A program made the position numbers and the translations under genes. 64,000 nucleotides of DNA from an uncultured Leptolyngbyaceae cyanobacterium (GTDB lineage Bacteria; Cyanobacteriota; Cyanobacteriia; Leptolyngbyales; Leptolyngbyaceae): positions 62,001 through 126,000 of the forward strand of contig CALIDI010000002.1 of NCBI GenBank assembly GCA_938023035.1. Direction: 5' to 3'. Below, in pieces: positions 1 through 64,000 of the stretch. Under the pieces are notes generated by a model that was not told the origin of the DNA, made no database searches, and was given only the letters and a program-made list of their open reading frames with translations. The first letter of the stretch is position 1; each line of letters opens with the position of its first letter.

Positions 1-166
1 GGGCGGGCGGTTTACCCAGGCGGATATTTTTGCTGGTAATCTGACCTACTTCTACGATGGCGTGGGTGCACCGGGTAGTGATTCCTTCCGCTTTAGTGCG
101 GATGACGGTGCGGGTGGAACTGTGGCAACGACGTTCTTTAATATCTTCTTCGCTTATAGCGACTAG
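1..166 (+). CDS. C-terminal end of a cadherin/CSPG-repeat surface protein (partial)
   Basis: The reading frame is open from base 2 to the TAG at 164-166 and encodes the last 54 residues of a longer protein whose start lies outside the window. The peptide follows the pattern FTQADI...LTYFYDG...DSFRFSADDGAGGT, which matches the consensus of CSPG/cadherin-like repeats found in very large secreted or surface-anchored bacterial proteins. Such repeats are calcium-stabilised beta-sandwiches, usually in tandem. Only one repeat is visible, so total length, secretion route and function cannot be judged. The repeat ends in a short hydrophobic stretch followed by the stop, so no further domain follows. 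A good intrinsic terminator lies about 175 bases downstream. Confidence 0.75.
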   Translation, partial: GGRFTQADIFAGNLTYFYDGVGAPGSDSFRFSADDGAGGTVATTFFNIFFAYSD

Positions 167-189
167 CCGGCTAAGGCATCAGTCTGGCT

Positions 190-312
190 AGCCTCACCCC
201 TTGCTTGAATGTCCGTTAGGGCTATACCCCGCTCTCCTTTACTTTTGATGGCAGAAGGAGCTAGGGGATGAGAGTAGCGGAGGCTAGTCCAGAAATTTCT
301 GCCGTGCTGTAC
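190..312 (+). repeat. Intergenic repeat, type A, copy 1
   Basis: This block is closely similar to 7361-7473 and, inverted, to 49811-49932. Shared landmarks are CCTCACCCC, CTTGAATG, TTAGGGCTATACCCC, a GATGGnAGAAGGAGCTAGGGG core and a closing GAGTCCAGAAATTTCTGCC. The copies lie only between genes. A short minus-strand reading frame across this block is a by-product of the repeat. Confidence 0.7.
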
Positions 313-339
313 TAGCAGGATTGAGGTGATGACAAAACG

Positions 340-375
340 AACCCCTTTGGGATTGGCCAGAGGGGTTTTATTGTT
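340..375 (+). terminator. Intrinsic terminator
   Basis: An 11-bp stem (340-350 pairs with 357-367, one G:U wobble) encloses a 6-base loop and is followed by TTATTGTTT. It fits termination of the partial surface-protein gene and is the main recognisable element of the 167-535 spacer besides the type A repeat. Confidence 0.75.
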
Positions 376-535
376 TATCAAGCAGTTCCCAAAACGATCA
401 CTGAAAAGCCAGGCACTCTAGTTAGTGCTACTTCGGATTTTGGATTGACGATTTCGGCTAGCAAAAGCCCTACAGCGCAGGGTATTCAATCGGGTATCCG
501 CTGCATTCTCTGTTTAAGTTGATGTGATTTGGCGC

Positions 536-1144
536 TTAAGCAAACACGTAGTTGAAACTAATACTGACCCGATCGCAGTCACTGAGATTTGGCTCTACTC
601 CATGCTTTAACCAACTGGGAAAAATCAGCAACAGCCCTGCTTCAGCGACATGGGCGATCGCATCCGCCGTATACGCTGTATATTTCTGCACAGCAGGCTT
701 ATAAAAGGTGCGGGCAATGCGGGGGTCGTAAAACATTAAATTGCCACAATTCTCCGGGGTTTGCACATAGTAAACACCGCTAAACAGGCAGTTCGCATGA
801 TCATGAATCTTGTTACTGGCATACTTTGGGTTGATATTGGCCCAACAATTAGCCGGAGCAATTTTGACATCCTCATACCCCATTGACCCAGCCACCTCAG
901 CGATTGCCCGATCAACAAAGCTCTTAAACGGTTGAATTTCCTGCAACTCAAAAAGATTGACCTTGCTATGCCATCCCAACACATTTGACGCCGTATAACC
1001 TGGATCAACCTCTTGGAGTTGATAAATGAATGCCAATAGTTGTTGGTTCAAAGCTTCGTAATCATGCAGTCGAAAGACATGCAGAGCTGTAGGAAAAAGC
1101 GTGTGATTGGTCACCGCCCACAGGGAATGTTCAGACTCAGACAA
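536..1144 (-). CDS. Putative 2OG-Fe(II) oxygenase, TIGR02466-like
   Basis: The 202-residue protein resembles the TIGR02466 / 2OG-FeII_Oxy_5 family of putative 2-oxoglutarate- and iron-dependent dioxygenases. The visible core is N-K-I-H-D-H followed by SGVYYVQTP, then GLLLIFPSWLKHGVEPN and a late Arg in RVSISFNY. These give the expected metal-binding His/acid residues, a distal His and the Arg that would bind the 2-oxoglutarate carboxylate. The N-terminal FPTALHVF is also typical of the family. Substrate and biological role are unknown for most members. The gene stands alone on the minus strand, with no recognisable partner next to it. The start at 1144 gives a full-length family protein, but no strong Shine-Dalgarno is visible. 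Confidence 0.75.
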   Translation of the reverse strand: MSESEHSLWAVTNHTLFPTALHVFRLHDYEALNQQLLAFIYQLQEVDPGYTASNVLGWHSKVNLFELQEIQPFKSFVDRAIAEVAGSMGYEDVKIAPANCWANINPKYASNKIHDHANCLFSGVYYVQTPENCGNLMFYDPRIARTFYKPAVQKYTAYTADAIAHVAEAGLLLIFPSWLKHGVEPNLSDCDRVSISFNYVFA

Positions 1145-2017
1145 CGTTAACCTCCAACTAAAACCAGATTTTCAATTCAACAGACTTTCTTGAAAAGTGT
1201 CACCAGCCCCGTACTGATAAAGCTATTTGCTAGCAATCTTATCCAGTCAAGAATAGAGCGTGCGTTTCCTATGCGAGTTTACTCTAGCTTGCCCTAGTGG
1301 AAATAAGACAGCCCTTCAGACAGCTTTAACCACGCGTGCACCGAGCTTTCTGCCTTTTGTGTTCCGTATAACGTTACTCGTTTGTCATCTCAGCATTCAG
1401 TGGCGAGATTGGGGCAGCATTAAGGTAAACGTTGTTCAAGTCCACATCTAAGTAAAGTGTGAAATAGCTAGGCGCAATTAAATTGAAGGTGACTTCGGGC
1501 GTGGAGGAGGTGGAACCCCTTGCCCGGTGACACCGCCCCACTCTTCTCTTCTTACAGGTAAGTAGGTAGTCCGATGGGTACGTATCACTTTTGCCCTCAC
1601 CCTAAATCCCTCTCCCAACTTGGGAGAGGGACTTTGAGATAGCTCGGCTCCCCCTCGCTCAACTTGGGAGAAGGGGCTGGGGGATGAGGGCCTGCAAAGG
1701 TGACATGCTCTCGTCCTAATTACCCGTCAGAATTCAGAATAACGACAAACCTGGTTTGAATCTGGCGTAGCTCTGGTTTCACTCAATCGCTTCCTTTTAT
1801 TTTTGGTAATGCTCTGGATTTCCGCAAAGCCTGCTAGCATCGCCAAGCAACCGCGCTACTTCAACTTTCTCAATCCAGACCGTTTATCCGCAAATCTAGG
1901 TAAACCCCTCGGTGAAAACCTCATCAAACACAAAGTTTCTGTAAATTTCTGACCTGCATGCTCGCTAATGGCTTGACGGTGGGAAAGATATAATCGCCGA
2001 AATCAAGGGCTGAAGGT
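1145..2017. other. Long spacer without a convincing gene
   Basis: This spacer of about 870 bases separates two divergent genes. It contains a type C intergenic repeat (1574-1715). A 63-codon plus-strand frame at 1260-1451 has no ribosome site or family signature and is probably chance. Just before the next gene, TATAAT at 1989-1994 could be a -10 box, but TTGACG lies only 10 bases upstream, too near for a -35 element. Confidence 0.5.
1574..1715 (+). repeat. Intergenic repeat, type C, copy 1
   Basis: The block contains the perfect inverted repeat CCTCTCCCAA-CTTGGGAGAGG and continues with GAAGGGGCTGGGGGATGAGGGCCTGCAAAGGTG. Close relatives occur at 57388-57545 in the same orientation and at 38956-39103 inverted, with a partial copy at 14335-14430. 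The internal palindrome would form a stable hairpin in RNA. Confidence 0.7.
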
Positions 2018-4507
2018 ATGGCTGATATATTAATCGATAATAGCTTCTCAAATACTCAACGCGTCATTGACTTTAGTACAACCCCTCAAACCTTTGGTAC
2101 TAACCCTAGTGCGCCGGACTACAACAGCTACACTCTTGATGCTACTGATCGAGCGGATGTCTTTCGCCTGAATTGGTCTCGCAGCAGCGGAATCGTCGTT
2201 AAACTCACAACTCAAACTGGTAATGCCGATTTGCAACTCCTGGATGCGGGGGGCGAAGTTTTACAGTCATCCAGTAACACGGGCACCACTGCCGATACTA
2301 TCTTTTTTGATCAGCTCGAACCTGGAACTTACTACATTCGTGTCCATAACGACGCTGAGGGCATCTTCTCGCGCTATTCCTTTACCCTTGAATCAGCGAT
2401 TAGCCAAGCTGATATTCTTTGGCGCAATATTTCTCCAGCTAGCCCTGATGTCATTAATTGGAAAATGAACGGTACAACCCGGGAAGCCACAGAGTTTGTT
2501 AACCGGGTTGTCAACACAAACTGGAGATTAGAAACCACTGGTGATTTTGACGGAGATGGAATTCAAGATATCGTATGGCGCAATATCTCAACCGGAGAGA
2601 ACCGCATCTGGTTAATGAATAGTGACAATACGATTCGAGTGAATGCAGAGTTGCTTACAGTGATTGTTACGGACTGGCGGATTGTTGGAGCTGGTGATTT
2701 TACCGGAGATGGTAAAACCGATTTGCTCTGGCGTAACCAGGCGAATGGTAGTAATGTCGTCTGGGAGATGAATGGCATTTCTCGTGTCGGCGTGCAACCC
2801 CTCGCTCTGAATAATGGCAATAATGGGTTTGTTCCGATTGCGTGGGAAATTCAGGCAGTTGCGGACTTTAACCGAGATGGTAAGCCTGATATTGTGTGGC
2901 GCAATATGACAACTGGCCAAAATCTCATTTGGGAAATGGATGGGGTCAACTTTGCCAGGAGGGTTGACCTGGTTAATAGTGCTGGTAGCAACATTGTTCA
3001 GACGGGTTGGCGGATTGAAGGAGCCGGCGATTTTAATGGAGATGGCAAGGTCGATATTCTCTGGCGACGACCCTTTGATGATGGTCAGAATGTAATCTGG
3101 ATGATGGATGGGGCGCAGCAATCGGCGGTAGTGGCCCTACCATCAGTGGTAAATTTGAACTGGGAAGTGGGCGCGGTTGTTCCTAGAACCGCGATCGCGG
3201 ATATTGGCGCTAATACTCTCGCGACGGCCTTCAATATTGGCAATTTTGCAACAGCCAACATGACCTACAGTGAAACCGTAGGAAAGGCTGGCGACCCTAC
3301 GGATTACTATAAATTTACCCTGTCTGCTCCGAGCTTGGTCAAAGTGGGGCTATCGGGTTATACCGGTCAGATTAATCTCCAACTTCTCCATGATCGGGCC
3401 AATAATGGAACGACTGAAGTGCTGCTTAACCTGACAGGGAACTCTGCTCAGGTTGCCTCTATTCTAGATGAGAAGGTACTTGAAGCCATTGGCACTTACT
3501 ACATTCTGGTGCAGACGACAAACCCTGCGGGCACCGCCTACGACCTTGCGATCGCCTCTACCGCCGCTAACTTGGTCAACCTTTCAACGGTCGCCAACTC
3601 TTTCCGCGTGTTTAATGCCAGCGGTAACACCCAGATCACCGAAGTGACCCTTAGCCCCTCAGGGCCAACGCAAATTCAAGTAGAAGCAAGAGTTAGGAAT
3701 AATAGTGGAGAAGCCCTAACCAATGTGCTGGTCGAGTTCTACGTCTCTCAAGATGCCACGATTACTCCAAAAAGTATTTCTCCGCTCGACACCAAAATTG
3801 GTGAAACCCGGGTGAACATTGGCCCGAATTCAACCGTCACGGTTAAGGTCCCTGTGACTCTGCCAGCATCTAACAATGCGATTTGGTCGGGAGATCAAAC
3901 CTACTTCCTGGGAGCCTACGTGAACCCTCCGCTCACCGGGGGCATTCCTGAAACAAATCCCAACGACAATGCGATTAGCCGTTCTTTTGTGATCAAGGGA
4001 ACCGATACGGCTGATCTCGTAGGATCCCTGTTTAATCTCAGTACCACCTCTGCTAGCCCTGGCACCCAGATAGAAATCAGTGGTGCGATTCAAAATCAGG
4101 GCCGACGAACCACTTCAGACGGATTCTTTGTGCAATTGATTCTGTCGAGAAATGATGTCATCGGCGACTTTGACGACTTGCCGTTGAATGCCTTTATCTT
4201 TTATCCAGAAGCCATTGGCCCCGGAGAAGCTGTTGCGTTTAGCACAAACTGGTCGGCAACAACGGTTCCTCAACCAAATAACGGCTACCTTGTAGGAACT
4301 GGCATTACACCACCACTGCGGCTACCCGGGCTAAATGAAGATTATGCAGCCGCCTACTGGCAAGATTTTGGCAACGGTACCTACCATTTGGGGATGGTTG
4401 TTGACTTTGTCAATATTTCTGGCGAACCCTTCTCTAACTTTGGCAACAACAAGAACCGGGGCATTGGGCTGGATTTAAGACAAATCACGATTACAGGGAT
4501 TGTCTAA
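2018..4507 (+). CDS. Large PPC / VCBS-like repeat / CARDB secreted protein
   Basis: The 829-residue protein has four recognisable regions. Residues about 35-130 form a PPC (pre-peptidase C-terminal) domain ending in [10 protein letters not shown]. Residues about 130-395 hold five FG-GAP/VCBS-like repeats, each with a D-x-N/D-x-D-G-x-x-D loop (for example [11 protein letters not shown] and [11 protein letters not shown]) followed by WRN and a conserved I/V-W-x-M-N/D-G strand; these loops are likely calcium sites. A second PPC-like domain lies at about 400-515, and two CARDB-type beta-sandwiches occupy about 535-660 and 665-790. There is no classical signal peptide, which in cyanobacteria often points to type I secretion, although no RTX nonapeptide tail is visible. 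It is probably extracellular and adhesive or structural. No protease domain is present. It is transcribed alone and is followed by a terminator. Confidence 0.75.
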
Positions 4508-4589
4508 AAACTTATCAGGGGCGAATCATTAAGGGAAAATTGGCCTGTCAGAGCCGCCCTGCGAATAAATGCTCGCAACTTGACCCAAA

Positions 4590-4632
4590 TCCTCGGAGTT
4601 CTTGAGGCTCTGAGGAGTTTTTCTGTTTCCTC
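4590..4632 (+). terminator. Intrinsic terminator after the PPC/CARDB gene
   Basis: A 9-bp stem (4590-4598 with 4608-4616, one G:U pair) with a 9-base loop is followed by GTTTTTCTGTTTCC. The rest of the 4508-4896 spacer is the upstream region of the phosphoketolase gene, in which I see no clear promoter. Confidence 0.7.
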
Positions 4633-4896
4633 TTTGAAGGAGTTTATTTCCTGAAGGGTCATCGACAATCGCTTTCCCCTATAGGTTTGATTGAATTAAT
4701 TCTATCTTTCAAAAATAAATTCATCTGGAAGTAACCCTGAAAAGTATCGGTGGATATCAAAGCCTGAAGAGAATCTAGGCTTAAATGCATAGGAGCAGTT
4801 TGTGCAAATGTTTCAGACAAATGCTTCTGACAGGTTAAAAGGTCAGATTCTGCAACAGGCTCTGACGCCCGGCAAACAGATTTTGAGAGATGACCT

Positions 4897-7335
4897 ATGG
4901 TAGCAACCCCATCCAGACCAGGGGCCGAAGCCCCCTCGATTAGCGCCTTTGGCGTTGCCCGTTCTACGGTTGAGGGGTCTCCCCTTAGTCCAGAAGAGCT
5001 GCGTAAGCTCCATGCCTTTTGGCGGGCTAGCAATTACTTAGCCATCGGGATGATTTATCTGCGCGATAATCCGCTGCTACGAGAACCTTTGCTAGAAGCC
5101 CATATTAAAAAGCGGCTATTGGGTCATTGGGGATCTAGCCCAGGGATTAGTTTTCTTTACACCCATCTGAATCGGGTGATTAAGAAATTTGACCAAGACA
5201 TGCTGTTTATGGTGGGTGCGGGACATGGTGCACCGGGTTTCTTAGGCCCTTGCTATCTTGAAGGCACCTACTCAGAGTATTACCCCAACTGTAGTGAAGA
5301 TATCGATGGTATGAAGCGTTTCTTCAAGCAGTTTTCCTTTCCGGGGGGAATTGGTAGCCACTGCACGCCTGAAACTCCTGGCTCTATTCACGAAGGGGGC
5401 GAACTCGGTTACAGCGTTTCCCATGCTTATGGAGCAGCTTTTGATAATCCTAATTTGATTGTGGTCACGATGCCGGGAGATGGCGAGTCGGAAACCGGCC
5501 CCCTAGCGACATCCTGGCACTCTAACAAATTTATTAACCCGATTCGGGATGGGGCTGTATTGCCCGTACTCCACTTGAATGGTTACAAAATCAATAATCC
5601 AACTGTGCTGTCGCGTATTAGTCATGAGGAGTTAGAGGCTTTATTTCGCGGGTATGGCTACACTCCCTACTTTGTTGAGGGGTCTGACCCAGAATCGATG
5701 CACCAGGCGATGGCAGCCACGTTGGATCATTGTGTTTCGGAGATTCACCGGATTCAGCAGGAAGCGCGCTCAACGGGTGTGGCAACTCGCCCCCGGTGGC
5801 CGATGATTGTGCTGCGGACTCCTAAGGGTTGGACGTGCCCTAGTGAGATTGATGGTCGTAAGGTAGAGGGCTTCTGGCGATCGCACCAAGTACCCATGGG
5901 GGCGATGCACAATAACCCGGAGCATCTGCGGATTTTAGAAGAGTGGATGCGGAGCTACGGCCCTGATGAGCTGTTTGATGCCAACGGCACCCTGCTGGCT
6001 GAGATTAAGGATATGGCCCCGAAGGGGCGGAAGCGGTTGGGGGATACCTACTACGCCAACGGCGGCTTGATTCGCAAAGACCTGAAAATGCCAGACTTTC
6101 GCGAGTATGGCATTGCTGTAGATAAGCCTGGCCAGATTGAGGCCATGAATACCAAGCCCCTGGGGGTTTTCCTGCGGGATGTGATGAAGTGCAACATGAA
6201 TAGCTTCCGGGTGTTTGGGCCAGACGAAAACACCTCAAATAAGCTAGATGCGATCTATGAGGTCAGCAAAAAGTTCTGGATTGCGGAGTTTTTGCCAGAG
6301 GATCTGGATGGCGGCGAGCTATCTACGGAAGGTCGGGTAATGGAGTACCTGAGTGAGCATACTTTGGAAGGCTGGCTAGAAGGCTATCTCCTCACTGGAC
6401 GACATGGGTTCTTTTCTACCTATGAATCGTTTGCCCATGTGATTGATTCCATGGTGAATCAGCACGCTAAGTGGCTGGAGATTTGTAACCACATCGATTG
6501 GCGAGAGGAAGTTTCTTCCCTCAACATTCTGATTACTTCTACGGTTTGGCGGCAAGACCACAATGGTTTTACTCACCAGGATCCGGGCTTTTTGGATGTC
6601 ATTGTTAACAAGAGTCCAGATGTAGTGCGGATTTACCTGCCGCCGGATGTCAACTCGCTGCTGTCTGTTGCGGATCACTGCCTGCGCAGCAAAAACTATG
6701 TGAATGTGATTGTGTCAGACAAGCAATCGCATTTGCAGTATCACGATATGGAGTTTGCCATTAAGAACTGCACCAAGGGCATTGACATTTGGGAGTGGGC
6801 CAGCACAGATGCGGGGCAAGAACCTGATGTGGTGTTGGCAACCGCTGGTGATATCCCTACGAAGGAATCTCTAGCGGCCTCGGTGATGTTGCGTGAGCAT
6901 TTCCCTGACTTAAAGATTCGCTTTGTGAATGTGATTGATCTGTTTAAGTTGCAGCCGGACACTGAACATCCCCATGGGTTGAGCGATCGCGACTTTGATA
7001 GCCTCTTCACCGAAGACAAGCCCATTATCTTTAACTTTCACGGCTATCCCTGGCTGATTCACCGTTTGTCCTATCGCCGCAAGAACCACCATAATCTGCA
7101 TGTGCGTGGTTATAAGGAAAAGGGCAACATCAACACGCCGCTAGAGTTAGCGATTTGTAACCAAATCGACCGCTTTAGCATTGCGATTGATGTGATTGAT
7201 CGGGTACCTAGTCTTAAAACGAGAGGTGCTCATGTGAAGGAGATGCTGAAGGATGAGATTATCTCCTGCCGGCAATATGCCTATGAACATGGCACAGATC
7301 GCCCGGATATTGTCAACTGGAAATGGCCCTACTAG
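4897..7335 (+). CDS. xfp: Phosphoketolase (xylulose-5-P / fructose-6-P)
   Basis: The 812-residue protein is a full-length thiamine-diphosphate phosphoketolase (family about 790-820). It cleaves xylulose 5-phosphate, and often fructose 6-phosphate, with phosphate to give acetyl phosphate plus glyceraldehyde 3-phosphate or erythrose 4-phosphate. Visible signatures include GHWGSSPG near residue 77, [13 protein letters not shown] near 107, [19 protein letters not shown] near 154, and the thiamine-diphosphate motif [10 protein letters not shown] at 194-203. The C-terminal half carries the usual FGPDENTSN and [16 protein letters not shown] motifs. In cyanobacteria this enzyme offers a carbon-saving route from Calvin-cycle sugars to acetyl units, active especially in the dark or in mixotrophic growth. 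Start ATG 4897 is preceded by GAGAGA at 4885-4890. No acetate kinase or phosphotransacetylase gene is adjacent. A repeat and a strong terminator follow. Confidence 0.96.
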
Positions 7336-7358
7336 TAGACTAAGGGATAAGTTTGGCG

Positions 7359-7474
7359 ACCCTCACCCGTTTCTTGAATGCTTGTTAGGGCTATACCCCT
7401 TCTGCCTTGATGGGAGAAGGAGCTAGGGGCTAAGGGTGACTTAGGCGAGTCCAGAAGTTTCTGCCTCGCTGTAT
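7359..7474 (+). repeat. Intergenic repeat, type A, copy 2
   Basis: This is the cleanest type A copy. It runs from CCTCACCC through TTCTTGAATG, GTTAGGGCTATACCCC, GATGGGAGAAGGAGCTAGGGG and GGCGAGTCCAGAAGTTTCTGCC, and differs from copy 1 mainly by small internal deletions. It sits between the phosphoketolase stop and its terminator. Confidence 0.7.
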
Positions 7475-7521
7475 AAAGAAATCAGGGGGCTTGCCTTTCT
7501 CTCTGACCCTCTAGAATAGAG

Positions 7522-7553
7522 AACCGGGTTTCTATAGAAGCCCGGTTTTTTTC
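7522..7553 (+). terminator. Intrinsic terminator after phosphoketolase
   Basis: A 10-bp GC-rich stem (AACCGGG arm at 7522, CCCGGTT arm ending at 7547) with loop CTATAG is followed by TTTTTT. It is a textbook rho-independent terminator placed beyond the type A repeat, so the repeat is probably part of the transcript. Confidence 0.85.
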
Positions 7554-7701
7554 AAGACTGCGCCAAGCATTGCTTGAGTTCAGAGAGCTTAGAGCCAAAC
7601 CAAGTGCTCAATCGCTAATAAGGTTGGCTCGGTTGTCTAGCTTCCTGTCGCAATAGGTGCTGATGGCGACAGCGATGGTTCAACATTATGAGGAGCAGCA
7701 C

Positions 7702-8619
7702 ATGCTGGTATGGTTCATGCATGGGGCATCTGTTCGCCAGGTTGAATATGCAGACCCGATGCGATCGCGGCTGATTGCGAGCTTTAGCGAACAGGGCCTA
7801 CCCATTCCCGACTTTTATTCCAGTTTCTGGGGCGATGCCCTGGGGGATCAGAACGAACTGTGGGATTGGGTGCAGCAGGATTTAGAAGCCTTTCGGTGGG
7901 AGCATCCGCAAATTGACCTGGATGACATTTTTCATTATCGCCAGCGTCGCCAACAACTGATTACGGGCTTTTTTACCGATATTTTCACCTATCTCAATAG
8001 CCGCAAAGGGGGGGAGGTTCGCAAAGTCATTGCCACCCAATTTCTCAACTTTCTCACAGGTATCGCACCAGGTGAAGATCTGCACATTGTCGCCCATTCC
8101 TTGGGGGCCGTAATTTTGTGGGATATTCTCTTCTCCGATCAGCATTCAAGCAAAGACCCGGCTCACTATATTCGTTACGTCATTCAAGGATTGAGTGCAA
8201 CCGGGCGAGGCCGAGTGACTTTACGCAGTATCACGACCATGGGTTCACCGTTGCTGTTCTTCAACCAGTGGCTAGATGTTGAGGATACTCGGCTTAAAAC
8301 CTTTGCTTGCCAATATGTTGGCAACCCCCTGCGTTGGATCAACATCATCAACGCCTCGGATATTTTTGCTTACCCCATTCGTGCCAGCCTTGATTTGCCC
8401 GATGATGGCCTTTACGTGCGCGACAAATATCTAGGCGATCGCAACTTTCTCAAAAAAGGGTTGGGCGATGTCACCATGGCGTTGGGCCTGGTTTCTGACC
8501 ACAGTAGCTACTGGCGCAGCCGTCGCGCGGCCCAACTGGTTGCCGCCAATTTGCTTGGAGACGTTGCCAGCCTGGAGGGAATCAGTCGCATTCTCGAATT
8601 TGGTGAAGCGGATAGTTAG
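7702..8619 (+). CDS. Alpha/beta hydrolase-fold protein
   Basis: From ATG 7702 the protein is 305 residues. It begins directly with the first core strand and an oxyanion-type HG (LVWFMHGAS). A nucleophile-elbow motif AHSLGAV, with Ser133, follows a hydrophobic strand (LHIVAHSLG), so the fold is that of an alpha/beta hydrolase. The first Gly of the usual G-x-S-x-G is Ala here. TMGSPLLFF and a late SDHSSYW would supply the acid/His region. Substrate is unknown; lipase-like or esterase-like activity is inference. I chose 7702 because AGGAG at 7691-7695 sits 6 bases upstream. In-frame GTG 7657 and ATG 7663 are possible alternatives and would add an unusual N-terminal extension. The neighbouring genes do not suggest a pathway. 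Confidence 0.7.
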   Translation: MLVWFMHGASVRQVEYADPMRSRLIASFSEQGLPIPDFYSSFWGDALGDQNELWDWVQQDLEAFRWEHPQIDLDDIFHYRQRRQQLITGFFTDIFTYLNSRKGGEVRKVIATQFLNFLTGIAPGEDLHIVAHSLGAVILWDILFSDQHSSKDPAHYIRYVIQGLSATGRGRVTLRSITTMGSPLLFFNQWLDVEDTRLKTFACQYVGNPLRWINIINASDIFAYPIRASLDLPDDGLYVRDKYLGDRNFLKKGLGDVTMALGLVSDHSSYWRSRRAAQLVAANLLGDVASLEGISRILEFGEADS

Positions 8620-8750
8620 AAATTTGTAGAAACATAACCCGCAGCAGGCAAGTGGCCACAGGAGACAAGTTACAGGCGTGAAATACTCCCTGTCGAGGGG
8701 CTGACCTGCAAAATGGTTCTAACGGTTTCTTCGAGCGCTCTATCGGCTGC

Positions 8751-8808
8751 TCGGGCTTTGGGGATGAGGGTGGCTGAGGCGAGTCCAGAAATTTCTGCCT
8801 TGTTGTAA
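8751..8808 (+). repeat. Partial type A repeat, copy 3
   Basis: Only the right part of the element is present (GGGGATGAGGGTGGCTGAGGCGAGTCCAGAAATTTCTGCC). It ends 26 bases before the likely start of the Tab2-like gene and may form its 5' untranslated region. Confidence 0.6.
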
Positions 8809-8833
8809 TAGTATGTACCGCGATCACTTTGTT

Positions 8834-9652
8834 ATGACCATCTGGGACATTGATCTTTATCGCCGCCCCGTCCAAGATTTGGAGGGTAAGGCCCTTTGGG
8901 AACTAGCCGTGTGTGACCCTTCAGGGCAATGGCAAGTCGCCAGTTTGGCTCCCCAAAATCAGGTGAATACGGCCTGGTTAAGTCAGCAATTGCAACAACT
9001 GGCAGCTCAAACTGAGGGTTTGCCCGATTGCATTCGCAGCTTTCGACCTCAGAGTGTCAATTTGCTAGAGCCTGTTTGTTCCGATTTGGGGATTCTCCTC
9101 ACCCCGACGCGCCGCACCCCGGCTCTGAAGCGATGGCTTAAGCAGAAGTGGCAACACTCCAATTTTGACCCTCTGGCGGTGGAGCGGCCTGCCCCTTTGC
9201 CGATGCCAGAGCACCTCTGGGGCAAGCGGTGGCAGTTTGCAGCCTTACCGGCAGCCGATCTTGTTGAGACCTTTCGAGATCGCCCCATTCCAGTGCTAGA
9301 CATTCCCCAGGCGCATCAACCGCTCTCCTTGGGGCTGGCCTCGACGCTGCCAATTCCGGGAGTTGTGATTGAAGCAGGGCGATCAGCCTTGCACCTGGTT
9401 CTCTGGCTACAATCGGTACAGCCTGTTTCTCTGCACGTTATCGCTGGGGCACCCGATGGGCTAATTTTAGAAGCGGGGTTAGTTGATCGCTGGGTTCTGG
9501 CCACTTTTGAAGATGTAGAAGTGGAAAGTGCCGCTACAAAATTTGAACAACGCAAACAGGCAGCCCAGGGCCTCCATTTTTTGCTGGTGCAACCTGATGC
9601 ATCGGGTTGCACCCAGACGGGCTTTTGGCTGTTGCGTCAAGAAGAAACTTAG
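8834..9652 (+). CDS. Tab2/Atab2 family RNA-binding protein (DUF1092)
   Basis: The 272-residue product begins MTIWDIDLYRRPVQD followed by GKALWELAVCD, the opening typical of Tab2/Atab2 (DUF1092) proteins. In Chlamydomonas and Arabidopsis these bind the psaB leader and promote translation and assembly of photosystem I, and in plants also photosystem II. The cyanobacterial homologues are assumed to act on photosystem mRNAs, but this is less well shown. Other family-like features are the IRSFRPQS strand, the LTPTRRTPAL segment and a C-terminal GxxFLLVQPDxxG strand. An upstream in-frame ATG at 8813 would add seven residues, but that sequence abuts the repeat and does not look conserved, so 8834 is preferred. 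The gene is convergent with ftrV. Confidence 0.85.
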   Translation: MTIWDIDLYRRPVQDLEGKALWELAVCDPSGQWQVASLAPQNQVNTAWLSQQLQQLAAQTEGLPDCIRSFRPQSVNLLEPVCSDLGILLTPTRRTPALKRWLKQKWQHSNFDPLAVERPAPLPMPEHLWGKRWQFAALPAADLVETFRDRPIPVLDIPQAHQPLSLGLASTLPIPGVVIEAGRSALHLVLWLQSVQPVSLHVIAGAPDGLILEAGLVDRWVLATFEDVEVESAATKFEQRKQAAQGLHFLLVQPDASGCTQTGFWLLRQEET

Positions 9653-9656
9653 AATT

Positions 9657-9676
9657 GTCGGCTGAGGCCAGCCGTC
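9657..9676. terminator. Hairpin between convergent genes
   Basis: A perfect 6-bp stem CGGCTG (9659-9664) / CAGCCG (9669-9674) with a 4-base loop lies between the Tab2-like gene and ftrV. There is no clear T-tract, so the role as terminator is tentative. Confidence 0.35.
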
Positions 9677-9714
9677 AACAGGTGGATTTAATCAAAAGCC
9701 CCTGATTCGCCCGA

Positions 9715-9957
9715 TTAGGCGATCGCCTCTAACTCGTGTTCTTGCAGATGAGCACGAAACTTGGGACTAAATTGCACAATGTAGGGGAAATTTGCACTCA
9801 CTGGTCTACCCTGCCACTCGCGGAGAATACTGATTACTTCACCCTCTAGCCCTTTGAGGTCAAAGGGCTGGTTACGCTGCTCTGGGTTGTGATAGACCAC
9901 CACAGAGGCAATGACCCGAACTCGACTTCCGACCGAAAATGCTTCACTACCTTGCAT
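9715..9957 (-). CDS. ftrV: Ferredoxin-thioredoxin reductase, variable chain
   Basis: The 80-residue protein matches the SH3-like variable (alpha) subunit of ferredoxin:thioredoxin reductase. Signatures are VGSRVRVIASVVVYHNPEQRNQ, then DLKGLEGEV, EWQGRPVSANFPY and a closing FRAHLQEHELE. The subunit packs against the catalytic Fe-S chain (FtrC, not in this window) and shields the cluster in the enzyme that passes electrons from reduced ferredoxin to thioredoxin, giving light-dependent redox control of metabolism in the cytosol. Length is normal for the cyanobacterial form. It is transcribed alone, with no ftrC nearby, as usual in cyanobacteria. Confidence 0.95.
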   Translation of the reverse strand: MQGSEAFSVGSRVRVIASVVVYHNPEQRNQPFDLKGLEGEVISILREWQGRPVSANFPYIVQFSPKFRAHLQEHELEAIA

Positions 9958-10212
9958 ATGTCTCCGCTTCTCTAGGGCTAGCCTGACCCGCGACCAACCG
10001 CCAACATTAGGATCAATTCGACAATTTTCTATCTTGACACAAGAGGGGAATTTACCGAAGGGCAGAATCTTCTGGGTTTTAGATTACCAGGCCAAGTTCC
10101 TTTGGTGAACCGCGCGTCCACCACGGTGGTCGTTAGCTTGCTGCTGAGAAAGCTGGAAACAAAGACGCCTTGCGAAGGGTGCACTGAGCAGTTTGAATTC
10201 TATGGAGTGTTT

Positions 10213-12102
10213 CTAGGGTCTGGCCGGTGACAACTGCTCTTGGGGGGGCGCTGGCGGGCTGGGATTCATTTCTCGCCATACGACGGCTCCAACGCCAGCG
10301 ATTAAGATGCCGAGGGCTAGCACTGCTAAAATCAACAGTCCTTTGCCTGATTGCGGGTTAGAGGTTGTCTCTGGTTCTGAGGTGGCCGGAGGGTCTGCTA
10401 GCGCATGGGAGGCTTCGGACCAGCGTGTGGTTGGGTGCTCCATCGTGGGTAAGCTGACCACTGGTACCGGCGGCGAAACCCTGACGTGGAGAAGGGCTAG
10501 AGAGGTGTTGTCGTGACCATTTTTCTGATTAGCCAGATCGAGCCAGGCATGGGCAATCTCTAGCAGGGTTCGTTTGCCCAAAAAGAAGGGGTCGGTGATT
10601 TCTGGCCAATATTGCTCAACCAGATGGTGATCGCTCAAACCATCGGAGCAGAGCAGCAAAATGCCATCTTCTTCGAGAATAAAGCGCTGCACTGTCGGGC
10701 GCAGATATTCGCTGTCGCGGGTTCCAAGGGCCTGGGTGAGCGCCCCAGCATCAGGACGCTGTAAAGCCTCGCGGTAGAGCGATCGCCCCATTCGCACTTC
10801 GCGCACAGCGACATCATCATCTACCGTTAGTTGTTGACAGTAGCGGGGGGTAATCCAGTAAGCGCGGCTATCACCTACACTGACCAGATACAGTTCATGA
10901 CTATTCTCAAAGGTGCCCGTTGGGGTTGGTAGTCGCTGGGGCACTTGCACCGCCATCATCAGCGTTGTGCCCATACGGCGGCGGTCTTCCCGGCCTTGGT
11001 CATTATTTTGGGCCGCGATCAAATTATTTACAACCCGCACACTCGCCTCTAGTTGCTCACTCAACAAATGCGGGGGAATCAACTCTGACTGCTGGAGAAC
11101 TTCTGCTAAAAAGGCCTGGGCCTGGAGCTTGAACGACTGCACCGCTAATTGACTGGCCACTTCTCCGCCCTCATGGCCACCAATGCCATCACAAACAATT
11201 GCGACTCGAGGAAATAGCCCGTCATTGGGTAAGCTGCTGGTGCCAAGGGGGTAACAACTGTCTTCATTGTGGGAGCGATCGCGCCCGGTATCGGTTAAGC
11301 CTACCAGATTCAAATGCAGCGGTAGTTGAGCCGCTTGCTGTAGCAAGTGTTGGTTGAGCTGGGTCGCGATCGTAGTGACGGTTACCCCTTCCTGCTGCAT
11401 CGCTTGACAGAGTTGTTTCAGGGGTTGGCGCAGGTCTGGATGCGCCTGATCTACCCATCCCAACCATAAACCGGCCAAGTCGGCCAGGGTCAGTTCTGGC
11501 GCACTCAGAGGCAACACCTCCGCATCTCGATAGAGCTGACACAGCCGCACTCGCCAGCCTTCTACCCGCAGGTTATCGGGTGCAAATAGACTTGCTGCCA
11601 CCCCTTCGGTTTGCAACGGAGTCCACAGTTCCAACAATTGCCATAACCAGTAAACCTGCCGCACCGGATGCGCCCCAACCCATGCCTGCGATAGCACCGG
11701 GTAGAGCAAATTAGAGCGATCCAACGGAATATTTTCAAGCAGAAAAATTTCACCCTGGGGCGACACCTTTGGATCTAGACAAAACCCATAGACTTCCGGC
11801 AGATGCAACCGTTTGGGATAAAGCCGCAAGTAGGGAGCGATCGCCGCTTCTGGCCAGGTGTCTGGTATATCCGGCGGTAAGGCGGGTTGGGTATCGAGCC
11901 AGAGGCGGGGAGCGGTCACGTAATAGCGCCCGCTGCCGACAGTCGCACCGACCGCCACCTGTGCCGCTGCCGGCCCAACGGCCCAGAGGTAACGATAAAC
12001 CAGCGCAGTGCCGCAGGTTTGACAGGTATTTTTGCCCAATGTATTTAAGGGCGCACTACAGGCAGGGTTGGGGCAGTAGAGGTGAGGGCCGGGCTGATTC
12101 AT
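10213..12102 (-). CDS. PP2C-type protein phosphatase with N-terminal zinc ribbon and C-terminal TM
   Basis: From ATG 12102 the protein has 629 residues. Cys10, Cys15, Cys27 and Cys30 form a zinc-ribbon-like pair of knuckles (YCPNPAC, CQTCG). Residues about 35-260 are a region without a clear family call that looks like a degenerate kinase-type or FHA-free regulatory module. The PP2C domain begins near 264 (GLTDTGRDRSHNEDS) and carries the metal motif CDGIGGHEGGE near 304 and later SVGDSRAYW and LLLCSDGLSDH. A Pro/Thr-rich linker and one membrane helix (LLILAVLALGILIAGVGAVVW) close the protein. It should remove phosphate from Ser/Thr residues near the membrane. A TTG at 12117 is the only earlier in-frame start and is less likely. 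Substrates are unknown; a receptor kinase and an FHA protein occur elsewhere in the window. Confidence 0.88.
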   Translation of the reverse strand: MNQPGPHLYCPNPACSAPLNTLGKNTCQTCGTALVYRYLWAVGPAAAQVAVGATVGSGRYYVTAPRLWLDTQPALPPDIPDTWPEAAIAPYLRLYPKRLHLPEVYGFCLDPKVSPQGEIFLLENIPLDRSNLLYPVLSQAWVGAHPVRQVYWLWQLLELWTPLQTEGVAASLFAPDNLRVEGWRVRLCQLYRDAEVLPLSAPELTLADLAGLWLGWVDQAHPDLRQPLKQLCQAMQQEGVTVTTIATQLNQHLLQQAAQLPLHLNLVGLTDTGRDRSHNEDSCYPLGTSSLPNDGLFPRVAIVCDGIGGHEGGEVASQLAVQSFKLQAQAFLAEVLQQSELIPPHLLSEQLEASVRVVNNLIAAQNNDQGREDRRRMGTTLMMAVQVPQRLPTPTGTFENSHELYLVSVGDSRAYWITPRYCQQLTVDDDVAVREVRMGRSLYREALQRPDAGALTQALGTRDSEYLRPTVQRFILEEDGILLLCSDGLSDHHLVEQYWPEITDPFFLGKRTLLEIAHAWLDLANQKNGHDNTSLALLHVRVSPPVPVVSLPTMEHPTTRWSEASHALADPPATSEPETTSNPQSGKGLLILAVLALGILIAGVGAVVWREMNPSPPAPPQEQLSPARP

Positions 12103-12117
12103 GGGATAAAGCAGCAA

Positions 12118-12521
12118 GTAGCTCGCAGGATGATAACAGTAGACGTTGCAGACGGGCTTGCCCCGGGGGGCTGGGATGAACTGACCGGGGCGATCGCATT
12201 TGGTAAGGTTCGTTGAGTTTTCGGGCTACATTTGCCCAGGTCGCTAAACTAGAAGAATAAGTGGGTGACGTCTTCCAACAAAGCTTTTCCTTTGCAGGGT
12301 AAGTATACGGCGAATTAATTCATCCTGGTCTTAAAGTTACACACCTCCCTTGGTTAGCCAACTTTTATAGGGATTTGATGCTCATCAGAGTTTAGAAGAG
12401 AACTCTCCTAGTAAGACTGCACGAAGTCAGAAATTTGCGCAGCCCGATCCGAAGCTTGACATCCTGCAAGTGAAGCTATCGATAGCATCGCCCCGATTGA
12501 ATCACCATTGAAACAGTCGAT
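12118..12521. other. Divergent spacer upstream of PP2C and NfeD genes
   Basis: No gene is seen in these 404 bases. Two items stand out. One is a small hairpin AGAGTT/AACTCT near 12388-12408. The other is a perfect TTGACA at 12456-12461 with weak -10 candidates 15-17 bases further on, listed separately. Confidence 0.4.
12456..12484 (+). promoter_or_regulatory. Candidate sigma70 promoter for nfeD-like gene
   Basis: A consensus -35 TTGACA (12456-12461) is followed by TATCGA at a 15-base spacing or TCGATA at 17. The -10 match is poor, so only the -35 element is persuasive. It lies about 60 bases before the NfeD start. Confidence 0.35.
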
Positions 12522-12947
12522 ATGACCCTCAATCCTACAATTATCTGGCTGTCTGTAGGGTTTGCCCTCTGCGTTGCCGAAGCCTGTTTACCCTTCGGTT
12601 TCATTGAGCTTGCGATGGGCATCAGCGCCCTTTTAGTCGCCGCCACATCCCTGTTTTTACCCCTGAATTTGCAGGTACTCCTGTGGATGGTGTTGTCAGG
12701 TGCGTTGATCTGGTTTGCCCGACGCTTTGTCCATGGGCGTGCTGGTCGAGAACTGGACTCCACCGAGGCTGAAACCCTCACCGAAATTCGGGCTGGAGAG
12801 GTGGGTCGGGTGCTCTATGAGGGCAACTCCTGGGCAGCCCGCTGCGATGACGAGCAGATGAGTATTGCCTCTCAACAAAAGGTGTACGTGGTAGGGCGGC
12901 GGGGGACAACGTTGATTGTGATGCCCCAGCACCTGTTACATTCCTGA
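12522..12947 (+). CDS. NfeD family membrane protein
   Basis: The 141-residue protein has the layout of short NfeD (NfeD1b/YbbK-type) proteins. Hydrophobic helices at about 7-28 and 33-66 are followed by a soluble OB-fold domain (EIRAGEVGRVLYEGNSWAARC, then VYVVGRRGTTLIV). NfeD proteins are found next to SPFH/stomatin genes and are thought to act as membrane partners in lipid-raft-like assemblies or membrane protein quality control. Here the stomatin gene follows 166 bases downstream on the same strand, matching the classic pair. The serine-protease domain of long NfeD forms is absent. No Shine-Dalgarno is visible at the start. Confidence 0.85.
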   Translation: MTLNPTIIWLSVGFALCVAEACLPFGFIELAMGISALLVAATSLFLPLNLQVLLWMVLSGALIWFARRFVHGRAGRELDSTEAETLTEIRAGEVGRVLYEGNSWAARCDDEQMSIASQQKVYVVGRRGTTLIVMPQHLLHS

Positions 12948-13113
12948 CCAGGCTCAGGCTGATTGTCTGCGGCCTGCTTGAGAGCTGTGTAGTCAACCTA
13001 GCACCCGTGGGGTTGAGCCAATCGTTGGGGGCGATCGCAGCCTTTAGTCGTAACCCATTTAAACAAGGGGCAAAGGCTTGAAGATTGATATTTCTTTACT
13101 GGAGGAATGATTC

Positions 13114-14052
13114 ATGTGGCAGTGGTTTGTAGCAGCAGCAGTGGGGGTTGCGGTCGTTTCCAGACCGCTGAGAATTATTCAGCAGGGGAACGAAGCTCTG
13201 GTTGAGCGGTTAGGTAAATATGATCGCAAGCTGAAGCCTGGATTAAGCCTAGTGATTCCGGGTCTAGAGAATGTGGCCTACATCGAAACCATTCGCGAGA
13301 AGGTGTTAGATATTCCCCCCCAACCCTGTATTACCCGCGATAACGTCTCTATTACTGTGGATGCAGTCGTTTACTGGCGGATTGTGGATATGGAGAAAGC
13401 CTACTACAAGGTGCAAAACCTCCAAGCTGCCATGGAGAACATGGTGCGTACCCAGATTCGGGCTGAAATGGGACGGCTAGAATTGGATGAAACCTTCACG
13501 GCGCGATCGCAAATCAACGAGATTCTGCTACGCGAATTAGACAACGCTACCGATCCCTGGGGCGTCAAAGTGACCCGGGTGGAACTGCGCGATATCATGC
13601 CCTCCCATGCCGTGCAAGAATCGATGGAACTGCAAATGTCTGCGGAGCGAAAAAAACGGGCCGCAATTCTCACTTCAGAGGGAGAACGAGACTCTGCCGT
13701 GAACTCAGCCCGTGGTAAAGCAGAGGCCCAAGTGCTGGAAGCAGAAGCAAAGCAAAAAGCAACCATATTGCAAGCCGAAGCCGAACAAAAGGCCATCATT
13801 CTTAAGGCCCAGGCTGATCGCCAAAAGCAAGTGCTACAAGCCCAGGCCACTGCCGAAGCCATTAAAATTGTGCAGCAAGCCCTGCAAAATGACCCAGCGG
13901 CAGCAGATGCTGGCAAACTCTTGCTGGCTCTGGGCTACCTCGATATGGGGGCCACCATTGGTAAGAGCGACAGCAGCAAGGTCATGTTTATTGACCCGGC
14001 TAGCATTCCCGCAACGGTACAGGGCATGTTGTCAATGGTGCAAAAGCACTAA
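13114..14052 (+). CDS. SPFH/band 7 stomatin-like protein (slipin/QmcA type)
   Basis: The 312-residue protein has a short N-terminal membrane anchor, then the SPFH core beginning [22 protein letters not shown], with [24 protein letters not shown] and [12 protein letters not shown]. Residues about 170-250 form a long Ala/Glu/Lys/Gln-rich coiled coil (repeats of [18 protein letters not shown] type). The C-terminal segment contains [11 protein letters not shown]. Such proteins oligomerise on membranes and, in bacteria, associate with NfeD and with quality-control proteases. GGAGG at 13101-13105 lies 8 bases before the ATG, a strong translation start. The preceding NfeD gene probably shares its transcript. 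Confidence 0.93.
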
Positions 14053-14334
14053 AGACTGTAGAGAATAACTAAAAACCTTAGCGGTTTGTCCCAGAGGCCG
14101 GGCGAATGGTGGTTTCCTCATTCCCCTGGCCTTTTGGGCAGGCTTCGTCAATCGGTCTTCGTGGTGAAGCCTCAGATCATAGGGGGCTGATTCTTCAGAA
14201 GATGGCTAAAGACCTACCCCTCTGGTAGCCCTAACGACTCGAGTCGCGGCCATATGAACAAACTCCGCCTCCGCAGGTAGAGAACCAGAAGCTGTTCAGT
14301 CTATGACGACTTGGGCGATGCTCTGAGTGCTGAA

Positions 14335-14430
14335 TGACCCTCATCCCCCAGCCCCTTCTGCCAAACTGGGGAGAAGGGGAGGTCGATTCAAGTCTCTCTT
14401 TAAAATTTCGGAGGGGGTTGGGGTGGGGCT
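14335..14430 (-). repeat. Partial type C intergenic repeat
   Basis: The stretch CCCTCATCCCCCAGCCCCTTCT...GGGGAGAAGGGG matches the inverted orientation of the type C element, as at 38956-39103, but the outer part has diverged. Confidence 0.55.
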
Positions 14431-14552
14431 TGCTTCCTGAAGGCTATCGTGATGCAGAGCCATTTGCGTCGGTGATAATGGCTCTGTCAAGTTTGAGTGT
14501 ATGAGTACGGTCAAAACCTTTACCCCATTCCCTCGATGACAACCTTTACACT

Positions 14553-14583
14553 AAAAGGGCACGGCTCAGGCTGTGCTTTTTGG
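14553..14583 (+). terminator. Terminator-like hairpin just upstream of ubiX
   Basis: AAAAGGGCACGGC and GCTGTGCTTTTT pair around a TCAG loop, giving a GC stem flanked by A and T runs, the form of an intrinsic terminator. It ends 26 bases before the ubiX start. It may end upstream transcription, or act as an attenuator if ubiX is transcribed from further upstream. Confidence 0.55.
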
Positions 14584-14608
14584 CTTCGTCTCCTAAACGG
14601 TTTTGATT

Positions 14609-15229
14609 GTGCCTGACTCTTCTTCTGCTCCTTTGATTCTTGGCGTTACCGGTGCCTCTGGGTTGATTTATGCGGTGCGCGCCCTCCGCTTTTTGTTGGC
14701 CGCAGACTATGCTATCGAGTTAGTGGCTTCTAAAGCGGTGTACATGGTCTGGCAGGCTGAGCAAGATCGGCGAATGCCAGCGGAACCTGTGCAGCAAGAG
14801 CACTTTTGGCGATCGCAGGCAGGGGTAGAAGCCGCAGGTAAGCTCACCTGCCATCCCTGGAGCGATGTTGGAGCCAACATTGCCAGCGGTTCCTATCGGA
14901 CCTTGGGGATGCTGGTGTTGCCCTGTAGTATGAGCACTGTCGCAAAACTGGCAACAGGCTTAAGCTCTGATTTGCTAGAGCGGGCTGCCGATGTCCAACT
15001 AAAGGAAGGCCGTAAACTGGTGTTAGTACCACGCGAAACCCCCTTTAGCCTGATCCATCTCCGGAATCTGACTACCCTTGCCGAAGCTGGAGCGCGAATT
15101 GTGCCAGCGATTCCAGCCTGGTATCATCACCCCCAGACGATAGAGGATCTCGTCGATTTTGTCGTTGCCCGCGCCCTGGATCAGTTTGCGATCGACTGTG
15201 TTCCCATTCAGCGCTGGCAGGGGCATTGA
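14609..15229 (+). CDS. ubiX: Flavin prenyltransferase UbiX
   Basis: From GTG 14609 the protein is 206 residues, normal for UbiX/Pad1. The FMN-binding Rossmann motif GVTGASG is at residues 12-18, followed by the conserved VLPCSMSTVAKLATGLSSDLLERAADV, the core VPRETPFS and LIHLRNLTTLAEAGA. UbiX joins dimethylallyl phosphate to FMN to give prenylated FMN, the cofactor of UbiD decarboxylases. A ubiD gene lies at 45877 in this window. In cyanobacteria the pair serves the decarboxylation step of plastoquinone synthesis. TTG 14603 is an alternative start adding two residues. No Shine-Dalgarno is visible. Confidence 0.95.
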   Translation: MPDSSSAPLILGVTGASGLIYAVRALRFLLAADYAIELVASKAVYMVWQAEQDRRMPAEPVQQEHFWRSQAGVEAAGKLTCHPWSDVGANIASGSYRTLGMLVLPCSMSTVAKLATGLSSDLLERAADVQLKEGRKLVLVPRETPFSLIHLRNLTTLAEAGARIVPAIPAWYHHPQTIEDLVDFVVARALDQFAIDCVPIQRWQGH

Positions 15230-15367
15230 ACTCAATCAAAACGCTATCAGCCGCTCAGCATGGCTGGCCGAGTGTTGTTCCTGCTGTCTCTTTCTAAGAG
15301 AGAAAGCCAGCCAGTCGTTTGGTGCTAGCAAATGCTTGAGTCTTGCTCTGAATCTGCCGCCGGGAGT

Positions 15368-16267
15368 TTAACCCGGTGACTTTGCCAAAATTTGTTTCAG
15401 TTGAGTGCAGGTCTGCTCAATCTTTTCAATACTGCCAGGGTTGACCATGCCGTAATAGTCCAAAACATGTACTTGTTGGGTCTGAGTGGCTTTGAGTTGG
15501 TTCCAGAAGGGTAGCGACTTTAACTGCTCAACTACTCCGGGTTCTGTATCAACCAAAATCATCACATCCGGGTTGGCCTGCAACACCCGCTCCGCTGAAA
15601 GGGTGATATAGCCGCGGGTTGGACTTTCACCCTGGAGATCGGCTGCCACATTTTGGGCATTCAACTGCGTGAGTAAATCCCCGGCCCAGCTTGCTTTATT
15701 AGGCGCAAGAATCGGCTGCTGGCTCACTAGCACCAAGGTTGAGGGGGATTGGGTCGGGGCATTGGCCTTGCAGGCTTGCAGGCGTTGCAAAAGGGGAGTG
15801 GGATCGGCTCCGATCGCCGTTGCAAGTTCTCGCGTTTGCTGCTCTAAATCTGCCCAACTGCCTACTTGCGTCGCCAGGGTATTGATGCCCAATTCCTTTA
15901 GCCGTGCCAGAGCGCGGTCATGAAACCCCGTCGCTCCAATCACCAAATCGGGTTTAAGGGCGGCGATCGCCTCCAGATTTGGTGGGGTGCGTCCTTGGCT
16001 GACGATCGGCAACCCTTGAAAGCGGGGATCTTTGGCAAGCAGGCGACTGCCAGTAATGCCCACCAGCTTAGAAGCATCCAACTGCCTAATAATATCCGCC
16101 GAGAGGGATGTAAGAGCTACCACACGATGGGCGCGTGCCTGCGAAATCGGTTTGTCTGGTGAGGCTGGAGGGGCCTGCGGTGAAGCAGGCACAGACTGTT
16201 GCAGGGCCGGAGCACACGCTATCAGGGTAAGGCAGAGGAGGAGGGCTAGGGGGGTGAAGTCTGGCAT
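15368..16267 (-). CDS. ABC importer substrate-binding lipoprotein (BtuF/FecB-like)
   Basis: The 299-residue protein starts with a lipoprotein signal peptide ending in the lipobox LIAC at about residues 15-18, followed by a Ser/Pro/Ala-rich linker. The rest is a periplasmic-binding (Peripla_BP_2) fold. It opens with RVVALTSLSADIIRQL, continues with VGITGSR and NLEAIAALKPDLVIG, and the C-terminal lobe contains ERVLQANPDVMILVDT and PFWNQLKATQTQQVHVLDYYG. These proteins bind heme, cobalamin or ferric siderophores and deliver them to a FecCD permease. It is the last gene of the minus-strand TonB locus, 149 bases after the receptor gene. Substrate cannot be told from the sequence. It is convergent with ubiX. 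Confidence 0.88.
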   Translation of the reverse strand: MPDFTPLALLLCLTLIACAPALQQSVPASPQAPPASPDKPISQARAHRVVALTSLSADIIRQLDASKLVGITGSRLLAKDPRFQGLPIVSQGRTPPNLEAIAALKPDLVIGATGFHDRALARLKELGINTLATQVGSWADLEQQTRELATAIGADPTPLLQRLQACKANAPTQSPSTLVLVSQQPILAPNKASWAGDLLTQLNAQNVAADLQGESPTRGYITLSAERVLQANPDVMILVDTEPGVVEQLKSLPFWNQLKATQTQQVHVLDYYGMVNPGSIEKIEQTCTQLKQILAKSPG

Positions 16268-16344
16268 AAGGGGGAGTAGAGGAATAAAGGAGTAGAAAAG
16301 AGGAAGTGGAGGAGCTAGGGCATGGCAGAGTAAAGGAGTGGAAA

Positions 16345-16410
16345 CCCTGGCTGGGGGTGCTGCCCTTCACACCCCCCTAACCCTGCGGACTCAGCAATCT
16401 GGCGATCGCG
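16345..16410. repeat. GGGG-hairpin spacer motif (copy 1 of 2 flanking the receptor gene)
   Basis: CTGGCTGGGGGTGCTGCCC...CCCCCCTAACCCTG, then ACTCAGCAATCTGGCGAT, resembles 18957-19030 upstream of the same receptor gene. The similarity is short and could reflect a small intergenic element. Confidence 0.35.
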
Positions 16411-16416
16411 ACAGAT

Positions 16417-18861
16417 CTAAAAGCGCCAAGTTAAGCCGACCCGCAGGCTGATTCCTGGTTGGGCAAAGCGGGCCAAATCGGCAGGAGCGGGGGCATTGAT
16501 CAACGGCTGCACATCGGAGTAAAGGAAGTATTGGTTGTTGAGTAAATTAAAAACGCCAATATTAAGGGTGACTAAAGGAGTGATGTTGTAGTACCCAATC
16601 AAATCGACAACAGTGTAGCCCGCTGGCGTGTAGGAACCCGACGGGCGATCGCCCAGGCGGGGTCTCCCCACAAAGCTAGTAATAAAATCGGCCCCCCAGC
16701 GGTCTTCGGGGGCGCGGTAGCGGAGTCCCACGACGGCCCTAAATGGTTCCACACTAACCAACGGTTCATCCCGCGTGAGATCATCGCCGACGGTATAGCC
16801 CAGGCTCGCCAGCAGGCTAAACCCATGGTTGGCTGGACTAAAGCGATACTGGCCGCTGGCTTCGACCCCATAGATCCTGGCTCTAGAAACATTTTGGGAC
16901 TGAAACAGTTGCACTGGAAACCCCGGCACAATCGTGAAATCTGTGCCTGCGGCGGCAAACCGCTCGATAAAGTCGCGATAAGAATTATAGAAACCTGTGA
17001 CCCCAAAATTAAACTGACGGAAATTACCCCGCACACCCAGCTCAAAACCATTGCTGGTTTCTGGTTTGAGATCGGGATTCGTCAGGGTTTTGTAACGAAA
17101 GAAAGGACTGGTCAGGTTTGTGAACCCGGCATTGATCTCACTGTAGAGGGGAGCGCGAAAGCCACGGGCATAGCGACCAACAATCGCAATTTCAGGAGTG
17201 GCTCTCCAAACAAAGCCAACACTGGGTGAAACTGCTGTGGAGTCAAAGTCGGCGGCTTCTGCACCAGGGTTCCGCTGATACAGCGCATCTGGGTCGGTGC
17301 TCAGCCGGTAGTAATCAAATCGTAGCCCCGGAATCAGAGTAAAAGTGTTGCCAAACTCGATCTCATTTTGCACATAAAGCCCGAACCGAAAGGTATCCGA
17401 ATCAGGAAAATCCTTAACGGCAAAGTTATCTGCCCCGATGAGGCTTGTGGTCAAAATCACGTTTCCAGCCGCATTGAAGCGGCGTTCAATGCCATCGCGA
17501 ATCCGCTCGTTGCGGGTGGTAGAAATATCTAGCCCATAGGTCAGACGATTCGCGACGTTGCCAATTTTGAACTGGCTTTGCAACTGGATTTCGCCCCCCA
17601 ATACCTGGTCAGAAAACGAGTTAGCCAGGTTGCGCAGACGTCGGCGATCCACTCCCGTATTGCGAATAAAGTCCTGGGTGCGTTCCTCCGTAATTTCTGC
17701 ATCCTGATAATAAAGGAAGAGGCGGGCACCACTGAGCCAGCTAGTATTGTTGGGGTCAACAAAGTCATAGCTCAGGCTAAACCGCGATCGCCGGGTCACC
17801 GTTTCCAACGTTTCGCCCGCCCCCCGAAATCCTGTAGGGCCGAGTAACGCTCCAACAAGACGCTTATTCACGCGAAAGTCATCTTCATTTTTGAAGGATT
17901 CTGCTGTAAAGCTCAGGCGGCTGGTGTCGTTGATTCGATAAACCAGTTTACCCAGGTAGTTAAACCGGCTGGTAACTCTAGGGTCAACAAACTCATTGCC
18001 CTTAGGCACTTTTGCCTCAAATCCATCCCGGCGGGTGTAGCTCAATAGAGCCTCCAGATTCCCTGTGCGCCCTGCAAACTGGGCCGTGTTCACCCAACTG
18101 CGATCGCTGCTGTCATAGTTGGTTGAGAGACTCAGCAAGGCATTTTCTTTGCCATAGCGATTAAGCAAATAGGCCGGGTCGAGGGTTTTAAAAGTGACAA
18201 CCCCACCCAAGGCATCACTACCATAGAGGGCAGATGCAGGGCCTTTAAAGATTTCTACCCGTTGTAGAGTTTCTAGTTCAACATAGTCGCGCCCTAGGGA
18301 AGGCGTCCCAAAGATAAACTGAGTTGGCACCCGAATGCCATCAGTCTGGATTAGCACGCGGTTGCCACCCAGGCCGCGAATAGTGATGTCTTGAAGGCCA
18401 TAGCGGCGGTTGTTGCCTACGGAAACATTCGGTTCATAACGCAGCAAATCCCGCAGATCACGCACCAGATTGACATCAATCGTATTGTCATCAATCACGG
18501 TGACACTCCCAGGAAATAACCGTACCGGACGGGGAGTGCGAGTACCTGTGATGGTAATTTCATCTTCATCCTCATCTGGCCCTGTTGCGGGGCTGGGTGT
18601 CGCCTCTGAGGGGGCTTCAGACTCTACCTGAGCCAGATCCTGCGCTTGGGTATTGAGTCGAGGGTTTTCCTGCAAACGAGGAATCTGGGTCTCAGTTATG
18701 GGACTGTTTTCTTGAGCCTCTGGGGTCACTCTGGTGACGGCAGGGGGTAGGCTTGCAGTCGGGTTCACTTCGGCCTGGGCGATCGCCGCAAATAGGGAAA
18801 CAATTCCCAGAGGAAAAAGGCTCAACAACAACGTGTTGAACAAATGCAAATTAGGTTTCAT
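16417..18861 (-). CDS. TonB-dependent outer-membrane receptor
   Basis: The 814-residue protein has a signal peptide (cleavage near AQA at about 30) and a Pro/Glu/Gln-rich extension to about 95. A TonB-box-like EITITGTR lies at 101-108, a plug domain at about 115-225 (DLLRYEPNVSVGNN, DITIRGLGGNRVLIQTDG, VEIFKGPASALYGSDALGG), and a 22-strand type barrel closes with aromatic F. FRAP at 569-571 region and NPDLKPE at 595-601 are hallmarks shared with heme/hemoglobin receptors (HemR/HmuR group), yet the His normally found between them is missing. It binds and imports an iron complex, heme, cobalamin or another scarce ligand across the outer membrane. It lies downstream of the ATPase, permease, ExbD and ExbB genes and upstream of the binding protein. 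The ligand is unproven. Confidence 0.92.
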   Translation of the reverse strand: MKPNLHLFNTLLLSLFPLGIVSLFAAIAQAEVNPTASLPPAVTRVTPEAQENSPITETQIPRLQENPRLNTQAQDLAQVESEAPSEATPSPATGPDEDEDEITITGTRTPRPVRLFPGSVTVIDDNTIDVNLVRDLRDLLRYEPNVSVGNNRRYGLQDITIRGLGGNRVLIQTDGIRVPTQFIFGTPSLGRDYVELETLQRVEIFKGPASALYGSDALGGVVTFKTLDPAYLLNRYGKENALLSLSTNYDSSDRSWVNTAQFAGRTGNLEALLSYTRRDGFEAKVPKGNEFVDPRVTSRFNYLGKLVYRINDTSRLSFTAESFKNEDDFRVNKRLVGALLGPTGFRGAGETLETVTRRSRFSLSYDFVDPNNTSWLSGARLFLYYQDAEITEERTQDFIRNTGVDRRRLRNLANSFSDQVLGGEIQLQSQFKIGNVANRLTYGLDISTTRNERIRDGIERRFNAAGNVILTTSLIGADNFAVKDFPDSDTFRFGLYVQNEIEFGNTFTLIPGLRFDYYRLSTDPDALYQRNPGAEAADFDSTAVSPSVGFVWRATPEIAIVGRYARGFRAPLYSEINAGFTNLTSPFFRYKTLTNPDLKPETSNGFELGVRGNFRQFNFGVTGFYNSYRDFIERFAAAGTDFTIVPGFPVQLFQSQNVSRARIYGVEASGQYRFSPANHGFSLLASLGYTVGDDLTRDEPLVSVEPFRAVVGLRYRAPEDRWGADFITSFVGRPRLGDRPSGSYTPAGYTVVDLIGYYNITPLVTLNIGVFNLLNNQYFLYSDVQPLINAPAPADLARFAQPGISLRVGLTWRF

Positions 18862-18956
18862 ACTGGTTTGACGTAGACTACTTGGGGCAAGTTGGCGCTT
18901 GCCCTTTTTCTTTGAAAACAGGCGGTAGCCATCGCTACCTAATTGAGGATAGGGAC

Positions 18957-19030
18957 AGGGGCAAAACCCCTAGCTGGGGGCAACGCCCCACTCCCTTAAC
19001 CTCTAATGAACTCAGCCACCGGGCGATAGC
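18957..19030. repeat. GGGG-hairpin spacer motif (copy 2)
   Basis: CTAGCTGGGGGCAACGCCCCACTCCC, then ACTCAGCCACCGGGCGAT, resembles 16345-16410. GGGGGCAACGCCCC is itself a short inverted repeat. The element sits in the gap between the ATPase and receptor genes. Confidence 0.35.
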
Positions 19031-19102
19031 AATCAATTAAGGCCAGCTTGCAATTCGTTGGTTCTCCACAGGCGAGGCAACGAGTCTGGACTGAACGGTG
19101 GT

Positions 19103-19930
19103 CTAAACAACCGGGCCGGCAGACAAAATGCCTGGACTAGCACGGTTGGGTGGAGGAGCTGGAGCCATCGGGCAAATCTGTAAACCGACCGGTGTGTGAA
19201 CTGGCACCGCCTCAATCTCAAACACCTGGCGCAGGTTGTCGGCAGTCAAAACGGTTTCTGGCGTGCCCAGTGCCCACAGGCTACCCTGGCAAAGCATGGC
19301 AATGCGATCGCTGTAACGGGCAGCCAGGTTAATGTCGTGCAGTACGGTGATTAATGTCAAACCCTGCTGACGATTCAAGCTTTTGAGTAATTCCAAGAGT
19401 TCTAGCTGGTAGCGTAAATCCAGGTAGGTGGTGGGTTCATCCAGCAGCAGTATTTGAGGGGCTTGGGCCAGGGCTAGGGCCAAAAAGGCCCGTTGGCGCT
19501 CTCCACCAGAAAGCTGCTCTAGGGGGCGATCGCCAAAATTCTGGAGTTGCGTTTGGGCCAAGGCCCACTCCACCTGGTTACGACCCTCCGCATCTAGATC
19601 CCACTGCCACCAGGGTTGGTGGGGCGTTCGTCCCCAACTGACGAGTTGCCGTACGGTTAAACCCTGGGGAACCGGCGATTGTTGCGGCAACATCGCCAAC
19701 TGCCGCGCGACAGCCTGCGTCGGCTGGGTATGAATGGGTTTGCCATTCAATAAAACAACGCCCTGGGTCGGCGTAAGCATTCGGCAAAGCAACTTCAGCA
19801 GCGTAGACTTGCCAGAACCATTGGCCCCCACAAGGCTCAGCCATTCACCCGGCTGCAAGTGTAGGTGCAGGTTTTGAATGATTGGGCGATCGCCATAGCC
19901 GCCAGTCAGATTGCAGGTTTCGAGGGACAT
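19103..19930 (-). CDS. ABC ATP-binding protein, FecE/BtuD/HmuV type
   Basis: From ATG 19930 the protein is 275 residues. Walker A GANGSGKSTLLKLL is near residue 36, the signature LSGGERQRA near 140, Walker B ILLLDEPTTYLD near 160, and the switch His in VLHDINLAARYSDR. This set is typical of ATPases driving iron-siderophore, heme and cobalamin importers, and the neighbouring FecCD permease fits. The C-terminal tail of about 25 residues is Pro-rich and unremarkable. An in-frame TTG at 19981 would add a Pro-rich leader unlike the family, so I prefer 19930, although no Shine-Dalgarno is visible. The permease gene ends 113 bases upstream in the direction of transcription. Confidence 0.92.
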   Translation of the reverse strand: MSLETCNLTGGYGDRPIIQNLHLHLQPGEWLSLVGANGSGKSTLLKLLCRMLTPTQGVVLLNGKPIHTQPTQAVARQLAMLPQQSPVPQGLTVRQLVSWGRTPHQPWWQWDLDAEGRNQVEWALAQTQLQNFGDRPLEQLSGGERQRAFLALALAQAPQILLLDEPTTYLDLRYQLELLELLKSLNRQQGLTLITVLHDINLAARYSDRIAMLCQGSLWALGTPETVLTADNLRQVFEIEAVPVHTPVGLQICPMAPAPPPNRASPGILSAGPVV

Positions 19931-20043
19931 AGGCTTGGGAGGGTGAAGGGGTAAGGGGTTGGAGGAGTCAAAAGCAATCAACCAAAACTTAACCTTAGAG
20001 CCAGGGAAAAGCTGGGTGAAGGGGTGAAGGAGATAATGATGAC

Positions 20044-21063
20044 CTAACGTTTGCCGCGCTGGTAAAGTAAGGCAATGAAAAGGGGCGCACCCAAAAGGGC
20101 CGTCACGGCTCCGACAGGGAGTTCAACCGGGGTGAGGCGAGCCAATAAATCGGCGGCGGTGAGCATCCAGGCTCCACCCAGGGTGGAGAGGGGCAAGACC
20201 CAGCGATAGTCGCTGCCCACAAAAAGCCGGACTCCGTTGGGAATGAGTAGGCCAACAAAGCCAACCAACCCAGCAATGCTGACGGCACCAGCCGTGAGCA
20301 GGGTGGCAAGGGCCGTGATGTAAAGCCGCGATCGCTGGAGCGAAATGCCTAAACTCACAGCAATGTCATCCCCTAGGGTGAGGCAATTGAGCGATCGCCC
20401 CAGGAGGCAGCCCGCCAGTAGGGCGATCGCCAGATAGGGAAATGCCATCGAAACTTCACGCCACCCGCGCCCATTCAGACTGCCTGCGAGCCAGACCAGA
20501 GCAGCTTGCACCCGCCCCTCTTCGGCCAGCAGCAGAAAAATAGTCTGAACCGCAAACAGCAAAGAACTGACGGCGACTCCACCTAAAATTAAACGCTCTA
20601 CGGCCACTCCATTCGAGGTGCGACCCAGGGTATAAACGACAAAGGCGGCTGTCACGGCACCCACCCAGGCAGCCAAGGGCACCCAGGTTTGCCATACCCC
20701 CAAGGTGATTAGAACAATTGCCACAATGCCTGCCCCAGCAGAGACGCCCAACAGATAAGGCTCGGCCAGCCCATTGCGCAACATCCCCTGAAGCAATGCC
20801 CCCGATAGGCCCAAGGCCGCCCCCACCAGCACACCCGCTAAAATTCGCGGGAGCCGCAGATCCCACACAATCACCTGATGGGTCGCATCACCGCTGCGCC
20901 AGAGCGCCTGCCAAACCTCACCCGGGGTCAGTGGGATTGCCCCTTGCATGAGAGCGGCCAGCATGGTGAATAGCAGAATGCCAACTAGCCATAGCAGCAT
21001 CAGTTGGTTGCTGATTGCCATCGGCCCAATTAATTGCCGTGACCGGATCTGAGTACTTTCCAC
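20044..21063 (-). CDS. FecCD-type ABC importer permease
   Basis: The protein is 339 residues from GTG 21063 and belongs to the BtuC/FecCD family, with about ten membrane helices. Family signatures include WDLRLPRILAGVLVGAALGLSGALLQGMLRNGLAEPYLLGVSAGAG split over adjacent helices, a GGVAVSSLL helix, GRSLNCLTLGDDIAVSLGI (the coupling region that touches the ATPase) and GLVGFVGLLIPNGVRL. It forms the inner-membrane channel for the ligand supplied by the lipoprotein at 15368. GTG 21063 has GAGG six bases upstream; a TTG at 21075 and an ATG at 21021 are the alternatives. A Fur-like palindrome lies just upstream (21083-21101). Confidence 0.93.
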   Translation of the reverse strand: MESTQIRSRQLIGPMAISNQLMLLWLVGILLFTMLAALMQGAIPLTPGEVWQALWRSGDATHQVIVWDLRLPRILAGVLVGAALGLSGALLQGMLRNGLAEPYLLGVSAGAGIVAIVLITLGVWQTWVPLAAWVGAVTAAFVVYTLGRTSNGVAVERLILGGVAVSSLLFAVQTIFLLLAEEGRVQAALVWLAGSLNGRGWREVSMAFPYLAIALLAGCLLGRSLNCLTLGDDIAVSLGISLQRSRLYITALATLLTAGAVSIAGLVGFVGLLIPNGVRLFVGSDYRWVLPLSTLGGAWMLTAADLLARLTPVELPVGAVTALLGAPLFIALLYQRGKR

Positions 21064-21082
21064 AAGAAACCTCAATTTAGAA

Positions 21083-21101
21083 AGATTCTCAATAAAAATC
21101 T
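21083..21101. promoter_or_regulatory. Candidate Fur-like operator upstream of the permease gene
   Basis: This 19-base imperfect palindrome has AGATT and AATCT outer arms, and its minus strand reads TTATTGAGAATC, which resembles iron-regulator boxes. It sits about 20 bases before the permease start, in the AT-rich 64-base gap after exbD. Iron repression would suit a TonB uptake locus. The match is by eye only. Confidence 0.35.
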
Positions 21102-21138
21102 ATAAGGAATTTTAGCAATAGCAATCATAGAGAAGAAC

Positions 21139-21549
21139 CTAGGGGCGGCGGGTGGCCATGGCTACCCGTGTCCTTGGTATTTTGCGCAGCTCATCCATAA
21201 CGGCAATCACGCGATCATGGGTAACGGCTCCATCCGCATTTAAAACCACGGTCAAATCCTGACCAGGCGTCAGCTGTTTTTTGAGCGCCCGTTCAAGCTG
21301 CTTTAGGGCGATCGCCTCCCGGTTCAAAAACAACTGCCCCTGCCGGTCAATCGTTAAAGTAGCGCGGCTTGACTTTTGAGGGGTCGCAGTCTGAGCCGTG
21401 GGCAAATTAACCAAAAGCCCTTCCTGGCGGGTCAAAAACAACGTGGACATGATAAAAAAAGCGAGAATTGCAAAAATTACATCAATCATCGGCACGATAT
21501 TGATCTGAGGGGAACCTTCTGGTTCATCAAGCACTCGGCGTTGGCGCAC
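21139..21549 (-). CDS. exbD: ExbD/TolR family biopolymer transport protein
   Basis: The protein is 136 residues if translation begins at GTG 21549, which has a perfect GGAGG (21556-21560) six bases upstream. It then overlaps the end of exbB by 23 bases. The layout is a short cytoplasmic N-terminus, one membrane helix containing the essential Asp (INIVPMIDVIFAILAFFIM) and a periplasmic domain with a closing VAMATRRP. ExbD works with ExbB as the proton-driven motor that energises TonB. Longer in-frame starts lie inside exbB and are unlikely. The overlap points to coupled translation and fixed stoichiometry with ExbB. Confidence 0.92.
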   Translation of the reverse strand: MRQRRVLDEPEGSPQINIVPMIDVIFAILAFFIMSTLFLTRQEGLLVNLPTAQTATPQKSSRATLTIDRQGQLFLNREAIALKQLERALKKQLTPGQDLTVVLNADGAVTHDRVIAVMDELRKIPRTRVAMATRRP

Positions 21550-22186
21550 GGCGGGCCTCCTTTTGTTTGTAGCGACGGCGGTAAAGTAGCTCAATTGCAG
21601 CCGCATATTCTTGAATGCGAGCTAGCTGGCGCAGATAAAACCCGCGAAAAGTATTCGCAAAAAACAGAGTGACTAACGCAACCACTAGCCCCAAAGCAGT
21701 CGAAGTTAATGCTTCACTAATGCCAGAGGTAACACCGACGGTGCGGTTACCACTCAAATCTCCCAAATTGAGCGATGCAAAGGATTGAATCAGTCCCAAA
21801 ACGGTACCCAGTAACCCCAGCAGTGGTGACAAGCTAATAATTGTATCGAAGACATTGCTAAACCGTTTCAATATCGGAACTTCTGCTTGAATCGCCCCCT
21901 CCATTGCTAAGCAAAATTCCTCTGGCGCCGCATCCTCCAGCGACAGGGCTTCTAGAAAGATCCGGGCAACCGGCAGATCCACTGACCGTTTTAGCTTCTC
22001 AATCGCCAAATCAGGATCTTCACGATACAACTCCATGACTTGTCGTAGCGTCTTATCCTGCCGTCGCAAAATGCGCGTCCAGAAAACAATACGCTCTCCG
22101 ATGAGGGCGATCGCTACCACTGAAAAAATCATTAGTGGCCAAGCAACAATCCCTGCTGCGATTAAAATCTCACCGAGTCGAACCAT
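21527..22186 (-). CDS. exbB: ExbB/TolQ/MotA proton-channel protein
   Basis: The 219-residue protein has three membrane segments, at about 7-30, 107-130 and 150-175. Family motifs are FSVVAIALIGERIVFW in the first helix, ISLSPLLGLLGTVLGLI in the second, and GISEALTSTALGLVVALVTLFFAN in the third. ExbB forms the pentameric scaffold around an ExbD dimer and uses the proton gradient to power TonB. Genetic context (exbD overlap, permease, ATPase, receptor, binding protein) assigns it to TonB rather than Tol. It is the first gene of the minus-strand run and is divergent from the TonB gene. Confidence 0.92.
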   Translation of the reverse strand: MVRLGEILIAAGIVAWPLMIFSVVAIALIGERIVFWTRILRRQDKTLRQVMELYREDPDLAIEKLKRSVDLPVARIFLEALSLEDAAPEEFCLAMEGAIQAEVPILKRFSNVFDTIISLSPLLGLLGTVLGLIQSFASLNLGDLSGNRTVGVTSGISEALTSTALGLVVALVTLFFANTFRGFYLRQLARIQEYAAAIELLYRRRYKQKEARRAPTPSA

Positions 22187-22741
22187 GGCTTTTACCGAGA
22201 CGGACTAGGAACGGGTCATATCACAATCCAAGCTTGCTTACCAAGAGAGCCGGATGCCCTCGTGTTTTACTCAATGCTCCAACAAAAGCTAGAAGAAGCT
22301 CCAGGAACGTGAGAAGTAAGCCTCAAAGACATAGCACAACGACACCCTGTCGATAAAATCCATCACGAGGTCGATTTCTGCCCAGGTTCAACCTGGATGC
22401 AAAAACATAGAGAGTTTAGACAAGGCCTGCGGTTCTCATCCCAATAAGAGCAGACTCGAATCAAACGCACTATACCCTCATTTGAGAATAGATTGCAAGA
22501 AGATTGCGCTTCTAGTCATCCCATTACGGATCCTATCGAGTGCCCTGAGCATCCCTCAAGAGCTGAAAATCTTTCTGGGCAAGCCGTTTGGCGATTGACT
22601 GAAAGTTAGGCTCTGAGTAGATTCAGCGTGTCTTTCAAAGTGTTATCTGACGGCTAAACGCCTATTGAATAATACTTGCAATAATTTTGAGGAATGCTCT
22701 ATGATTAAGCTTCAGCACTAGCCACTGTCAAGCCCCGATTT
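22187..22741. other. Divergent regulatory spacer between exbB and tonB
   Basis: No gene is evident in these 555 bases. The right end carries a good promoter for the TonB gene (22676-22705) set in an AT-rich stretch (TATTGAATAATACTTGCAATAATTTTGAG in pieces from 22662 on) that could hold a Fur site. I see no distinct promoter for exbB. Confidence 0.45.
22676..22705 (+). promoter_or_regulatory. Sigma70-type promoter for the TonB gene
   Basis: TTGCAA at 22676-22681 and TATGAT at 22700-22705 are separated by 18 bases, and the predicted transcript start lies about 30 bases before the ATG. The AT-rich repeats around the -35 box (AATAAT, AATAATTTTGAG) resemble iron-regulator sites in cyanobacteria; this part is inference. 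Confidence 0.5.
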
Positions 22742-24097
22742 ATGAAACCGATTTCGCTCATCCAATCTCAGCGAGCCAAAGAGCGCCACAATTTGCGCTT
22801 GTTTTTAGCTTGGAGTTTAACGAGTTCCGCGCTGGTTCATGTGCTGGCGCTCTATGCTCATGTGCAGATCGGTTGGAGTGGGTCTCCTCCTGAACAAGAG
22901 ATTGAAATTATTGTGGCTGCACCCGAAGATGAGTTGGCGATCGCGGACTCAGACACCCCAGCCGATTCCCAACTGGCAGGCGAATCAACAGTCGAGGGCA
23001 ATGCGGGTGGCGATGGCCAAATTGAGCTAGCGACCTTAACCGTTGCCGCCGTTCCGGCGGTTCTCCCGCCCCAACTGCCGCTGTCAGAGGTGACACCGCA
23101 GCCGCCTGAGCCAGAAATGATGAAGGAGTCGGTCGAACCCCAGCCTATAGACGCTCAAAAGCCAGAAACTCAAAACTCGGAAACTCAAAAACCAGAAACC
23201 CAAAACCCAAAAACAGAAGCGCAACCCCAATCACCGTCTATATCAGAGACCCTTACCCATTCCCAGAATCAGGCGGTGCCTAACCCAGCATCCCCAGCGA
23301 ATCAACCCGGTGGCCGCTCAACTCAACGGGGGATTGCTCAAGAGTCGGGGTTAGGACTGAACCCTGGCCCTGGTCAGGGAGAAACGGGAGCACCTGGCCG
23401 CGGCAAAACTGAAGGCACAGGTCAACCGGGCGATCGCAAACAGTCAGAACCAAAGTCTGAGCCAGTTGCCGTCAGAGAAACCCCAAAACCTGCCCCTGAT
23501 AGTACCCCCAAGCGCCCTAGCTGCATCAGTTGCCCCCTGCCTAGCTTTGGGGGACAAGAGGGCAGCGCCCGGGTAACTTATGATATCGATGCTAATGGCA
23601 ACGTGATTAATGTGCGACTACGGCAACCCAGTGGAGATCCTGCGGTTGATCGCGCCACACTAGAAGCCGTGAAAAAGTGGAAGTTTATGCCCTCGGCAAC
23701 GGGCTACCAAAATGTGCGGCAACGCCTCACCTTTGAAGAAGAGGGATCCAAGTTTCAACAGGAGCAGAAGCACCGTCGCCGGCGTGAGGCGCAAGAACGC
23801 CAGATAGCGGAAGAAGGCCGTCGCCAGCAGCAAGTAGCGGAAGCACGCCGCCGAGCAGAGGCAGAAGCAACCAAACCGCTATCGAAGGATCCCCTTCAGT
23901 CGCCCTCTGAAGCTCCTGAGAAACCGGTGACTAAAGAGCCATCCCAGCCTATCGCTCCGGCTCCAACCCCTGAGGTGTCAGTACCTGCACCCGAACCGCC
24001 CCCTCCAACTCCAGAGCCACCGCCGTCCCCTCCGGCTCCAGAGCCACCGCCTGTGCCACTTCCTGAGCCTGCCTCTGAAGCGAGTGATGGAGGCTGA
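22742..24097 (+). CDS. tonB: TonB family energy transducer with internal TonB domain
   Basis: The 451-residue protein has an N-terminal anchor helix at about 20-42 and an acidic then Pro/Gln/Thr-rich spacer (about 50-255, with short PETQN repeats). The TonB C-terminal domain lies at about 258-334 (CISCPLP, GSARVTYDIDANGNVINVRLRQPSGD, ATLEAVKKWKF). Unlike classic TonB, this domain is followed by a charged coiled coil (about 338-375, rich in RRRE/QERQ) and a Pro-Glu-rich tail of about 70 residues. TonB spans the periplasm and carries ExbBD energy to outer-membrane receptors. The gene faces away from exbB-exbD and the uptake genes, and the shared spacer suggests co-regulation. The coiled-coil extension is known in other cyanobacterial TonB proteins as far as I recall; the Pro-rich tail is longer than expected. 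Confidence 0.88.
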   Translation: MKPISLIQSQRAKERHNLRLFLAWSLTSSALVHVLALYAHVQIGWSGSPPEQEIEIIVAAPEDELAIADSDTPADSQLAGESTVEGNAGGDGQIELATLTVAAVPAVLPPQLPLSEVTPQPPEPEMMKESVEPQPIDAQKPETQNSETQKPETQNPKTEAQPQSPSISETLTHSQNQAVPNPASPANQPGGRSTQRGIAQESGLGLNPGPGQGETGAPGRGKTEGTGQPGDRKQSEPKSEPVAVRETPKPAPDSTPKRPSCISCPLPSFGGQEGSARVTYDIDANGNVINVRLRQPSGDPAVDRATLEAVKKWKFMPSATGYQNVRQRLTFEEEGSKFQQEQKHRRRREAQERQIAEEGRRQQQVAEARRRAEAEATKPLSKDPLQSPSEAPEKPVTKEPSQPIAPAPTPEVSVPAPEPPPPTPEPPPSPPAPEPPPVPLPEPASEASDGG

Positions 24098-24271
24098 GTC
24101 GTTAATCGTCAATTGGGCGATCGCCACATAGCCACTTTCATGAAGAATGTGGCAACGGCGAGTCAAAAAGTCTGCTCAGCATGAGCGGATAAAAACGGGT
24201 TTTGTCCTCAGCTTTCTAGTCAAAGCAATGCGTTCTGCCACAGCCGCTAGGGTTAAGAATGCTCAATCGCA

Positions 24272-24553
24272 TTAGCCGTTATTCTTTTCTTCTGCTTGGA
24301 TGGCAATAGAATCGGCATCGGCCTCCAGAGTTTCTTGGATAAACAGACGCGCCAGTCGATCGTAGGTGCCGGCCCCAATATACTTGGGATATTTGTGCTC
24401 ACGACTGTAAAGCCAGATCAACTCATCGCACAGAAAGATCCGGATGTCTTCCGTCCACCTTTTACAGGCCGGAATCCGAGATTTGGCTGCTTCCAGGGCC
24501 TCGATCCAGCGTTCATATTCCTGGGTAAAGTCACGGGCAACGACTTTGAACAT
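24272..24553 (-). CDS. Small hypothetical protein
   Basis: The 93-residue protein is soluble and mixed alpha/beta by composition, rich in Glu, Arg, Tyr and Trp, with two Cys (PACKRW, FLCDELIW). I do not recognise a family. The regular, conserved-looking segment EDIRIFLCDELIWLYSREHKYPKY suggests a real gene. It lies 57 bases downstream of gpsA on the same strand and so may be the last gene of a lipA-gpsA transcript. No strong ribosome site is visible at 24553. Confidence 0.6.
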   Translation of the reverse strand: MFKVVARDFTQEYERWIEALEAAKSRIPACKRWTEDIRIFLCDELIWLYSREHKYPKYIGAGTYDRLARLFIQETLEADADSIAIQAEEKNNG

Positions 24554-24609
24554 GAGTTTATAGATGAATTAGATGAATTGAGCGACAAGAGTGAATTGAG
24601 TGATAAGGG

Positions 24610-25566
24610 CTAACCAATCTCTGGTTTAGATGACCGCTCCATCAGATTTGCCAAGGCTGTTTGGGGGGTCGTTTCTCCTCGAAGTACCCGATTCACCTCC
24701 TGGGAGATGGGGGCACGAATTCCCTGCTGGGTTGCCAGATTCACTAAAATTGGGGCCGTATTGACTCCTTCAGAGGTTCCTTCTAAGTCCTGCAAGATGG
24801 CATCCAGAGTTTTACCCTGGGCTAGCCCATACCCTACCCGATAATTGCGGCTCAGGGGGCTGTTGCAGGTTGCCATTAAATCTCCAATGCCTGCCAGGCC
24901 ATAAAATGTTTCGGGTTTGGCTCCCCAGTGGCAGCCGATCCGTAAGATTTCTGCCAGACCACGGGTAATCAGGGCGGCTTTTGCGTTCATGCCTAGTTGC
25001 AGGCCGTCACAGGCTCCCACGGCGATCGCGATGACGTTCTTCAAAGTGCCGCCAAGCTCTACCCCCAGTGGGTCTGGATTTGTGTAAACCCGAAATTGCT
25101 TAGAAGACAGAGCCTGCTGAATGAAGGTTGCTGCCGCTGCATCTGTACTAGCAACCACGGTTGCAGCCGGTAACCCCTGCTGAATCTCTTTCGCCAGATT
25201 TGGCCCAGAGAGAACCGCGATCGCGTTTTCTGGAAACTGCTCCTGCCAAATTTGAGAGGGGAGACGAGGCAACTGACCCGCTTGAGACTGCGGCTCAAGC
25301 CCCTTTGTCGCCGAAAGTACTAGAGCTTTGGGGGGGATCTGGCAATGCTGCACCTGCTCGACAACGGCAGCCACCCCCCGCATCGAAACGGCTGAAATTA
25401 CCAAATCAGCATGGCTTAAAACCTCTGGCAAGCGATCGCGATCGCGACGGGGAGACCAGAGGCGCACTAAATGTCCCTGGCCTTCGGCTAATTTGGCCAG
25501 GGTCGAGCCCCACGCTCCAGCACCTAAAACAGCGATCGTCAGTGAGAGTGCAGGCAAATCGGTCAT
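24610..25566 (-). CDS. gpsA: NAD(P)-dependent glycerol-3-phosphate dehydrogenase
   Basis: The 318-residue protein is a full-length GpsA. The nucleotide-binding motif [12 protein letters not shown] is at about 13-24, with [43 protein letters not shown] carrying the catalytic Lys, [12 protein letters not shown] and [13 protein letters not shown] following. It reduces dihydroxyacetone phosphate to sn-glycerol 3-phosphate, the backbone for membrane glycerolipids. Its ATG overlaps the TGA of lipA by four bases (ATGA), a sign of translational coupling. Confidence 0.97.
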
Positions 25567-26456
25567 AGTTCTGCCGATAACTGCACCAAACGCGGGTGGC
25601 TCGTCATCAGAGCACGCACTTGCTCAGCATGGTAAGAGCTACGGGTCAACGGCGAGGCCACCACCTGCAAAAAGCCCAGCGTTGAGCCGTGCTCACGCCA
25701 GGCATCAAATTGGGCTGGGGTAACAAATTGTTGGACATCTAAATGCTTTTGCGTGGGTTGCAGGTATTGGCCAATTGTGAGGATGTCACAATCTACCTGG
25801 CGCAGATCCTGCATCACGCCGCGCACTTCCCCATCACTTTCACCAAGGCCCACCATTAAGCCTGACTTGGTGTAAATCCAGGGAGCCAGTTGGCGCACCC
25901 GTTGGAGTAACTCCAGCGATCGCCCATAATGCCCCTGGGGACGCACTCGCCGATACAACCGTGGCACTGTCTCAATGTTGTGATTCAGCACCTCTGGATT
26001 CGCTTGCACAATAGTTGCCAAGGCATCCCAGTTGCCACAAAGATCAGGAATCAAAACCTCAATTGTTGTTTCAGGTGCAACCACCCGAATTGCTTGAATG
26101 CAATGGTAAAACTGCTCAGCCCCGCCATCCGGCAAATCGTCTCGATTCACCGATGTCACAACCACATGCCTCAGCCCCATGCGTCGCACAGCTTCGGCTA
26201 AACGGCCCGGTTCCGTCGGGTCAAGCGGTTTTGGCTTTTTCTCAAAATCAATATCGCAGTAAGGGCAAGCACGAGTACAGGCAGGCCCCATAATCAAAAA
26301 TGTGGCCGTACCATTGTTGAAGCATTCACCAATATTGGGACAAGACGCTTCTTCACAGACCGTATTCAGCCCTAAATCGCGCAGTACCTCTTTAACAGTT
26401 CCAACCCGTTGCCATTGAGGGGCTTTGACCCGTAGCCAGTCAGGTTTAACGACCAC
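25563..26456 (-). CDS. lipA: Lipoyl synthase
   Basis: The 297-residue protein is a radical-SAM lipoyl synthase. Cys34, Cys39 and Cys45 ([12 protein letters not shown]) bind the auxiliary 4Fe-4S cluster that donates sulfur; Cys60, Cys64 and Cys67 (CTRACPYC) bind the SAM cluster. A late RSSYHAE supplies the conserved Ser ligand region. It inserts two sulfur atoms into protein-bound octanoyl groups on lipoyl domains. Length and motif spacing are normal. Cyanobacteria often carry two lipA paralogues, and which one this is cannot be decided here. It is the first gene of the pair with gpsA. Confidence 0.96.
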
Positions 26457-26621
26457 GATTTTGCTTGATCCTTCGCATCAGAGTTTCTTACTCATCCTAC
26501 CAAGCAAATTACCGATGACCTAGCAAATGTTTCAAGGGTCTTTCTTCAACCTCGCCCGCAGCCAGAGCTGTTTCTGCATTGACAGAACCGACAAAAACAA
26601 CCGGTTCTGAAGTAGACGCTA

Positions 26622-26933
26622 TCAGAGCACCTGAACCAGCAACCCCATCCACATATCGGCAGGATTGGAGTAGTAATGAATTTGCTCAACACGATAGCGG
26701 AAAGGAATTGTGCCTGTCTTTAGAACCAGATAATCTCCTGGCTTCACTCCACGACCCTGGGCAGTGACATAACCCCGATAAGGGGAATCGGCCTGCTCAA
26801 AAACGTAGTCAACACCCGCCTGATGATGGGTGTAGTCATGGGTTTTAGGATTCTTGCGGGAAACCCAATTGAATGACTCCAGTAAAGGGAGTAAAGGGCT
26901 TTGCTTTGTTGCTCTGACCTGTTGAACTGTCAT
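26622..26933 (-). CDS. Small hypothetical protein, conserved-looking
   Basis: From ATG 26933 the protein has 103 residues; AAGGA lies about 8 bases upstream, so this start is better than an in-frame start at 26960. The sequence is soluble, with a beta-rich C-terminal half (VKPGDYLVLKTGTIPFRYRVEQIHYYSNPADMW in pieces) that resembles a small beta-barrel such as an OB- or SH3-like fold. I do not recognise the family. The gene stands alone after lipA in gene order, in the same direction. An unusual nested inverted repeat lies about 100 bases upstream (27014-27076). Confidence 0.6.
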   Translation of the reverse strand: MTVQQVRATKQSPLLPLLESFNWVSRKNPKTHDYTHHQAGVDYVFEQADSPYRGYVTAQGRGVKPGDYLVLKTGTIPFRYRVEQIHYYSNPADMWMGLLVQVL

Positions 26934-27554
26934 AAAGTTATCCTTTCTGCAGGGTATCAAAAGTCTGACCTATCGCGATACAGGACAACGCACCCTCTAC
27001 ATCAAACATCACAAAGGTTTCAGGTGTTTCACTTACCTTTCATAAAGGTAAGCAGGTTCACGATAAAACCTTGTGCAGAATGTGACACTTCCACGCCTGT
27101 ACCCACTTTTCCTGACGAGAGGGCGCGGATCCTGCCTAAGAAGCAATGAGGAACGCACGGTATCATCTTAAATCTGCCCTGTTAATCGATTGTGACTAAC
27201 AAGTCTAGCAACGCTTGCCGGAATACGCGCAAAGGCAACAGATATTAAACAAAAATTGCTCAGGTTCTAAGAGAAATACCTGAATTTCTCTAGAAAAACC
27301 CTAACCTAGCAGGGACAGGCATACAAAATTCAGGGTTTAGGACTGAAAGATACTGCAATCAAGGTTTTCAGAACTTTCGATTGTCGGAACAATCGCATCG
27401 ATTGATTCTATAAAATGAACTATAGTGATTGCTCTGCCTAGTCAATATCCCCAATCTGGGGGAATTTGTGTAGTTGGGTGTTATGACTTTCGGTAGAAGG
27501 GTGGGTACCTTACTGTGAGTGGATAGGTTTTACAGTCTGAGCGGGTAGTGGCAG
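26934..27554. other. Long divergent spacer with nested inverted repeat
   Basis: About 620 bases separate the small hypothetical gene from the GT-C gene. The left part contains the inverted repeat at 27032-27052. The rest is AT-rich (TATAAAAT at about 27410) and may carry promoters, but I cannot assign -35/-10 pairs with confidence. Confidence 0.4.
27014..27076. promoter_or_regulatory. Nested inverted repeat, possible operator or RNA hairpin
   Basis: CTTACCTTT (27032-27040) and AAAGGTAAG (27044-27052) form a perfect 9-bp inverted repeat with a 3-base centre. AAGGTTT about 15 bases to the left and AAAACCTT about 16 bases to the right form a second, outer pair. There is no T-tract, so an operator for the minus-strand gene starting at 26933, or a structured leader, is more likely than a terminator. 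Confidence 0.4.
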
Positions 27555-29150
27555 GTGCACTTGAAAAATTGGAGTTTTCCACTTTTAACAAATAAATTGA
27601 CCCTCAGATCGCGGCAAAGCATTCTATTCAATGTTGGGCTCGTCATGTTGTTTTTGGGGGGAATGCTCCTAACCAAGCATGCTGCCTTAATGTCTGACTT
27701 TGAACTCGACACAGATGAGGGCTTCAACGTGATCAAGGCCTGGCTTTATGCCCAAGGCTTTCCTCTCTATGGTCAAATGTGGAATGATCAACCCCCGCTC
27801 TACACGGTTTTACTGGCTGGTTGGATGCGGCTTTGGGGCTGGTCTTTGCCTGTAGCCAGAACCCTAACGTTGGGATTTTCGGCCTTGCTGGTCTGGTGTT
27901 TTTACCAGGTTGTCCGCCAAACTATTGTGGCTTGGGGGCTGCGATCGCCGAGCACTTGGTCAGCTCTCATGGGTGTTTTGTTACTGGCGACCTCCTGGGG
28001 CTTTCCCCAACTATCAGTTTCCGCCATGATTGGCTTGCCTGCTTTGGCCTTGGCCTTGCTATCGATTTACTGGTTATCGCTCTATCAGGCTAGCAGCGCC
28101 TTGCCTTGGCTAGTTGCTTCTGGTGTTGTGATGGGGGCCTCCCTCCAAACCAAGTTGTTTACCGCCTTTCTAGTGCCAATTATACTGGTTTATCTGGGAG
28201 GGTTAGAGTGGCACCAACTCGGCAAAAAATCATGGAAAACGCTGCTCTGGTCTCTATTGCTTTGGCTTCTAGCCGTTTGTCTGACCTATCTCGTAATTGG
28301 GTTAACCTCTGGGCAACTGGTTCACTTATCCGCTACGTTGCTTTCTCACCTGCAACAGCCGCCTCCCTCCGATGAGCTGCTCTCAGCCAACTTTAATAGC
28401 TTTGCCTACCTGCGCTCGATGCTGGCGCAAGATCGGCGCTACCTGCTACCTGTGGCTCTAGGCGCTACGGTGCTGATAGTGAAAAGGCGACGGTGGAGCG
28501 GGTTTTTGCCGATTTTCTGGTTGTTGGCCAGTACGGTACTCATTCTGAAGCATCAGCCTATCTGGTATCACCACTATCTGCTGTTGAGCATCCCGTTCTA
28601 CTGGTTGTTAGGCATAGCGATCGCCCTTTTGCTCGATTGCCTCTACCAGAAATTAGAACCGCTAACCCGCCACTCCCTGTTTAAGAGGTGGGGGATTACG
28701 CTAGGGGCAGGCTTGCTGTTGTTATTGGGAATTGGCAAAACGCTGCCCGCTGCACCCATTGGGCAACCCTATGGTGATCCGGCAGCACTGGAACAGGTAA
28801 TACGTTACAAACCCGTGACCCAGTGGTTGTTTACTGATCGCCCCGTTTACGCCTTTAAAGCTGGGTTGCCGGTACCCCCCGAAACAGCGGTGATTTCGGC
28901 CAAACGCTTGAATGCGGGTAACTTAACAATGGCCGATTTGCTAGCGCTCTGGCAACGCTACCAACCCGAACAAATTTTGTTGGCCCGCTGGACGGATCAG
29001 ATTCAGCAGAATCCTGAGCTGGCCCACTACCTGGATGCACACTATGTAAAGACCTACACCAACGCCACTGCTAGGGTGCAACATTATGTGCGGCAGGAGC
29101 ACATCACTTCTCCCTATGTAAACTCTCCCCTTAGTAGTTTGTCAAACTAG
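27555..29150 (+). CDS. GT-C superfamily membrane glycosyltransferase (ArnT/PMT-like)
   Basis: The 531-residue polytopic protein has about ten to twelve hydrophobic helices. Soon after the first helix comes DFELDTDEGFNVIKAWLY, with the paired acidic residues expected in the first periplasmic loop of GT-C enzymes, followed by GFPLYGQMWNDQPPLYT, a hallmark of PMT/ArnT-like (GT39/GT83) transferases. Such enzymes use polyprenyl-phosphate sugars to glycosylate lipids or proteins on the outer face of the membrane. The C-terminal 120 residues form a soluble domain. The acceptor is unknown. The start GTG 27555 lacks a clear ribosome site; a later start is possible. Confidence 0.78.
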   Translation: MHLKNWSFPLLTNKLTLRSRQSILFNVGLVMLFLGGMLLTKHAALMSDFELDTDEGFNVIKAWLYAQGFPLYGQMWNDQPPLYTVLLAGWMRLWGWSLPVARTLTLGFSALLVWCFYQVVRQTIVAWGLRSPSTWSALMGVLLLATSWGFPQLSVSAMIGLPALALALLSIYWLSLYQASSALPWLVASGVVMGASLQTKLFTAFLVPIILVYLGGLEWHQLGKKSWKTLLWSLLLWLLAVCLTYLVIGLTSGQLVHLSATLLSHLQQPPPSDELLSANFNSFAYLRSMLAQDRRYLLPVALGATVLIVKRRRWSGFLPIFWLLASTVLILKHQPIWYHHYLLLSIPFYWLLGIAIALLLDCLYQKLEPLTRHSLFKRWGITLGAGLLLLLGIGKTLPAAPIGQPYGDPAALEQVIRYKPVTQWLFTDRPVYAFKAGLPVPPETAVISAKRLNAGNLTMADLLALWQRYQPEQILLARWTDQIQQNPELAHYLDAHYVKTYTNATARVQHYVRQEHITSPYVNSPLSSLSN

Positions 29151-29283
29151 CTTTGAGGGGTATAGAGGTTGGTCAGAAAGCTGAGGACGCAATGCTCAAC
29201 CGCCAGTGCGGGGCATACTTCCTGCGGGTAGCATTTGGGATTGCGCATGTACGACTTTAGGCGTGGTAACAAAGGGATGAATT

Positions 29284-29345
29284 GCCCTCACCCCCTTTCT
29301 TGAATGCCCGTCAGAGCGATACCCTTCGCCCTAGGAGAAGGACGC
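29284..29345 (+). repeat. Type A intergenic repeat, left half
   Basis: CCCTCACCCCCTTTCTTGAATGCCCGTCAGAGCGATACCC matches the left half of the type A element (190-312, 7359-7474). The right half is missing. It lies between convergent genes. Confidence 0.6.
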
Positions 29346-29447
29346 GATCAATCCGGTTCCTTCTTCTTTGTAGCCGCGTTGAACCCAGAAAATCGGACAC
29401 AATTGCTTAAGAAAAATCTGAAAGTATTCGCTTCAGCTTGAATTTTA

Positions 29448-30428
29448 TCAATAGCCTGCTGGCAAGAGGTTCCGGGCTGCTAACCACTCGCGATTAAATA
29501 ACTTGGATTGATAACGGCTACCGCTATCGCAGAGTACTGTTACAATCGTATGCCCTGGCCCTAACTGCTTCGCCAGGGTCACAGCGGCCCCAACGTTAAT
29601 GCCCACCGAACCCCCCATAAACAGCCCGTCTTTATGCAAGAGCTGATAAATCACCTCGATTGCTTCTGGATCGGCAACCCGAATGGCATCATCGGTTGGG
29701 GCACCTTCCATGTTGGCTGTGACACGACTATTGCCAATTCCTTCCGTAATCGAGTTACCTTCAATCTGAATTTCGCCCGTCTTTACATAGCTGTAGAGTC
29801 CACTCCCGTAGGGATCGGCCACGACGCAGCGAATGGCTGGGTTTTTCTCCTTGAGGAACATTGCAACTCCCGCGTAGGTGCCGCCTGTTCCTGTTGCTGA
29901 CACCCAGGCATCGACCTTTCCATCGGTTTGACTCCAGATTTCTGGCCCGGTTGTTTCATAATGGGCGCGGCGATTGGCCAAATTATCAAATTGGTTGGCC
30001 CAGATGGCATTATCCATTTCGGCGGCAATGCGGCCAGATAAGCGCACGTAGTTGTTGGGATCTCGATAGGGCACGGCAGGCACAGTCCGGACTTCGGCTC
30101 CTAAAGTCCGCAATAGCTCAATTTTCTCTGAGGATTGAGTTTCAGGAATGATAATGAGACAACGGTAACCCTTGGCGTTGCAGATGTGAGCTAACCCAAT
30201 GCCTGTATTGCCGGCTGTGCCTTCGACGACTGTCCCTCCTGGTTGCAGTTTTCCGGTTTCTTCGGCGGCTCTGATGATGTAAAGTGCGGCTCGGTCTTTG
30301 ACCGAGCCACCGGGATTGAGGAATTCTGCTTTGCCCAGAATTTCGCAGCCCGTTGCATCTGAAAAACTATTGAGGCGAATGAGGGGAGTGTTGCCAATTG
30401 TGCCGACAAATCCGTATTTAATGTCCAT
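29448..30428 (-). CDS. cysK: Cysteine synthase A-type PLP enzyme
   Basis: The 326-residue protein is an O-acetylserine sulfhydrylase-family enzyme. GNTPLIRL precedes NPGGSVKDRAA with the PLP Lys at residue 44; VVEGTAGNTGIGLA is the substrate loop and SATGTGGTYAGV the phosphate-binding loop. The loop reads EGTAGNTG rather than the EPTSGNTG of classical CysK, a variant common in one cyanobacterial/proteobacterial subgroup, so specificity could differ (for example O-phosphoserine or another beta-substituted donor). The C-terminus NREWLAARNLL is longer than the minimal form. It would make L-cysteine from sulfide and activated serine. AGGAACG before the ATG provides a ribosome site. Confidence 0.9.
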   Translation of the reverse strand: MDIKYGFVGTIGNTPLIRLNSFSDATGCEILGKAEFLNPGGSVKDRAALYIIRAAEETGKLQPGGTVVEGTAGNTGIGLAHICNAKGYRCLIIIPETQSSEKIELLRTLGAEVRTVPAVPYRDPNNYVRLSGRIAAEMDNAIWANQFDNLANRRAHYETTGPEIWSQTDGKVDAWVSATGTGGTYAGVAMFLKEKNPAIRCVVADPYGSGLYSYVKTGEIQIEGNSITEGIGNSRVTANMEGAPTDDAIRVADPEAIEVIYQLLHKDGLFMGGSVGINVGAAVTLAKQLGPGHTIVTVLCDSGSRYQSKLFNREWLAARNLLPAGY

Positions 30429-30774
30429 GCTACGTTCCTGTATTATCCCTCAACAGATTCTAGATCGCTGTTAGATGGGTGCTTACCAAAAGATTAGGCT
30501 AACCGAATCAATCTGATCGAAAGCAAGTGTAAGCAGCACTACGCTGAGCATGTCAAGTGAGCCGTTAAGATGCGCTTATACTGCTCAACTCTAGTGCTCT
30601 TATCCTATCCAGGGAAAGCGGTTTGAATTTCTGGTGGGGCCTTTATTAAGGGGCTTGGGGAAAGAGCAGGGGATGGCTGTAAAATCAAGTTTGCAAGGGG
30701 TCTGCAGGTTATTTACAGGTTAACTGTTGTGGGCAAGTAGGGCGCGGCAAAAGGCGTTGAGCAGGGAGGGAGCT
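30429..30774. other. Divergent spacer cysK / unknown membrane protein
   Basis: No gene, repeat or clear promoter pair is recognised in these 346 bases. TAATAC in the minus-strand leader of cysK could be a -10 box. The last 15 bases contain the ribosome site of the next gene. Confidence 0.35.
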
Positions 30775-32277
30775 ATGGATAGTAGGACTGTCACAGATCT
30801 GGCAAGGGCAGGAAATTCGGAGGCGATCGCCTTTTTGTTGAACCAATGGCTAAAGCCCTACTACGTGATGGCCACTGTCAACCTAGAGGCCGCCCAATTG
30901 CATGTGCATTTAAAGGCAGCCCAGCCACCCCTACCAGAGTTATTCGTGGATCTGGTTGTCACTCAGCTGCAACGACTCCATCTGCCCTTTGAGTGGGTTC
31001 ATCTCCACGGCTACGCTTTGGAGGATGCACACCCGGCCTGGAGTCAAGAGCTACCGTTAAAATCAGCGGAGTTGGAGGGGGCGGGTACCTTCTCGAAGTG
31101 GGTGCAGGAGCTAGAAAAAACGGTTTCCCTCTCCCCCAGCCAGCCTTCGCCCAGCCAGCAAGGGCGCACGGCTCAGGCAGTGGTGCAGCGTCCCCATCTC
31201 ACAACTGCACTGCCCAACTATGAAGGGCAGCGCTCCGTGCAAAGCTTCTTCTTTTCCCGGTTGCCGGCATCTAAGGAAAAGGAGACCGAACGCCTGCAAA
31301 ATATTCTGGGGGTTGCTGGATTGGTGACGTTGCTCCTATCCATGGGAGTTTTTGCCTACAACAAGGTTTTCCCCGGTTCCGCCATTTCTCAGGTTCCTCA
31401 AAGCTCTGGGTCGCCCTCGGCGGAGGGGCAAGCTGCGCCTCCATCCGAGGCCAGTCCTAGTCCTACTGCGACCCAAGCTGCAACCCCTGCCTCGCCGACG
31501 GTGAAAACTAGCCCCCGCTCTACGAAGCCAACCCGTGCTTCTCAGGCGAATGCTGCGGGCAGCAAGCAAAAGCCAGGAACTGCACCAACTCAGTCTGCAA
31601 CGGCAGGTGACTCCAATGCGGTGGAGGCAAGGGTGACTAAAGAGTTAGAGCAGCTTAAAGAGCAATCGAATGCCTTCAAAATGATGGCTCAGTACGAGCC
31701 GACAGTCTATCAACAGTTTCAAGAGCAAGTGAAGGCAGCGGCACGTAACAATACCCTGACATCTGACAAGGCGATGGCCCTTGGCCGGGAGTTGGTCGCC
31801 TCCTTAGTTGCAAAGTATGCTCCCATTGCTTCTGACCGGGCACTGTTGGACTTTGCCCTGACCCGATTTAATCTGTTAAAGCAAGCTTCTAGCAAAGCGC
31901 CTGAAATTTGTCGAGCAGAGGTTGTAACGGGTGAACCGATTGATTTACGCCCCGCTGTGCAGCAAAACTTGAAAGAGTTGGATGATGTGGTGGCGGTGGT
32001 GATTCAAACTGGGGCGACCCAGCCAGCACCGCTCAAGGATGTGGCGGCGGCTCAAAGTCGGTTGCAAAAAGTTGTGGCGGATATGGGCGATCGTTACGGC
32101 GATGATTTTCTGAAAGCGAAGGATCAAAAAGCAAACATCGACCCGAAAAAGACGTGCCAGATGATGAATGATTTTTGGGCTTTGCTACTGAATTTACCCG
32201 ATGCGGAGGCGGCTTCTGCTCTTCGTTACCTGTGGGCCAGCGATTCTTCGACAGGCTCAGCCAAGCCCAAGCAGTAG
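30775..32277 (+). CDS. Unknown one-TM protein with cyanobacterial N-terminal domain
   Basis: From ATG 30775, preceded by GGGAGGG, the protein has 500 residues. Residues about 4-85 resemble a domain I associate with several multi-domain cyanobacterial proteins (DLARAGNSEAIAFLLNQWLKP, then a beta-strand region ending VHLHGYALED). A Ser/Pro/Gln-rich linker follows, then one membrane helix at about 177-195. A long Ala/Ser/Pro/Thr-rich linker (about 200-290) leads to an extracytoplasmic alpha-helical domain (about 290-500) with two Cys (PEICRAEV and KKTCQMMND) that could form a disulfide. Function is unknown. It precedes the receptor kinase gene by 250 bases on the same strand, and both share the plan cytosolic domain, helix, periplasmic domain, so a joint role is conceivable but unproven. 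Confidence 0.75.
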   Translation: MDSRTVTDLARAGNSEAIAFLLNQWLKPYYVMATVNLEAAQLHVHLKAAQPPLPELFVDLVVTQLQRLHLPFEWVHLHGYALEDAHPAWSQELPLKSAELEGAGTFSKWVQELEKTVSLSPSQPSPSQQGRTAQAVVQRPHLTTALPNYEGQRSVQSFFFSRLPASKEKETERLQNILGVAGLVTLLLSMGVFAYNKVFPGSAISQVPQSSGSPSAEGQAAPPSEASPSPTATQAATPASPTVKTSPRSTKPTRASQANAAGSKQKPGTAPTQSATAGDSNAVEARVTKELEQLKEQSNAFKMMAQYEPTVYQQFQEQVKAAARNNTLTSDKAMALGRELVASLVAKYAPIASDRALLDFALTRFNLLKQASSKAPEICRAEVVTGEPIDLRPAVQQNLKELDDVVAVVIQTGATQPAPLKDVAAAQSRLQKVVADMGDRYGDDFLKAKDQKANIDPKKTCQMMNDFWALLLNLPDAEAASALRYLWASDSSTGSAKPKQ

Positions 32278-32527
32278 TCTGGTGCTAAACGTGAGTTAAA
32301 TCATTTCTGATACGAGAAGCGTTGCAAAACCACTAGCTGATCCGGGTGCCTGCCCCTAGCATGATCGTGAGCATCGCAGTACAGTCAATAGAAAGCCTTG
32401 GGCATTCGTACTTGCTATTCGGGGTCGAGGGGCTTTTAGTTTCTGCTGAGACACCACTTCCAGGTTGTGATGACCGGATTTATCCTCTCAAGCAGAATTG
32501 CCTGTTCAATAGCGATAACGGGGTACC

Positions 32528-34882
32528 ATGCTGGGCGAACTGCTAGCTGGAAGATACAAAATTACCGAAATGCTGGGTGCCGGAGGGTTTGGGCAAACCT
32601 ACATGGCCTGTGATACCCAGCGTCCAGGTTCTCCCCGTTGTGTCGTTAAGCACCTCATTTTCTCCAGTCAGAATGAAGCGGTATTACAGCAGGTGCGCCG
32701 ACTATTTCGAGTAGAGGCTGAAACTCTGGAAGCCCTTGGTCGCCATGACCAGATTCCCCAACTATTGGCCTATTTTGAAATTGAGCAAGAATTTTACCTA
32801 GTTCAAGAATTTATTCCCGGCCATTCCCTGAGTCAGGAGATGGGGGAAGGGGTGCGTTGGACAGAGGTGGCGGTCATTAAATTTTTAGAAGATGTGCTGC
32901 AAATTTTGGAGTTTGTTCATGGGCGAGGGGTGATTCATCGAGATATTAAGCCCGATAACCTGATTCGCCGCCCTGATCAGAAGCTAGTTTTGATCGATTT
33001 TGGAGCGGTCAAAAACATTGGCCACACTATTGCTGAGGCGACGGGAGAGACTGCCTTTAGCATTCCGATTTATACCTCTGGCTACGGTGCGAGTGAGCAG
33101 TGTTTGGGGCGGCCCCGTTATAGTAGTGATTTGTATTCTCTGGGAATGATCGCTATTCAGGCTTTGACGGGAATGCGCCCATCTCAACTGCCTCAGGATT
33201 TACATACCTGTGAGGTGATTTGGCGCGATCAGGTAGCAACGACCGATGCCCTGGCGGAGATTTTGGAGCGGATGACCCGCTTTCACTTTAACCAGCGTTA
33301 TCAGTCAGCGACCGAAGTGCTCAAAGCCCTGCGGCAAATTGCACCGGCTTCCACAACCCTAAGCTTATCGGTGACACGCCCCCAGGAGTGCCCGCGAGAG
33401 GCAATGGTGGATGCGCCGGTGTCTGCTCATAGTGGCTTGGCGATCGCCTCAGCCCCAACGGCCACAAATCTGCATCTGGCTTCAAGGCCAGTGATATGGC
33501 CACTAAAACGCTGGCTTCTTACGGGTAGCGCGCTGTTGGCATTGCTGGTTGGTGGCGGCCTTTTGGGGCGAAGCTGGCAGCGCAGCCAGCCATCAACCCT
33601 GTTGTCTGGCTCGGTCTCCGAACGGATTAGCTTTGGTGAAAAATTGCTGAATCGCTGGCAATCCAACCCCGTCAAGCAGGAAGGGATTGAACAACTAGCA
33701 AAGGGAAACTTTGCCCGGGCGGTGGAGCGGTTGACTACAGCACGTCAGCAGCAACCGGGTGATCCAGAAACCTTGATTTATCTTAATAATGCCCAGATTG
33801 GGCTGGCTCCTGCCCATGTGGTTGTAGTCGTGGCTCCCCTGGGGGATACCTTTGGTTCAGCCCAGGAGATTTTGCGGGGGGTAGCCCAAGCCCAAACCCA
33901 AATCAACCAGGTTGGTGGCATTAACGGTGTGCCGCTTAAGGTGGCGATCGCCCATGAAGATAGCACACCAGAGACAGCTCGCCTGCTGGCGCAAGCTCTG
34001 ACCAATGACCCACAAGTACTGGGAGTGGTAGGTCATAGCATCAGTGATACCTCCTTGGCAGCCGCCCCGATTTATCAGCGTCAACAACTGGTGATGATTT
34101 CGCCGCTCAGCTCAGCAGTGCAGCTCACCGACCAGGGTAGCTACATTTTTCGAACCATTCCTAGCGATCGCGCCACCGCCAGAGCCTTGGGCGATCACAT
34201 GCTCAGAGTATTTAAACAGCAGAAGGTAGCGGTTTTCTACAACTCGCGGAGTGACTACAGTCAGTCGCTCCGCGCCGAGTTTCGCAACGCCTTGTTTTAT
34301 AACGGGGTGGAACCTTTGCTGGAAGTCGATCTAGCAAGGCCCGATTTTGATGCTTACGATAGCTTGCAACAGGCAATGGCTCAGGGGGCAGAGGTATTGA
34401 TGCTAGCCCCCGACTTTACGACTATTGATCGCGCCATTCAAGTTGTGATTGTGAATCGGCGACGCCTCAGGCTCCTAGGGGGCGATAGCGTATCGACCTC
34501 AAAGATTTTGACGGTGGCAGGCCACGAAGCCGTAGAGATGGTGGTGGCTGTGCCGACAAATCTTAACTCCCAAGAGTTTCGCCAGCGGTTTCAAGCGCTT
34601 TGGGGACGGGAGGCAATCTTAGGATGGCGAACAGCCCTAGCCTACGATGCAGCGATCGCACTGATTCAGGCCATCCAAACTAACCCTACTCGTACAGGAG
34701 TGCAACGGGCGCTGTCAGATCAACGCTTCGCCGTGGATGGCTCAGAAGCAACCATTCGCTTCATGCCCTCCGGCGATCGCGAAGCCAAAGCCAGCCTAGC
34801 TACAGTGAAGCGAGTGAAAACGGCCCAGGGCGATCGCTACGAATTTCAACCCCTATCCACTGATCGCCCTGCCAGGCACTGA
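32528..34882 (+). CDS. Transmembrane Ser/Thr kinase with periplasmic LIVBP-like receptor domain
   Basis: The 784-residue protein has a cytosolic Hanks-type kinase domain at about 8-270. The glycine loop is GAGGFGQT at 17-24, the ATP Lys is probably Lys41 in VVKHL, the catalytic loop HRDIKPDN is at 137-144, and DFGAVK is at 157-162, so it looks active. A Pro/Ala/Thr-rich linker leads to one membrane helix at about 329-347. Outside the cell membrane come a short TPR-like stretch (NFARAVERLTTARQQQPGDPETLIYLNNAQ) and, from about 430 to 775, a type I periplasmic-binding domain of the branched-chain amino acid/amide receptor class (GVAQAQTQINQVGGINGVPLKV in pieces, GVVGHSISDTSLAAAPIYQ, MISPLSS, YIFRTIPSD). 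The whole reads as a ligand sensor coupled to protein phosphorylation. Ligand and targets are unknown. Confidence 0.92.
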   Translation: MLGELLAGRYKITEMLGAGGFGQTYMACDTQRPGSPRCVVKHLIFSSQNEAVLQQVRRLFRVEAETLEALGRHDQIPQLLAYFEIEQEFYLVQEFIPGHSLSQEMGEGVRWTEVAVIKFLEDVLQILEFVHGRGVIHRDIKPDNLIRRPDQKLVLIDFGAVKNIGHTIAEATGETAFSIPIYTSGYGASEQCLGRPRYSSDLYSLGMIAIQALTGMRPSQLPQDLHTCEVIWRDQVATTDALAEILERMTRFHFNQRYQSATEVLKALRQIAPASTTLSLSVTRPQECPREAMVDAPVSAHSGLAIASAPTATNLHLASRPVIWPLKRWLLTGSALLALLVGGGLLGRSWQRSQPSTLLSGSVSERISFGEKLLNRWQSNPVKQEGIEQLAKGNFARAVERLTTARQQQPGDPETLIYLNNAQIGLAPAHVVVVVAPLGDTFGSAQEILRGVAQAQTQINQVGGINGVPLKVAIAHEDSTPETARLLAQALTNDPQVLGVVGHSISDTSLAAAPIYQRQQLVMISPLSSAVQLTDQGSYIFRTIPSDRATARALGDHMLRVFKQQKVAVFYNSRSDYSQSLRAEFRNALFYNGVEPLLEVDLARPDFDAYDSLQQAMAQGAEVLMLAPDFTTIDRAIQVVIVNRRRLRLLGGDSVSTSKILTVAGHEAVEMVVAVPTNLNSQEFRQRFQALWGREAILGWRTALAYDAAIALIQAIQTNPTRTGVQRALSDQRFAVDGSEATIRFMPSGDREAKASLATVKRVKTAQGDRYEFQPLSTDRPARH

Positions 34883-34931
34883 CCTACTCACCCTGAACGA
34901 ACCAGGAATCAAGCAAAACCCCGCTACTCGC

Positions 34932-35381
34932 CTATTCCTTTTTATCATCAACCACTTTAATTTCACCCTGCGGAGCCGCTGCTTCTGGGGTAGCCTCTGG
35001 TGTCAGCCCTGTAAACCGAACTCGAGGTAAACCTGTGCCTGCCGCACCACTACCTTGAGGTTGCTGCCGTAACTGTTCCTGACGGCGCTTCATAAAATCT
35101 GCCGCCTCTGAGTCGAGGTTATCACGCTGAATTGCTCCAAACTCCTCAATACTGCGAGAGGGTGCCAATACCGAGTTATGGATTAAATCCATCACCCCGC
35201 GAGTGGGACTACCAGAAGCCCCGCTATTAAACAAGCTATTTGAGCGCTCTGGATCAAGCGGGTTAGAAAACGCATCATTTACGGTCTGTGCTACTGTTCC
35301 CCGTGGTGTTACAACACCCAGACACACAGCTACCAGGGCAGCATTTCCTAAGCAGTAAGAAAGTACCTTCAGCGTATTCAT
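34932..35381 (-). CDS. Small secreted hypothetical protein
   Basis: From ATG 35381 the product has 149 residues. AAAGGA lies about 7 bases upstream, which is why this start is chosen over longer in-frame ones. A signal peptide (MNTLKVLSYCLGNAALVAVC and on) ends near TVAQ at about 32. The mature part is low-complexity and polar, with NPLDPERSNSLFNSG, a Gln/Arg-rich segment RRQEQLRQQPQG and an acidic tail ending DDKKE. I do not recognise a family. It is probably periplasmic or extracellular. It is convergent with the receptor kinase gene, separated by 49 bases. Confidence 0.65.
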   Translation of the reverse strand: MNTLKVLSYCLGNAALVAVCLGVVTPRGTVAQTVNDAFSNPLDPERSNSLFNSGASGSPTRGVMDLIHNSVLAPSRSIEEFGAIQRDNLDSEAADFMKRRQEQLRQQPQGSGAAGTGLPRVRFTGLTPEATPEAAAPQGEIKVVDDKKE

Positions 35382-36332
35382 GGGCAATCCTTTAACCAAC
35401 TCCCTCATTGTGCCGAAATTGTTTTGAAAACGCCAGCTTTGTTTGTCAGACACATCCCTGGAACCAGTGGCTTCAGAGTAGCTAGGCGATTCTTGATAGA
35501 GCGATCGCTGAGTCGCCAGTACCTTTGGGGAGTAAGAGTGTGCGGGCTTACTCCCAGCCAAGGGTGCTACCCTTGCACCCATCCTACATCAAGTGGTGCT
35601 GGCGATTACTCGATAGTGAATCACGATTGATCCCTACAAATCGCTTGACGTTGCTCGACCGAAAAAGCTCCCAGCTACAGTCCCCAAATAATCTTCTTTA
35701 TACGGGGGGTTCTGAAGGGGGGAGGGGCGGCAGCATCTAGAGTCACTGCTACACCTATGTTAATGTGAAGACTTCGATAAGAATGCGGGAACTCCAAGGC
35801 CAAACTATAAAGCTTAGTTATGGAAAACGCTGAGTTATCAGATAGTCAAACACTCTGTGATCAACCCACTGGCCCTGCTGAAGCACTGAGTCTTGAGTTG
35901 TCTACCTATCAAGTAGCGGTGCTTTCAACCCTATTCGATCAAAATGATGCACGCAAGTTGCCAGTACTAGCAGAGCAATGGGGGGTGCGAGCAAGAACGC
36001 CTGCACTTGGTCTGGCAAACGATGCATCGTAATTTGGCCGGTGCCTGCTTGGATCGGGCTGGGTCAATCGCAACTTAATAACAACAACGCCGTATCAAGA
36101 AAATACCCCAATCAGGACTGACTTCTTCCACCTTATGGATAGAGAATAGCAAGTAGACCCCATCAGGTTTAGAGTTAGAGTTGTGTTGGGAAAAACAGAC
36201 TTCAGCTTGACTCTGGGATAAAACCCAGGGATGCTCTCTGGTTCTTCTGCGTTTTGCATCTATCCATCCTTTGGATGCAGAAGCAAGCCTCAAAAGGGCA
36301 CTTCCGTTCCACTTCGCTTCTTCGTTTTTACC
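35382..36332. other. Spacer upstream of sdhA with one doubtful small ORF
   Basis: The 950-base region contains one possible small gene (35820-36032, listed separately). TATAAAG about 15 bases before it may be a -10 box. I see no other feature. Confidence 0.4.
35820..36032 (+). CDS. Doubtful small ORF, possibly a gene remnant
   Basis: The frame encodes 70 residues. The middle part (LSLELSTYQVAVLSTLFDQNDARKLPVLAEQW in pieces) has the look of a folded helical protein, but the last 20 residues look random, as if a longer gene had been cut or frameshifted. TATAAAG sits shortly upstream; no Shine-Dalgarno is seen. No family is recognised. Confidence 0.35.
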   Translation: MENAELSDSQTLCDQPTGPAEALSLELSTYQVAVLSTLFDQNDARKLPVLAEQWGVRARTPALGLANDAS

Positions 36333-38060
36333 ATGATTGATCACGATGTCATCATTGTTGGGGGGGGGCTAGCTGGCTCCCGCGCTGCTCTAGAGATTGT
36401 CCGCACTGCCCCCAGCTTAAGGGTCGCCCTAGTGGCTAAAACGCACCCAATCCGCTCCCATTCTGTCGCGGCTCAGGGAGGGATTGCTGCTGCCTTGCAA
36501 AATGTGGATCCCAACGATAGCTGGAAGGCCCATGCCTTTGATACGGTTAAAGGCTCTGACTACCTGGCAGATCAGGATGCGGTTGAAATCTTGACAAAGG
36601 AAGCCCCCAATGTGGTGATTGACTTAGAACACATGGGGGTTTTGTTTTCTCGTTTGGCTGATGGCCGCATTGCTCAGCGGGCCTTTGGTGGCCATTCCCA
36701 CAATCGCACTTGCTATGCGGCAGATAAAACCGGGCACGCCATCCTCCATGAACTGGTTTGTAATCTGTTGGCAAAGGGCGTCACGATTTACGATGAGTGG
36801 TACGTCAATCGCCTGATTTTAGAGGAGGGGGAAGCCAAGGGTGTTGTCATGCATCGGATCCGTGATGGCCAGCTAGAAATCGTACGGGCGAAGGCTGTGA
36901 TGTTTGCGACAGGCGGCTATGGCCGGGTTTACAATACCACCTCGAATGACTATGCCTCGACGGGAGATGGGCTATCCATGACGGCTTTGGCGGGGCTACC
37001 CCTGGAAGATATGGAGTTTGTCCAATTTCACCCGACGGGTCTCTATCCTGTAGGGGTGCTGATTTCAGAGGCGGTTCGGGGTGAAGGGGCTTATCTGATT
37101 AATAGCGAGGGGCGGCGTTTTATGGAAGACTATGCCCCTAGTCGAATGGAGTTGGCCCCACGGGATATTACTTCTCGGGCGATTACGCGAGAGATTCGGG
37201 CGGGGCGAGGGGTGCATCCCGATGGCAGTGCGGGCGGGCCTTGTGTGTTTCTCGATCTGCGCCATATGGGTCAGGAAAAGATCATGAGCCGGGTGCCTTT
37301 CTGCTGGGAGGAGGCCCATCGGCTGGTGGGGGTGGATGCTGTGCATCAGCCGATGCCCGTGCGACCGACGGTGCACTATTCGATGGGAGGAATTCCGGTC
37401 AATACTGATGGGCGTGTCTACAGCAGCGCAACGGACTTAACTGAGGGCTTTTTTGCTGCGGGGGAAGCGGCTTGTGTGTCGGTTCATGGGGCCAATCGGT
37501 TGGGTAGCAACTCCCTTCTGGAATGCGTAGTGTATGGACGACGGGTAGGAGCTGCGATCGCTCGCTACGTGCAAAACCGCAAATTACCAGAAATTAACGC
37601 AGCCCGTTACTTTAAAGAAACCACCGACCAATTTCAGGCATTGCTCGATCAACCTGGGGAGTATCGGCTGGCGGAGGTACGTCAAGCGTATCAGGACTGC
37701 ATGACCGAACATTGTGGAGTATTTCGGACAGAGGCCGTCATGCAAGAGGGGTTAGCAAAGCTGAAGCAAATTCAGCAGCAGTATCATCAAATTCGCCTGG
37801 ATGATCGGGGTAAGGTCTGGAACACTGAACTGATTGAAGCTCTGGAACTCCGGAGTTTGATGGTCGTGGGGGAAGTGATTTTGGCGTCAGCCATCAACCG
37901 CCAGGAAAGTCGAGGTGCCCACTCCCGTGAAGATTTTCCACAGCGGGATGATGCGAACTTTCTAAAACACACCCTAGCTTATTACTCCCCCGCAGGCATT
38001 GATCTGCAATATAAACCTGTGACGATTACACTGTTTGAACCCCAGGAACGAAAATATTAA
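36333..38060 (+). CDS. sdhA: Succinate dehydrogenase / fumarate reductase flavoprotein subunit
   Basis: From ATG 36333 the protein is 575 residues, a normal length. It starts MIDHDVIIVGGGLAGSRAA, the FAD-binding dinucleotide motif. RSHSVAAQGGIAAAL at 41-55 carries the His (about residue 43) that holds FAD covalently. HSHNRTCYAADKTGH, EFVQFHPTGLYPVG, the catalytic Arg region RDITSRAI and the substrate His region VHYSMGGI are all present. In cyanobacteria this enzyme feeds electrons from succinate to the plastoquinone pool in the thylakoid membrane. No iron-sulfur (SdhB) or anchor subunit gene is next to it, the usual scattered arrangement in cyanobacteria. A longer in-frame start at 36231 would precede the FAD strand by 34 poorly conserved residues and is unlikely. 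Confidence 0.94.
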   Translation: MIDHDVIIVGGGLAGSRAALEIVRTAPSLRVALVAKTHPIRSHSVAAQGGIAAALQNVDPNDSWKAHAFDTVKGSDYLADQDAVEILTKEAPNVVIDLEHMGVLFSRLADGRIAQRAFGGHSHNRTCYAADKTGHAILHELVCNLLAKGVTIYDEWYVNRLILEEGEAKGVVMHRIRDGQLEIVRAKAVMFATGGYGRVYNTTSNDYASTGDGLSMTALAGLPLEDMEFVQFHPTGLYPVGVLISEAVRGEGAYLINSEGRRFMEDYAPSRMELAPRDITSRAITREIRAGRGVHPDGSAGGPCVFLDLRHMGQEKIMSRVPFCWEEAHRLVGVDAVHQPMPVRPTVHYSMGGIPVNTDGRVYSSATDLTEGFFAAGEAACVSVHGANRLGSNSLLECVVYGRRVGAAIARYVQNRKLPEINAARYFKETTDQFQALLDQPGEYRLAEVRQAYQDCMTEHCGVFRTEAVMQEGLAKLKQIQQQYHQIRLDDRGKVWNTELIEALELRSLMVVGEVILASAINRQESRGAHSREDFPQRDDANFLKHTLAYYSPAGIDLQYKPVTITLFEPQERKY

Positions 38061-38068
38061 GGAATGAG

Positions 38069-38188
38069 ATGAATCAAGAGACCGTACTGAGCAAACCCAC
38101 TAAAACCCTAGCCGAATCGCTCAAATTGCCAAAACTCAAGCCCGGACTGAAGGAGGTTTGGGATCAGTTTTTAGACCCATTGGCGTAG
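38069..38188 (+). CDS. Candidate 39-residue small protein downstream of sdhA
   Basis: An ATG at 38069 opens a 39-codon frame ending TAG 38186-38188. AAGGA at 38059-38063 lies 5 bases upstream, a strong ribosome site. The peptide (MNQETVLSKPTKTLAESLKL, then PKLKPGLKEVWDQFLDPLA) is basic and amphipathic with a helix-breaking PKLKP, and looks non-random. The frame begins 8 bases after the sdhA stop, so it is probably on the same transcript. Family and role are unknown. Confidence 0.5.
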   Translation: MNQETVLSKPTKTLAESLKLPKLKPGLKEVWDQFLDPLA

Positions 38189-38408
38189 CCTGCCCAGAGC
38201 GCAGAGCTTACTTTGCGTCCTCTCGGTTTTCAGGATTAGAGCGATCGCTATATTTCCGCAGGTTATCCAGTCTTTAATCCTAACCTCAGTCTAGAGTTGA
38301 TGTTTCCCCTAGCCAAAACGCCGAGTCTGGACGGGATTGAATCTGTCTGATTCTTTTATCTTCTCGTTTCTCCTTACCCCAACCTATCCGCTTTAATCGG
38401 TTTAATCT

Positions 38409-38819
38409 ATGTCAGAACTCGAACGCCTTGTCCTATTAGCTGAGGATCAATTGACCGAGTACAGTACCGATGCTCGTAAGCTGGAAAAGCTGCGGCAAAA
38501 GATTGCTTTGTCGGTGCCCTATTCGCAACAGCGGCAGATTAAGGAAACGCTACTGGCCGAAATGCCGACCGACCCTATTAGCCAACTGATCATGAAACAG
38601 CGCCAAACAGTAGCTCTACCCTTTTGGGGAATTGCTGGATTGGGACTACTGTTAGGGATTTCCTTTATGCAACCCCTAGATTTGCTGGCAACGGCGGTCG
38701 GAGGGGCGATCGCGGTCGGCGTGCAACGGCGGGGCTGGAAGTTGGAGGCCCGGCAACTTCTGATCAACACCTTGGAAGACATGGAGTCACGCATTCAAAA
38801 TGCGCAAAAAACTCCTTAG
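38409..38819 (+). CDS. Two-TM membrane protein of unknown function
   Basis: The 136-residue protein has a charged helical N-terminal half (residues about 1-65, likely coiled coil: LVLLAEDQLTEYSTDARKLEKLRQKI). Two membrane helices follow at about 72-88 (FWGIAGLGLLLGISFM) and 90-106 (LDLLATAVGGAIAVGV), then a short C-terminal helix. No enzymatic motif is visible. Small proteins of this kind are common in cyanobacterial genomes. The gene is 220 bases after the small-protein candidate. Confidence 0.65.
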   Translation: MSELERLVLLAEDQLTEYSTDARKLEKLRQKIALSVPYSQQRQIKETLLAEMPTDPISQLIMKQRQTVALPFWGIAGLGLLLGISFMQPLDLLATAVGGAIAVGVQRRGWKLEARQLLINTLEDMESRIQNAQKTP

Positions 38820-39679
38820 ATAATCCTGCGGACAGTGTTTGTGGTTTGTGAAAATGCTGAAAAATCCTTCCAATGCTGCCAGCCTTAGCCCTATCGCCAT
38901 AGTTACCTGATTGAGCTTAGGTTGCAGGGGGTGCTCTGAGAGTATGTCGCCTTTTCAAGCCCTCATCCCCCAGCCCCTTTTCCCAGGTTGTTGGGAGAAG
39001 GGGGCCGAACCATCTCAACGTTCCTCTCCCAATTTGGGGGAAGGATTAGAGCAATCCGGGCATACCAGAAAAGCGTGAGGGCAAAAATGACATGCACCCG
39101 GTGCTCTTGGCCGAAGGCCCTGCCCCTATACCCCCTCACCCCTATCAGACTGAGCAACGGGCGATCGCCATACAGTGGTCGAGAAGCTAGAGTAACGTAT
39201 CAGATGATAATCTGCTAACTAACTAGCTTAAGCATAAAAAGGTGCTGTATTCAAACCTTTGAACAAGTAAAAAACGTATTGAAAATATCAAAAATTGAAA
39301 TATTGGCCAACTATTAGAAATAGATCTTTATTAGCTAAAAATTTCTTTGAAAAGCTCTCATTTTTAGCATCATAATATTACCCGCTGCTGACCGAGGAAT
39401 TTGAGATAGAAGTAACCCACCTAATTTGCCGAAGCAGAATCCCCAATGTAGCCTGAAGTTTCCTATCATTCTTCTGCTTGCGTTACTGGTGATTATCAAC
39501 ACGATCTGATCATGATTTATTGATGATCTCTTCTTGAGTCCTTAATTCCACTCCTTGCGCACTCTCAGTAAAGATTGACCGCACCAAATCGCTTTTTTGT
39601 GAAGCAGGTCGGTAACTACAACAGGCACTTTACGGTTTGTGCCAATGCTCTCTAGGGGGGGCAAATTTACACTGAGAAC
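38820..39679. other. Long spacer with inverted type C repeat and AT-rich stretch
   Basis: The left half holds a type C repeat in inverted orientation (38956-39103). Bases about 39190-39420 are strikingly AT-rich compared with the rest of the window, with many A and T runs, suggestive of promoter or protein-binding DNA upstream of the heat-shock gene. Two short minus-strand frames near 39542-39824 overlap each other and lack support. Confidence 0.5.
38956..39103 (-). repeat. Intergenic repeat, type C, copy 2 (inverted)
   Basis: The reverse complement aligns over about 150 bases with 57388-57545, including GGGTGCATGT, TTTTGCCCTCAC, CTTTTCTGGTATGCCCGG and ATTGCTCTAA. The short frames crossing the two copies share the peptide RAKxTCTR only because of the repeat. 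Confidence 0.75.
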
Positions 39680-39814
39680 ATGAGAAAGAAAGGATTGTTT
39701 GCCGCGCTCGCAAATGATGCCCAGACCGGTGCAAATCGGTTGTTTCACCAGATGAAACTTCCAGGTCAGGGCCTGAACACGGTTTATTTGGAATTATCGG
39801 GAGGACTGTCCTAA
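39680..39814 (+). CDS. Candidate 44-residue small protein overlapping hsp20
   Basis: An ATG at 39680 opens a 44-codon frame whose TAA (39812-39814) shares a base with the hsp20 ATG (39814-39816), giving TAATG. The peptide begins MRKKGLFAALANDAQTGANR and ends LSGGLS. GGGAGG near its end would serve hsp20 and translation could be coupled. Its own ribosome site is weak, since AGGGGGGG lies some 20 bases upstream, so the call is tentative. Confidence 0.3.
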   Translation: MRKKGLFAALANDAQTGANRLFHQMKLPGQGLNTVYLELSGGLS

Positions 39815-40452
39815 TGACATTCATTCGTTGGCAACCCTGGCAAGAAATTGAGGCCCTTGGGCATCAGTTCGATCAAATTCTGGAGACTTTAGCGCCAACT
39901 TTGGATGGAGTTGCGCATCAAAAACAGGTAGCCCATGAGCGTGACACTCAGAGCTGGTTGCCTGCGGTTGAGTTGGAGGCATCTTCCGCTGCAATTATCT
40001 TGAGGGTGGCTTTACCGGGGGTTCAAGCGAAGGATCTGGATGTGCAGGTAACCCGCGAGGCAGTCGCGATCGCGGGGGCGTATCACCCCCAAGCTCAGAC
40101 CAATGATATGCACTATCTGCGTTCTGAGTTTTACTATGGCCGGTTTCGGCGGATTGTGAACCTACCCGCTCCGGTCAAAAACGATGCGGTTGACTTTGGC
40201 TTTAGAAATGGGATTTTGACCTTGACGCTGCCACGGTTAGAGGCCCACCGCCCTAAGGTCGTCAAGCTGAATCTGGCAGCGGGGCAGCCAATTTCCCAAG
40301 TTTCTCCAGAGACGGAGCCAGTTAGCTCGGTCGCGGTGTTGGAGGGTGCTCCCAAGGCGCAAGGTTCTCCTGAGGTAGAGCCAAGCAGCCCGGCTCAAAC
40401 CTTAACCACGCCAACCGACGTGGAGGATGTCTGGGCCGAGACGGTTGCCTAA
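39814..40452 (+). CDS. Hsp20 / small heat-shock protein with long C-terminal extension
   Basis: The 212-residue protein has an N-terminal region (FIRWQPWQEIEALGHQFDQIL) and an alpha-crystallin domain at about 48-155. That domain shows WLPAVELEASSAAIILRVALPGV, YLRSEFYYGRFRRIVNLP and the closing NGILTLTLP. Cyanobacterial class A small heat-shock proteins are usually about 145-150 residues. Here an extra tail of about 55 residues, rich in Pro, Ser, Glu and Val, follows. These chaperones hold unfolding proteins for refolding by DnaK, whose gene is the next one downstream. GGGAGG at about 39799-39804 is a good ribosome site. No CIRCE (HrcA) box is seen. Confidence 0.9.
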   Translation: MTFIRWQPWQEIEALGHQFDQILETLAPTLDGVAHQKQVAHERDTQSWLPAVELEASSAAIILRVALPGVQAKDLDVQVTREAVAIAGAYHPQAQTNDMHYLRSEFYYGRFRRIVNLPAPVKNDAVDFGFRNGILTLTLPRLEAHRPKVVKLNLAAGQPISQVSPETEPVSSVAVLEGAPKAQGSPEVEPSSPAQTLTTPTDVEDVWAETVA

Positions 40453-40579
40453 ACCTGGAATACCTCTGAGTCTGCGGGTCTCGAACCGCCCTCTCGGTTG
40501 TTCGGTAAATACGCCTTCATTAGAGGTGCGGATCGCGCTCAGTATAGAAGGTTAGAAGGGCACCTCCTGCCTGAATGGG

Positions 40580-40630
40580 CGGCAACGGGTCAATGGAACT
40601 GACGATGCCTTGCGGTGTGACCCGCTGCCG
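40580..40630 (+). promoter_or_regulatory. Long imperfect hairpin in the dnaK leader
   Basis: CGGCAACGGGTCA (40580-40592) and TGACCCGCTGCCG (40618-40630) pair over 13 positions with one mismatch around a 25-base loop. No T-tract follows. The hairpin ends 74 bases before the dnaK ATG, which has GGAG about 9 bases upstream. It could be a leader structure affecting dnaK expression or mark the end of the hsp20 transcript. Confidence 0.45.
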
Positions 40631-40704
40631 GGGCATAAGCCGACCAGCCGCTACCCCCATGCACTTTTCACGTTTTAGTTGTTGTAGATGGAGCCGAAGT
40701 ACAA

Positions 40705-42603
40705 ATGGCAAAAGTTGTTGGAATTGACTTAGGTACAACAAACTCCTGCGTCGCGGTGATGGAGGGTGGCAAGCCCACTGTCATTGCCAATGCAGAGGGG
40801 TTTCGCACAACTCCTTCGGTAGTTGCGTTTACTAAGAATGGCGATCGCCTAGTGGGTCAAATTGCCAAGCGTCAGGCTGTGATGAACCCCGAAAATACCT
40901 TCTATTCGGTTAAGCGCTTCATTGGCCGCCGCTTTGATGAAGTGACCCACGAAACGACCGAAGTTTCTTACAAAGTTCTAAACGTTGGCGGCAATGTCAA
41001 ACTGGACTGTCCGGCTAAGGGTGAGCAGTATGCCCCTGAGCAGATTTCGGCAGAGGTGCTGCGCAAACTCAAAGAAGATGCCAGCAAATACCTGGGCGAA
41101 GATGTGACCCAAGCCGTGATCACAGTGCCTGCTTACTTCAACGACTCCCAGCGGCAGGCCACTAAGGATGCCGGCAAAATTGCGGGCCTAGAAGTGCTGC
41201 GGATTATCAACGAACCCACTGCCGCCTCCCTTGCCTACGGCCTAGATAAGAAGAGCAATGAAACCATCTTAGTGTTTGACTTGGGCGGTGGTACCTTCGA
41301 CGTCTCCATTCTGGAAGTGGGCGATGGCGTATTTGAGGTGTTGTCTACCTCTGGAGATACCCACCTGGGTGGTGACGACTTTGATAAGAAAATTGTGGAT
41401 TACTTAGCAGAGGAGTTCCGTAAGGCAGAAGGGATTGATCTGCGCAAGGATAAGCAAGCTCTGCAGCGCCTGACCGAAGCCGCAGAAAAGGCCAAGATTG
41501 ACCTCTCCAGCGTGACCCAAACGGAGGTCAACCTGCCCTTTATTACCGCCACCCAGGATGGCCCTAAGCACCTGGATATGACCCTGACCCGCGCTAAGTT
41601 TGAGGAACTATGCTCCGACCTGATTGATCGTTGCCGCGTGCCCGTCGAAAATGCCATGCGGGATGCCAAGCTCAGCAAGGAAAATATTGATGAAGTGGTT
41701 ATGGTCGGTGGTTCGACCCGAATTCCTGCCATTCAGGAAATGGTGCAGCGGCTGATGGGCAAAGAACCGAACCAGACGGTAAACCCTGATGAGGTGGTCG
41801 CGATCGGTGCGGCTGTACAAGCGGGTGTGCTAGCTGGTGAAGTGAAGGACATTCTGCTGCTGGATGTGACGCCCCTATCTCTAGGTGTGGAAACCCTGGG
41901 CGGCGTGATGACCAAGATTATCCCCCGCAACACCACCATTCCTACCAAGAAGTCGGAGGTGTTCTCCACGGCTGCCGATGGTCAAAGCAACGTGGAAATC
42001 CATGTTCTCCAAGGGGAACGGGAGATGGCTAGCGACAACAAGAGCTTGGGAACCTTCCGTCTGGATGGAATTCCTCCGGCTCCCCGTGGCGTGCCTCAGA
42101 TTGAAGTGACCTTTGACATTGATGCCAATGGTATTCTCAATGTGACGGCCAAGGATAAGGGCACAGGTAAGGAGCAGTCCATCAGCATTACGGGCGCTTC
42201 GACGTTGCCGAAGGAGGATGTCGAGCGCATGGTGCGTGAAGCGGAACAAAACGCCAGTGCCGATAGGGAACGGCGGGAACGGATTGAGTTGAAGAATACG
42301 GCTGATTCCCATGCTTACCAGGCTGAGAAGCAGGTTGCCGAAATGGGGGACAAAATCCCGGCTGCCGATAAGGCGAAGGTAGAGGAATTGGTGAAGAACT
42401 TGAAGGAGGCGATCGCCAAGGAAGACTTTGATAAGATCAAGTCCCTAGACTCCGAGTTACAACAAGCTCTCTACAGTATTAGCGCCAACCTTTATCAACA
42501 GGCTGGGGGTACACCCGAAGGGGCTAAGCCAGGTGCCAATGCTGGAACCGGTGCAACCAGTGGCGATGACGATGTGATCGATGCCGACTTCACTGAAAAC
42601 TAG
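40705..42603 (+). CDS. dnaK: Chaperone DnaK (Hsp70)
   Basis: The 632-residue protein is a full-length Hsp70. ATPase motifs are [13 protein letters not shown] at 6-18, [42 protein letters not shown] and [11 protein letters not shown]. The substrate-binding domain has [16 protein letters not shown] and [15 protein letters not shown], and the tail ends [12 protein letters not shown], the co-chaperone-contacting EEVD-like end of cyanobacterial DnaK2-type proteins. DnaK refolds proteins with DnaJ and GrpE; neither gene lies next to it. Length and the C-terminus suggest the essential DnaK2 type rather than DnaK1 or DnaK3. A strong terminator follows. Confidence 0.97.
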
Positions 42604-42942
42604 CGGCTTGTCTCAAACTTGATGGGCGACTAGCCTCAACGTTGCTGGGAGCAAGGTGCTTACCTCTGGTTACAGTTCCTCGTTCCCAGTTCTTTTTAAT
42701 CGACAACTTCTGCTCTTTAATCTCAAAGCTACCTTCCTAGCGGTAGCTTTTTTGCTTTTTTTGATCCAGTGAAATTCGGATACGGCTACACGGTAGTCAG
42801 AATGCAAACGGCGAAGAATGGCTATATGGAGCTATGTGAGCACGGGGTGTTTGGGAAAAGGAGACATGCCGCGACAAAGTCCGCAATCAATGGTGGAACC
42901 CCCTCTCACTGCCGAAATCATCTTCAATTGAGTTGCGCCCAG
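42604..42942. other. Spacer between convergent dnaK and DUF218 genes
   Basis: The dnaK terminator (42725-42762) is the only supported feature in these 339 bases. A plus-strand frame running from 42769 has no family likeness and overlaps the DUF218 gene end. Confidence 0.5.
42725..42763 (+). terminator. Intrinsic terminator of dnaK
   Basis: AAAGCTACC (42725-42733) pairs perfectly with GGTAGCTTT (42742-42750) around an 8-base loop and is followed by TTTGCTTTTTTT. Confidence 0.88.
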
Positions 42943-43731
42943 CTACTTAGTCCCGCCCCGCAATGTCAAGCGCTCAATCGGTATCAAATCGTTATTTTGG
43001 CTGGAATTGATTGAATCCATCCGTGGTTGTAGCCGCCCAGAGAGGGCATAACTGGCCAGGCCCGCATACTCTCGCAGTGCTGTCAGGCTAATGCTCACAG
43101 AAGGGAGATGCGCTGGCAAAGGAATTGGCTGAGGCACGACCTCAAAGCCTAGGCTGCGAAAGGTCAGCAGCGCGCGCAGCATATGGGGATGGTCGGTAAT
43201 TAAGAGAATTCGTTCAATGCCTCGCTGGTGAAGTAGTCGGGCCGATAGACGGGCATTTTCCTCTGTGGTGCGAGCATAGGGTTCTTCAACCAGGGCAGTT
43301 TCTGGAATGCCCCGATCGCGCAAGAGGCGAAGCAGTCGAGGGGCTTCACCGCCATGCCCCGTTGCCAAGATCAGGGGTGCCCGGTGACCATACCAAAGAG
43401 CGGCGGCTTGGTCGGCCCGTTCTGGCTCCAACAGGGTGCCACGCCCCAAGATGACAATGGCCCCTGCCGGTTTCCCATCATCGGCTGGTAAGAAACGGCT
43501 TAACCCGGCTATGGCCAAGGCGGCTCCTGGCGGAGAGATCAATACCAGGTAAGCGATCGCTAGGCCCACAACTGTTCTGAGTAGCAGCGGCTTCCAGCGA
43601 TAGGTGCCCAAACAGCCAAGGGCGATCGCAATCCCCAAGAGGGGCAACAACACCCGATAGGGACTCGCAAACCAGGTTTGTAAGGCAAACTGAATCTGGC
43701 TCCAACGCTGAGGTGAGAGCGTAAGCAGCAT
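42943..43731 (-). CDS. DUF218 / YdcF-like membrane protein
   Basis: The 262-residue protein has two N-terminal membrane helices (about 26-44 and 50-75) and then a DUF218 domain. Motifs are AGAIVILGRGTLLEPERADQAAALW, then LILATGHGGEAPRLLRLLRDRGIP, the acidic VEEPYARTTEENARLSARLL and ERILLITDHPHMLRALLTFRSLG. The group includes ElyC, SanA and YdcF, which are linked to envelope integrity and peptidoglycan or lipid-carrier metabolism in E. coli. The biochemical reaction of most members is unknown. The gene is convergent with dnaK and stands alone. Confidence 0.85.
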   Translation of the reverse strand: MLLTLSPQRWSQIQFALQTWFASPYRVLLPLLGIAIALGCLGTYRWKPLLLRTVVGLAIAYLVLISPPGAALAIAGLSRFLPADDGKPAGAIVILGRGTLLEPERADQAAALWYGHRAPLILATGHGGEAPRLLRLLRDRGIPETALVEEPYARTTEENARLSARLLHQRGIERILLITDHPHMLRALLTFRSLGFEVVPQPIPLPAHLPSVSISLTALREYAGLASYALSGRLQPRMDSINSSQNNDLIPIERLTLRGGTK

Positions 43732-44445
43732 AATCGGAATCTGTGGTAGATGCTCCTCCCAATCTAGGCCAGGGGCTTAAAGGCTAGCAAGGCACCCGAG
43801 TAAAAGTAGACAAACTCTTAATCTTGAGCGGCTCCCGCTGTTTCAGAGAGGGTTGTGCGCGACCACTTATCGTCAAAGGAAAGTGGAAGCATGAGGTGTT
43901 GCGTGGGTCAGAAAACTGGGTTGGCTTTATGACTGACCATCGGAGAAACACGGCGATCGCCATACAAGAGCACGGTGGTTAGAAAGCAGGAACCCCCCAG
44001 AAAGCGGGAACCCTTACGTCCTGATTAGCCAGATCACAGACCTGATCTTTGTCTTGCCAATCCTCTCTCAGCGATACCTATTGGGGTTTGCGATTTTGGA
44101 TGGTAGCAGCTCCACGACACAACGTGTGCGATCGGGTCTTTGCGCATTCTCTACTCACATCCTCGGCTCAATCGGTACAAGTATCTGGTTTGGTGGCCAG
44201 CACAAAGTTAGCCAGTTGCACAACCGTCCTGAGAGAGGACAGGGAATAAAATCGGTTTCCCCTATAATCTTTCCAAGCGCACTAAATGGTTTCCCCTCAG
44301 CAGGACTCGCTTTTGCAAGTCTTTTTAAGAAAATCAAGCTCACTGCTATATTTGCTCGTACTTGCAGGAACCGTCACACTCGAAGTGTTATTTGAATCGA
44401 GTGCTTCGATTGCACAACAGGAAAATTTACCGATGGACGCCTCCG
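43732..44445. other. Spacer before the 427-residue unknown gene
   Basis: These 714 bases contain one doubtful ORF (44286-44474). A short direct repetition (CAGGAACCCCCCAGAAAG then CGGGAACCC) occurs at about 43990-44012. I see no RNA gene or clear promoter. Confidence 0.4.
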
Positions 44446-44474
44446 ATGTCAGCTTATTCTTATCGCGACTTTGA
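44286..44474 (+). CDS. Doubtful 62-residue ORF with a hydrophobic segment
   Basis: The frame encodes a peptide with a Leu/Val-rich segment (SSLLYLLVLAGTVTLEVLF) like a signal peptide or single membrane helix, followed by a possible cleavage region (ASIAQQ) and a short tail. It overlaps the next gene by 29 bases in another frame. No good Shine-Dalgarno is visible. Confidence 0.25.
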   Translation: MVSPQQDSLLQVFLRKSSSLLYLLVLAGTVTLEVLFESSASIAQQENLPMDASDVSLFLSRL

Positions 44475-45729
44475 ATATGATATCAATAGCCTCTATGCGC
44501 ATCTCCTACACCTTAGAAAACAACAACGCCCTGACTGCGTCTTAGGGCTTTTGCGGCAGTTGCTTAGTGATTTTGATGCAGCTAGCTGTTCTGACCTAGG
44601 CGCGCTTGGTCGAGTCGTTAGCTCAGAGTGGGCCGAGCGTGAATTTCCCTTCTTTCTGAATCGCTGCTGTTACATTTTGATCAACTACTGGTGGTTGCAT
44701 CCAGAGTCTCGCTGGGCCACAACGGAACTGGTGAATTTGTTGCAGACACCTCCTTCGGCTTCTGCCGATGGGCTATTGACGCGGAAGTTGCGGTTGCTTG
44801 TGCAGCAGTTTACCCAGACGGAGCAGTTTCGAGGATTGGAGGAGCGGGCTAAGGCGATCAATAGCCCCGAAATACTTGCCTCTGAAACCGATCCCCTTAG
44901 CACTTTGGTGCATCGCTACCCCTACCTGTATCCCTATCGCTTACTTGATTGGGATAGTACGGAATTAGGCCAGGATGCGATCGCCCGGTTGCAGCAAGAA
45001 AAAGAAGGACAGTTTGAGCGCCAGTTGCAACAATACGCGATTACCAACTTGCCTCAATCTAGCCAGAATAACGGCAAGGCCGAGGCTGTCGCCACTAACC
45101 CCACCCTGCTGGCAGATATAGAACTAAATGCCGCCCTACAAGCTTTTGCAGGGGTGTGTGAAGGGTTAGAAGGCTATCGACAGTCGGCTCAGCGGTTCTT
45201 AGACCTGACTCCCAAAGCCACAACCTATAAAGCACTGAAGCAGTTGATTCATCAATATCTGTGCGACTCGATTCGTCAGTCCTGCAACCCTCGTTATGGG
45301 GAGCACAGCTTTAATAAGTGGGTGCAAGAACAACTGAACAATACATTGCCCCAACGGGATCATGAGCCCCCAACGATTGATCTTCTCGTGCAAACCTGCG
45401 ATCGCCTGATTGGCGCCTTGGTGGCTAACCCCAACCGGCAGCGCAACCACTACGTCTTTGTTGACCTCAATACCAATCTGGGAGCAACATTTACCATTGG
45501 CCTGATTCTTAAGCTGGTGTTACTGTGCGCCCTAGCAAAGCCAAAGATTGAGCAAACCATTCAATCTCGCCTAGCAGTGCGAGTTGCAGTGCTGGTCAAA
45601 CACTATGAAAACCAAATTCGGAGTGATATCAAGTGGCTAGTGGAATGTCTGGAAAATTGGCTCCTAGCCCGCACCATCCACTTTGGGGAGAACGGCCCCC
45701 ATCGATGGGCTAGCCTGTTTCAAAAGTAA
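44446..45729 (+). CDS. Conserved-looking hypothetical protein (427 aa)
   Basis: From ATG 44446 the protein has 427 residues, mostly alpha-helical and soluble, rich in Leu, Gln and Arg. One hydrophobic stretch (TFTIGLILKLVLLCAL) near residue 350 may be a buried helix. Other recognisable segments are CCYILINYWWLHP near 75 and HRYPYLYPYRLLDWD near 165. I do not recognise the family; its regular, well-packed sequence implies a real cyanobacterial gene. An upstream in-frame start at 44362 adds 28 basic, Cys-containing residues that look untranslated. No neighbour indicates a function. Confidence 0.65.
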   Translation: MSAYSYRDFEYDINSLYAHLLHLRKQQRPDCVLGLLRQLLSDFDAASCSDLGALGRVVSSEWAEREFPFFLNRCCYILINYWWLHPESRWATTELVNLLQTPPSASADGLLTRKLRLLVQQFTQTEQFRGLEERAKAINSPEILASETDPLSTLVHRYPYLYPYRLLDWDSTELGQDAIARLQQEKEGQFERQLQQYAITNLPQSSQNNGKAEAVATNPTLLADIELNAALQAFAGVCEGLEGYRQSAQRFLDLTPKATTYKALKQLIHQYLCDSIRQSCNPRYGEHSFNKWVQEQLNNTLPQRDHEPPTIDLLVQTCDRLIGALVANPNRQRNHYVFVDLNTNLGATFTIGLILKLVLLCALAKPKIEQTIQSRLAVRVAVLVKHYENQIRSDIKWLVECLENWLLARTIHFGENGPHRWASLFQK

Positions 45730-45876
45730 GGTGCGCTTCTTTGGCAAGGGCTGGTCATACAGGGCTTTGCCTAGCCGATGGGCGGTTGCTGCAACAGCCT
45801 AAGAAACCCACTCTAGAATGCCGCGGGTGCCCATGACTAGCCCCATAATGGAGAAGGTACTTTACAGTTCTTCATC

Positions 45877-47388
45877 ATGGCACGGGACTTACGCGGCTTT
45901 CTCAAGCAACTCGAACAACGGGGCAAACTGCGCCGCATTACGGCCCCAGTTGACCCCAATTTAGAAATTGCCGAAATTGCGAACCGGGTGCTGCAATCGG
46001 GTGGCCCGGCCCTGTTGTTTGAGCAGGTAAAAGGCTCTCCCTATCCCGTTGCGATTAATGTCATGGGCACAGTGGAGCGGGTTTGTTGGGCGATGAACCG
46101 AGAACACCCCGCCGATTTAGAAGATTTGGGTGAGAAATTGGCCTTGTTGTATCAACCCCGCCCTCCTAAAAAACTGGGGCAGGCGGTGGAGTTAGGCAAG
46201 GCTCTGTTTGACGTGATTAGAGCCAAACCCCTGCGGGATTTATTACCGCCCTGTCAGCAAGTTGTGCTGAAAGATGACCAGGTAGATTTAACCCAGCTTC
46301 CTTTGCTGCGGGTTTACCCTGGCGATGCCGAGCGGGTGTTAACCCTGGGTTTGATGATTACCAAAGATCCTGAATCCAAAATTGTGAATGTTGGGGTCTA
46401 TCGCTTGCAGTTACAGTCTCGCAATACGATGACCGTGCAGTGGCTTTCTGTGCGGGGGGCAACGCGTCACCTGCGCAAGGCGGCTGAAATGGGAAAGCCA
46501 TTAGAAGTGGCCGTAGCCGTAGGCGTAGACCCCCTAGTGATTATGGCGGCAGCAACCCCGCTGCCAGTGGATTTATCCGAATGGTTATTTGCTGGGATCT
46601 ATGGGGGAGCGGGTATTCATCTGGCGAAATGCAAGACGGTGGATCTGGAAGTGCCGGCTGATGCGGAGATTGTTTTGGAAGGAACGATTACCCCAGGAGA
46701 GACGGGAGTGGATGGCCCAGCGGGCGACCACATGGGTTACTACGGTGGAGTCAATGAAGCCGCTCCTTTAATCCGATTCCATTGCCTTACCCATCGCCAC
46801 CATCCTATTTACTTGACGACTTTTAGTGGTCGCCCCCCCAAAGAAGATGCCATGATGGCGATCGCCCTGAATCGGGTATATACACCCATCCTGCGGCAAC
46901 AAGTGCCCGAAATCAAAGATTTCTTTTTACCGATGGAGGGGCTTTCTTATAAAGTGGCTGTGATTGCGATTGAGAAAACCTATCCAGGACAAGCGCGGCG
47001 GGCAGCCCTGGCCTTTTGGAGCGCCTTACCCCAATTCAACTACACCAAGTTTGTGGTGGTGGTCGATCAGGAAATAAATATCCGCGATCCCCGACAGGTT
47101 GTGTGGGCGATCACCTCTAAGGTAGACCCAGCGAGAGATGTGTTTATTCTGCCCGATAATCCCTTTGACCGTCTGGATTTTGCCACCGAAAAACCTGGTT
47201 TGGGCAGTCGTATGGGCATTGATGCAACGACCAAGATTTACCCCGAGAGCGATCGCCCCTGGAGCGAAACTCTCGCGTCTGACCCCGACACCGCCAAAAT
47301 TGTCGATCAACGCTGGGCCGAATATGGTTTGGCTGACTTGCAATTGACCGAGGTCGATCCGAATCTGTTTGGCTACGATCTACGTTAA
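45877..47388 (+). CDS. ubiD: UbiD family prenylated-FMN decarboxylase
   Basis: The 503-residue protein is a UbiD-type decarboxylase. It opens MARDLRGFLKQLEQRGKLRRI, has VGVYRLQLQSRNTMTVQW (with the conserved Arg that contacts the cofactor phosphate) and the key EGTITPGETGVDGPAGDHMGYY segment, whose two Glu and metal ligands shape the active site. In cyanobacteria this enzyme removes the carboxyl group from 4-hydroxy-3-prenylbenzoate during plastoquinone synthesis. It needs prenylated FMN made by UbiX, encoded at 14609 in this window. The short N-terminal extension and C-terminus match the bacterial UbiD. It is transcribed alone, 148 bases after the unknown gene. Confidence 0.93.
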   Translation: MARDLRGFLKQLEQRGKLRRITAPVDPNLEIAEIANRVLQSGGPALLFEQVKGSPYPVAINVMGTVERVCWAMNREHPADLEDLGEKLALLYQPRPPKKLGQAVELGKALFDVIRAKPLRDLLPPCQQVVLKDDQVDLTQLPLLRVYPGDAERVLTLGLMITKDPESKIVNVGVYRLQLQSRNTMTVQWLSVRGATRHLRKAAEMGKPLEVAVAVGVDPLVIMAAATPLPVDLSEWLFAGIYGGAGIHLAKCKTVDLEVPADAEIVLEGTITPGETGVDGPAGDHMGYYGGVNEAAPLIRFHCLTHRHHPIYLTTFSGRPPKEDAMMAIALNRVYTPILRQQVPEIKDFFLPMEGLSYKVAVIAIEKTYPGQARRAALAFWSALPQFNYTKFVVVVDQEINIRDPRQVVWAITSKVDPARDVFILPDNPFDRLDFATEKPGLGSRMGIDATTKIYPESDRPWSETLASDPDTAKIVDQRWAEYGLADLQLTEVDPNLFGYDLR

Positions 47389-47754
47389 CCCGGAGCCAAT
47401 AGTCCAGACACTTTTGCGCCGCACTGACCTGGTTCCCCTTGCTTGCAGGCTCGTCAGAGTGATGCCCCGGCTGCGCAAACCCTGCGGTCTCCTCCCAAAC
47501 TTGGAAAGGGAAGCCAGATGCAAAGGCCTTCTCTCTCCTCAGTATTGTGAGTATGTAAAGCAAGCGATGATCTGCGATCGGGGCTGTCTATCGCAGCTTA
47601 CCCATGCCCTCCTGTTTACTTTCCCGCCAAGGACTTGAGACCCCACTCAAGCTTGAGGCATGAGGCATTCACTGTGCCAAGGTGGCCCTGAGCAACTAGC
47701 TCAAAGCGATAGAATGGAATCCTTAAGCGTTGCTTTCCTTGCTGTTCTGCACTT
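47389..47754. other. Spacer ubiD-mnmG with type B repeat
   Basis: The spacer holds a type B repeat (47396-47535). TAGAAT near 47710 may be a -10 box for mnmG, but I cannot pair it with a -35 box. Confidence 0.4.
47396..47535 (+). repeat. Intergenic repeat, type B, copy 1
   Basis: Aligns with 52500-52690. Shared blocks are AGTC-GGACA-TTTTGCGCC, CTTGCAGGCTCGTCAGAGTGATGCCCC and CGGTCTCCTCCCAA, then GCCAGAT-CAAA. The left arm also resembles the left arm of type A. Confidence 0.65.
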
Positions 47755-49695
47755 ATGAGTCGTTTCCCAGAATTCCTTGACGCCTTTGATGTGGTTGTGG
47801 TTGGAGCTGGCCATGCAGGTTGCGAGGCGGCCCTAGCAACTGCCCGGCTGGGTTGTCGGACGCTGTTGTTGACCCTTAATCTCGACAAAATTGCCTGGCA
47901 ACCCTGTAATCCTGCCGTTGGCGGGCCAGCGAAATCGCAGTTGGTGCATGAGGTGGATGCCCTAGGGGGCGAGATTGGCAAAATGGCCGATCGCACCTAT
48001 CTGCAAAAGCGCATTCTTAACTCATCGCGAGGGCCAGCCGTCTGGGCCTTGCGGGCGCAAACAGATAAGCGCGAATACGCTGCCGTCATGAAGGGGATTG
48101 TGGAAAATCAACCGAACCTCACCCTACGGGAGGGGATGGTGACCGATCTGGTGCTGGGCAAAAACCAGGAAGTGCTGGGGGTACAAACCTACTTTGATGT
48201 GGCCTTTGCCTGTAAAGCCGTGATTCTGACGACGGGCACCTTTTTGGGGGGGCGCATTTGGGTTGGCAATAAATCGATGGAAGCAGGGCGCGCTGGGGAA
48301 TTTGCCGCCGTGGGGTTGACCGATACGCTGAACCGGCTGGGGTTTGAAACGGGACGGCTGAAAACTGGTACGCCCGCCCGGGTTGATCGGCGATCAATTA
48401 ACTTTGATGTGCTTGAACCTCAGCCTAGTGATCCGGATGTGCGCTGGTTTAGCTTTGACCCGACGGTTTGGGTTGAGCGAGCACCCATGCATTGCTACCT
48501 CACCCGTACAACGGCTGAGACCCACCGCATTATTCGGGAGAATCTCCACCTTTCCCCGGTCTACGGGGGTTGGGTCGATGCGAAGGGGCCACGCTATTGC
48601 CCCAGTATTGAAGATAAAATTGTTCGCTTTGCCGACAAGGAGAGTCACCAGATTTTTCTAGAACCAGAAGGGCGAGATATTCCAGAAATCTATGTGCAGG
48701 GTTTTTCGACTGGGTTGCCAGAGGTGATTCAGTTGCAAATGTTGCGATCACTGCCAGGTCTAGAACATTGCGCTATGCTGCGTCCTGCCTATGCGGTGGA
48801 GTATGATTACCTGCCCGCCACCCAGTGCTACCCAACGCTGATGACTAAAAAAATCGACGGGTTATTTTGCGCTGGTCAGATTAATGGTACAACAGGCTAC
48901 GAAGAAGCAGCAGCCCAAGGCATTGTCGCAGGTATTAATGCGGCTCGGTTGGTTCAAGGGCAAGAACTGATCACCTTTCCTCGCGAAAGTAGCTACATCG
49001 GGACGCTGATTGATGATCTCTGCACGAAGGAACTGCGAGAGCCTTATCGGGTGCTGACTTCCCGCTCAGAGTATCGCCTGCTGTTGCGCTCAGACAATGC
49101 TGACCAGCGTCTTACCCCCTTGGGGCGAGCCGTGGGTCTCATTGACGATCACCGCTGGCAACGATTTCAGCAAAAGCAAGCCAATATTGCGGCTGAGAAA
49201 GAACGGCTGCACACTACCCGGGTTAAGGAGCATGATGATCTGGGTCGGGCGATCGCCGCCTATACTCAGCAGCCGATTAAAGGTTCTACAACCCTCGCTG
49301 ATCTGCTACGAAAATCAGGCTTTCATTACCAGGATTTAGAGCCGTTTGGTTTGGGGAATGCGGCCTTAGATCGGGCAGAAAAGGAAGGGGTCGAAATCGA
49401 TATTAAGTATGCCGGCTACATTCAACGCCAGCAAAACCAGATCGACGAGGTAGCCCGCCAGGCGAATCGCAAACTACCCCCCGACTTGGATTATCACGCC
49501 ATTTCTACCCTCTCCAAAGAGGCGCGCGAAAAACTGGCTAAGGTGCGTCCCCTCACGATTGGGCAAGCCACCCGAATTGGCGGCGTCAACCCAGCAGACA
49601 TTAATGCGTTGCTGGTCTATCTAGAACTCCAGACACGGCAAACTGCCACCATCGATCAAATAACAGAGATAACAGCCTCTCGGCTGCCCATCTAA
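47755..49695 (+). CDS. mnmG: tRNA uridine-34 carboxymethylaminomethyl synthesis enzyme MnmG
   Basis: The 646-residue protein is MnmG (GidA). The FAD motif [16 protein letters not shown] begins near residue 13, followed by [47 protein letters not shown] and [10 protein letters not shown]. Further on come [11 protein letters not shown] and [17 protein letters not shown]. The C-terminal helical region (ASRLPI end) binds MnmE. With MnmE it installs the carboxymethylaminomethyl group at the wobble uridine of several tRNAs, using FAD and methylene-tetrahydrofolate. No mnmE gene lies nearby. Length is normal. Confidence 0.97.
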
Positions 49696-50057
49696 GCCCC
49701 TCTGAACAAAGCAGCTTGCACCTATGCAGCACCCCAGGGTAAAAGCACTGCTGCAACAGAAGCCCTGGCCACCCCTAGAAAATGGGAACCCCTGATGCAG
49801 TCACTCTTACAGCAAGGCAGAAATTTCTGGACTCGTCTAAGCCATCCTTACATCCTAGCCCCTGCTCCTAGGGTAGGAGAGGGGTATAGCCTTAACGGGT
49901 ATTCAACCAAGGGGGGAGGGTCGCTAGGCTAATGCCTTTGTCTACTAGTGACCCGTCAAGCCTAAAAAATCAAGCCTAAAAATTAGGAGGATGATTCTCA
50001 AAAGCGAGTCAAGTGCTTTCAGAAATACCTATCCTCAAATTAAGGCTGGAGGCTGTC
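49696..50057. other. Spacer with inverted type A repeat
   Basis: The 362-base gap between convergent genes carries a full type A repeat in reverse orientation (49811-49932). I see nothing else. Confidence 0.5.
49811..49932 (-). repeat. Intergenic repeat, type A, copy 4 (inverted)
   Basis: The reverse complement reads TTGAATACCCGTTAAGGCTATACCCC, then GCAGGGGCTAGGATG, then GACGAGTCCAGAAATTTCTGCCTTGCTG, collinear with copies 1 and 2. Confidence 0.72.
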
Positions 50058-51701
50058 CTAGAGGCGATGCCCTAAAACCTCAAAAACTTGACGTTGCTCG
50101 AAGAGGGCGACCAGTTCTGGGTTGAGTTTGTTGTGAGCGGCTTCCTGTTTCAAGATGGTCAGGGCCGTATCGATAGGCAACCCTTTCTTGTAGGGGCGAT
50201 CGCCCGCCGTGAGGGCATCATAGATATCAGCAACGGTCATAATTTGTGACTGGATGGGAATATCCGATGCTTTCAAGCCCTGGGGATAGCCCGACCCATC
50301 TAGTTTTTCATGGTGCCCATAGGCAATCATGGGCAGGTTCTTTAATTGCTTAGTCCAGGGAATGCGCTTCAGAAATTCGTAAGTGTGGGTAACATGGGCT
50401 TGAATCGCATCCCGTTCGGCCTGGGTCAAATTGCCCCGGGGCACCATTAATTGCTCCAGCTCTTCGGCAGTAATCAACGGCTTAATCTGGCCATCGACAT
50501 CTCGATAACTCATCTGGGCAATTTCTCTCAGTTTTTCTAAGGGTTTCTCTGAGAAAATGTGAGGTTCATTGGCAGCAACGAGAACAGCCCAGTACTGGTC
50601 GAGTTGGGCGATCGCCTGTTCCAAGTCTTGATCAAGCTGGTGTAAGCGCTGACAATCGGGGCAATCGTTCGGCTTTGAGCCATTGTGAGCTAGCTGGTAA
50701 GCCGGGTGTTCAATCAAATAGCGAAACTTTTGCTGGGCGCATTCCATTTCTAGCGTGCGCTGTGCCAAGGCAAAGCGGTTACGCACGACCTCTAGCTGCA
50801 ATGGATAGAGCTTTTTCTGTTTTCCTAGAATGGCCTCCGGCACACCCACTTTGCCGAAGTCATGGAGTAAGGCAGCATAGCGAATTTCTTGAATCTGGCG
50901 GTCGTCAAAGTGAATCGCTGCTAGCACTCCTCGATCCACAGTGTTGACGGCTTCACTTAAACGCACTGTTAAAGCGGCAACGCGTTCCGAATGTCCAGAA
51001 GTGCAGGGATCTCGTGCTTCAATAATCTGTACGGATGCTTTGACAAACCCTTCAAAGAGTTGCTCAATGCTTTCCTGTAATTGATTGCGTTCGATTGAGA
51101 TGGCCGCCTGGCTAGCCAGCGATCGCAACACCCGCTCCTCCCAAAGGGAAAAGGGTTGCGTTACTTCACAAACATTTTCTACAGTAATCACCGTATCGGC
51201 AGACAGCTTCCGGTTGATCAACTGTAAAACCCCAATCGTTTCACCTTCCTGATTTTGCATCGGTAACACCAGCACTGAGCGGGTACGATAACCAATGCTC
51301 TGGTCAAAACCCTTATCGATTTGATAGGGCACCCCTTCTGGCAAGATGTAAGCATCGGCAATATTGAGACTTTCACCCGTAAGCGCTACATACCCGGCCA
51401 GGCTTCGATGTAATAGGGGCATGGCAAACTCTTGAAAGGAAGCAGCCGGGGTGGAAAAGTTTTGGGCGGCCTTAAACCACAGCACAGGTACATCGCCACT
51501 GCGATCAACCAGGTAAACGCTGCCCGCATCACTACAGGTGATTTCGCGGCTCTTCTGCAAGATCAGATCAAGTAATTCCCCTAACGAATGCGATCCGGAG
51601 AGCGCAGTGCCAATCGCCAATAGTTGCTCCACCAACTCGGCCCGCCAAATTGCTTGCTGTAAATCATCGAAGCCATTGGTCATACACTCTACGGGTGGCA
51701 T
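50058..51701 (-). CDS. GAF-HD-GYP protein with Cys-containing insertion
   Basis: From ATG 51701 the protein has 547 residues. A GAF domain lies at about 30-205 (SDAGSVYLVDRSG, SLAGYVALTGESLNI, RSVLVLPMQNQEGETIGVLQLIN), followed by a linker helix and an HD-GYP phosphodiesterase domain. The HD motif is HDFGKVG at about 280-286 and the GYP part is HHEKLDGSGYPQGL near 463. HD-GYP enzymes cleave cyclic di-GMP with a di- or tri-iron centre. Between the HD motif and the second His (HVTHTYEFL region) there is an extra segment of about 120 residues, at about 300-425, with CPDC. That insertion is absent from typical members and might bind metal or sense redox state. The start is uncertain: TTG 51713, ATG 51701 and ATG 51683 are possible. 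It stands alone on the minus strand. Confidence 0.9.
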   Translation of the reverse strand: MPPVECMTNGFDDLQQAIWRAELVEQLLAIGTALSGSHSLGELLDLILQKSREITCSDAGSVYLVDRSGDVPVLWFKAAQNFSTPAASFQEFAMPLLHRSLAGYVALTGESLNIADAYILPEGVPYQIDKGFDQSIGYRTRSVLVLPMQNQEGETIGVLQLINRKLSADTVITVENVCEVTQPFSLWEERVLRSLASQAAISIERNQLQESIEQLFEGFVKASVQIIEARDPCTSGHSERVAALTVRLSEAVNTVDRGVLAAIHFDDRQIQEIRYAALLHDFGKVGVPEAILGKQKKLYPLQLEVVRNRFALAQRTLEMECAQQKFRYLIEHPAYQLAHNGSKPNDCPDCQRLHQLDQDLEQAIAQLDQYWAVLVAANEPHIFSEKPLEKLREIAQMSYRDVDGQIKPLITAEELEQLMVPRGNLTQAERDAIQAHVTHTYEFLKRIPWTKQLKNLPMIAYGHHEKLDGSGYPQGLKASDIPIQSQIMTVADIYDALTAGDRPYKKGLPIDTALTILKQEAAHNKLNPELVALFEQRQVFEVLGHRL

Positions 51702-52013
51702 GTTAGCAATCAATTTATCGCCTTAACGCGGTTAAGTCAGGGAATATTTCGGCAAAACTGAGTATGCAGTCCCAATATCACTGTAACAATGATCACCCAC
51801 CTTCAGCACACAATCAATGTTATCCTTAACGGCTACTTCGCTATCGCCCCACGACAAAGTCCTCAGGAGAAATGGCTGATGACATTGATAACCATTGGCT
51901 CCCTTGTCCAAGACACTTCGGTTAGGGCGAGGGGTGCAACCTATCAGGGGTGGCACCTCCCCGCTCTGTTCAGATGAGTAACTTAGCTCAGCGGATGGTT
52001 ACAAAAAAGAGCA
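51702..52013. other. Spacer, nothing recognised
   Basis: About 310 bases lie between two minus-strand genes. Short frames on both strands are present but lack ribosome sites or family likeness. Confidence 0.35.
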
Positions 52014-52385
52014 TTAGAGTTGTGCTTTGAGGTTGCGCAGACGGTCAGAGTAACTCCGCATCACATCTAAGGCAAACATTGGGGTTTCTTGAATCGCAAA
52101 CAGAAAGTGATGCTCGGTCAGTGCGGCTAGCTTACAGTCTGTTTTGGCGATCGCCGTCGAGTAGCGCAGTTTATCTGCATGGAGCAAGGCCCCTTCACCA
52201 AAAACATCCCCAGCCTTTAAAGTTTCAATCATGTTGCCATCGACCTGCATTTCGACTTCCCCAGAAAGAATGCCAAACATGAGGTCACCCGTTTCTCCTT
52301 GTTGAAAGATCACCTCACCTGCCGCGAAGGTTTGCTGGTCAGACTGACTTTCTAGGATTTGGATGACTTGAGCTGGTTCTAGCAT
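52014..52385 (-). CDS. Stand-alone cyclic-nucleotide-binding domain protein
   Basis: The 123-residue protein is a single cNMP-binding (CRP-type) beta-roll domain without a DNA-binding helix-turn-helix. The strand pattern includes GEVIFQQGETGDLMFGILSGEVEMQVDG and the phosphate-binding cassette region GDVFGEGALLHADKLRYSTAIAKTD, with the conserved Arg in LRYST. A closing helix (MFALDVMRSYSDRLRNL) completes the domain. Ligand may be cAMP, cGMP or none. As a lone domain it would act by binding a partner protein. The neighbouring HD-GYP gene is in the same direction, 312 bases away, but not clearly co-transcribed. Confidence 0.85.
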   Translation of the reverse strand: MLEPAQVIQILESQSDQQTFAAGEVIFQQGETGDLMFGILSGEVEMQVDGNMIETLKAGDVFGEGALLHADKLRYSTAIAKTDCKLAALTEHHFLFAIQETPMFALDVMRSYSDRLRNLKAQL

Positions 52386-53052
52386 GGAATTTGCTTGCCC
52401 CTAAGGTGGAAAATAATTGCCGTTTCACCATACTGCTGATAGGTTAATCTATTGTTAATGAGACACTATTGGGAAAAATTCGTAAAACACCAGAGCACAC
52501 CGCCACCTTTCCCAAGAGTCTGGACAGTTTTGCGCCACGCCGCCTGCATCCCTCTTACTTGCATGTTCGTCAGGGCGATGCCCCTGCTGGTGCACCCTAT
52601 GGTCTCCTCCCAAGTGTGGGTGCAAGAGAGCCAGATTCAAAACCCCTTTTCCTCTTTAGGGAGGGACTTTGGGTGAGGGTTAAAGCGGTGGGCATGGCAA
52701 GCCTCTCTCCTCCCTTCGCTTTCCTCATTGCGGGTCAGGGCTAAAGCGGACAGCGCGGCATCGGTTTTCAGCATTTTCACAAAAACGGTTTGAAGTATGG
52801 CTTAAAGTGGGTCAAACTAAACCAACAGAAATTCACTCAGTCTATTAAGGTTAGCGGTTTTATTAGAGTTCTGATGTCTTCACTAAAGCTAAAAGGCGAT
52901 CAAAGGCTGCCGGCGGTGGGCTTGAGTTTAGCCATCCTATCCGCAAAAATGCTGAATCTTTTCAGCTCTGCGGAATTGGCGTCAAGCAAACTGTAGCTAG
53001 CTCTACCAAACAAACCGCCGCTTTTAAGTCAGTGTATGCAGGAGTCCCGGTA
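52386..53052. other. Spacer with type B repeat
   Basis: The 667-base gap holds a type B repeat (52500-52690). Frames at about 52469-52744 read through this repeat and are not genes. A 68-codon frame at 52790-52996 is basic and lacks a ribosome site. AGGAG at 53040-53044 belongs to the next gene. Confidence 0.5.
52500..52690 (+). repeat. Intergenic repeat, type B, copy 2
   Basis: Aligns with 47396-47535 from AGTCTGGACAGTTTTGCGCC to GGTCTCCTCCCAAG and GCCAGATTCAAA, then extends into a CTTTAGGGAGGGACTTTGGGTGAGGG tail that resembles the type C element. It may be a composite. Confidence 0.65.
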
Positions 53053-53733
53053 ATGGAAAATAATGCGATGTGTTCCGATAACTTGAAGGATTATAAGGCA
53101 GGGGTCGCCGCCGACTTTAGAGATGCTTTGTTGCAGGCAGAGGGCGTTAGCTGCCACTGGCAGGAGCACAAGGGGGTGATGGAGCCAACGATTGTTGTTG
53201 CAGCAGTCCCCGAGGCCCGTATTACCTACCCCTGGAATCCTGTTGAGTTAGAGGCAGAGGCATTTTTTGCAGAAGCCGAGACAGATTCAATCTTTGCTGG
53301 GTTGGCAGATGCTGAAATGACTGAGCGGGCTGATGCTTTCTTTGCCCAACTCAATCCAATCTGGGCTACTTCAAGTTTGCAGGTTAGCTTGTCTCAGAGA
53401 TTTGCGGCGCGGGTGCCGGTGGCTCTCATCCGGGCGATCGCGGAGCGGGCCAGCCAAGCCGCCGCCTCTTCCCTATCCCTGGCGGAGCAATTAGTCCAGT
53501 CTGCCCAGGATGTGTTACCGCTCTTGGCAGGCTGGACTTTAGAAGATTTGGGGGTGCAAGCGCGTCCTTATGCCTTTGCCATGCGGGATGGGAGTGCTCA
53601 AACTCCTGAAGCCCATGTCCGGATGACGGATTGGCAAGAACTCTCCGATGTTGAAAAGGCGAAGCTTAGTTTGGCCGTGGCCAGCTATGCCTTGGCGGAG
53701 TTAAAAGCCCTTGACCTTACCGAAAGCGAGTAG
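53053..53733 (+). CDS. Hypothetical protein (226 aa)
   Basis: ATG 53053 is chosen because AGGAG at 53040-53044 lies 8 bases upstream; an earlier in-frame start at 53032 adds seven residues. The protein is soluble, Ala/Glu-rich and mostly helical, acidic in the first half (ELEAEAFFAEAETDSIF) with a segment RFAARVPVALIRAIAERASQAAASSLSLAEQLVQSAQDVLPLL in pieces, and a Trp-rich LAGWTLEDLGVQARPYAFAMRDG. I do not recognise a family. Its 3' end overlaps the convergent FHA-PrsW gene by 17 bases. Confidence 0.65.
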   Translation: MENNAMCSDNLKDYKAGVAADFRDALLQAEGVSCHWQEHKGVMEPTIVVAAVPEARITYPWNPVELEAEAFFAEAETDSIFAGLADAEMTERADAFFAQLNPIWATSSLQVSLSQRFAARVPVALIRAIAERASQAAASSLSLAEQLVQSAQDVLPLLAGWTLEDLGVQARPYAFAMRDGSAQTPEAHVRMTDWQELSDVEKAKLSLAVASYALAELKALDLTESE

Positions 53734-55060
53734 CAAAGTTTTGAGACTTCGTTGGAGATAACTCTCGCGCTTTTAAGATAGCGGCTGTTAAGCAGGCATA
53801 GGAGAGTAAGCCAACGAGCAGTAGCAAGAGGGGGCTAAATTCACCAGCCGTATTCCAGAGGGCATGTAAAGCAGCGGCGGTGAAGTAGCCGACGCTCAAA
53901 ATCAGCCAGCGCTGGCTTCTTCTCATCGCACTGAGTCCAATAAAATAGCCCAGGTAGCCACTATAGGCCATGTGACCCGCTACCATTCCTAATACGCGAG
54001 GGATGAGGAGTTGCAAGCTGGCAAGCTGTGCAGCGTCTTCTCCGGCTTTGATCGTAGAGTTGTAAACCTCTGGCATATATTGGCCGAGCGTTTCAACTAA
54101 GGTAAAACCCACTGCTGCCGAGGCTCCCAAGAGAATCCCATCCAGTGGCTCCCAAACTCCCCACTGATAGCGCTGGGGCGATCGCCCCAGTTGAGTTCCC
54201 AGCAAATAGACCAGCAAAATGGGGATTGCTTTCATCAGTTCTTCCATTAACCCTGCCCCAAAGAACATGCGCAATAACAGCAGAGGAAAGCCTAGAGCAG
54301 CGGCATTAGTGGTTGGAATTTCTCCGGGTAACACCTGGCGAAACAGGTAGATGAACCAATCTAAGGCCGGGCTAAGTAACAGAATAATGGTGATCATTGC
54401 AGCCCCGGCCAGAAGCCACCAGGGCTTGTGTTTGCCACAGAGGCGATAAACAAAGTAATAGGCTGCCCCCGATAGATAAGCCGCCACTAGTAAATTAAAT
54501 AGGGCCGGCCGCCCAACTGATAAAAACAGGAGGACAACAAAAATGACAGTGATACTCCCAGGGAGGAGATAGGCTTTATGGGGCAACTGTTTACCCGTTG
54601 AAAAGATCGGAAAGAGTTGGGTCAGGCTCACTGAGTCGCTTAGAGGACGGTTGAGTGACCATTCCACTTCCCGTGTCTCGGCACGCCCCAGAGCAACTTC
54701 CGCAGTTCGATAGTGAAAGACAAACTCCGGCCCATCCAACCCCAGCATGATGCGATCGCCTGGTCGTAAAACCTGGCACTGCCGGATCCTTTGCCCATTC
54801 ACATAGGTGCCATTGGCGCTGCCCATGTCGCACACCTGCCAAAACCGATACCCCTCTGGGGTTTCGCCAGCAGGTACAGGCAAAACCTCGGCATGGCGGC
54901 GAGAAACCGCGCGATAGATGTGGGAATCGAGAGAAATGTGACAATCGAGGTCTCGTCCTAAAACCAATGGCCCACGTTGACTCAACGGGTAGGACTCACC
55001 TTCACCCGCATCAGAATGAATCTGCTGGAGAACGGCTTGATAGCGATCGCGACTGCTCAT
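53717..55060 (-). CDS. FHA domain fused to PrsW-type intramembrane protease
   Basis: The 447-residue protein has an N-terminal FHA (phosphothreonine-binding) domain at about 28-115, with LGRDLDC near 34, SRRHAEVLP (S53, H56) and GSANGTYVNGQRI near 80. After a linker come about nine membrane helices of the PrsW/RCE1-like glutamic-protease class. Catalytic candidates are EELMK at 273-277, VET near 323 and His in GHMAYSGYLGYF near 363 and ALHALWN near 399. PrsW cleaves membrane proteins such as anti-sigma factors in Bacillus. The fused FHA domain would let a Thr-phosphorylated partner recruit the protease, which is inference. Convergent 17-base overlap with the upstream hypothetical gene is seen. 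Confidence 0.88.
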   Translation of the reverse strand: MSSRDRYQAVLQQIHSDAGEGESYPLSQRGPLVLGRDLDCHISLDSHIYRAVSRRHAEVLPVPAGETPEGYRFWQVCDMGSANGTYVNGQRIRQCQVLRPGDRIMLGLDGPEFVFHYRTAEVALGRAETREVEWSLNRPLSDSVSLTQLFPIFSTGKQLPHKAYLLPGSITVIFVVLLFLSVGRPALFNLLVAAYLSGAAYYFVYRLCGKHKPWWLLAGAAMITIILLLSPALDWFIYLFRQVLPGEIPTTNAAALGFPLLLLRMFFGAGLMEELMKAIPILLVYLLGTQLGRSPQRYQWGVWEPLDGILLGASAAVGFTLVETLGQYMPEVYNSTIKAGEDAAQLASLQLLIPRVLGMVAGHMAYSGYLGYFIGLSAMRRSQRWLILSVGYFTAAALHALWNTAGEFSPLLLLLVGLLSYACLTAAILKARELSPTKSQNFATRFR

Positions 55061-55270
55061 TCAAGAAGAGATACGGCAATAACCGCCCCGAAAAATAGCT
55101 AGATGGTTCAATCAATGATGGTTTGGCACAGCCTTGACCTCAGGTTCATGAAGTAAAGAAGCCTCGCCAACGCACTGAAAACCATAGTAAGAGAGTGAAA
55201 ATATTGACAACCCTCAGTTTCAGGACGCTTGGATAGCCAAATTCGCCCGCCAGCGCCCGAACATCAGGCC

Positions 55271-55525
55271 CTACTTCAAATTTGCCCTGGCATCACGGAC
55301 GGCTGCCAGAAACAGAAAAACCCCCAACGGCACACTGACGACTAAGATGCCCCCTGTTGGTAACACACCAAAATCGGGCTGCCCAGAAGACAGCTCAAAA
55401 ATGCACCCAACGGCAGCAATTGCCGCAATGCAGGAACCTGCTAAAAACAAACCACTCTTTGGAGTCAGCACATCCTTTTCCTGAAACAACAGTTGAGCAA
55501 ACCTGGCAGCCGTAAGGCGAACCAA
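55271..55525 (-). CDS. Small two-TM membrane protein
   Basis: The 84-residue frame encodes two hydrophobic helices (about 24-42 and 55-75) with a short polar loop (FELSSGQPDFGVLPTGG) and a basic end (VRDARANLK). The first codon used here is TTG; a GTG at 55471 just after AAAGGAT is another possible start and would shorten the protein to 66 residues. The family is unknown. It lies 29 bases downstream of the peptide deformylase gene, in the same direction, so the two are probably co-transcribed. Confidence 0.6.
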   Translation of the reverse strand: MVRLTAARFAQLLFQEKDVLTPKSGLFLAGSCIAAIAAVGCIFELSSGQPDFGVLPTGGILVVSVPLGVFLFLAAVRDARANLK

Positions 55526-55554
55526 GCCTGCTAAAGCCTACCTTACTCAGCCGG

Positions 55555-56121
55555 TTACCCCTCTACTGGCTTGACTGTCTGGGTGGAGAAGCCATTCTTG
55601 ACTAGCTCCTGATTGAGCAGTAGCTGATTTTCGACCCGATCAACAAACAAGATGCCGTTTAAGTGATCAATCTCGTGTTGGATACAGCAGGCCAGTAAGC
55701 CATCGGCAGCTAGCTTCTGGGGGCGGCCTTGCTCATCTTTATAGGAAACTTCAATGGCCGTCGGTCGTTTCACGTCTAAAAATACATTGGGAATGCTGAG
55801 ACACCCTTCCTGGGTAATCGAAACATCGCGACTCACTCGGGTGATCGTTGGGTTAATTAAAATGAGAGGAGGATTTGCCGCTTCGTCTGGCTCGGTATCA
55901 ACCACCAGCAACTGCTTATTAATCGCCACTTGAGGTGCTGCTAAGCCAATACCATCGGAGCTGTACATGGTTTGCAGCATTTCTCGAATTAGTTGCTTGA
56001 TTTCAGCATCGATCTTAGCAATCCGCTTAGCTGACTGGCGCAAAACGCGATCGCCCAGGCGATGCACCCTTAAAGGAGGTTGCTTTAGCTTTTTTTTCTC
56101 GACAAAAAGCTCCGTTGCCAT
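55555..56121 (-). CDS. def: Peptide deformylase
   Basis: From ATG 56121, preceded by TAGGA about 8 bases upstream, the protein has 188 residues. All three signature motifs are present: GIGLAAPQ at 57-64, EGCLS at 105-109 and HEIDH at 149-153. The Cys and two His bind the catalytic metal and Glu is the general base. It removes the formyl group from the N-terminal methionine of nascent proteins. A longer frame starting at 56157 adds twelve residues without conservation. Confidence 0.96.
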   Translation of the reverse strand: MATELFVEKKKLKQPPLRVHRLGDRVLRQSAKRIAKIDAEIKQLIREMLQTMYSSDGIGLAAPQVAINKQLLVVDTEPDEAANPPLILINPTITRVSRDVSITQEGCLSIPNVFLDVKRPTAIEVSYKDEQGRPQKLAADGLLACCIQHEIDHLNGILFVDRVENQLLLNQELVKNGFSTQTVKPVEG

Positions 56122-56535
56122 ATGGAATCCTAAATGGGGATGAAAGCTCGGAATCACTCCGACTTAGTTCTATCTTATCAAGCTGACTGACTTGTTGAAA
56201 GTCTGGTTGGCCAAATCCATTATTCCTTTCCTCCCGTCTTCATGTTGGAAAATTTCTAAGTAAGGCTTTCAGTAGCTCCTTGCGGTTGCGGCCTCGGATT
56301 AAAATCAAAGTTATGGTTAGCTTTAAGTCGGGAGTTTTTGTGGTAATGCTGTTTTGACTTCCCTGTTTGGCTAAACCTGTTTCATCGACTAGCTCGTTAG
56401 TCGGTAGTCCTGATTAACTATGAAGCAGGGAGGAGTGGGGGCTGTGCCCTTAGTCAGAAGCTTCCAACCCCCTCTATCCCAAAAATCAGCTTCAATGGAA
56501 TGACGCCCAGCTACTTGCAAGTGATCCACGAATCT
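56122..56535. other. Divergent spacer, nothing recognised
   Basis: About 410 bases lie between the deformylase gene and a small plus-strand gene. I see no repeat, RNA gene or clear promoter. Confidence 0.35.
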
Positions 56536-56808
56536 ATGGCAAAACCCACTCAAGCCCATCTTTCCCGCACGGTTGATCGCACTCAATCTCGGTTTTTTCG
56601 CGATCGCACACTGCAACAAATGGAATATTACATGGGCGCAAAGCTGTTAGAGGTAGGCATCAATCCCCAATCCTCTGAGATCATCTACCGCTGGTCTTCT
56701 GAAACAAAGGGAAGCCAGGAGGTTCTCACCTACAGCGCCTATTGGGGCGATTCAAAGGAACGTTTGCTTGCCTCAGAGGCCAGTCAGCAAGGAAGGGTTG
56801 ATTCGTGA
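56536..56808 (+). CDS. Small hypothetical protein, first gene of a pair
   Basis: From ATG 56536 the protein is 90 residues (56500 is a longer alternative). It is polar with a basic N-terminus (MAKPTQAHLSRTVDRTQSRFFRDR) and a beta-rich second half (EIIYRWSSETKGSQEVLTYSAYWGDSKERLL in pieces). No family is recognised. Its TGA overlaps the GTG of the next gene (GTGA, four bases), so the two are translationally coupled. Confidence 0.6.
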   Translation: MAKPTQAHLSRTVDRTQSRFFRDRTLQQMEYYMGAKLLEVGINPQSSEIIYRWSSETKGSQEVLTYSAYWGDSKERLLASEASQQGRVDS

Positions 56809-57326
56809 GCGATCACCCCCATTTCGATGCGACTCAACTCGCTCACCCTCTGGTAAAACCCTGGGATAGGGGGGCAGCGGTTGCTGAGCTGCAAGGGTTA
56901 CTGCGGGCCCACGGTTACTCACTGCGTGTCGATGGCGAGTACGGCTGGTTGACCGAGGTGGCGGTGAATCAGTTTCAAAGTCAGCATAAAATTCGTGTGG
57001 ATGGTGTCATCCGTGTGGATACCTGGGTTGCCTTAAGGTCTGAGATCAAGGCCGGTAGTCGCCCTGTGAAGCGGGGTGACTCTGGCTACGATGTTTATGA
57101 GCTACAGGGGCTATTGCAGGTCAATGGTTATGACGTTCCCCGGAATGGCTTTTTTTGTGATCAAACCCATGAGAGGGTGGTTCAATTTCAAAAGTATTGC
57201 CATTTGTTGGCAGACGGGGTGGTTGATTCAATCAGTTGGGCGGTGTTGGAAGGTAGCAAAAGGTTACCCGAATACCAGAAGAACCGGAGTTGGTTTTTGA
57301 GAACGACTGGATCAACTGGATCGTAG
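56805..57326 (+). CDS. Double peptidoglycan-binding-domain protein, no signal peptide
   Basis: The 173-residue protein has two PG_binding_1 repeats. One lies at about 14-78 (RGAAVAELQGLLRAHGYSLRVDGEYGWLTEVAVNQFQSQH in pieces) and the other at about 88-150 (RGDSGYDVYELQGLLQVNGYDVPRNGFFCDQTHERVVQFQKYC in pieces). These fold into three-helix bundles that bind peptidoglycan. There is no signal peptide or membrane segment at the N-terminus, which is odd for a wall-binding protein; export may use another route, or the domain may bind something else. The start is GTG 56805, overlapping the previous gene. Confidence 0.8.
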   Translation: MSDHPHFDATQLAHPLVKPWDRGAAVAELQGLLRAHGYSLRVDGEYGWLTEVAVNQFQSQHKIRVDGVIRVDTWVALRSEIKAGSRPVKRGDSGYDVYELQGLLQVNGYDVPRNGFFCDQTHERVVQFQKYCHLLADGVVDSISWAVLEGSKRLPEYQKNRSWFLRTTGSTGS

Positions 57327-57387
57327 GATGTTTCTGGCAAACGACTGGGGATAAGGAGGGCTGTGCTCTCAGTAATGGGGTGGAATC

Positions 57388-57545
57388 GGGTGCATGTTAC
57401 TTTTGCCCTCACCCTTTTCTGGTATGCCCGGATTGCTCTAACCCCTCTCCCAATTTGGGAGAGGGACTTTGAAATGGCCTAGCTTTCCTTCTCCGAGTTA
57501 GAAGAAGGGGCTGGGAGATGAGGGCCTGCAAAGGTGCTATGCTTT
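57388..57545 (+). repeat. Intergenic repeat, type C, copy 3
   Basis: The best-preserved type C copy reads GGGTGCATGTTACTTTTGCCC, TTTTCTGGTATGCCCGG, then the palindrome CCTCTCCCAA-TTTGGGAGAGG, then GAAGGGGCTGGGAGATGAGGG. It lies between convergent genes. Confidence 0.75.
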
Positions 57546-57614
57546 CGTGGAATTTCTGCACTCCATCTTAGCCTGTGCTCGTAATTCGATGACGGCCAAG
57601 GTGGGAAGCCGCTT

Positions 57615-58307
57615 CTATTGGGATGGCTGTTCTGGGAGAAAAACTTGCGATCGCTGGTTTTTGGCCCGCAACTCAGCCAAGCTAATCGGGGTCAATTCCC
57701 CTTGATGCAGTGTCCAACAGTGATCGGCAATGTTGATTAACTCGCTGGCATCGTGGGAGACCACTAACAAGCTCCAGTGATTTTTCAGCTTTGCCAGGAG
57801 GCCGACCACCTGTTGCCGCATCGACCAATCTAATCCAGCAGTCGGCTCGTCGAGTAAGAGCAAATGGGGTTGACGAATTAACTGTACAGCCAGGGCTAAT
57901 CGGCGTTGTTGGCCACCGCTGAGGGCGTGGGGGGCTGTGCTTGAAGGAAGATGGGCTAAACCGACTTCGGTGAGGGCCTCGGTAATGCGATCGCGGGTTA
58001 ACTCAGGATGCCCCAACCGCAATTCTTCTAGGATCGTACTGCCACAAAAGTGGCGCTCTGGAAATTGAAAAACCAGGCCACTCAACTGCTCTAAATGCAT
58101 GGGGGTTAACTCCTGCTCGCGCCAGAATACTTTGCCCGTTGTCGGTGCGGCCAGACCCGCCAGAATCTCCAGCAGTGTACTCTTCCCTGAACCACTAGGG
58201 CCAATCACTAAACCCAGTTGCTGGGGTGCCACTTGCAAATTAACGGATTTCAGAATCGGGGTGTGGCAGGCTGGAGGGTGGTAAGTCAGATCGCGCAGAT
58301 ACAGCAT
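57615..58307 (-). CDS. ABC transporter ATP-binding protein (ECF/CbiO-like)
   Basis: The 230-residue protein has Walker A GPSGSGKSTLLEIL near 36, a Q-loop in VFQFPERHFCGS, the signature LSGGQQRRLALAVQLI near 130, Walker B LLLLDEPTAGLDW and a switch VVSHDASEL. FPERHF resembles Q-loop regions of energy-coupling-factor (EcfA/CbiO) ATPases that import vitamins and metals. It is a lone ATPase gene with no permease next to it, so its transporter cannot be named. Cyanobacteria and plastids carry a conserved orphan of this type. Confidence 0.88.
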   Translation of the reverse strand: MLYLRDLTYHPPACHTPILKSVNLQVAPQQLGLVIGPSGSGKSTLLEILAGLAAPTTGKVFWREQELTPMHLEQLSGLVFQFPERHFCGSTILEELRLGHPELTRDRITEALTEVGLAHLPSSTAPHALSGGQQRRLALAVQLIRQPHLLLLDEPTAGLDWSMRQQVVGLLAKLKNHWSLLVVSHDASELINIADHCWTLHQGELTPISLAELRAKNQRSQVFLPEQPSQ

Positions 58308-58628
58308 TTCAACATTTCCAGAAACAAGGACGGTCTCGTTTTCGTCTACCTTAACGCGAGGCTGGCCTTTCTAGAACTCAAAGGAATACCGACTTAACTT
58401 GAGGCCGAGCTAGATACCCAATCGAACGCTTTGTGCGGTGGGGCTTCTATCACCCTAAATCGCAAATCGTTCGGCAAGCTCACCACACGTCCACAACTCA
58501 AAACGGTATAGCGCCTCTACTCCAACATTAGATGCCCCAAATGCCCTGATTTTCTTGTCATAATGCCACTGGAGTCTTTTGCCCACAGCCTTACCATTTT
58601 GTCTGACCTATTGTTTTATCTAACCCCT
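58308..58628. other. Divergent spacer, nothing recognised
   Basis: About 320 bases lie between the ABC ATPase and the TPR protein. An in-frame ATG at 58563 would give the TPR gene a 22-residue leader; otherwise I see no feature. Confidence 0.35.
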
Positions 58629-59573
58629 ATGGCTAATTCACAGTCCTTTTCTAAATCTGGCAATTCCCGGTGTGTCGCTCGTTTTTGGCTGGCAACAACG
58701 AGCGGTATCGTTCTGTCTTTCAATCTGCTGCTGGCTCCTGCGTGGGCAAAGGATCCTTTTCGTACTAGCAACCCCAAAATGATTGGCGATCGCGTCGAAG
58801 CAGCCTTTAGAGCGGTGTTTGAAAAGGGGCATTACGCCGATGCCCGTAAATTTTTAGAAGCAGCGGAGGCCGATGAACCTCTGACCCACGCGATGCGGGG
58901 GGCAATGATTTACATCGACTTTCAAGCTGCGGGGAATGACGCTACCCAAAAAGCCGCCTTTCTCAACGATCTGAACCAGTCTGCGGAGAAAGTGCGAGAA
59001 ACCGCCCGCCAGCTCAGTCAAAAGGACCCTCTCCGGGGAAATCTTTACATGGCTGTCGGTCATTTCTTTAGGGGTGGCCACGCTGTTTTGCGAGATGGCA
59101 CTGTCAAAGGAACACCGCAGGCTTTGTCGGAGTTGCAGTTGGCCTACCGTTACCTAGATGAGGCGGAAAAAATCGATCGCAATGACCCAGAACTCAATTT
59201 GCTGAAGGGTTATATGGATTTGCTGCTAGCTGCCAATCTGCCCTTTTCCAGCCCAGATAAAGCGATTGAGCGCTTAGAAAAGTACGCCGGGCCAAAATAT
59301 CTGGCAAACCGGGGATTGGCAATGGGCTATCTGGCGCTAAAGCAACCGGAAAAGGCTCTGCCTCCGGCGAAGCTGGCGCTTGCAGAAGCCAAGAATAACC
59401 CTGAGTTGATGTACCTTAATGCGCAGGTGTTCTACGCCTTGCAGAATTATAAAGAAGCCACGGAATGGTTTAACAAGGCTCTGCAAATGCAGGCCCAACT
59501 GCCCCCGGGAATGGTACGACAGATTACCCGCGAGCGTGATCGTGCCCAAAGAAAACTGGCCAGCGGGGTATAG
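58629..59573 (+). CDS. Secreted TPR protein, Sll0314/Alr1548 family
   Basis: From ATG 58629 the protein has 314 residues. A signal peptide (basic start, then GIVLSFNLLLAPAWA, cleavage near AWA) is followed by a mature part made of helical TPR-like repeats. Segments typical of the family are KGHYADARKFLEAAEADEPLTHAMRGAM, FRGGHAVLRDGTVKG and LQLAYRYLDEAEKIDRNDPELNLLKGYMDLLLAANLPFS in pieces. TPR motifs follow at about 240-300 (YLALKQPEKALPPAKLAL, FYALQNYKEATEWFNKAL). It is exported to the periplasm or thylakoid lumen; function is unknown. It precedes a small membrane protein by 43 bases on the same strand, probably in an operon. Confidence 0.85.
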   Translation: MANSQSFSKSGNSRCVARFWLATTSGIVLSFNLLLAPAWAKDPFRTSNPKMIGDRVEAAFRAVFEKGHYADARKFLEAAEADEPLTHAMRGAMIYIDFQAAGNDATQKAAFLNDLNQSAEKVRETARQLSQKDPLRGNLYMAVGHFFRGGHAVLRDGTVKGTPQALSELQLAYRYLDEAEKIDRNDPELNLLKGYMDLLLAANLPFSSPDKAIERLEKYAGPKYLANRGLAMGYLALKQPEKALPPAKLALAEAKNNPELMYLNAQVFYALQNYKEATEWFNKALQMQAQLPPGMVRQITRERDRAQRKLASGV

Positions 59574-59616
59574 GTGCGTGTCTTACAATAGGAGGTGTTC
59601 CATCTGACAAAATCTT

Positions 59617-60060
59617 ATGCCTCCTCGCTGGCCCCGCAAACCTGATCGTGCCGACCCTGACTATCGCAGGTTGGATGACCGCATGAACTTTGCCGTGCAT
59701 GTGGCCCTCTTTGCAGCGACGAATTCTGGGTTATGGTTCTTTAGAACCTTGGGCAGTACTTCTGAGCTGGGTGTACCGGGGGGGCTGACAGTGACTCCGA
59801 CGATTACGGGGGTGTGGGGGCTATTATTGGCGGCTCATGCTCTCTACGTGTTTGCGATCGCCCGCTACCCGGTGCCACCCGCCACCAGCGAATCTGGGCA
59901 GAAACCACGGAGCACGGCCAACAGCAAACCCAAGCAAATGCCGTCAGCCAAAGCTAAACCAAAACCGCAGACGAAAGCAAAAGCCCCTGCCCCAAAGCCG
60001 GCCAGCCAGTCAGGCAACGGGTTTCAGCCTACTACAGAGAAGAAATCTAGCAAAAAGTAG
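59617..60060 (+). CDS. Small two-TM-domain protein with basic tail
   Basis: The 147-residue protein has an Arg/Asp-rich start (RKPDRADPDYRRLDDRMNF), two membrane helices at about 25-42 and 62-85 (GVWGLLLAAHALYVFAIARYP), and a tail of about 60 residues rich in Lys, Ala, Pro and Gln. It resembles the 2TM domain family. Such proteins often serve as membrane anchors or small sensor adaptors. It follows the TPR gene closely. Confidence 0.7.
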   Translation: MPPRWPRKPDRADPDYRRLDDRMNFAVHVALFAATNSGLWFFRTLGSTSELGVPGGLTVTPTITGVWGLLLAAHALYVFAIARYPVPPATSESGQKPRSTANSKPKQMPSAKAKPKPQTKAKAPAPKPASQSGNGFQPTTEKKSSKK

Positions 60061-60152
60061 CCGCCTTAGGTTAGCGGGCCATTTCCTCTAGCGCTGGTTC
60101 TTTGCTATAGTCCGCCTCAAGGATGAAGCGAATCACTACCTGGGTAATGACG

Positions 60153-60461
60153 ATGGCAAGCAAAAGTGAAAGTGAACTTATTGAAGCCCTGGCGGCTGAT
60201 ATTGGTCAGGAGGTTTATATCGATGTGGCCAAGTGGCACCTTTACCTCTCAGATGCCAAGCTGCATACGCCCTTAGCTGAGCAACTCTACACCCTGCTAT
60301 TGAGCAATACCCTTTCTGAAGAAGCAGTTCAAACAGTGTTGCAGGGCATTACGGTGAAGCTGGGGGGAGGCAAACGCGAGGTGCCTTTGGCAGATCTGTT
60401 ACCGATGCAGAGTCAGGTCTTTCTGATGGAGGTTTTGGAGAAATTTGCCCGCCAGTTGTAG
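60153..60461 (+). CDS. DUF3181 family protein
   Basis: The 102-residue protein begins MASKSESELIEALAADIGQEVYIDVAKWHLYLSDAKLHTPLAEQLY in pieces, matching the DUF3181 family of small cyanobacterial and plastid-lineage proteins; the later VKLGGGKREVPLADLLP also fits. Function is unknown. Earlier in-frame starts at 60123 and 60147 add an unconserved leader. The gene is the third in a row after the TPR and two-TM genes; the gap of 92 bases allows co-transcription. Confidence 0.85.
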   Translation: MASKSESELIEALAADIGQEVYIDVAKWHLYLSDAKLHTPLAEQLYTLLLSNTLSEEAVQTVLQGITVKLGGGKREVPLADLLPMQSQVFLMEVLEKFARQL

Positions 60462-60499
60462 CAGTTTGATCCAGAGGCTAGCAGACTAAAGCATTCGTT

Positions 60500-60650
60500 T
60501 GTCTGCCCTCTCCCAACCCAGGAGAGAGGCTTCGAATTTCTCTGCCGTCTTGATGGGAGCAGGGGCATAGCCCCAGTGGGCATTCAAGAAAAGGGGATGC
60601 GGGTAGCTGAGACGAGTTTAGAAATTTCCGCAGTACTAGCAATTTCTGCA
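60500..60650 (+). repeat. Rearranged type A intergenic repeat
   Basis: The right end (GGTAGCTGAGACGAGTTTAGAAATTTCCGCAG) keeps type A orientation. The middle (GGGCATAGCCCCAGTGGGCATTCAAGAAAAGGGG) is inverted relative to copy 2. An inversion within the element, or fusion of two halves, explains this. The end duplicates a short motif (AGTACTAGCAATTTCTGCAGTACTAGC). Confidence 0.6.
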
Positions 60651-60653
60651 GTA

Positions 60654-61268
60654 CTAGCGCTCTAGCCAGGCCAAAACCCCAAATAGGAGAAATAACCCCC
60701 CTCCGATAGCCATTAGTAGTCGCTCAGAGATGCGCCCAGCGGCAAGGCGACCGCCAATGACTGCGATCGCCGCACAAATGGCATGACCTAAAATCGCTCC
60801 CAACGCGACCCCCAGCGGATAGCCCTTCGCCGCCAGAGCAACGGTTGCAAACTGGGTGCGATCGCCCCATTCAGCCACAAACGTTAGCCCAAAGGCTTGC
60901 AGTATGATTTGCCAGCGGGCCCGCTGGCTCAAGCCTGTAAAGCTGCGATCAACAATGGCAGCCGCCTCTGCAATTTCACCATCACAGGTGGCCGCTGTCG
61001 GTAAGTGGCTCGCGGTATAGAGCAGGTGTAGCCCCATGCCGATGAACAAAATGACTGCCGCCAGCTTGACATATTGCTGAGGTAGCAGGGCGACAAATTG
61101 CCCCAAGCCTACTGAAAGCAGCGTCATTACCGCTAGAGCGGCTACAACCCCAACAAAAACAAGACGACGCGGAAACCGGGCTGCCAACAGCAGCGCAATA
61201 CAAAAGGTTTTATCGCCTAGCTCAGAAACAGTAATTAATAACAACCCAGCGGTAAAAGCAGCCAACAT
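60654..61268 (-). CDS. GDT1/UPF0016 (TMEM165) family Mn2+/Ca2+ transporter
   Basis: The 204-residue protein has two halves, each with the family motif E-x-G-D-K/R-T: ELGDKT at 16-21 and EWGDRT at 133-138. Each half has three membrane helices, the standard six-helix plan. Members in cyanobacteria (Mnx) and plastids move Mn2+ out of the cytosol into the thylakoid lumen or periplasm and feed photosystem II with manganese. The central loop (SHLPTAATCDGEIAEAAAI) is cytosolic. Preceded by a strong ribosome site (GAGGAG) and a structured leader that may be a Mn2+ riboswitch. Transcribed alone on the minus strand. Confidence 0.93.
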   Translation of the reverse strand: MLAAFTAGLLLITVSELGDKTFCIALLLAARFPRRLVFVGVVAALAVMTLLSVGLGQFVALLPQQYVKLAAVILFIGMGLHLLYTASHLPTAATCDGEIAEAAAIVDRSFTGLSQRARWQIILQAFGLTFVAEWGDRTQFATVALAAKGYPLGVALGAILGHAICAAIAVIGGRLAAGRISERLLMAIGGGLFLLFGVLAWLER

Positions 61269-61284
61269 CTATAAAACTCCTCTC

Positions 61285-61430
61285 AATCGACAGTAGGTTG
61301 AGATGGAGTGAACTTAATGAAATCACAGAAAACATCACCCAGCCCACTCCATCGTGGACTCAGTGAAGGTCTCGCGCTCAATTAGGGTCTCACCTGGGCC
61401 GTTCAAGCAACTGGCCGCTGAGTTACCTTA
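61285..61430 (-). promoter_or_regulatory. Structured 5' leader, candidate yybP-ykoY Mn2+ riboswitch
   Basis: Read on the minus strand, the leader has AAGGU at its 5' end (61429-61425), which can pair with ACCUU at 61370-61366. It also has CUCAG/CUGAG arms in crossing order, a GGCC...GGCC hairpin between them and a GCGAGACCUU segment like the 3' side of the yybP-ykoY family. Downstream, GATGGAGTG and CACTCCATC form a perfect 9-bp stem (61345-61353 with 61302-61310) just before the ribosome site. The overlapping pairings suggest a switch, and the gene controlled is a Mn transporter of the class known to be under yybP-ykoY control in bacteria. I judged the match by eye. Confidence 0.45.
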
Positions 61431-61653
61431 AATGCCACCTAAGCCAGGCTCATCACCAGCATGTTGACTTATATGTACTGGGGACACCAGTCGCTACTCC
61501 CCTTCAATTCCCCATCACTATACTGTGATCATGGCCTCAGATGCAATCTAGAAGTTCTATCTCTGAACTCCGTCCCAACCTTAGTGTGTACGGCTGTAGA
61601 GGTGAGTCGATGTGCCAGATCAGGCTATCTGCCAAGACAGAAGCCATGGCGAG
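61431..61653. other. Spacer between convergent transcripts, nothing recognised
   Basis: This region lies upstream of the Mn-transporter leader and downstream of the membrane-protein gene. It may hold the transporter promoter. Plus-strand frames at 61461-61803 lack family likeness or ribosome sites. Confidence 0.35.
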
Positions 61654-63384
61654 CTAGTTCCTCGCTGGAGAGTCTGCTGTTGTTTGCGGAGCTCGGATAA
61701 ACCCTTTAGCAAAACCCTTTTCGGGCGATCGCAGGTGCACGGTGTCGGGCACGTCAAACGCACAGGGAATCTCCGTCGCCCAGCACAAATCTCCCGCTGG
61801 TGAGCGATAGACCCAATTATTGACCTGGTGCTCGACAACGGCGACCTGACGCAAGGGCGGAGGCAAAATCAGCCGTGCTCTGGCTTCTTGTCTGGCATAA
61901 ACGCCCCAAGTCAGGGCTGCAAAAAAGCAGCAGAGCCAAGCTAAAAATTGAACTCGGCATAAGTATCTCCTGTTTTCTATCAGAGGTGATTGGAGTGCTG
62001 ACCAATAGTGCCGACCGTGGAGGGCCAGCAACAAAGCCGTCGCAACCAGCACATAGGCGATCGCAAAGCGAAAGAAGGGAGCGGTTATAGCCAGAAAGGC
62101 AAGGCCTCCAGCAAAGATTGCCCCAACCCAACCCCAACCCGTGAATTCGCTGGTTTGCCAGCGCCTCAGAGAAAGTAGCCAGCTAGCGGCCAAGCCCGTC
62201 ACGGCAACGGCTAAAGCCTGATTGACTTTAGCATCGGCCAGCCACTTGCCGATTAACCAAAGGAACGGATTGGCCCCCTCTGGGGGCACGCCATACCAAT
62301 TCGTCCAACCATGGGTTTTTTGGGCGGTGATTTTGACCGATGCAGCCTCCGGTGACCAGGGCAAATCTAGACATAGGCGAGTCGAGGGATACAGCGGACA
62401 GCCAGAAGTGATTGTGCTGGCTAGCACCATAGGAGCGAGAACTACCGTCGCAACAACAACGCCCTGCCAGAGTGCCTGCCCTCGGCCCTTGGTCTGCGCC
62501 AGGTAAAATAAAGCCGTCACTGCCAATAACGGTAGGGCCACCAGTTTGACGGTGACAATCCCGCTGGCGAAAAAGAGCGGCACGGCTGCCGCCGGGATGG
62601 ACGGGTTAAACGGCTCGGTCTTAGCATCGGTAGCCAGCAAGACCAACCAGGCCAGGATGCCAGTTAACACGGCAACCGGCAAATCAGGAGAGGGCGACAC
62701 TAAAATTTCAAACAGGAGGCGAAACCCCAACAGTAAGGGCAACAGTAGCAACGAAAACAGGAGTAAAAACCAGTCGCTCGGGCGATCGCGGGGTTGTAAA
62801 CAACGTTGCAAGCTCATACAAGTCTGCAACAGCACCAGTAGCAATACAAAACCATTGGCTACTGCTGCCGCCCGTGCCCCCAACGCAGGGGGATTAAAGG
62901 GAGCCGCAAACGCAAACCAGGATGATGTGAAGCCTAAATTGGATAGGATTAATGCCAACCCAGGGATGGTGCCAAAGCGAGATAACCACTGCAACATACT
63001 GTAGTGATAAAGCCCCGTATCTACCCAGGTAACTGGACGACTGATAATCGCAGCAGTTGCCAAGCTGATCGCAGCAAAAATCACAATCCAGCTTTTGTTG
63101 ACCTGCTGCCAGCCGTGGCGTACCTCGTGGCGCAGCCCTGGGATGAGCCAGGCAACGCCACTCCAAACCAGGAAGACACCGCCTCCGACCAGCGGGGAAA
63201 GGGGAAATAGCAAGGAAACCGCCAGCAGCGAAACTGCTAGAGCGACGACTCCCAACCAGAGGGCTGCGATTCCGCGATCGCTGGGCCGCTGTAGCCAATC
63301 AGCCCCAAACCCGTGCAACAAAGCTAAACCCGCTAAATAACAGGCCAGGGTTAACCCAATCCAAACACCGATTAAGTAGAGCAT
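61654..63384 (-). CDS. Polytopic membrane protein, LIC_10190-like
   Basis: From ATG 63384 the protein has 576 residues and about 12-14 membrane helices. It resembles LIC_10190-type membrane proteins, which may be GT-C-like transferases or polysaccharide-assembly proteins: an extracytoplasmic WVDTGLYHYSMLQWLSRFGTIPGLALI segment in pieces with a conserved Asp, then NLGFTSSWFAFAAPFNP. The C-terminal 60 residues form a small soluble domain with two Cys (DLCWATEIPCAF). The start is chosen because it lies just after the stop of the upstream glycosyltransferase gene (63387); longer in-frame sequence overlaps that gene. The two are evidently one operon, suggesting cell-surface polysaccharide or glycolipid synthesis. 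Substrate unknown. Confidence 0.78.
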   Translation of the reverse strand: MLYLIGVWIGLTLACYLAGLALLHGFGADWLQRPSDRGIAALWLGVVALAVSLLAVSLLFPLSPLVGGGVFLVWSGVAWLIPGLRHEVRHGWQQVNKSWIVIFAAISLATAAIISRPVTWVDTGLYHYSMLQWLSRFGTIPGLALILSNLGFTSSWFAFAAPFNPPALGARAAAVANGFVLLLVLLQTCMSLQRCLQPRDRPSDWFLLLFSLLLLPLLLGFRLLFEILVSPSPDLPVAVLTGILAWLVLLATDAKTEPFNPSIPAAAVPLFFASGIVTVKLVALPLLAVTALFYLAQTKGRGQALWQGVVVATVVLAPMVLASTITSGCPLYPSTRLCLDLPWSPEAASVKITAQKTHGWTNWYGVPPEGANPFLWLIGKWLADAKVNQALAVAVTGLAASWLLSLRRWQTSEFTGWGWVGAIFAGGLAFLAITAPFFRFAIAYVLVATALLLALHGRHYWSALQSPLIENRRYLCRVQFLAWLCCFFAALTWGVYARQEARARLILPPPLRQVAVVEHQVNNWVYRSPAGDLCWATEIPCAFDVPDTVHLRSPEKGFAKGFIRAPQTTADSPARN

Positions 63385-63386
63385 GG

Positions 63387-64000
63387 TTAATTTCCAGAAT
63401 CGACAACGAATGGATGGGGAGGAAGCGACTGCGACCGCGATCGCTCCCAAAAGAAGCCAGCTACATTTGCTACCTGTGACAACAGCAGTAAGCCAGCTAA
63501 TGGAAAAACCGTAGGCCAATCCGCACGGACAAAAGGAAACGTCAATAACCGGAGATAGAACGTCAGTGGTTCTACCCGAATCGATTGGGTCGTGCGCTGT
63601 GCTCGAATCTGATGAAAGCAAAAGGCCCCACGCCCATAGTTAAAGTGCTGCCGCCAAAACCGAACTAAATCTAGGTGGTGAGCATGGTAAATCTGGGCCG
63701 TTGGTGCATAGACCAGGTCATAGCCGTGGTACCGCCAGCGATCGCAAAACTCCCGGTCTTCTCCCGCCGCCAAGGGAAATCGGGTATCAAACCCGCCGAC
63801 AGCTCGAAACGGCTCCGTCGGCATTGCAAAATTATTCGAGGCAAAGAACGTAGCTGTCGTTGCTGCCTGGTTGTAATAGTGGTAGAGGTAGTCGATTAAA
63901 AGTTGACTCGCCGTCGAATACAAGTTGTTAGGCAAGGCATTGAGGGTCTGCCCCCCAATTAAGCTCTGGGGATGGGCATTACAGGCGACGGCCAGGGCAC
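63387..64000 (-). CDS. GT2 family glycosyltransferase, C-terminal part (partial)
   Basis: The frame is open to the window edge, so the N-terminal catalytic part is missing. The visible 200 residues contain a run typical of GT2-family enzymes: TEPFRAVGGFDTRFPLAAGEDREFCDRWRYHGYDLVYAP in pieces, with the D-x-R/ED-E-F-C-D-R-W motif of the acceptor region, followed by QIYHAHHLDLVRFWRQHFNYGRGAFCFH. The C-terminus has hydrophobic segments (FPLAGLLLLSQVANVAGFFW), which suggest membrane association. It transfers a sugar from a nucleotide donor, probably in surface polysaccharide assembly. The stop at 63387 precedes the next gene by two bases. Confidence 0.88.
   Translation of the reverse strand, partial: ALAVACNAHPQSLIGGQTLNALPNNLYSTASQLLIDYLYHYYNQAATTATFFASNNFAMPTEPFRAVGGFDTRFPLAAGEDREFCDRWRYHGYDLVYAPTAQIYHAHHLDLVRFWRQHFNYGRGAFCFHQIRAQRTTQSIRVEPLTFYLRLLTFPFVRADWPTVFPLAGLLLLSQVANVAGFFWERSRSQSLPPHPFVVDSGN

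Follow-up and report, generated by a model that had tools for sequence, protein, structure and literature searches.

Manganese is required by the water-splitting centre of photosystem II and is toxic in excess. The locus described here raises the question of whether a cyanobacterial gene for a manganese-type transporter is preceded by a manganese riboswitch, and of how such a switch would act on the gene. The window (the whole 64,000-nt stretch of DNA analysed) belongs to a genome of 4.75 Mb in 62 contigs and carries, at 60654–61268 on the minus strand, a UPF0016/GDT1 gene for an Mnx-type Mn2+/cation transporter (PF01169, 145.4 bits against a cut-off of 27). Its product of 204 aa, translated from an ATG at 61268, contains two E-x-G-D-[KR]-T motifs (ELGDKT and EWGDRT) and is 55–65% identical to its nearest relatives; the close relatives of mnx are found in cyanobacteria, chiefly in Leptolyngbya-like and Nostocales genomes. 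A gap of about 385 nt separates the gene from the one upstream (61654–63621). A second pair of GDT1 matches, in adjacent short frames elsewhere in the same genome (G000:C60:2031-2542), resembles the two-gene Hmx1/2 arrangement, and no riboswitch was matched there.

An initial annotation of the letters alone had placed a switch-like leader at 61285–61430, with two alternative folds built from crossing complementary arms and a 9-bp stem. The sequences it named were all found on the minus strand (AAGGU at 61429–61425, ACCUU at 61370–61366, CUCAG at 61422–61418 and CUGAG at 61363–61359), and the perfect 9-bp stem is formed by GAUGGAGUG (61353–61345) and CACUCCAUC (61310–61302). The crossing 5-bp arms did not exceed chance, as dinucleotide shuffling of this 146-nt span left at least one crossing pair in 94% of cases, and as many as observed, or more, in 6%. 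The 9-bp stem was mildly unusual, such a length being reached by 2.6% of dinucleotide shuffles, and the folding energy of the aptamer region (61350–61530) was ordinary (MFE z-score of 0.29). Because the arms are common in shuffles and the folding energy is ordinary, the single sequence was no proof of a switch; the proof came from comparison with relatives.

This comparison delimited a whole yybP-ykoY type aptamer at 61507–61362 on the minus strand, where all the following elements also lie, organised as a four-way junction of P1, P2, P3 and P4. The 5' strand of P1.1, GAAGG (61501–61505), is invariant in 60 leaders, and its 3' strand, CCUUC (61365–61369), belongs to strand A of the expression platform as well. 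Next come the L1 sequence GGAGUAG and the P1.2 5' strand GCG (61492–61500, invariant as GGGGAGUAG), the latter pairing with CGC at 61376–61374. The P2 hairpin, ACUGG...CCAGU (61477–61491), shows compensatory changes among relatives in 6 of its 6 pairs, and the P3 arm, CAUAUAAG / CUUAGGUG with a distal GCUGG/CCUGG stem (61436–61475), in all 8 P3.1 pairs. Inside the P3 arm lies L3, UCAACAU (61467–61461), whose core is invariant together with the distal stem. The P4 arm (61377–61435) appears in the MFE fold as nested GGU/ACC, CUCA/UGAG and GGCC/GGCC pairings; it is long and variable among relatives, with compensatory changes at its base. The aptamer is completed by the P1.2 3' strand CGC and the L1 3' strand GAGACC (61368–61376, conserved as GCGAGACC), a core that cyanobacteria share with the E. 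coli mntP leader.

With this architecture at hand, AAGGU and CUCAG were reassigned on comparative evidence to the nested P4 arm, and a pseudoknot of crossing arms was rejected, as the P4 hairpin accommodates both 5' arms and such crossings are frequent by chance. ACCUU is the 3' strand of P1, whose partner GAAGG (61505–61501) falls outside 61285–61430. That span does hold part of a riboswitch, but only its 3' half, and the aptamer portion 61507–61431 had been missed. Likewise, GAGACC is present twice (61391–61386 and 61373–61368), and only the second copy is the L1/P1 core. The earlier proposal of a yybP-ykoY Mn2+ riboswitch with two alternative folds before a UPF0016 gene was thus right in substance and wrong in its coordinates and exact pairs.

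Sequence and pairing conservation were measured across relatives. L1 (GGAGUAG / GAGACC), the L3 core (UCAACA) and the distal P3 stem, all present in the window, were invariant across 60 non-redundant leaders; among 130 mnx leaders examined, 118 contained GGGGAGUAG with UCAACA no more than 120 nt behind it, nearly all of them with the GAGACC core further on. For P2 and P3, 95.3% of cells in the 60 leaders were paired and 15 of 18 pairs had changed on both sides, a level of pairing that none of 500 shuffles reached and that dropped to 50% or less when the strands were slid. When P1 and P4 were added (whole aptamer, 36 sequences), 93.2% of cells were paired and 21 of 32 pairs showed two-sided changes, a level of pairing that was matched by 0 of 500 shuffles and that fell to 48% or less on sliding. 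Two-sided changes were present in P1.2, P2, P3 and P4. In P1.2 the window has a G-C pair versus U-A in others, and 5 of the 6 modelled pairs of P1.1 never vary and hold no covariation information. The covariation in orthologous leaders that the initial annotation had asked for was clearly positive, in these helices and also in the platform helices A:B, B:C and C:D described below.

A covariance model, R1, had included the window, so a leave-one-out model, R2, was built from 35 other cyanobacterial leaders with the window and E. coli excluded. R2 scored the window at 85.6 bits (E 1.9e-18, 61507–61362) and recovered the manganese riboswitch in the leader of E. coli mntP with 50.9 bits (E 4.3e-10). 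E. coli alx was matched weakly (19.2 bits, E 0.018), and the top remaining match in the 24 kb of E. coli searched had 12.6 bits. These scores indicate detectable homology to experimentally studied yybP-ykoY members. An ordinary leader whose pairs are complementary by chance, or one that is bound by a regulator such as ManR, would be in line with 5-bp arms no better than chance, an ordinary folding energy and a score below the cut-off of the Rfam model RF00080; as judged from strong covariation across 36–60 leaders, the leave-one-out score, and recovery of mntP by a model lacking E. coli sequence, we regard that explanation as already refuted.

The element of E. coli mntP has the same four-way-junction architecture as the window, with GGGGAGUAGC, UCAACAUACU and the GCGAGACC core, and differs from it in P1.1 sequence, P4 length, expression platform and downstream gene (MntP, not UPF0016); it is described as a translational manganese riboswitch before a manganese exporter (PMC11647493). 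Crystal structures from Xanthomonas oryzae and Lactococcus lactis present L1–L3 docking and a P1.1 switch helix that correspond to those of the window, and in the X. oryzae construct the L1 3' strand and P1.1 begin with GAGACC, like in the window. Members of the family that have been studied bind Mn2+ between L1 and L3, and the ion stabilises the switch helix P1.1 (PMC6754395). A yybP-ykoY riboswitch has also been predicted before Vibrio mneA, a gene of the same UPF0016 transporter family in a different phylum (PMC13274385). By analogy with the family, Mn2+ would be the ligand here and L1 would dock onto L3. The aptamer ends 94 nt before the start of the PF01169 gene and so has the position upstream of a manganese/cation transporter gene that is typical of the family. 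With a probability of about 0.9, we take the leader to be a yybP-ykoY manganese riboswitch, a new member of a known family. That a yybP-ykoY relative has changed its ligand, or works as an OFF switch, is very improbable: the sequence by itself does not reveal ligand specificity, and other metals, Cd2+, Co2+ and Ni2+ among them, are bound within the family too (PMC11477304), but L1, L3 and GAGACC vary little or not at all among 60 cyanobacterial leaders and are common to E. coli mntP, and the gene encodes a UPF0016 transporter, the Synechocystis member of which, Mnx, is a manganese exporter (PMC11649195, PMC9936198).

The expectation that RF00080 (Manganese; gathering cut-off of 45 bits) would match above its threshold was not borne out. 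No RF00080 or other Rfam match reached its gathering threshold anywhere in the window, and in a permissive search RF00080 was the top match of the leader (61503–61311, minus strand) with 15.8 bits and an E of 0.028. A match to MIR1886 was rejected as chance. In 18 of 19 relatives' loci tested RF00080 scored 20–35 bits, every one below the cut-off, which was reached by none of 58 cyanobacterial whole genomes; weaker matches (E up to 1) occurred in 39 of these 58, the best with 42.8 bits, and the better ones fell at mnx leaders. The gathering score is a curation threshold and no structural feature, and the model may under-call the family generally. Since not one cyanobacterial member tested reaches the cut-off of the current model, such members would escape annotation pipelines. 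In Rfam release 15 the model has 177 positions, the first of which (P1.1 5' strand and L1) are unpaired in the alignment shown. Among 14 control genomes, only 2 passed the cut-off.

The element was closely linked to mnx. Of 37 relatives searched with full filters, 29 have a close mnx homologue, and 26 of these 29 carry the element, whereas none of the 8 that lack such a homologue does (p = 4e-6). A UPF0016 gene follows directly behind 28 of 29 matches. The remaining match (L180, positions 165–274, the second match of genome G006) is a decayed aptamer, GAAGGGAAGUAGC, of 38 bits, with neither the GAGACC core nor a UPF0016 gene behind it. When 292 genomes were drawn evenly from the phylum, at least 49 had a match with an E of 0.01 or less; the count is a minimum, since few candidates per genome were scored. 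The riboswitch was undetected in the mnx leaders of G011, G016, G025, G031, G034, G045 and G056 (L141, L127, L126, L030, L128, L139 and L135, respectively), and it was missing from those of all four members of one genus (g16).

The expression platform extends to the start codon at 61268 and consists of four conserved strands. Strand A, GAGACCUUCACUGAGUCCAC (61354–61373), comprises the P1 3' strand and an extension; strand B, GAUGGAGUGGGCUGGGUGAUGUUUUC (61326–61353), pairs with A in the OFF fold or with C in the ON fold; strand C, CAUUAAGUUCACUCCAUCUCAA (61298–61319), contains the anti-Shine-Dalgarno (SD) sequence ACUCC and pairs with B (ON) or D (OFF); and strand D, UUGAGAGGAGU (61276–61286), carries the SD sequence GGAG at 61280–61277, 8 nt before the ATG. 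In the window, ACUCC-A-UCUCAA is the anti-SD segment that pairs with D. The 9-bp stem of the initial annotation is the 5' end of the longer helix B:C. A:B had 97.1% of cells paired across 60 leaders (48% or less when slid), with both-sided variation in only 2 pairs; B:C had 93.0% (58% or less when slid), with compensatory changes in 7 of 13 pairs; and C:D, which hides the SD, had 77.6% (50% or less when slid), with two-sided changes in 12 of 16 pairs. A:B and C:D on the one hand, and P1 and B:C on the other, are mutually exclusive, as the A:B helix takes the CCUUC of P1. Strands A, B and C change together in heterocystous relatives, for instance in Dolichospermum (L049, L102).

The pairing and the folding energies point to a translational switch that is turned on by its ligand, and a relay of this kind appears fairly likely to us. 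When manganese is high, the ion would bind between L1 and L3, docking two legs of the four-way junction and stabilising P1.1. P1.1 formation would take the 5' part of strand A out of the competing A:B hairpin; B, freed from A, would pair with C, leaving the SD in strand D free, translation on and manganese exported. Without Mn2+, A:B would form and C, released, would pair with D and hide the SD. High manganese thus probably uncovers the ribosome-binding site. Unconstrained folding of the window gave an SD accessibility of 0.009; forcing P1 cost 6.8 kcal/mol and raised it to 0.494. Equilibrium folding failed to extend P1-driven SD release to most relatives, in which the switch was unpredicted (mean accessibility of 0.09 free versus 0.13 with P1 forced), and the mean rose up to 0.44 only when the rest of A was held open. 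As P1 alone does not suffice in most relatives, the step from P1 to B:C would require kinetics or tertiary effects outside the model, and since P1 alone leaves the equilibrium unshifted, the relay in most of them is deduced from covariation and not from energies.

The same manganese riboswitch could instead act mainly on transcription, through Rho-dependent or intrinsic termination, with A, B, C and D as terminator and antiterminator. In members from sister classes the P1 3' strand does take part in terminator-like hairpins with T runs, located ahead of TerC and Na/Ca exchanger genes, and Rho is reported to act at E. coli mntP too (PMC11647493). An intrinsic-terminator scan of the window leader detected no terminator-like site, however, the partner-switching strand is complementary to the SD, and the SD helix is kept in most relatives, so this version is unlikely. 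The X. oryzae / L. lactis paper likewise describes a transcription antitermination platform, in contrast to the predicted SD-sequestering strand exchange of the window. A promoter scan of the leader gave nothing.

A riboswitch on mnx bears on how cyanobacteria regulate manganese. The 2024 study of Synechocystis Mnx recognises only ManSR in cyanobacterial manganese regulation, contrasts it with the yybP-ykoY riboswitch of heterotrophic bacteria and reports an mnx transcript unchanged under manganese excess (PMC11649195), as expected under control at the level of translation, provided that the Synechocystis gene has the element. The ManSR-only gap would be closed, with a directly testable element, by a conserved riboswitch for cytosolic Mn2+ on mnx. 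Priority is uncertain, as the cyanobacterial cases may already sit in a supplementary list behind the claim, made in a review citing Dambach 2015, that yybP-ykoY controls UPF0016 in 328 of 333 bacterial strains (PMC7380456); the cyanobacterial expression platform is worth testing. The chances seem about even that Cyanobacteriia hold a distinct manganese riboswitch clade below the Rfam cut-off, with the four-strand translational relay (A:B and C:D versus P1 and B:C), and that terminator-type platforms are retained in sister classes of the phylum; if true, this would be a cytosolic Mn2+ sensor that has been missing for Mnx, next to ManSR in the periplasm.

In those sister classes, three aptamers were matched by R1/R2 at 40–46 bits (L177–L179, in G096, G093 and G076). 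They precede a TerC gene (PF03741) and Na/Ca exchanger genes (PF01699, tested for L178), the hairpins with T runs follow the aptamer, and their platform is transcriptional, in contrast to that of mnx. A further, weak aptamer match of 30 bits (L181, G093:C1:154761-154885) has a terminator-like hairpin before a gene for another protein.
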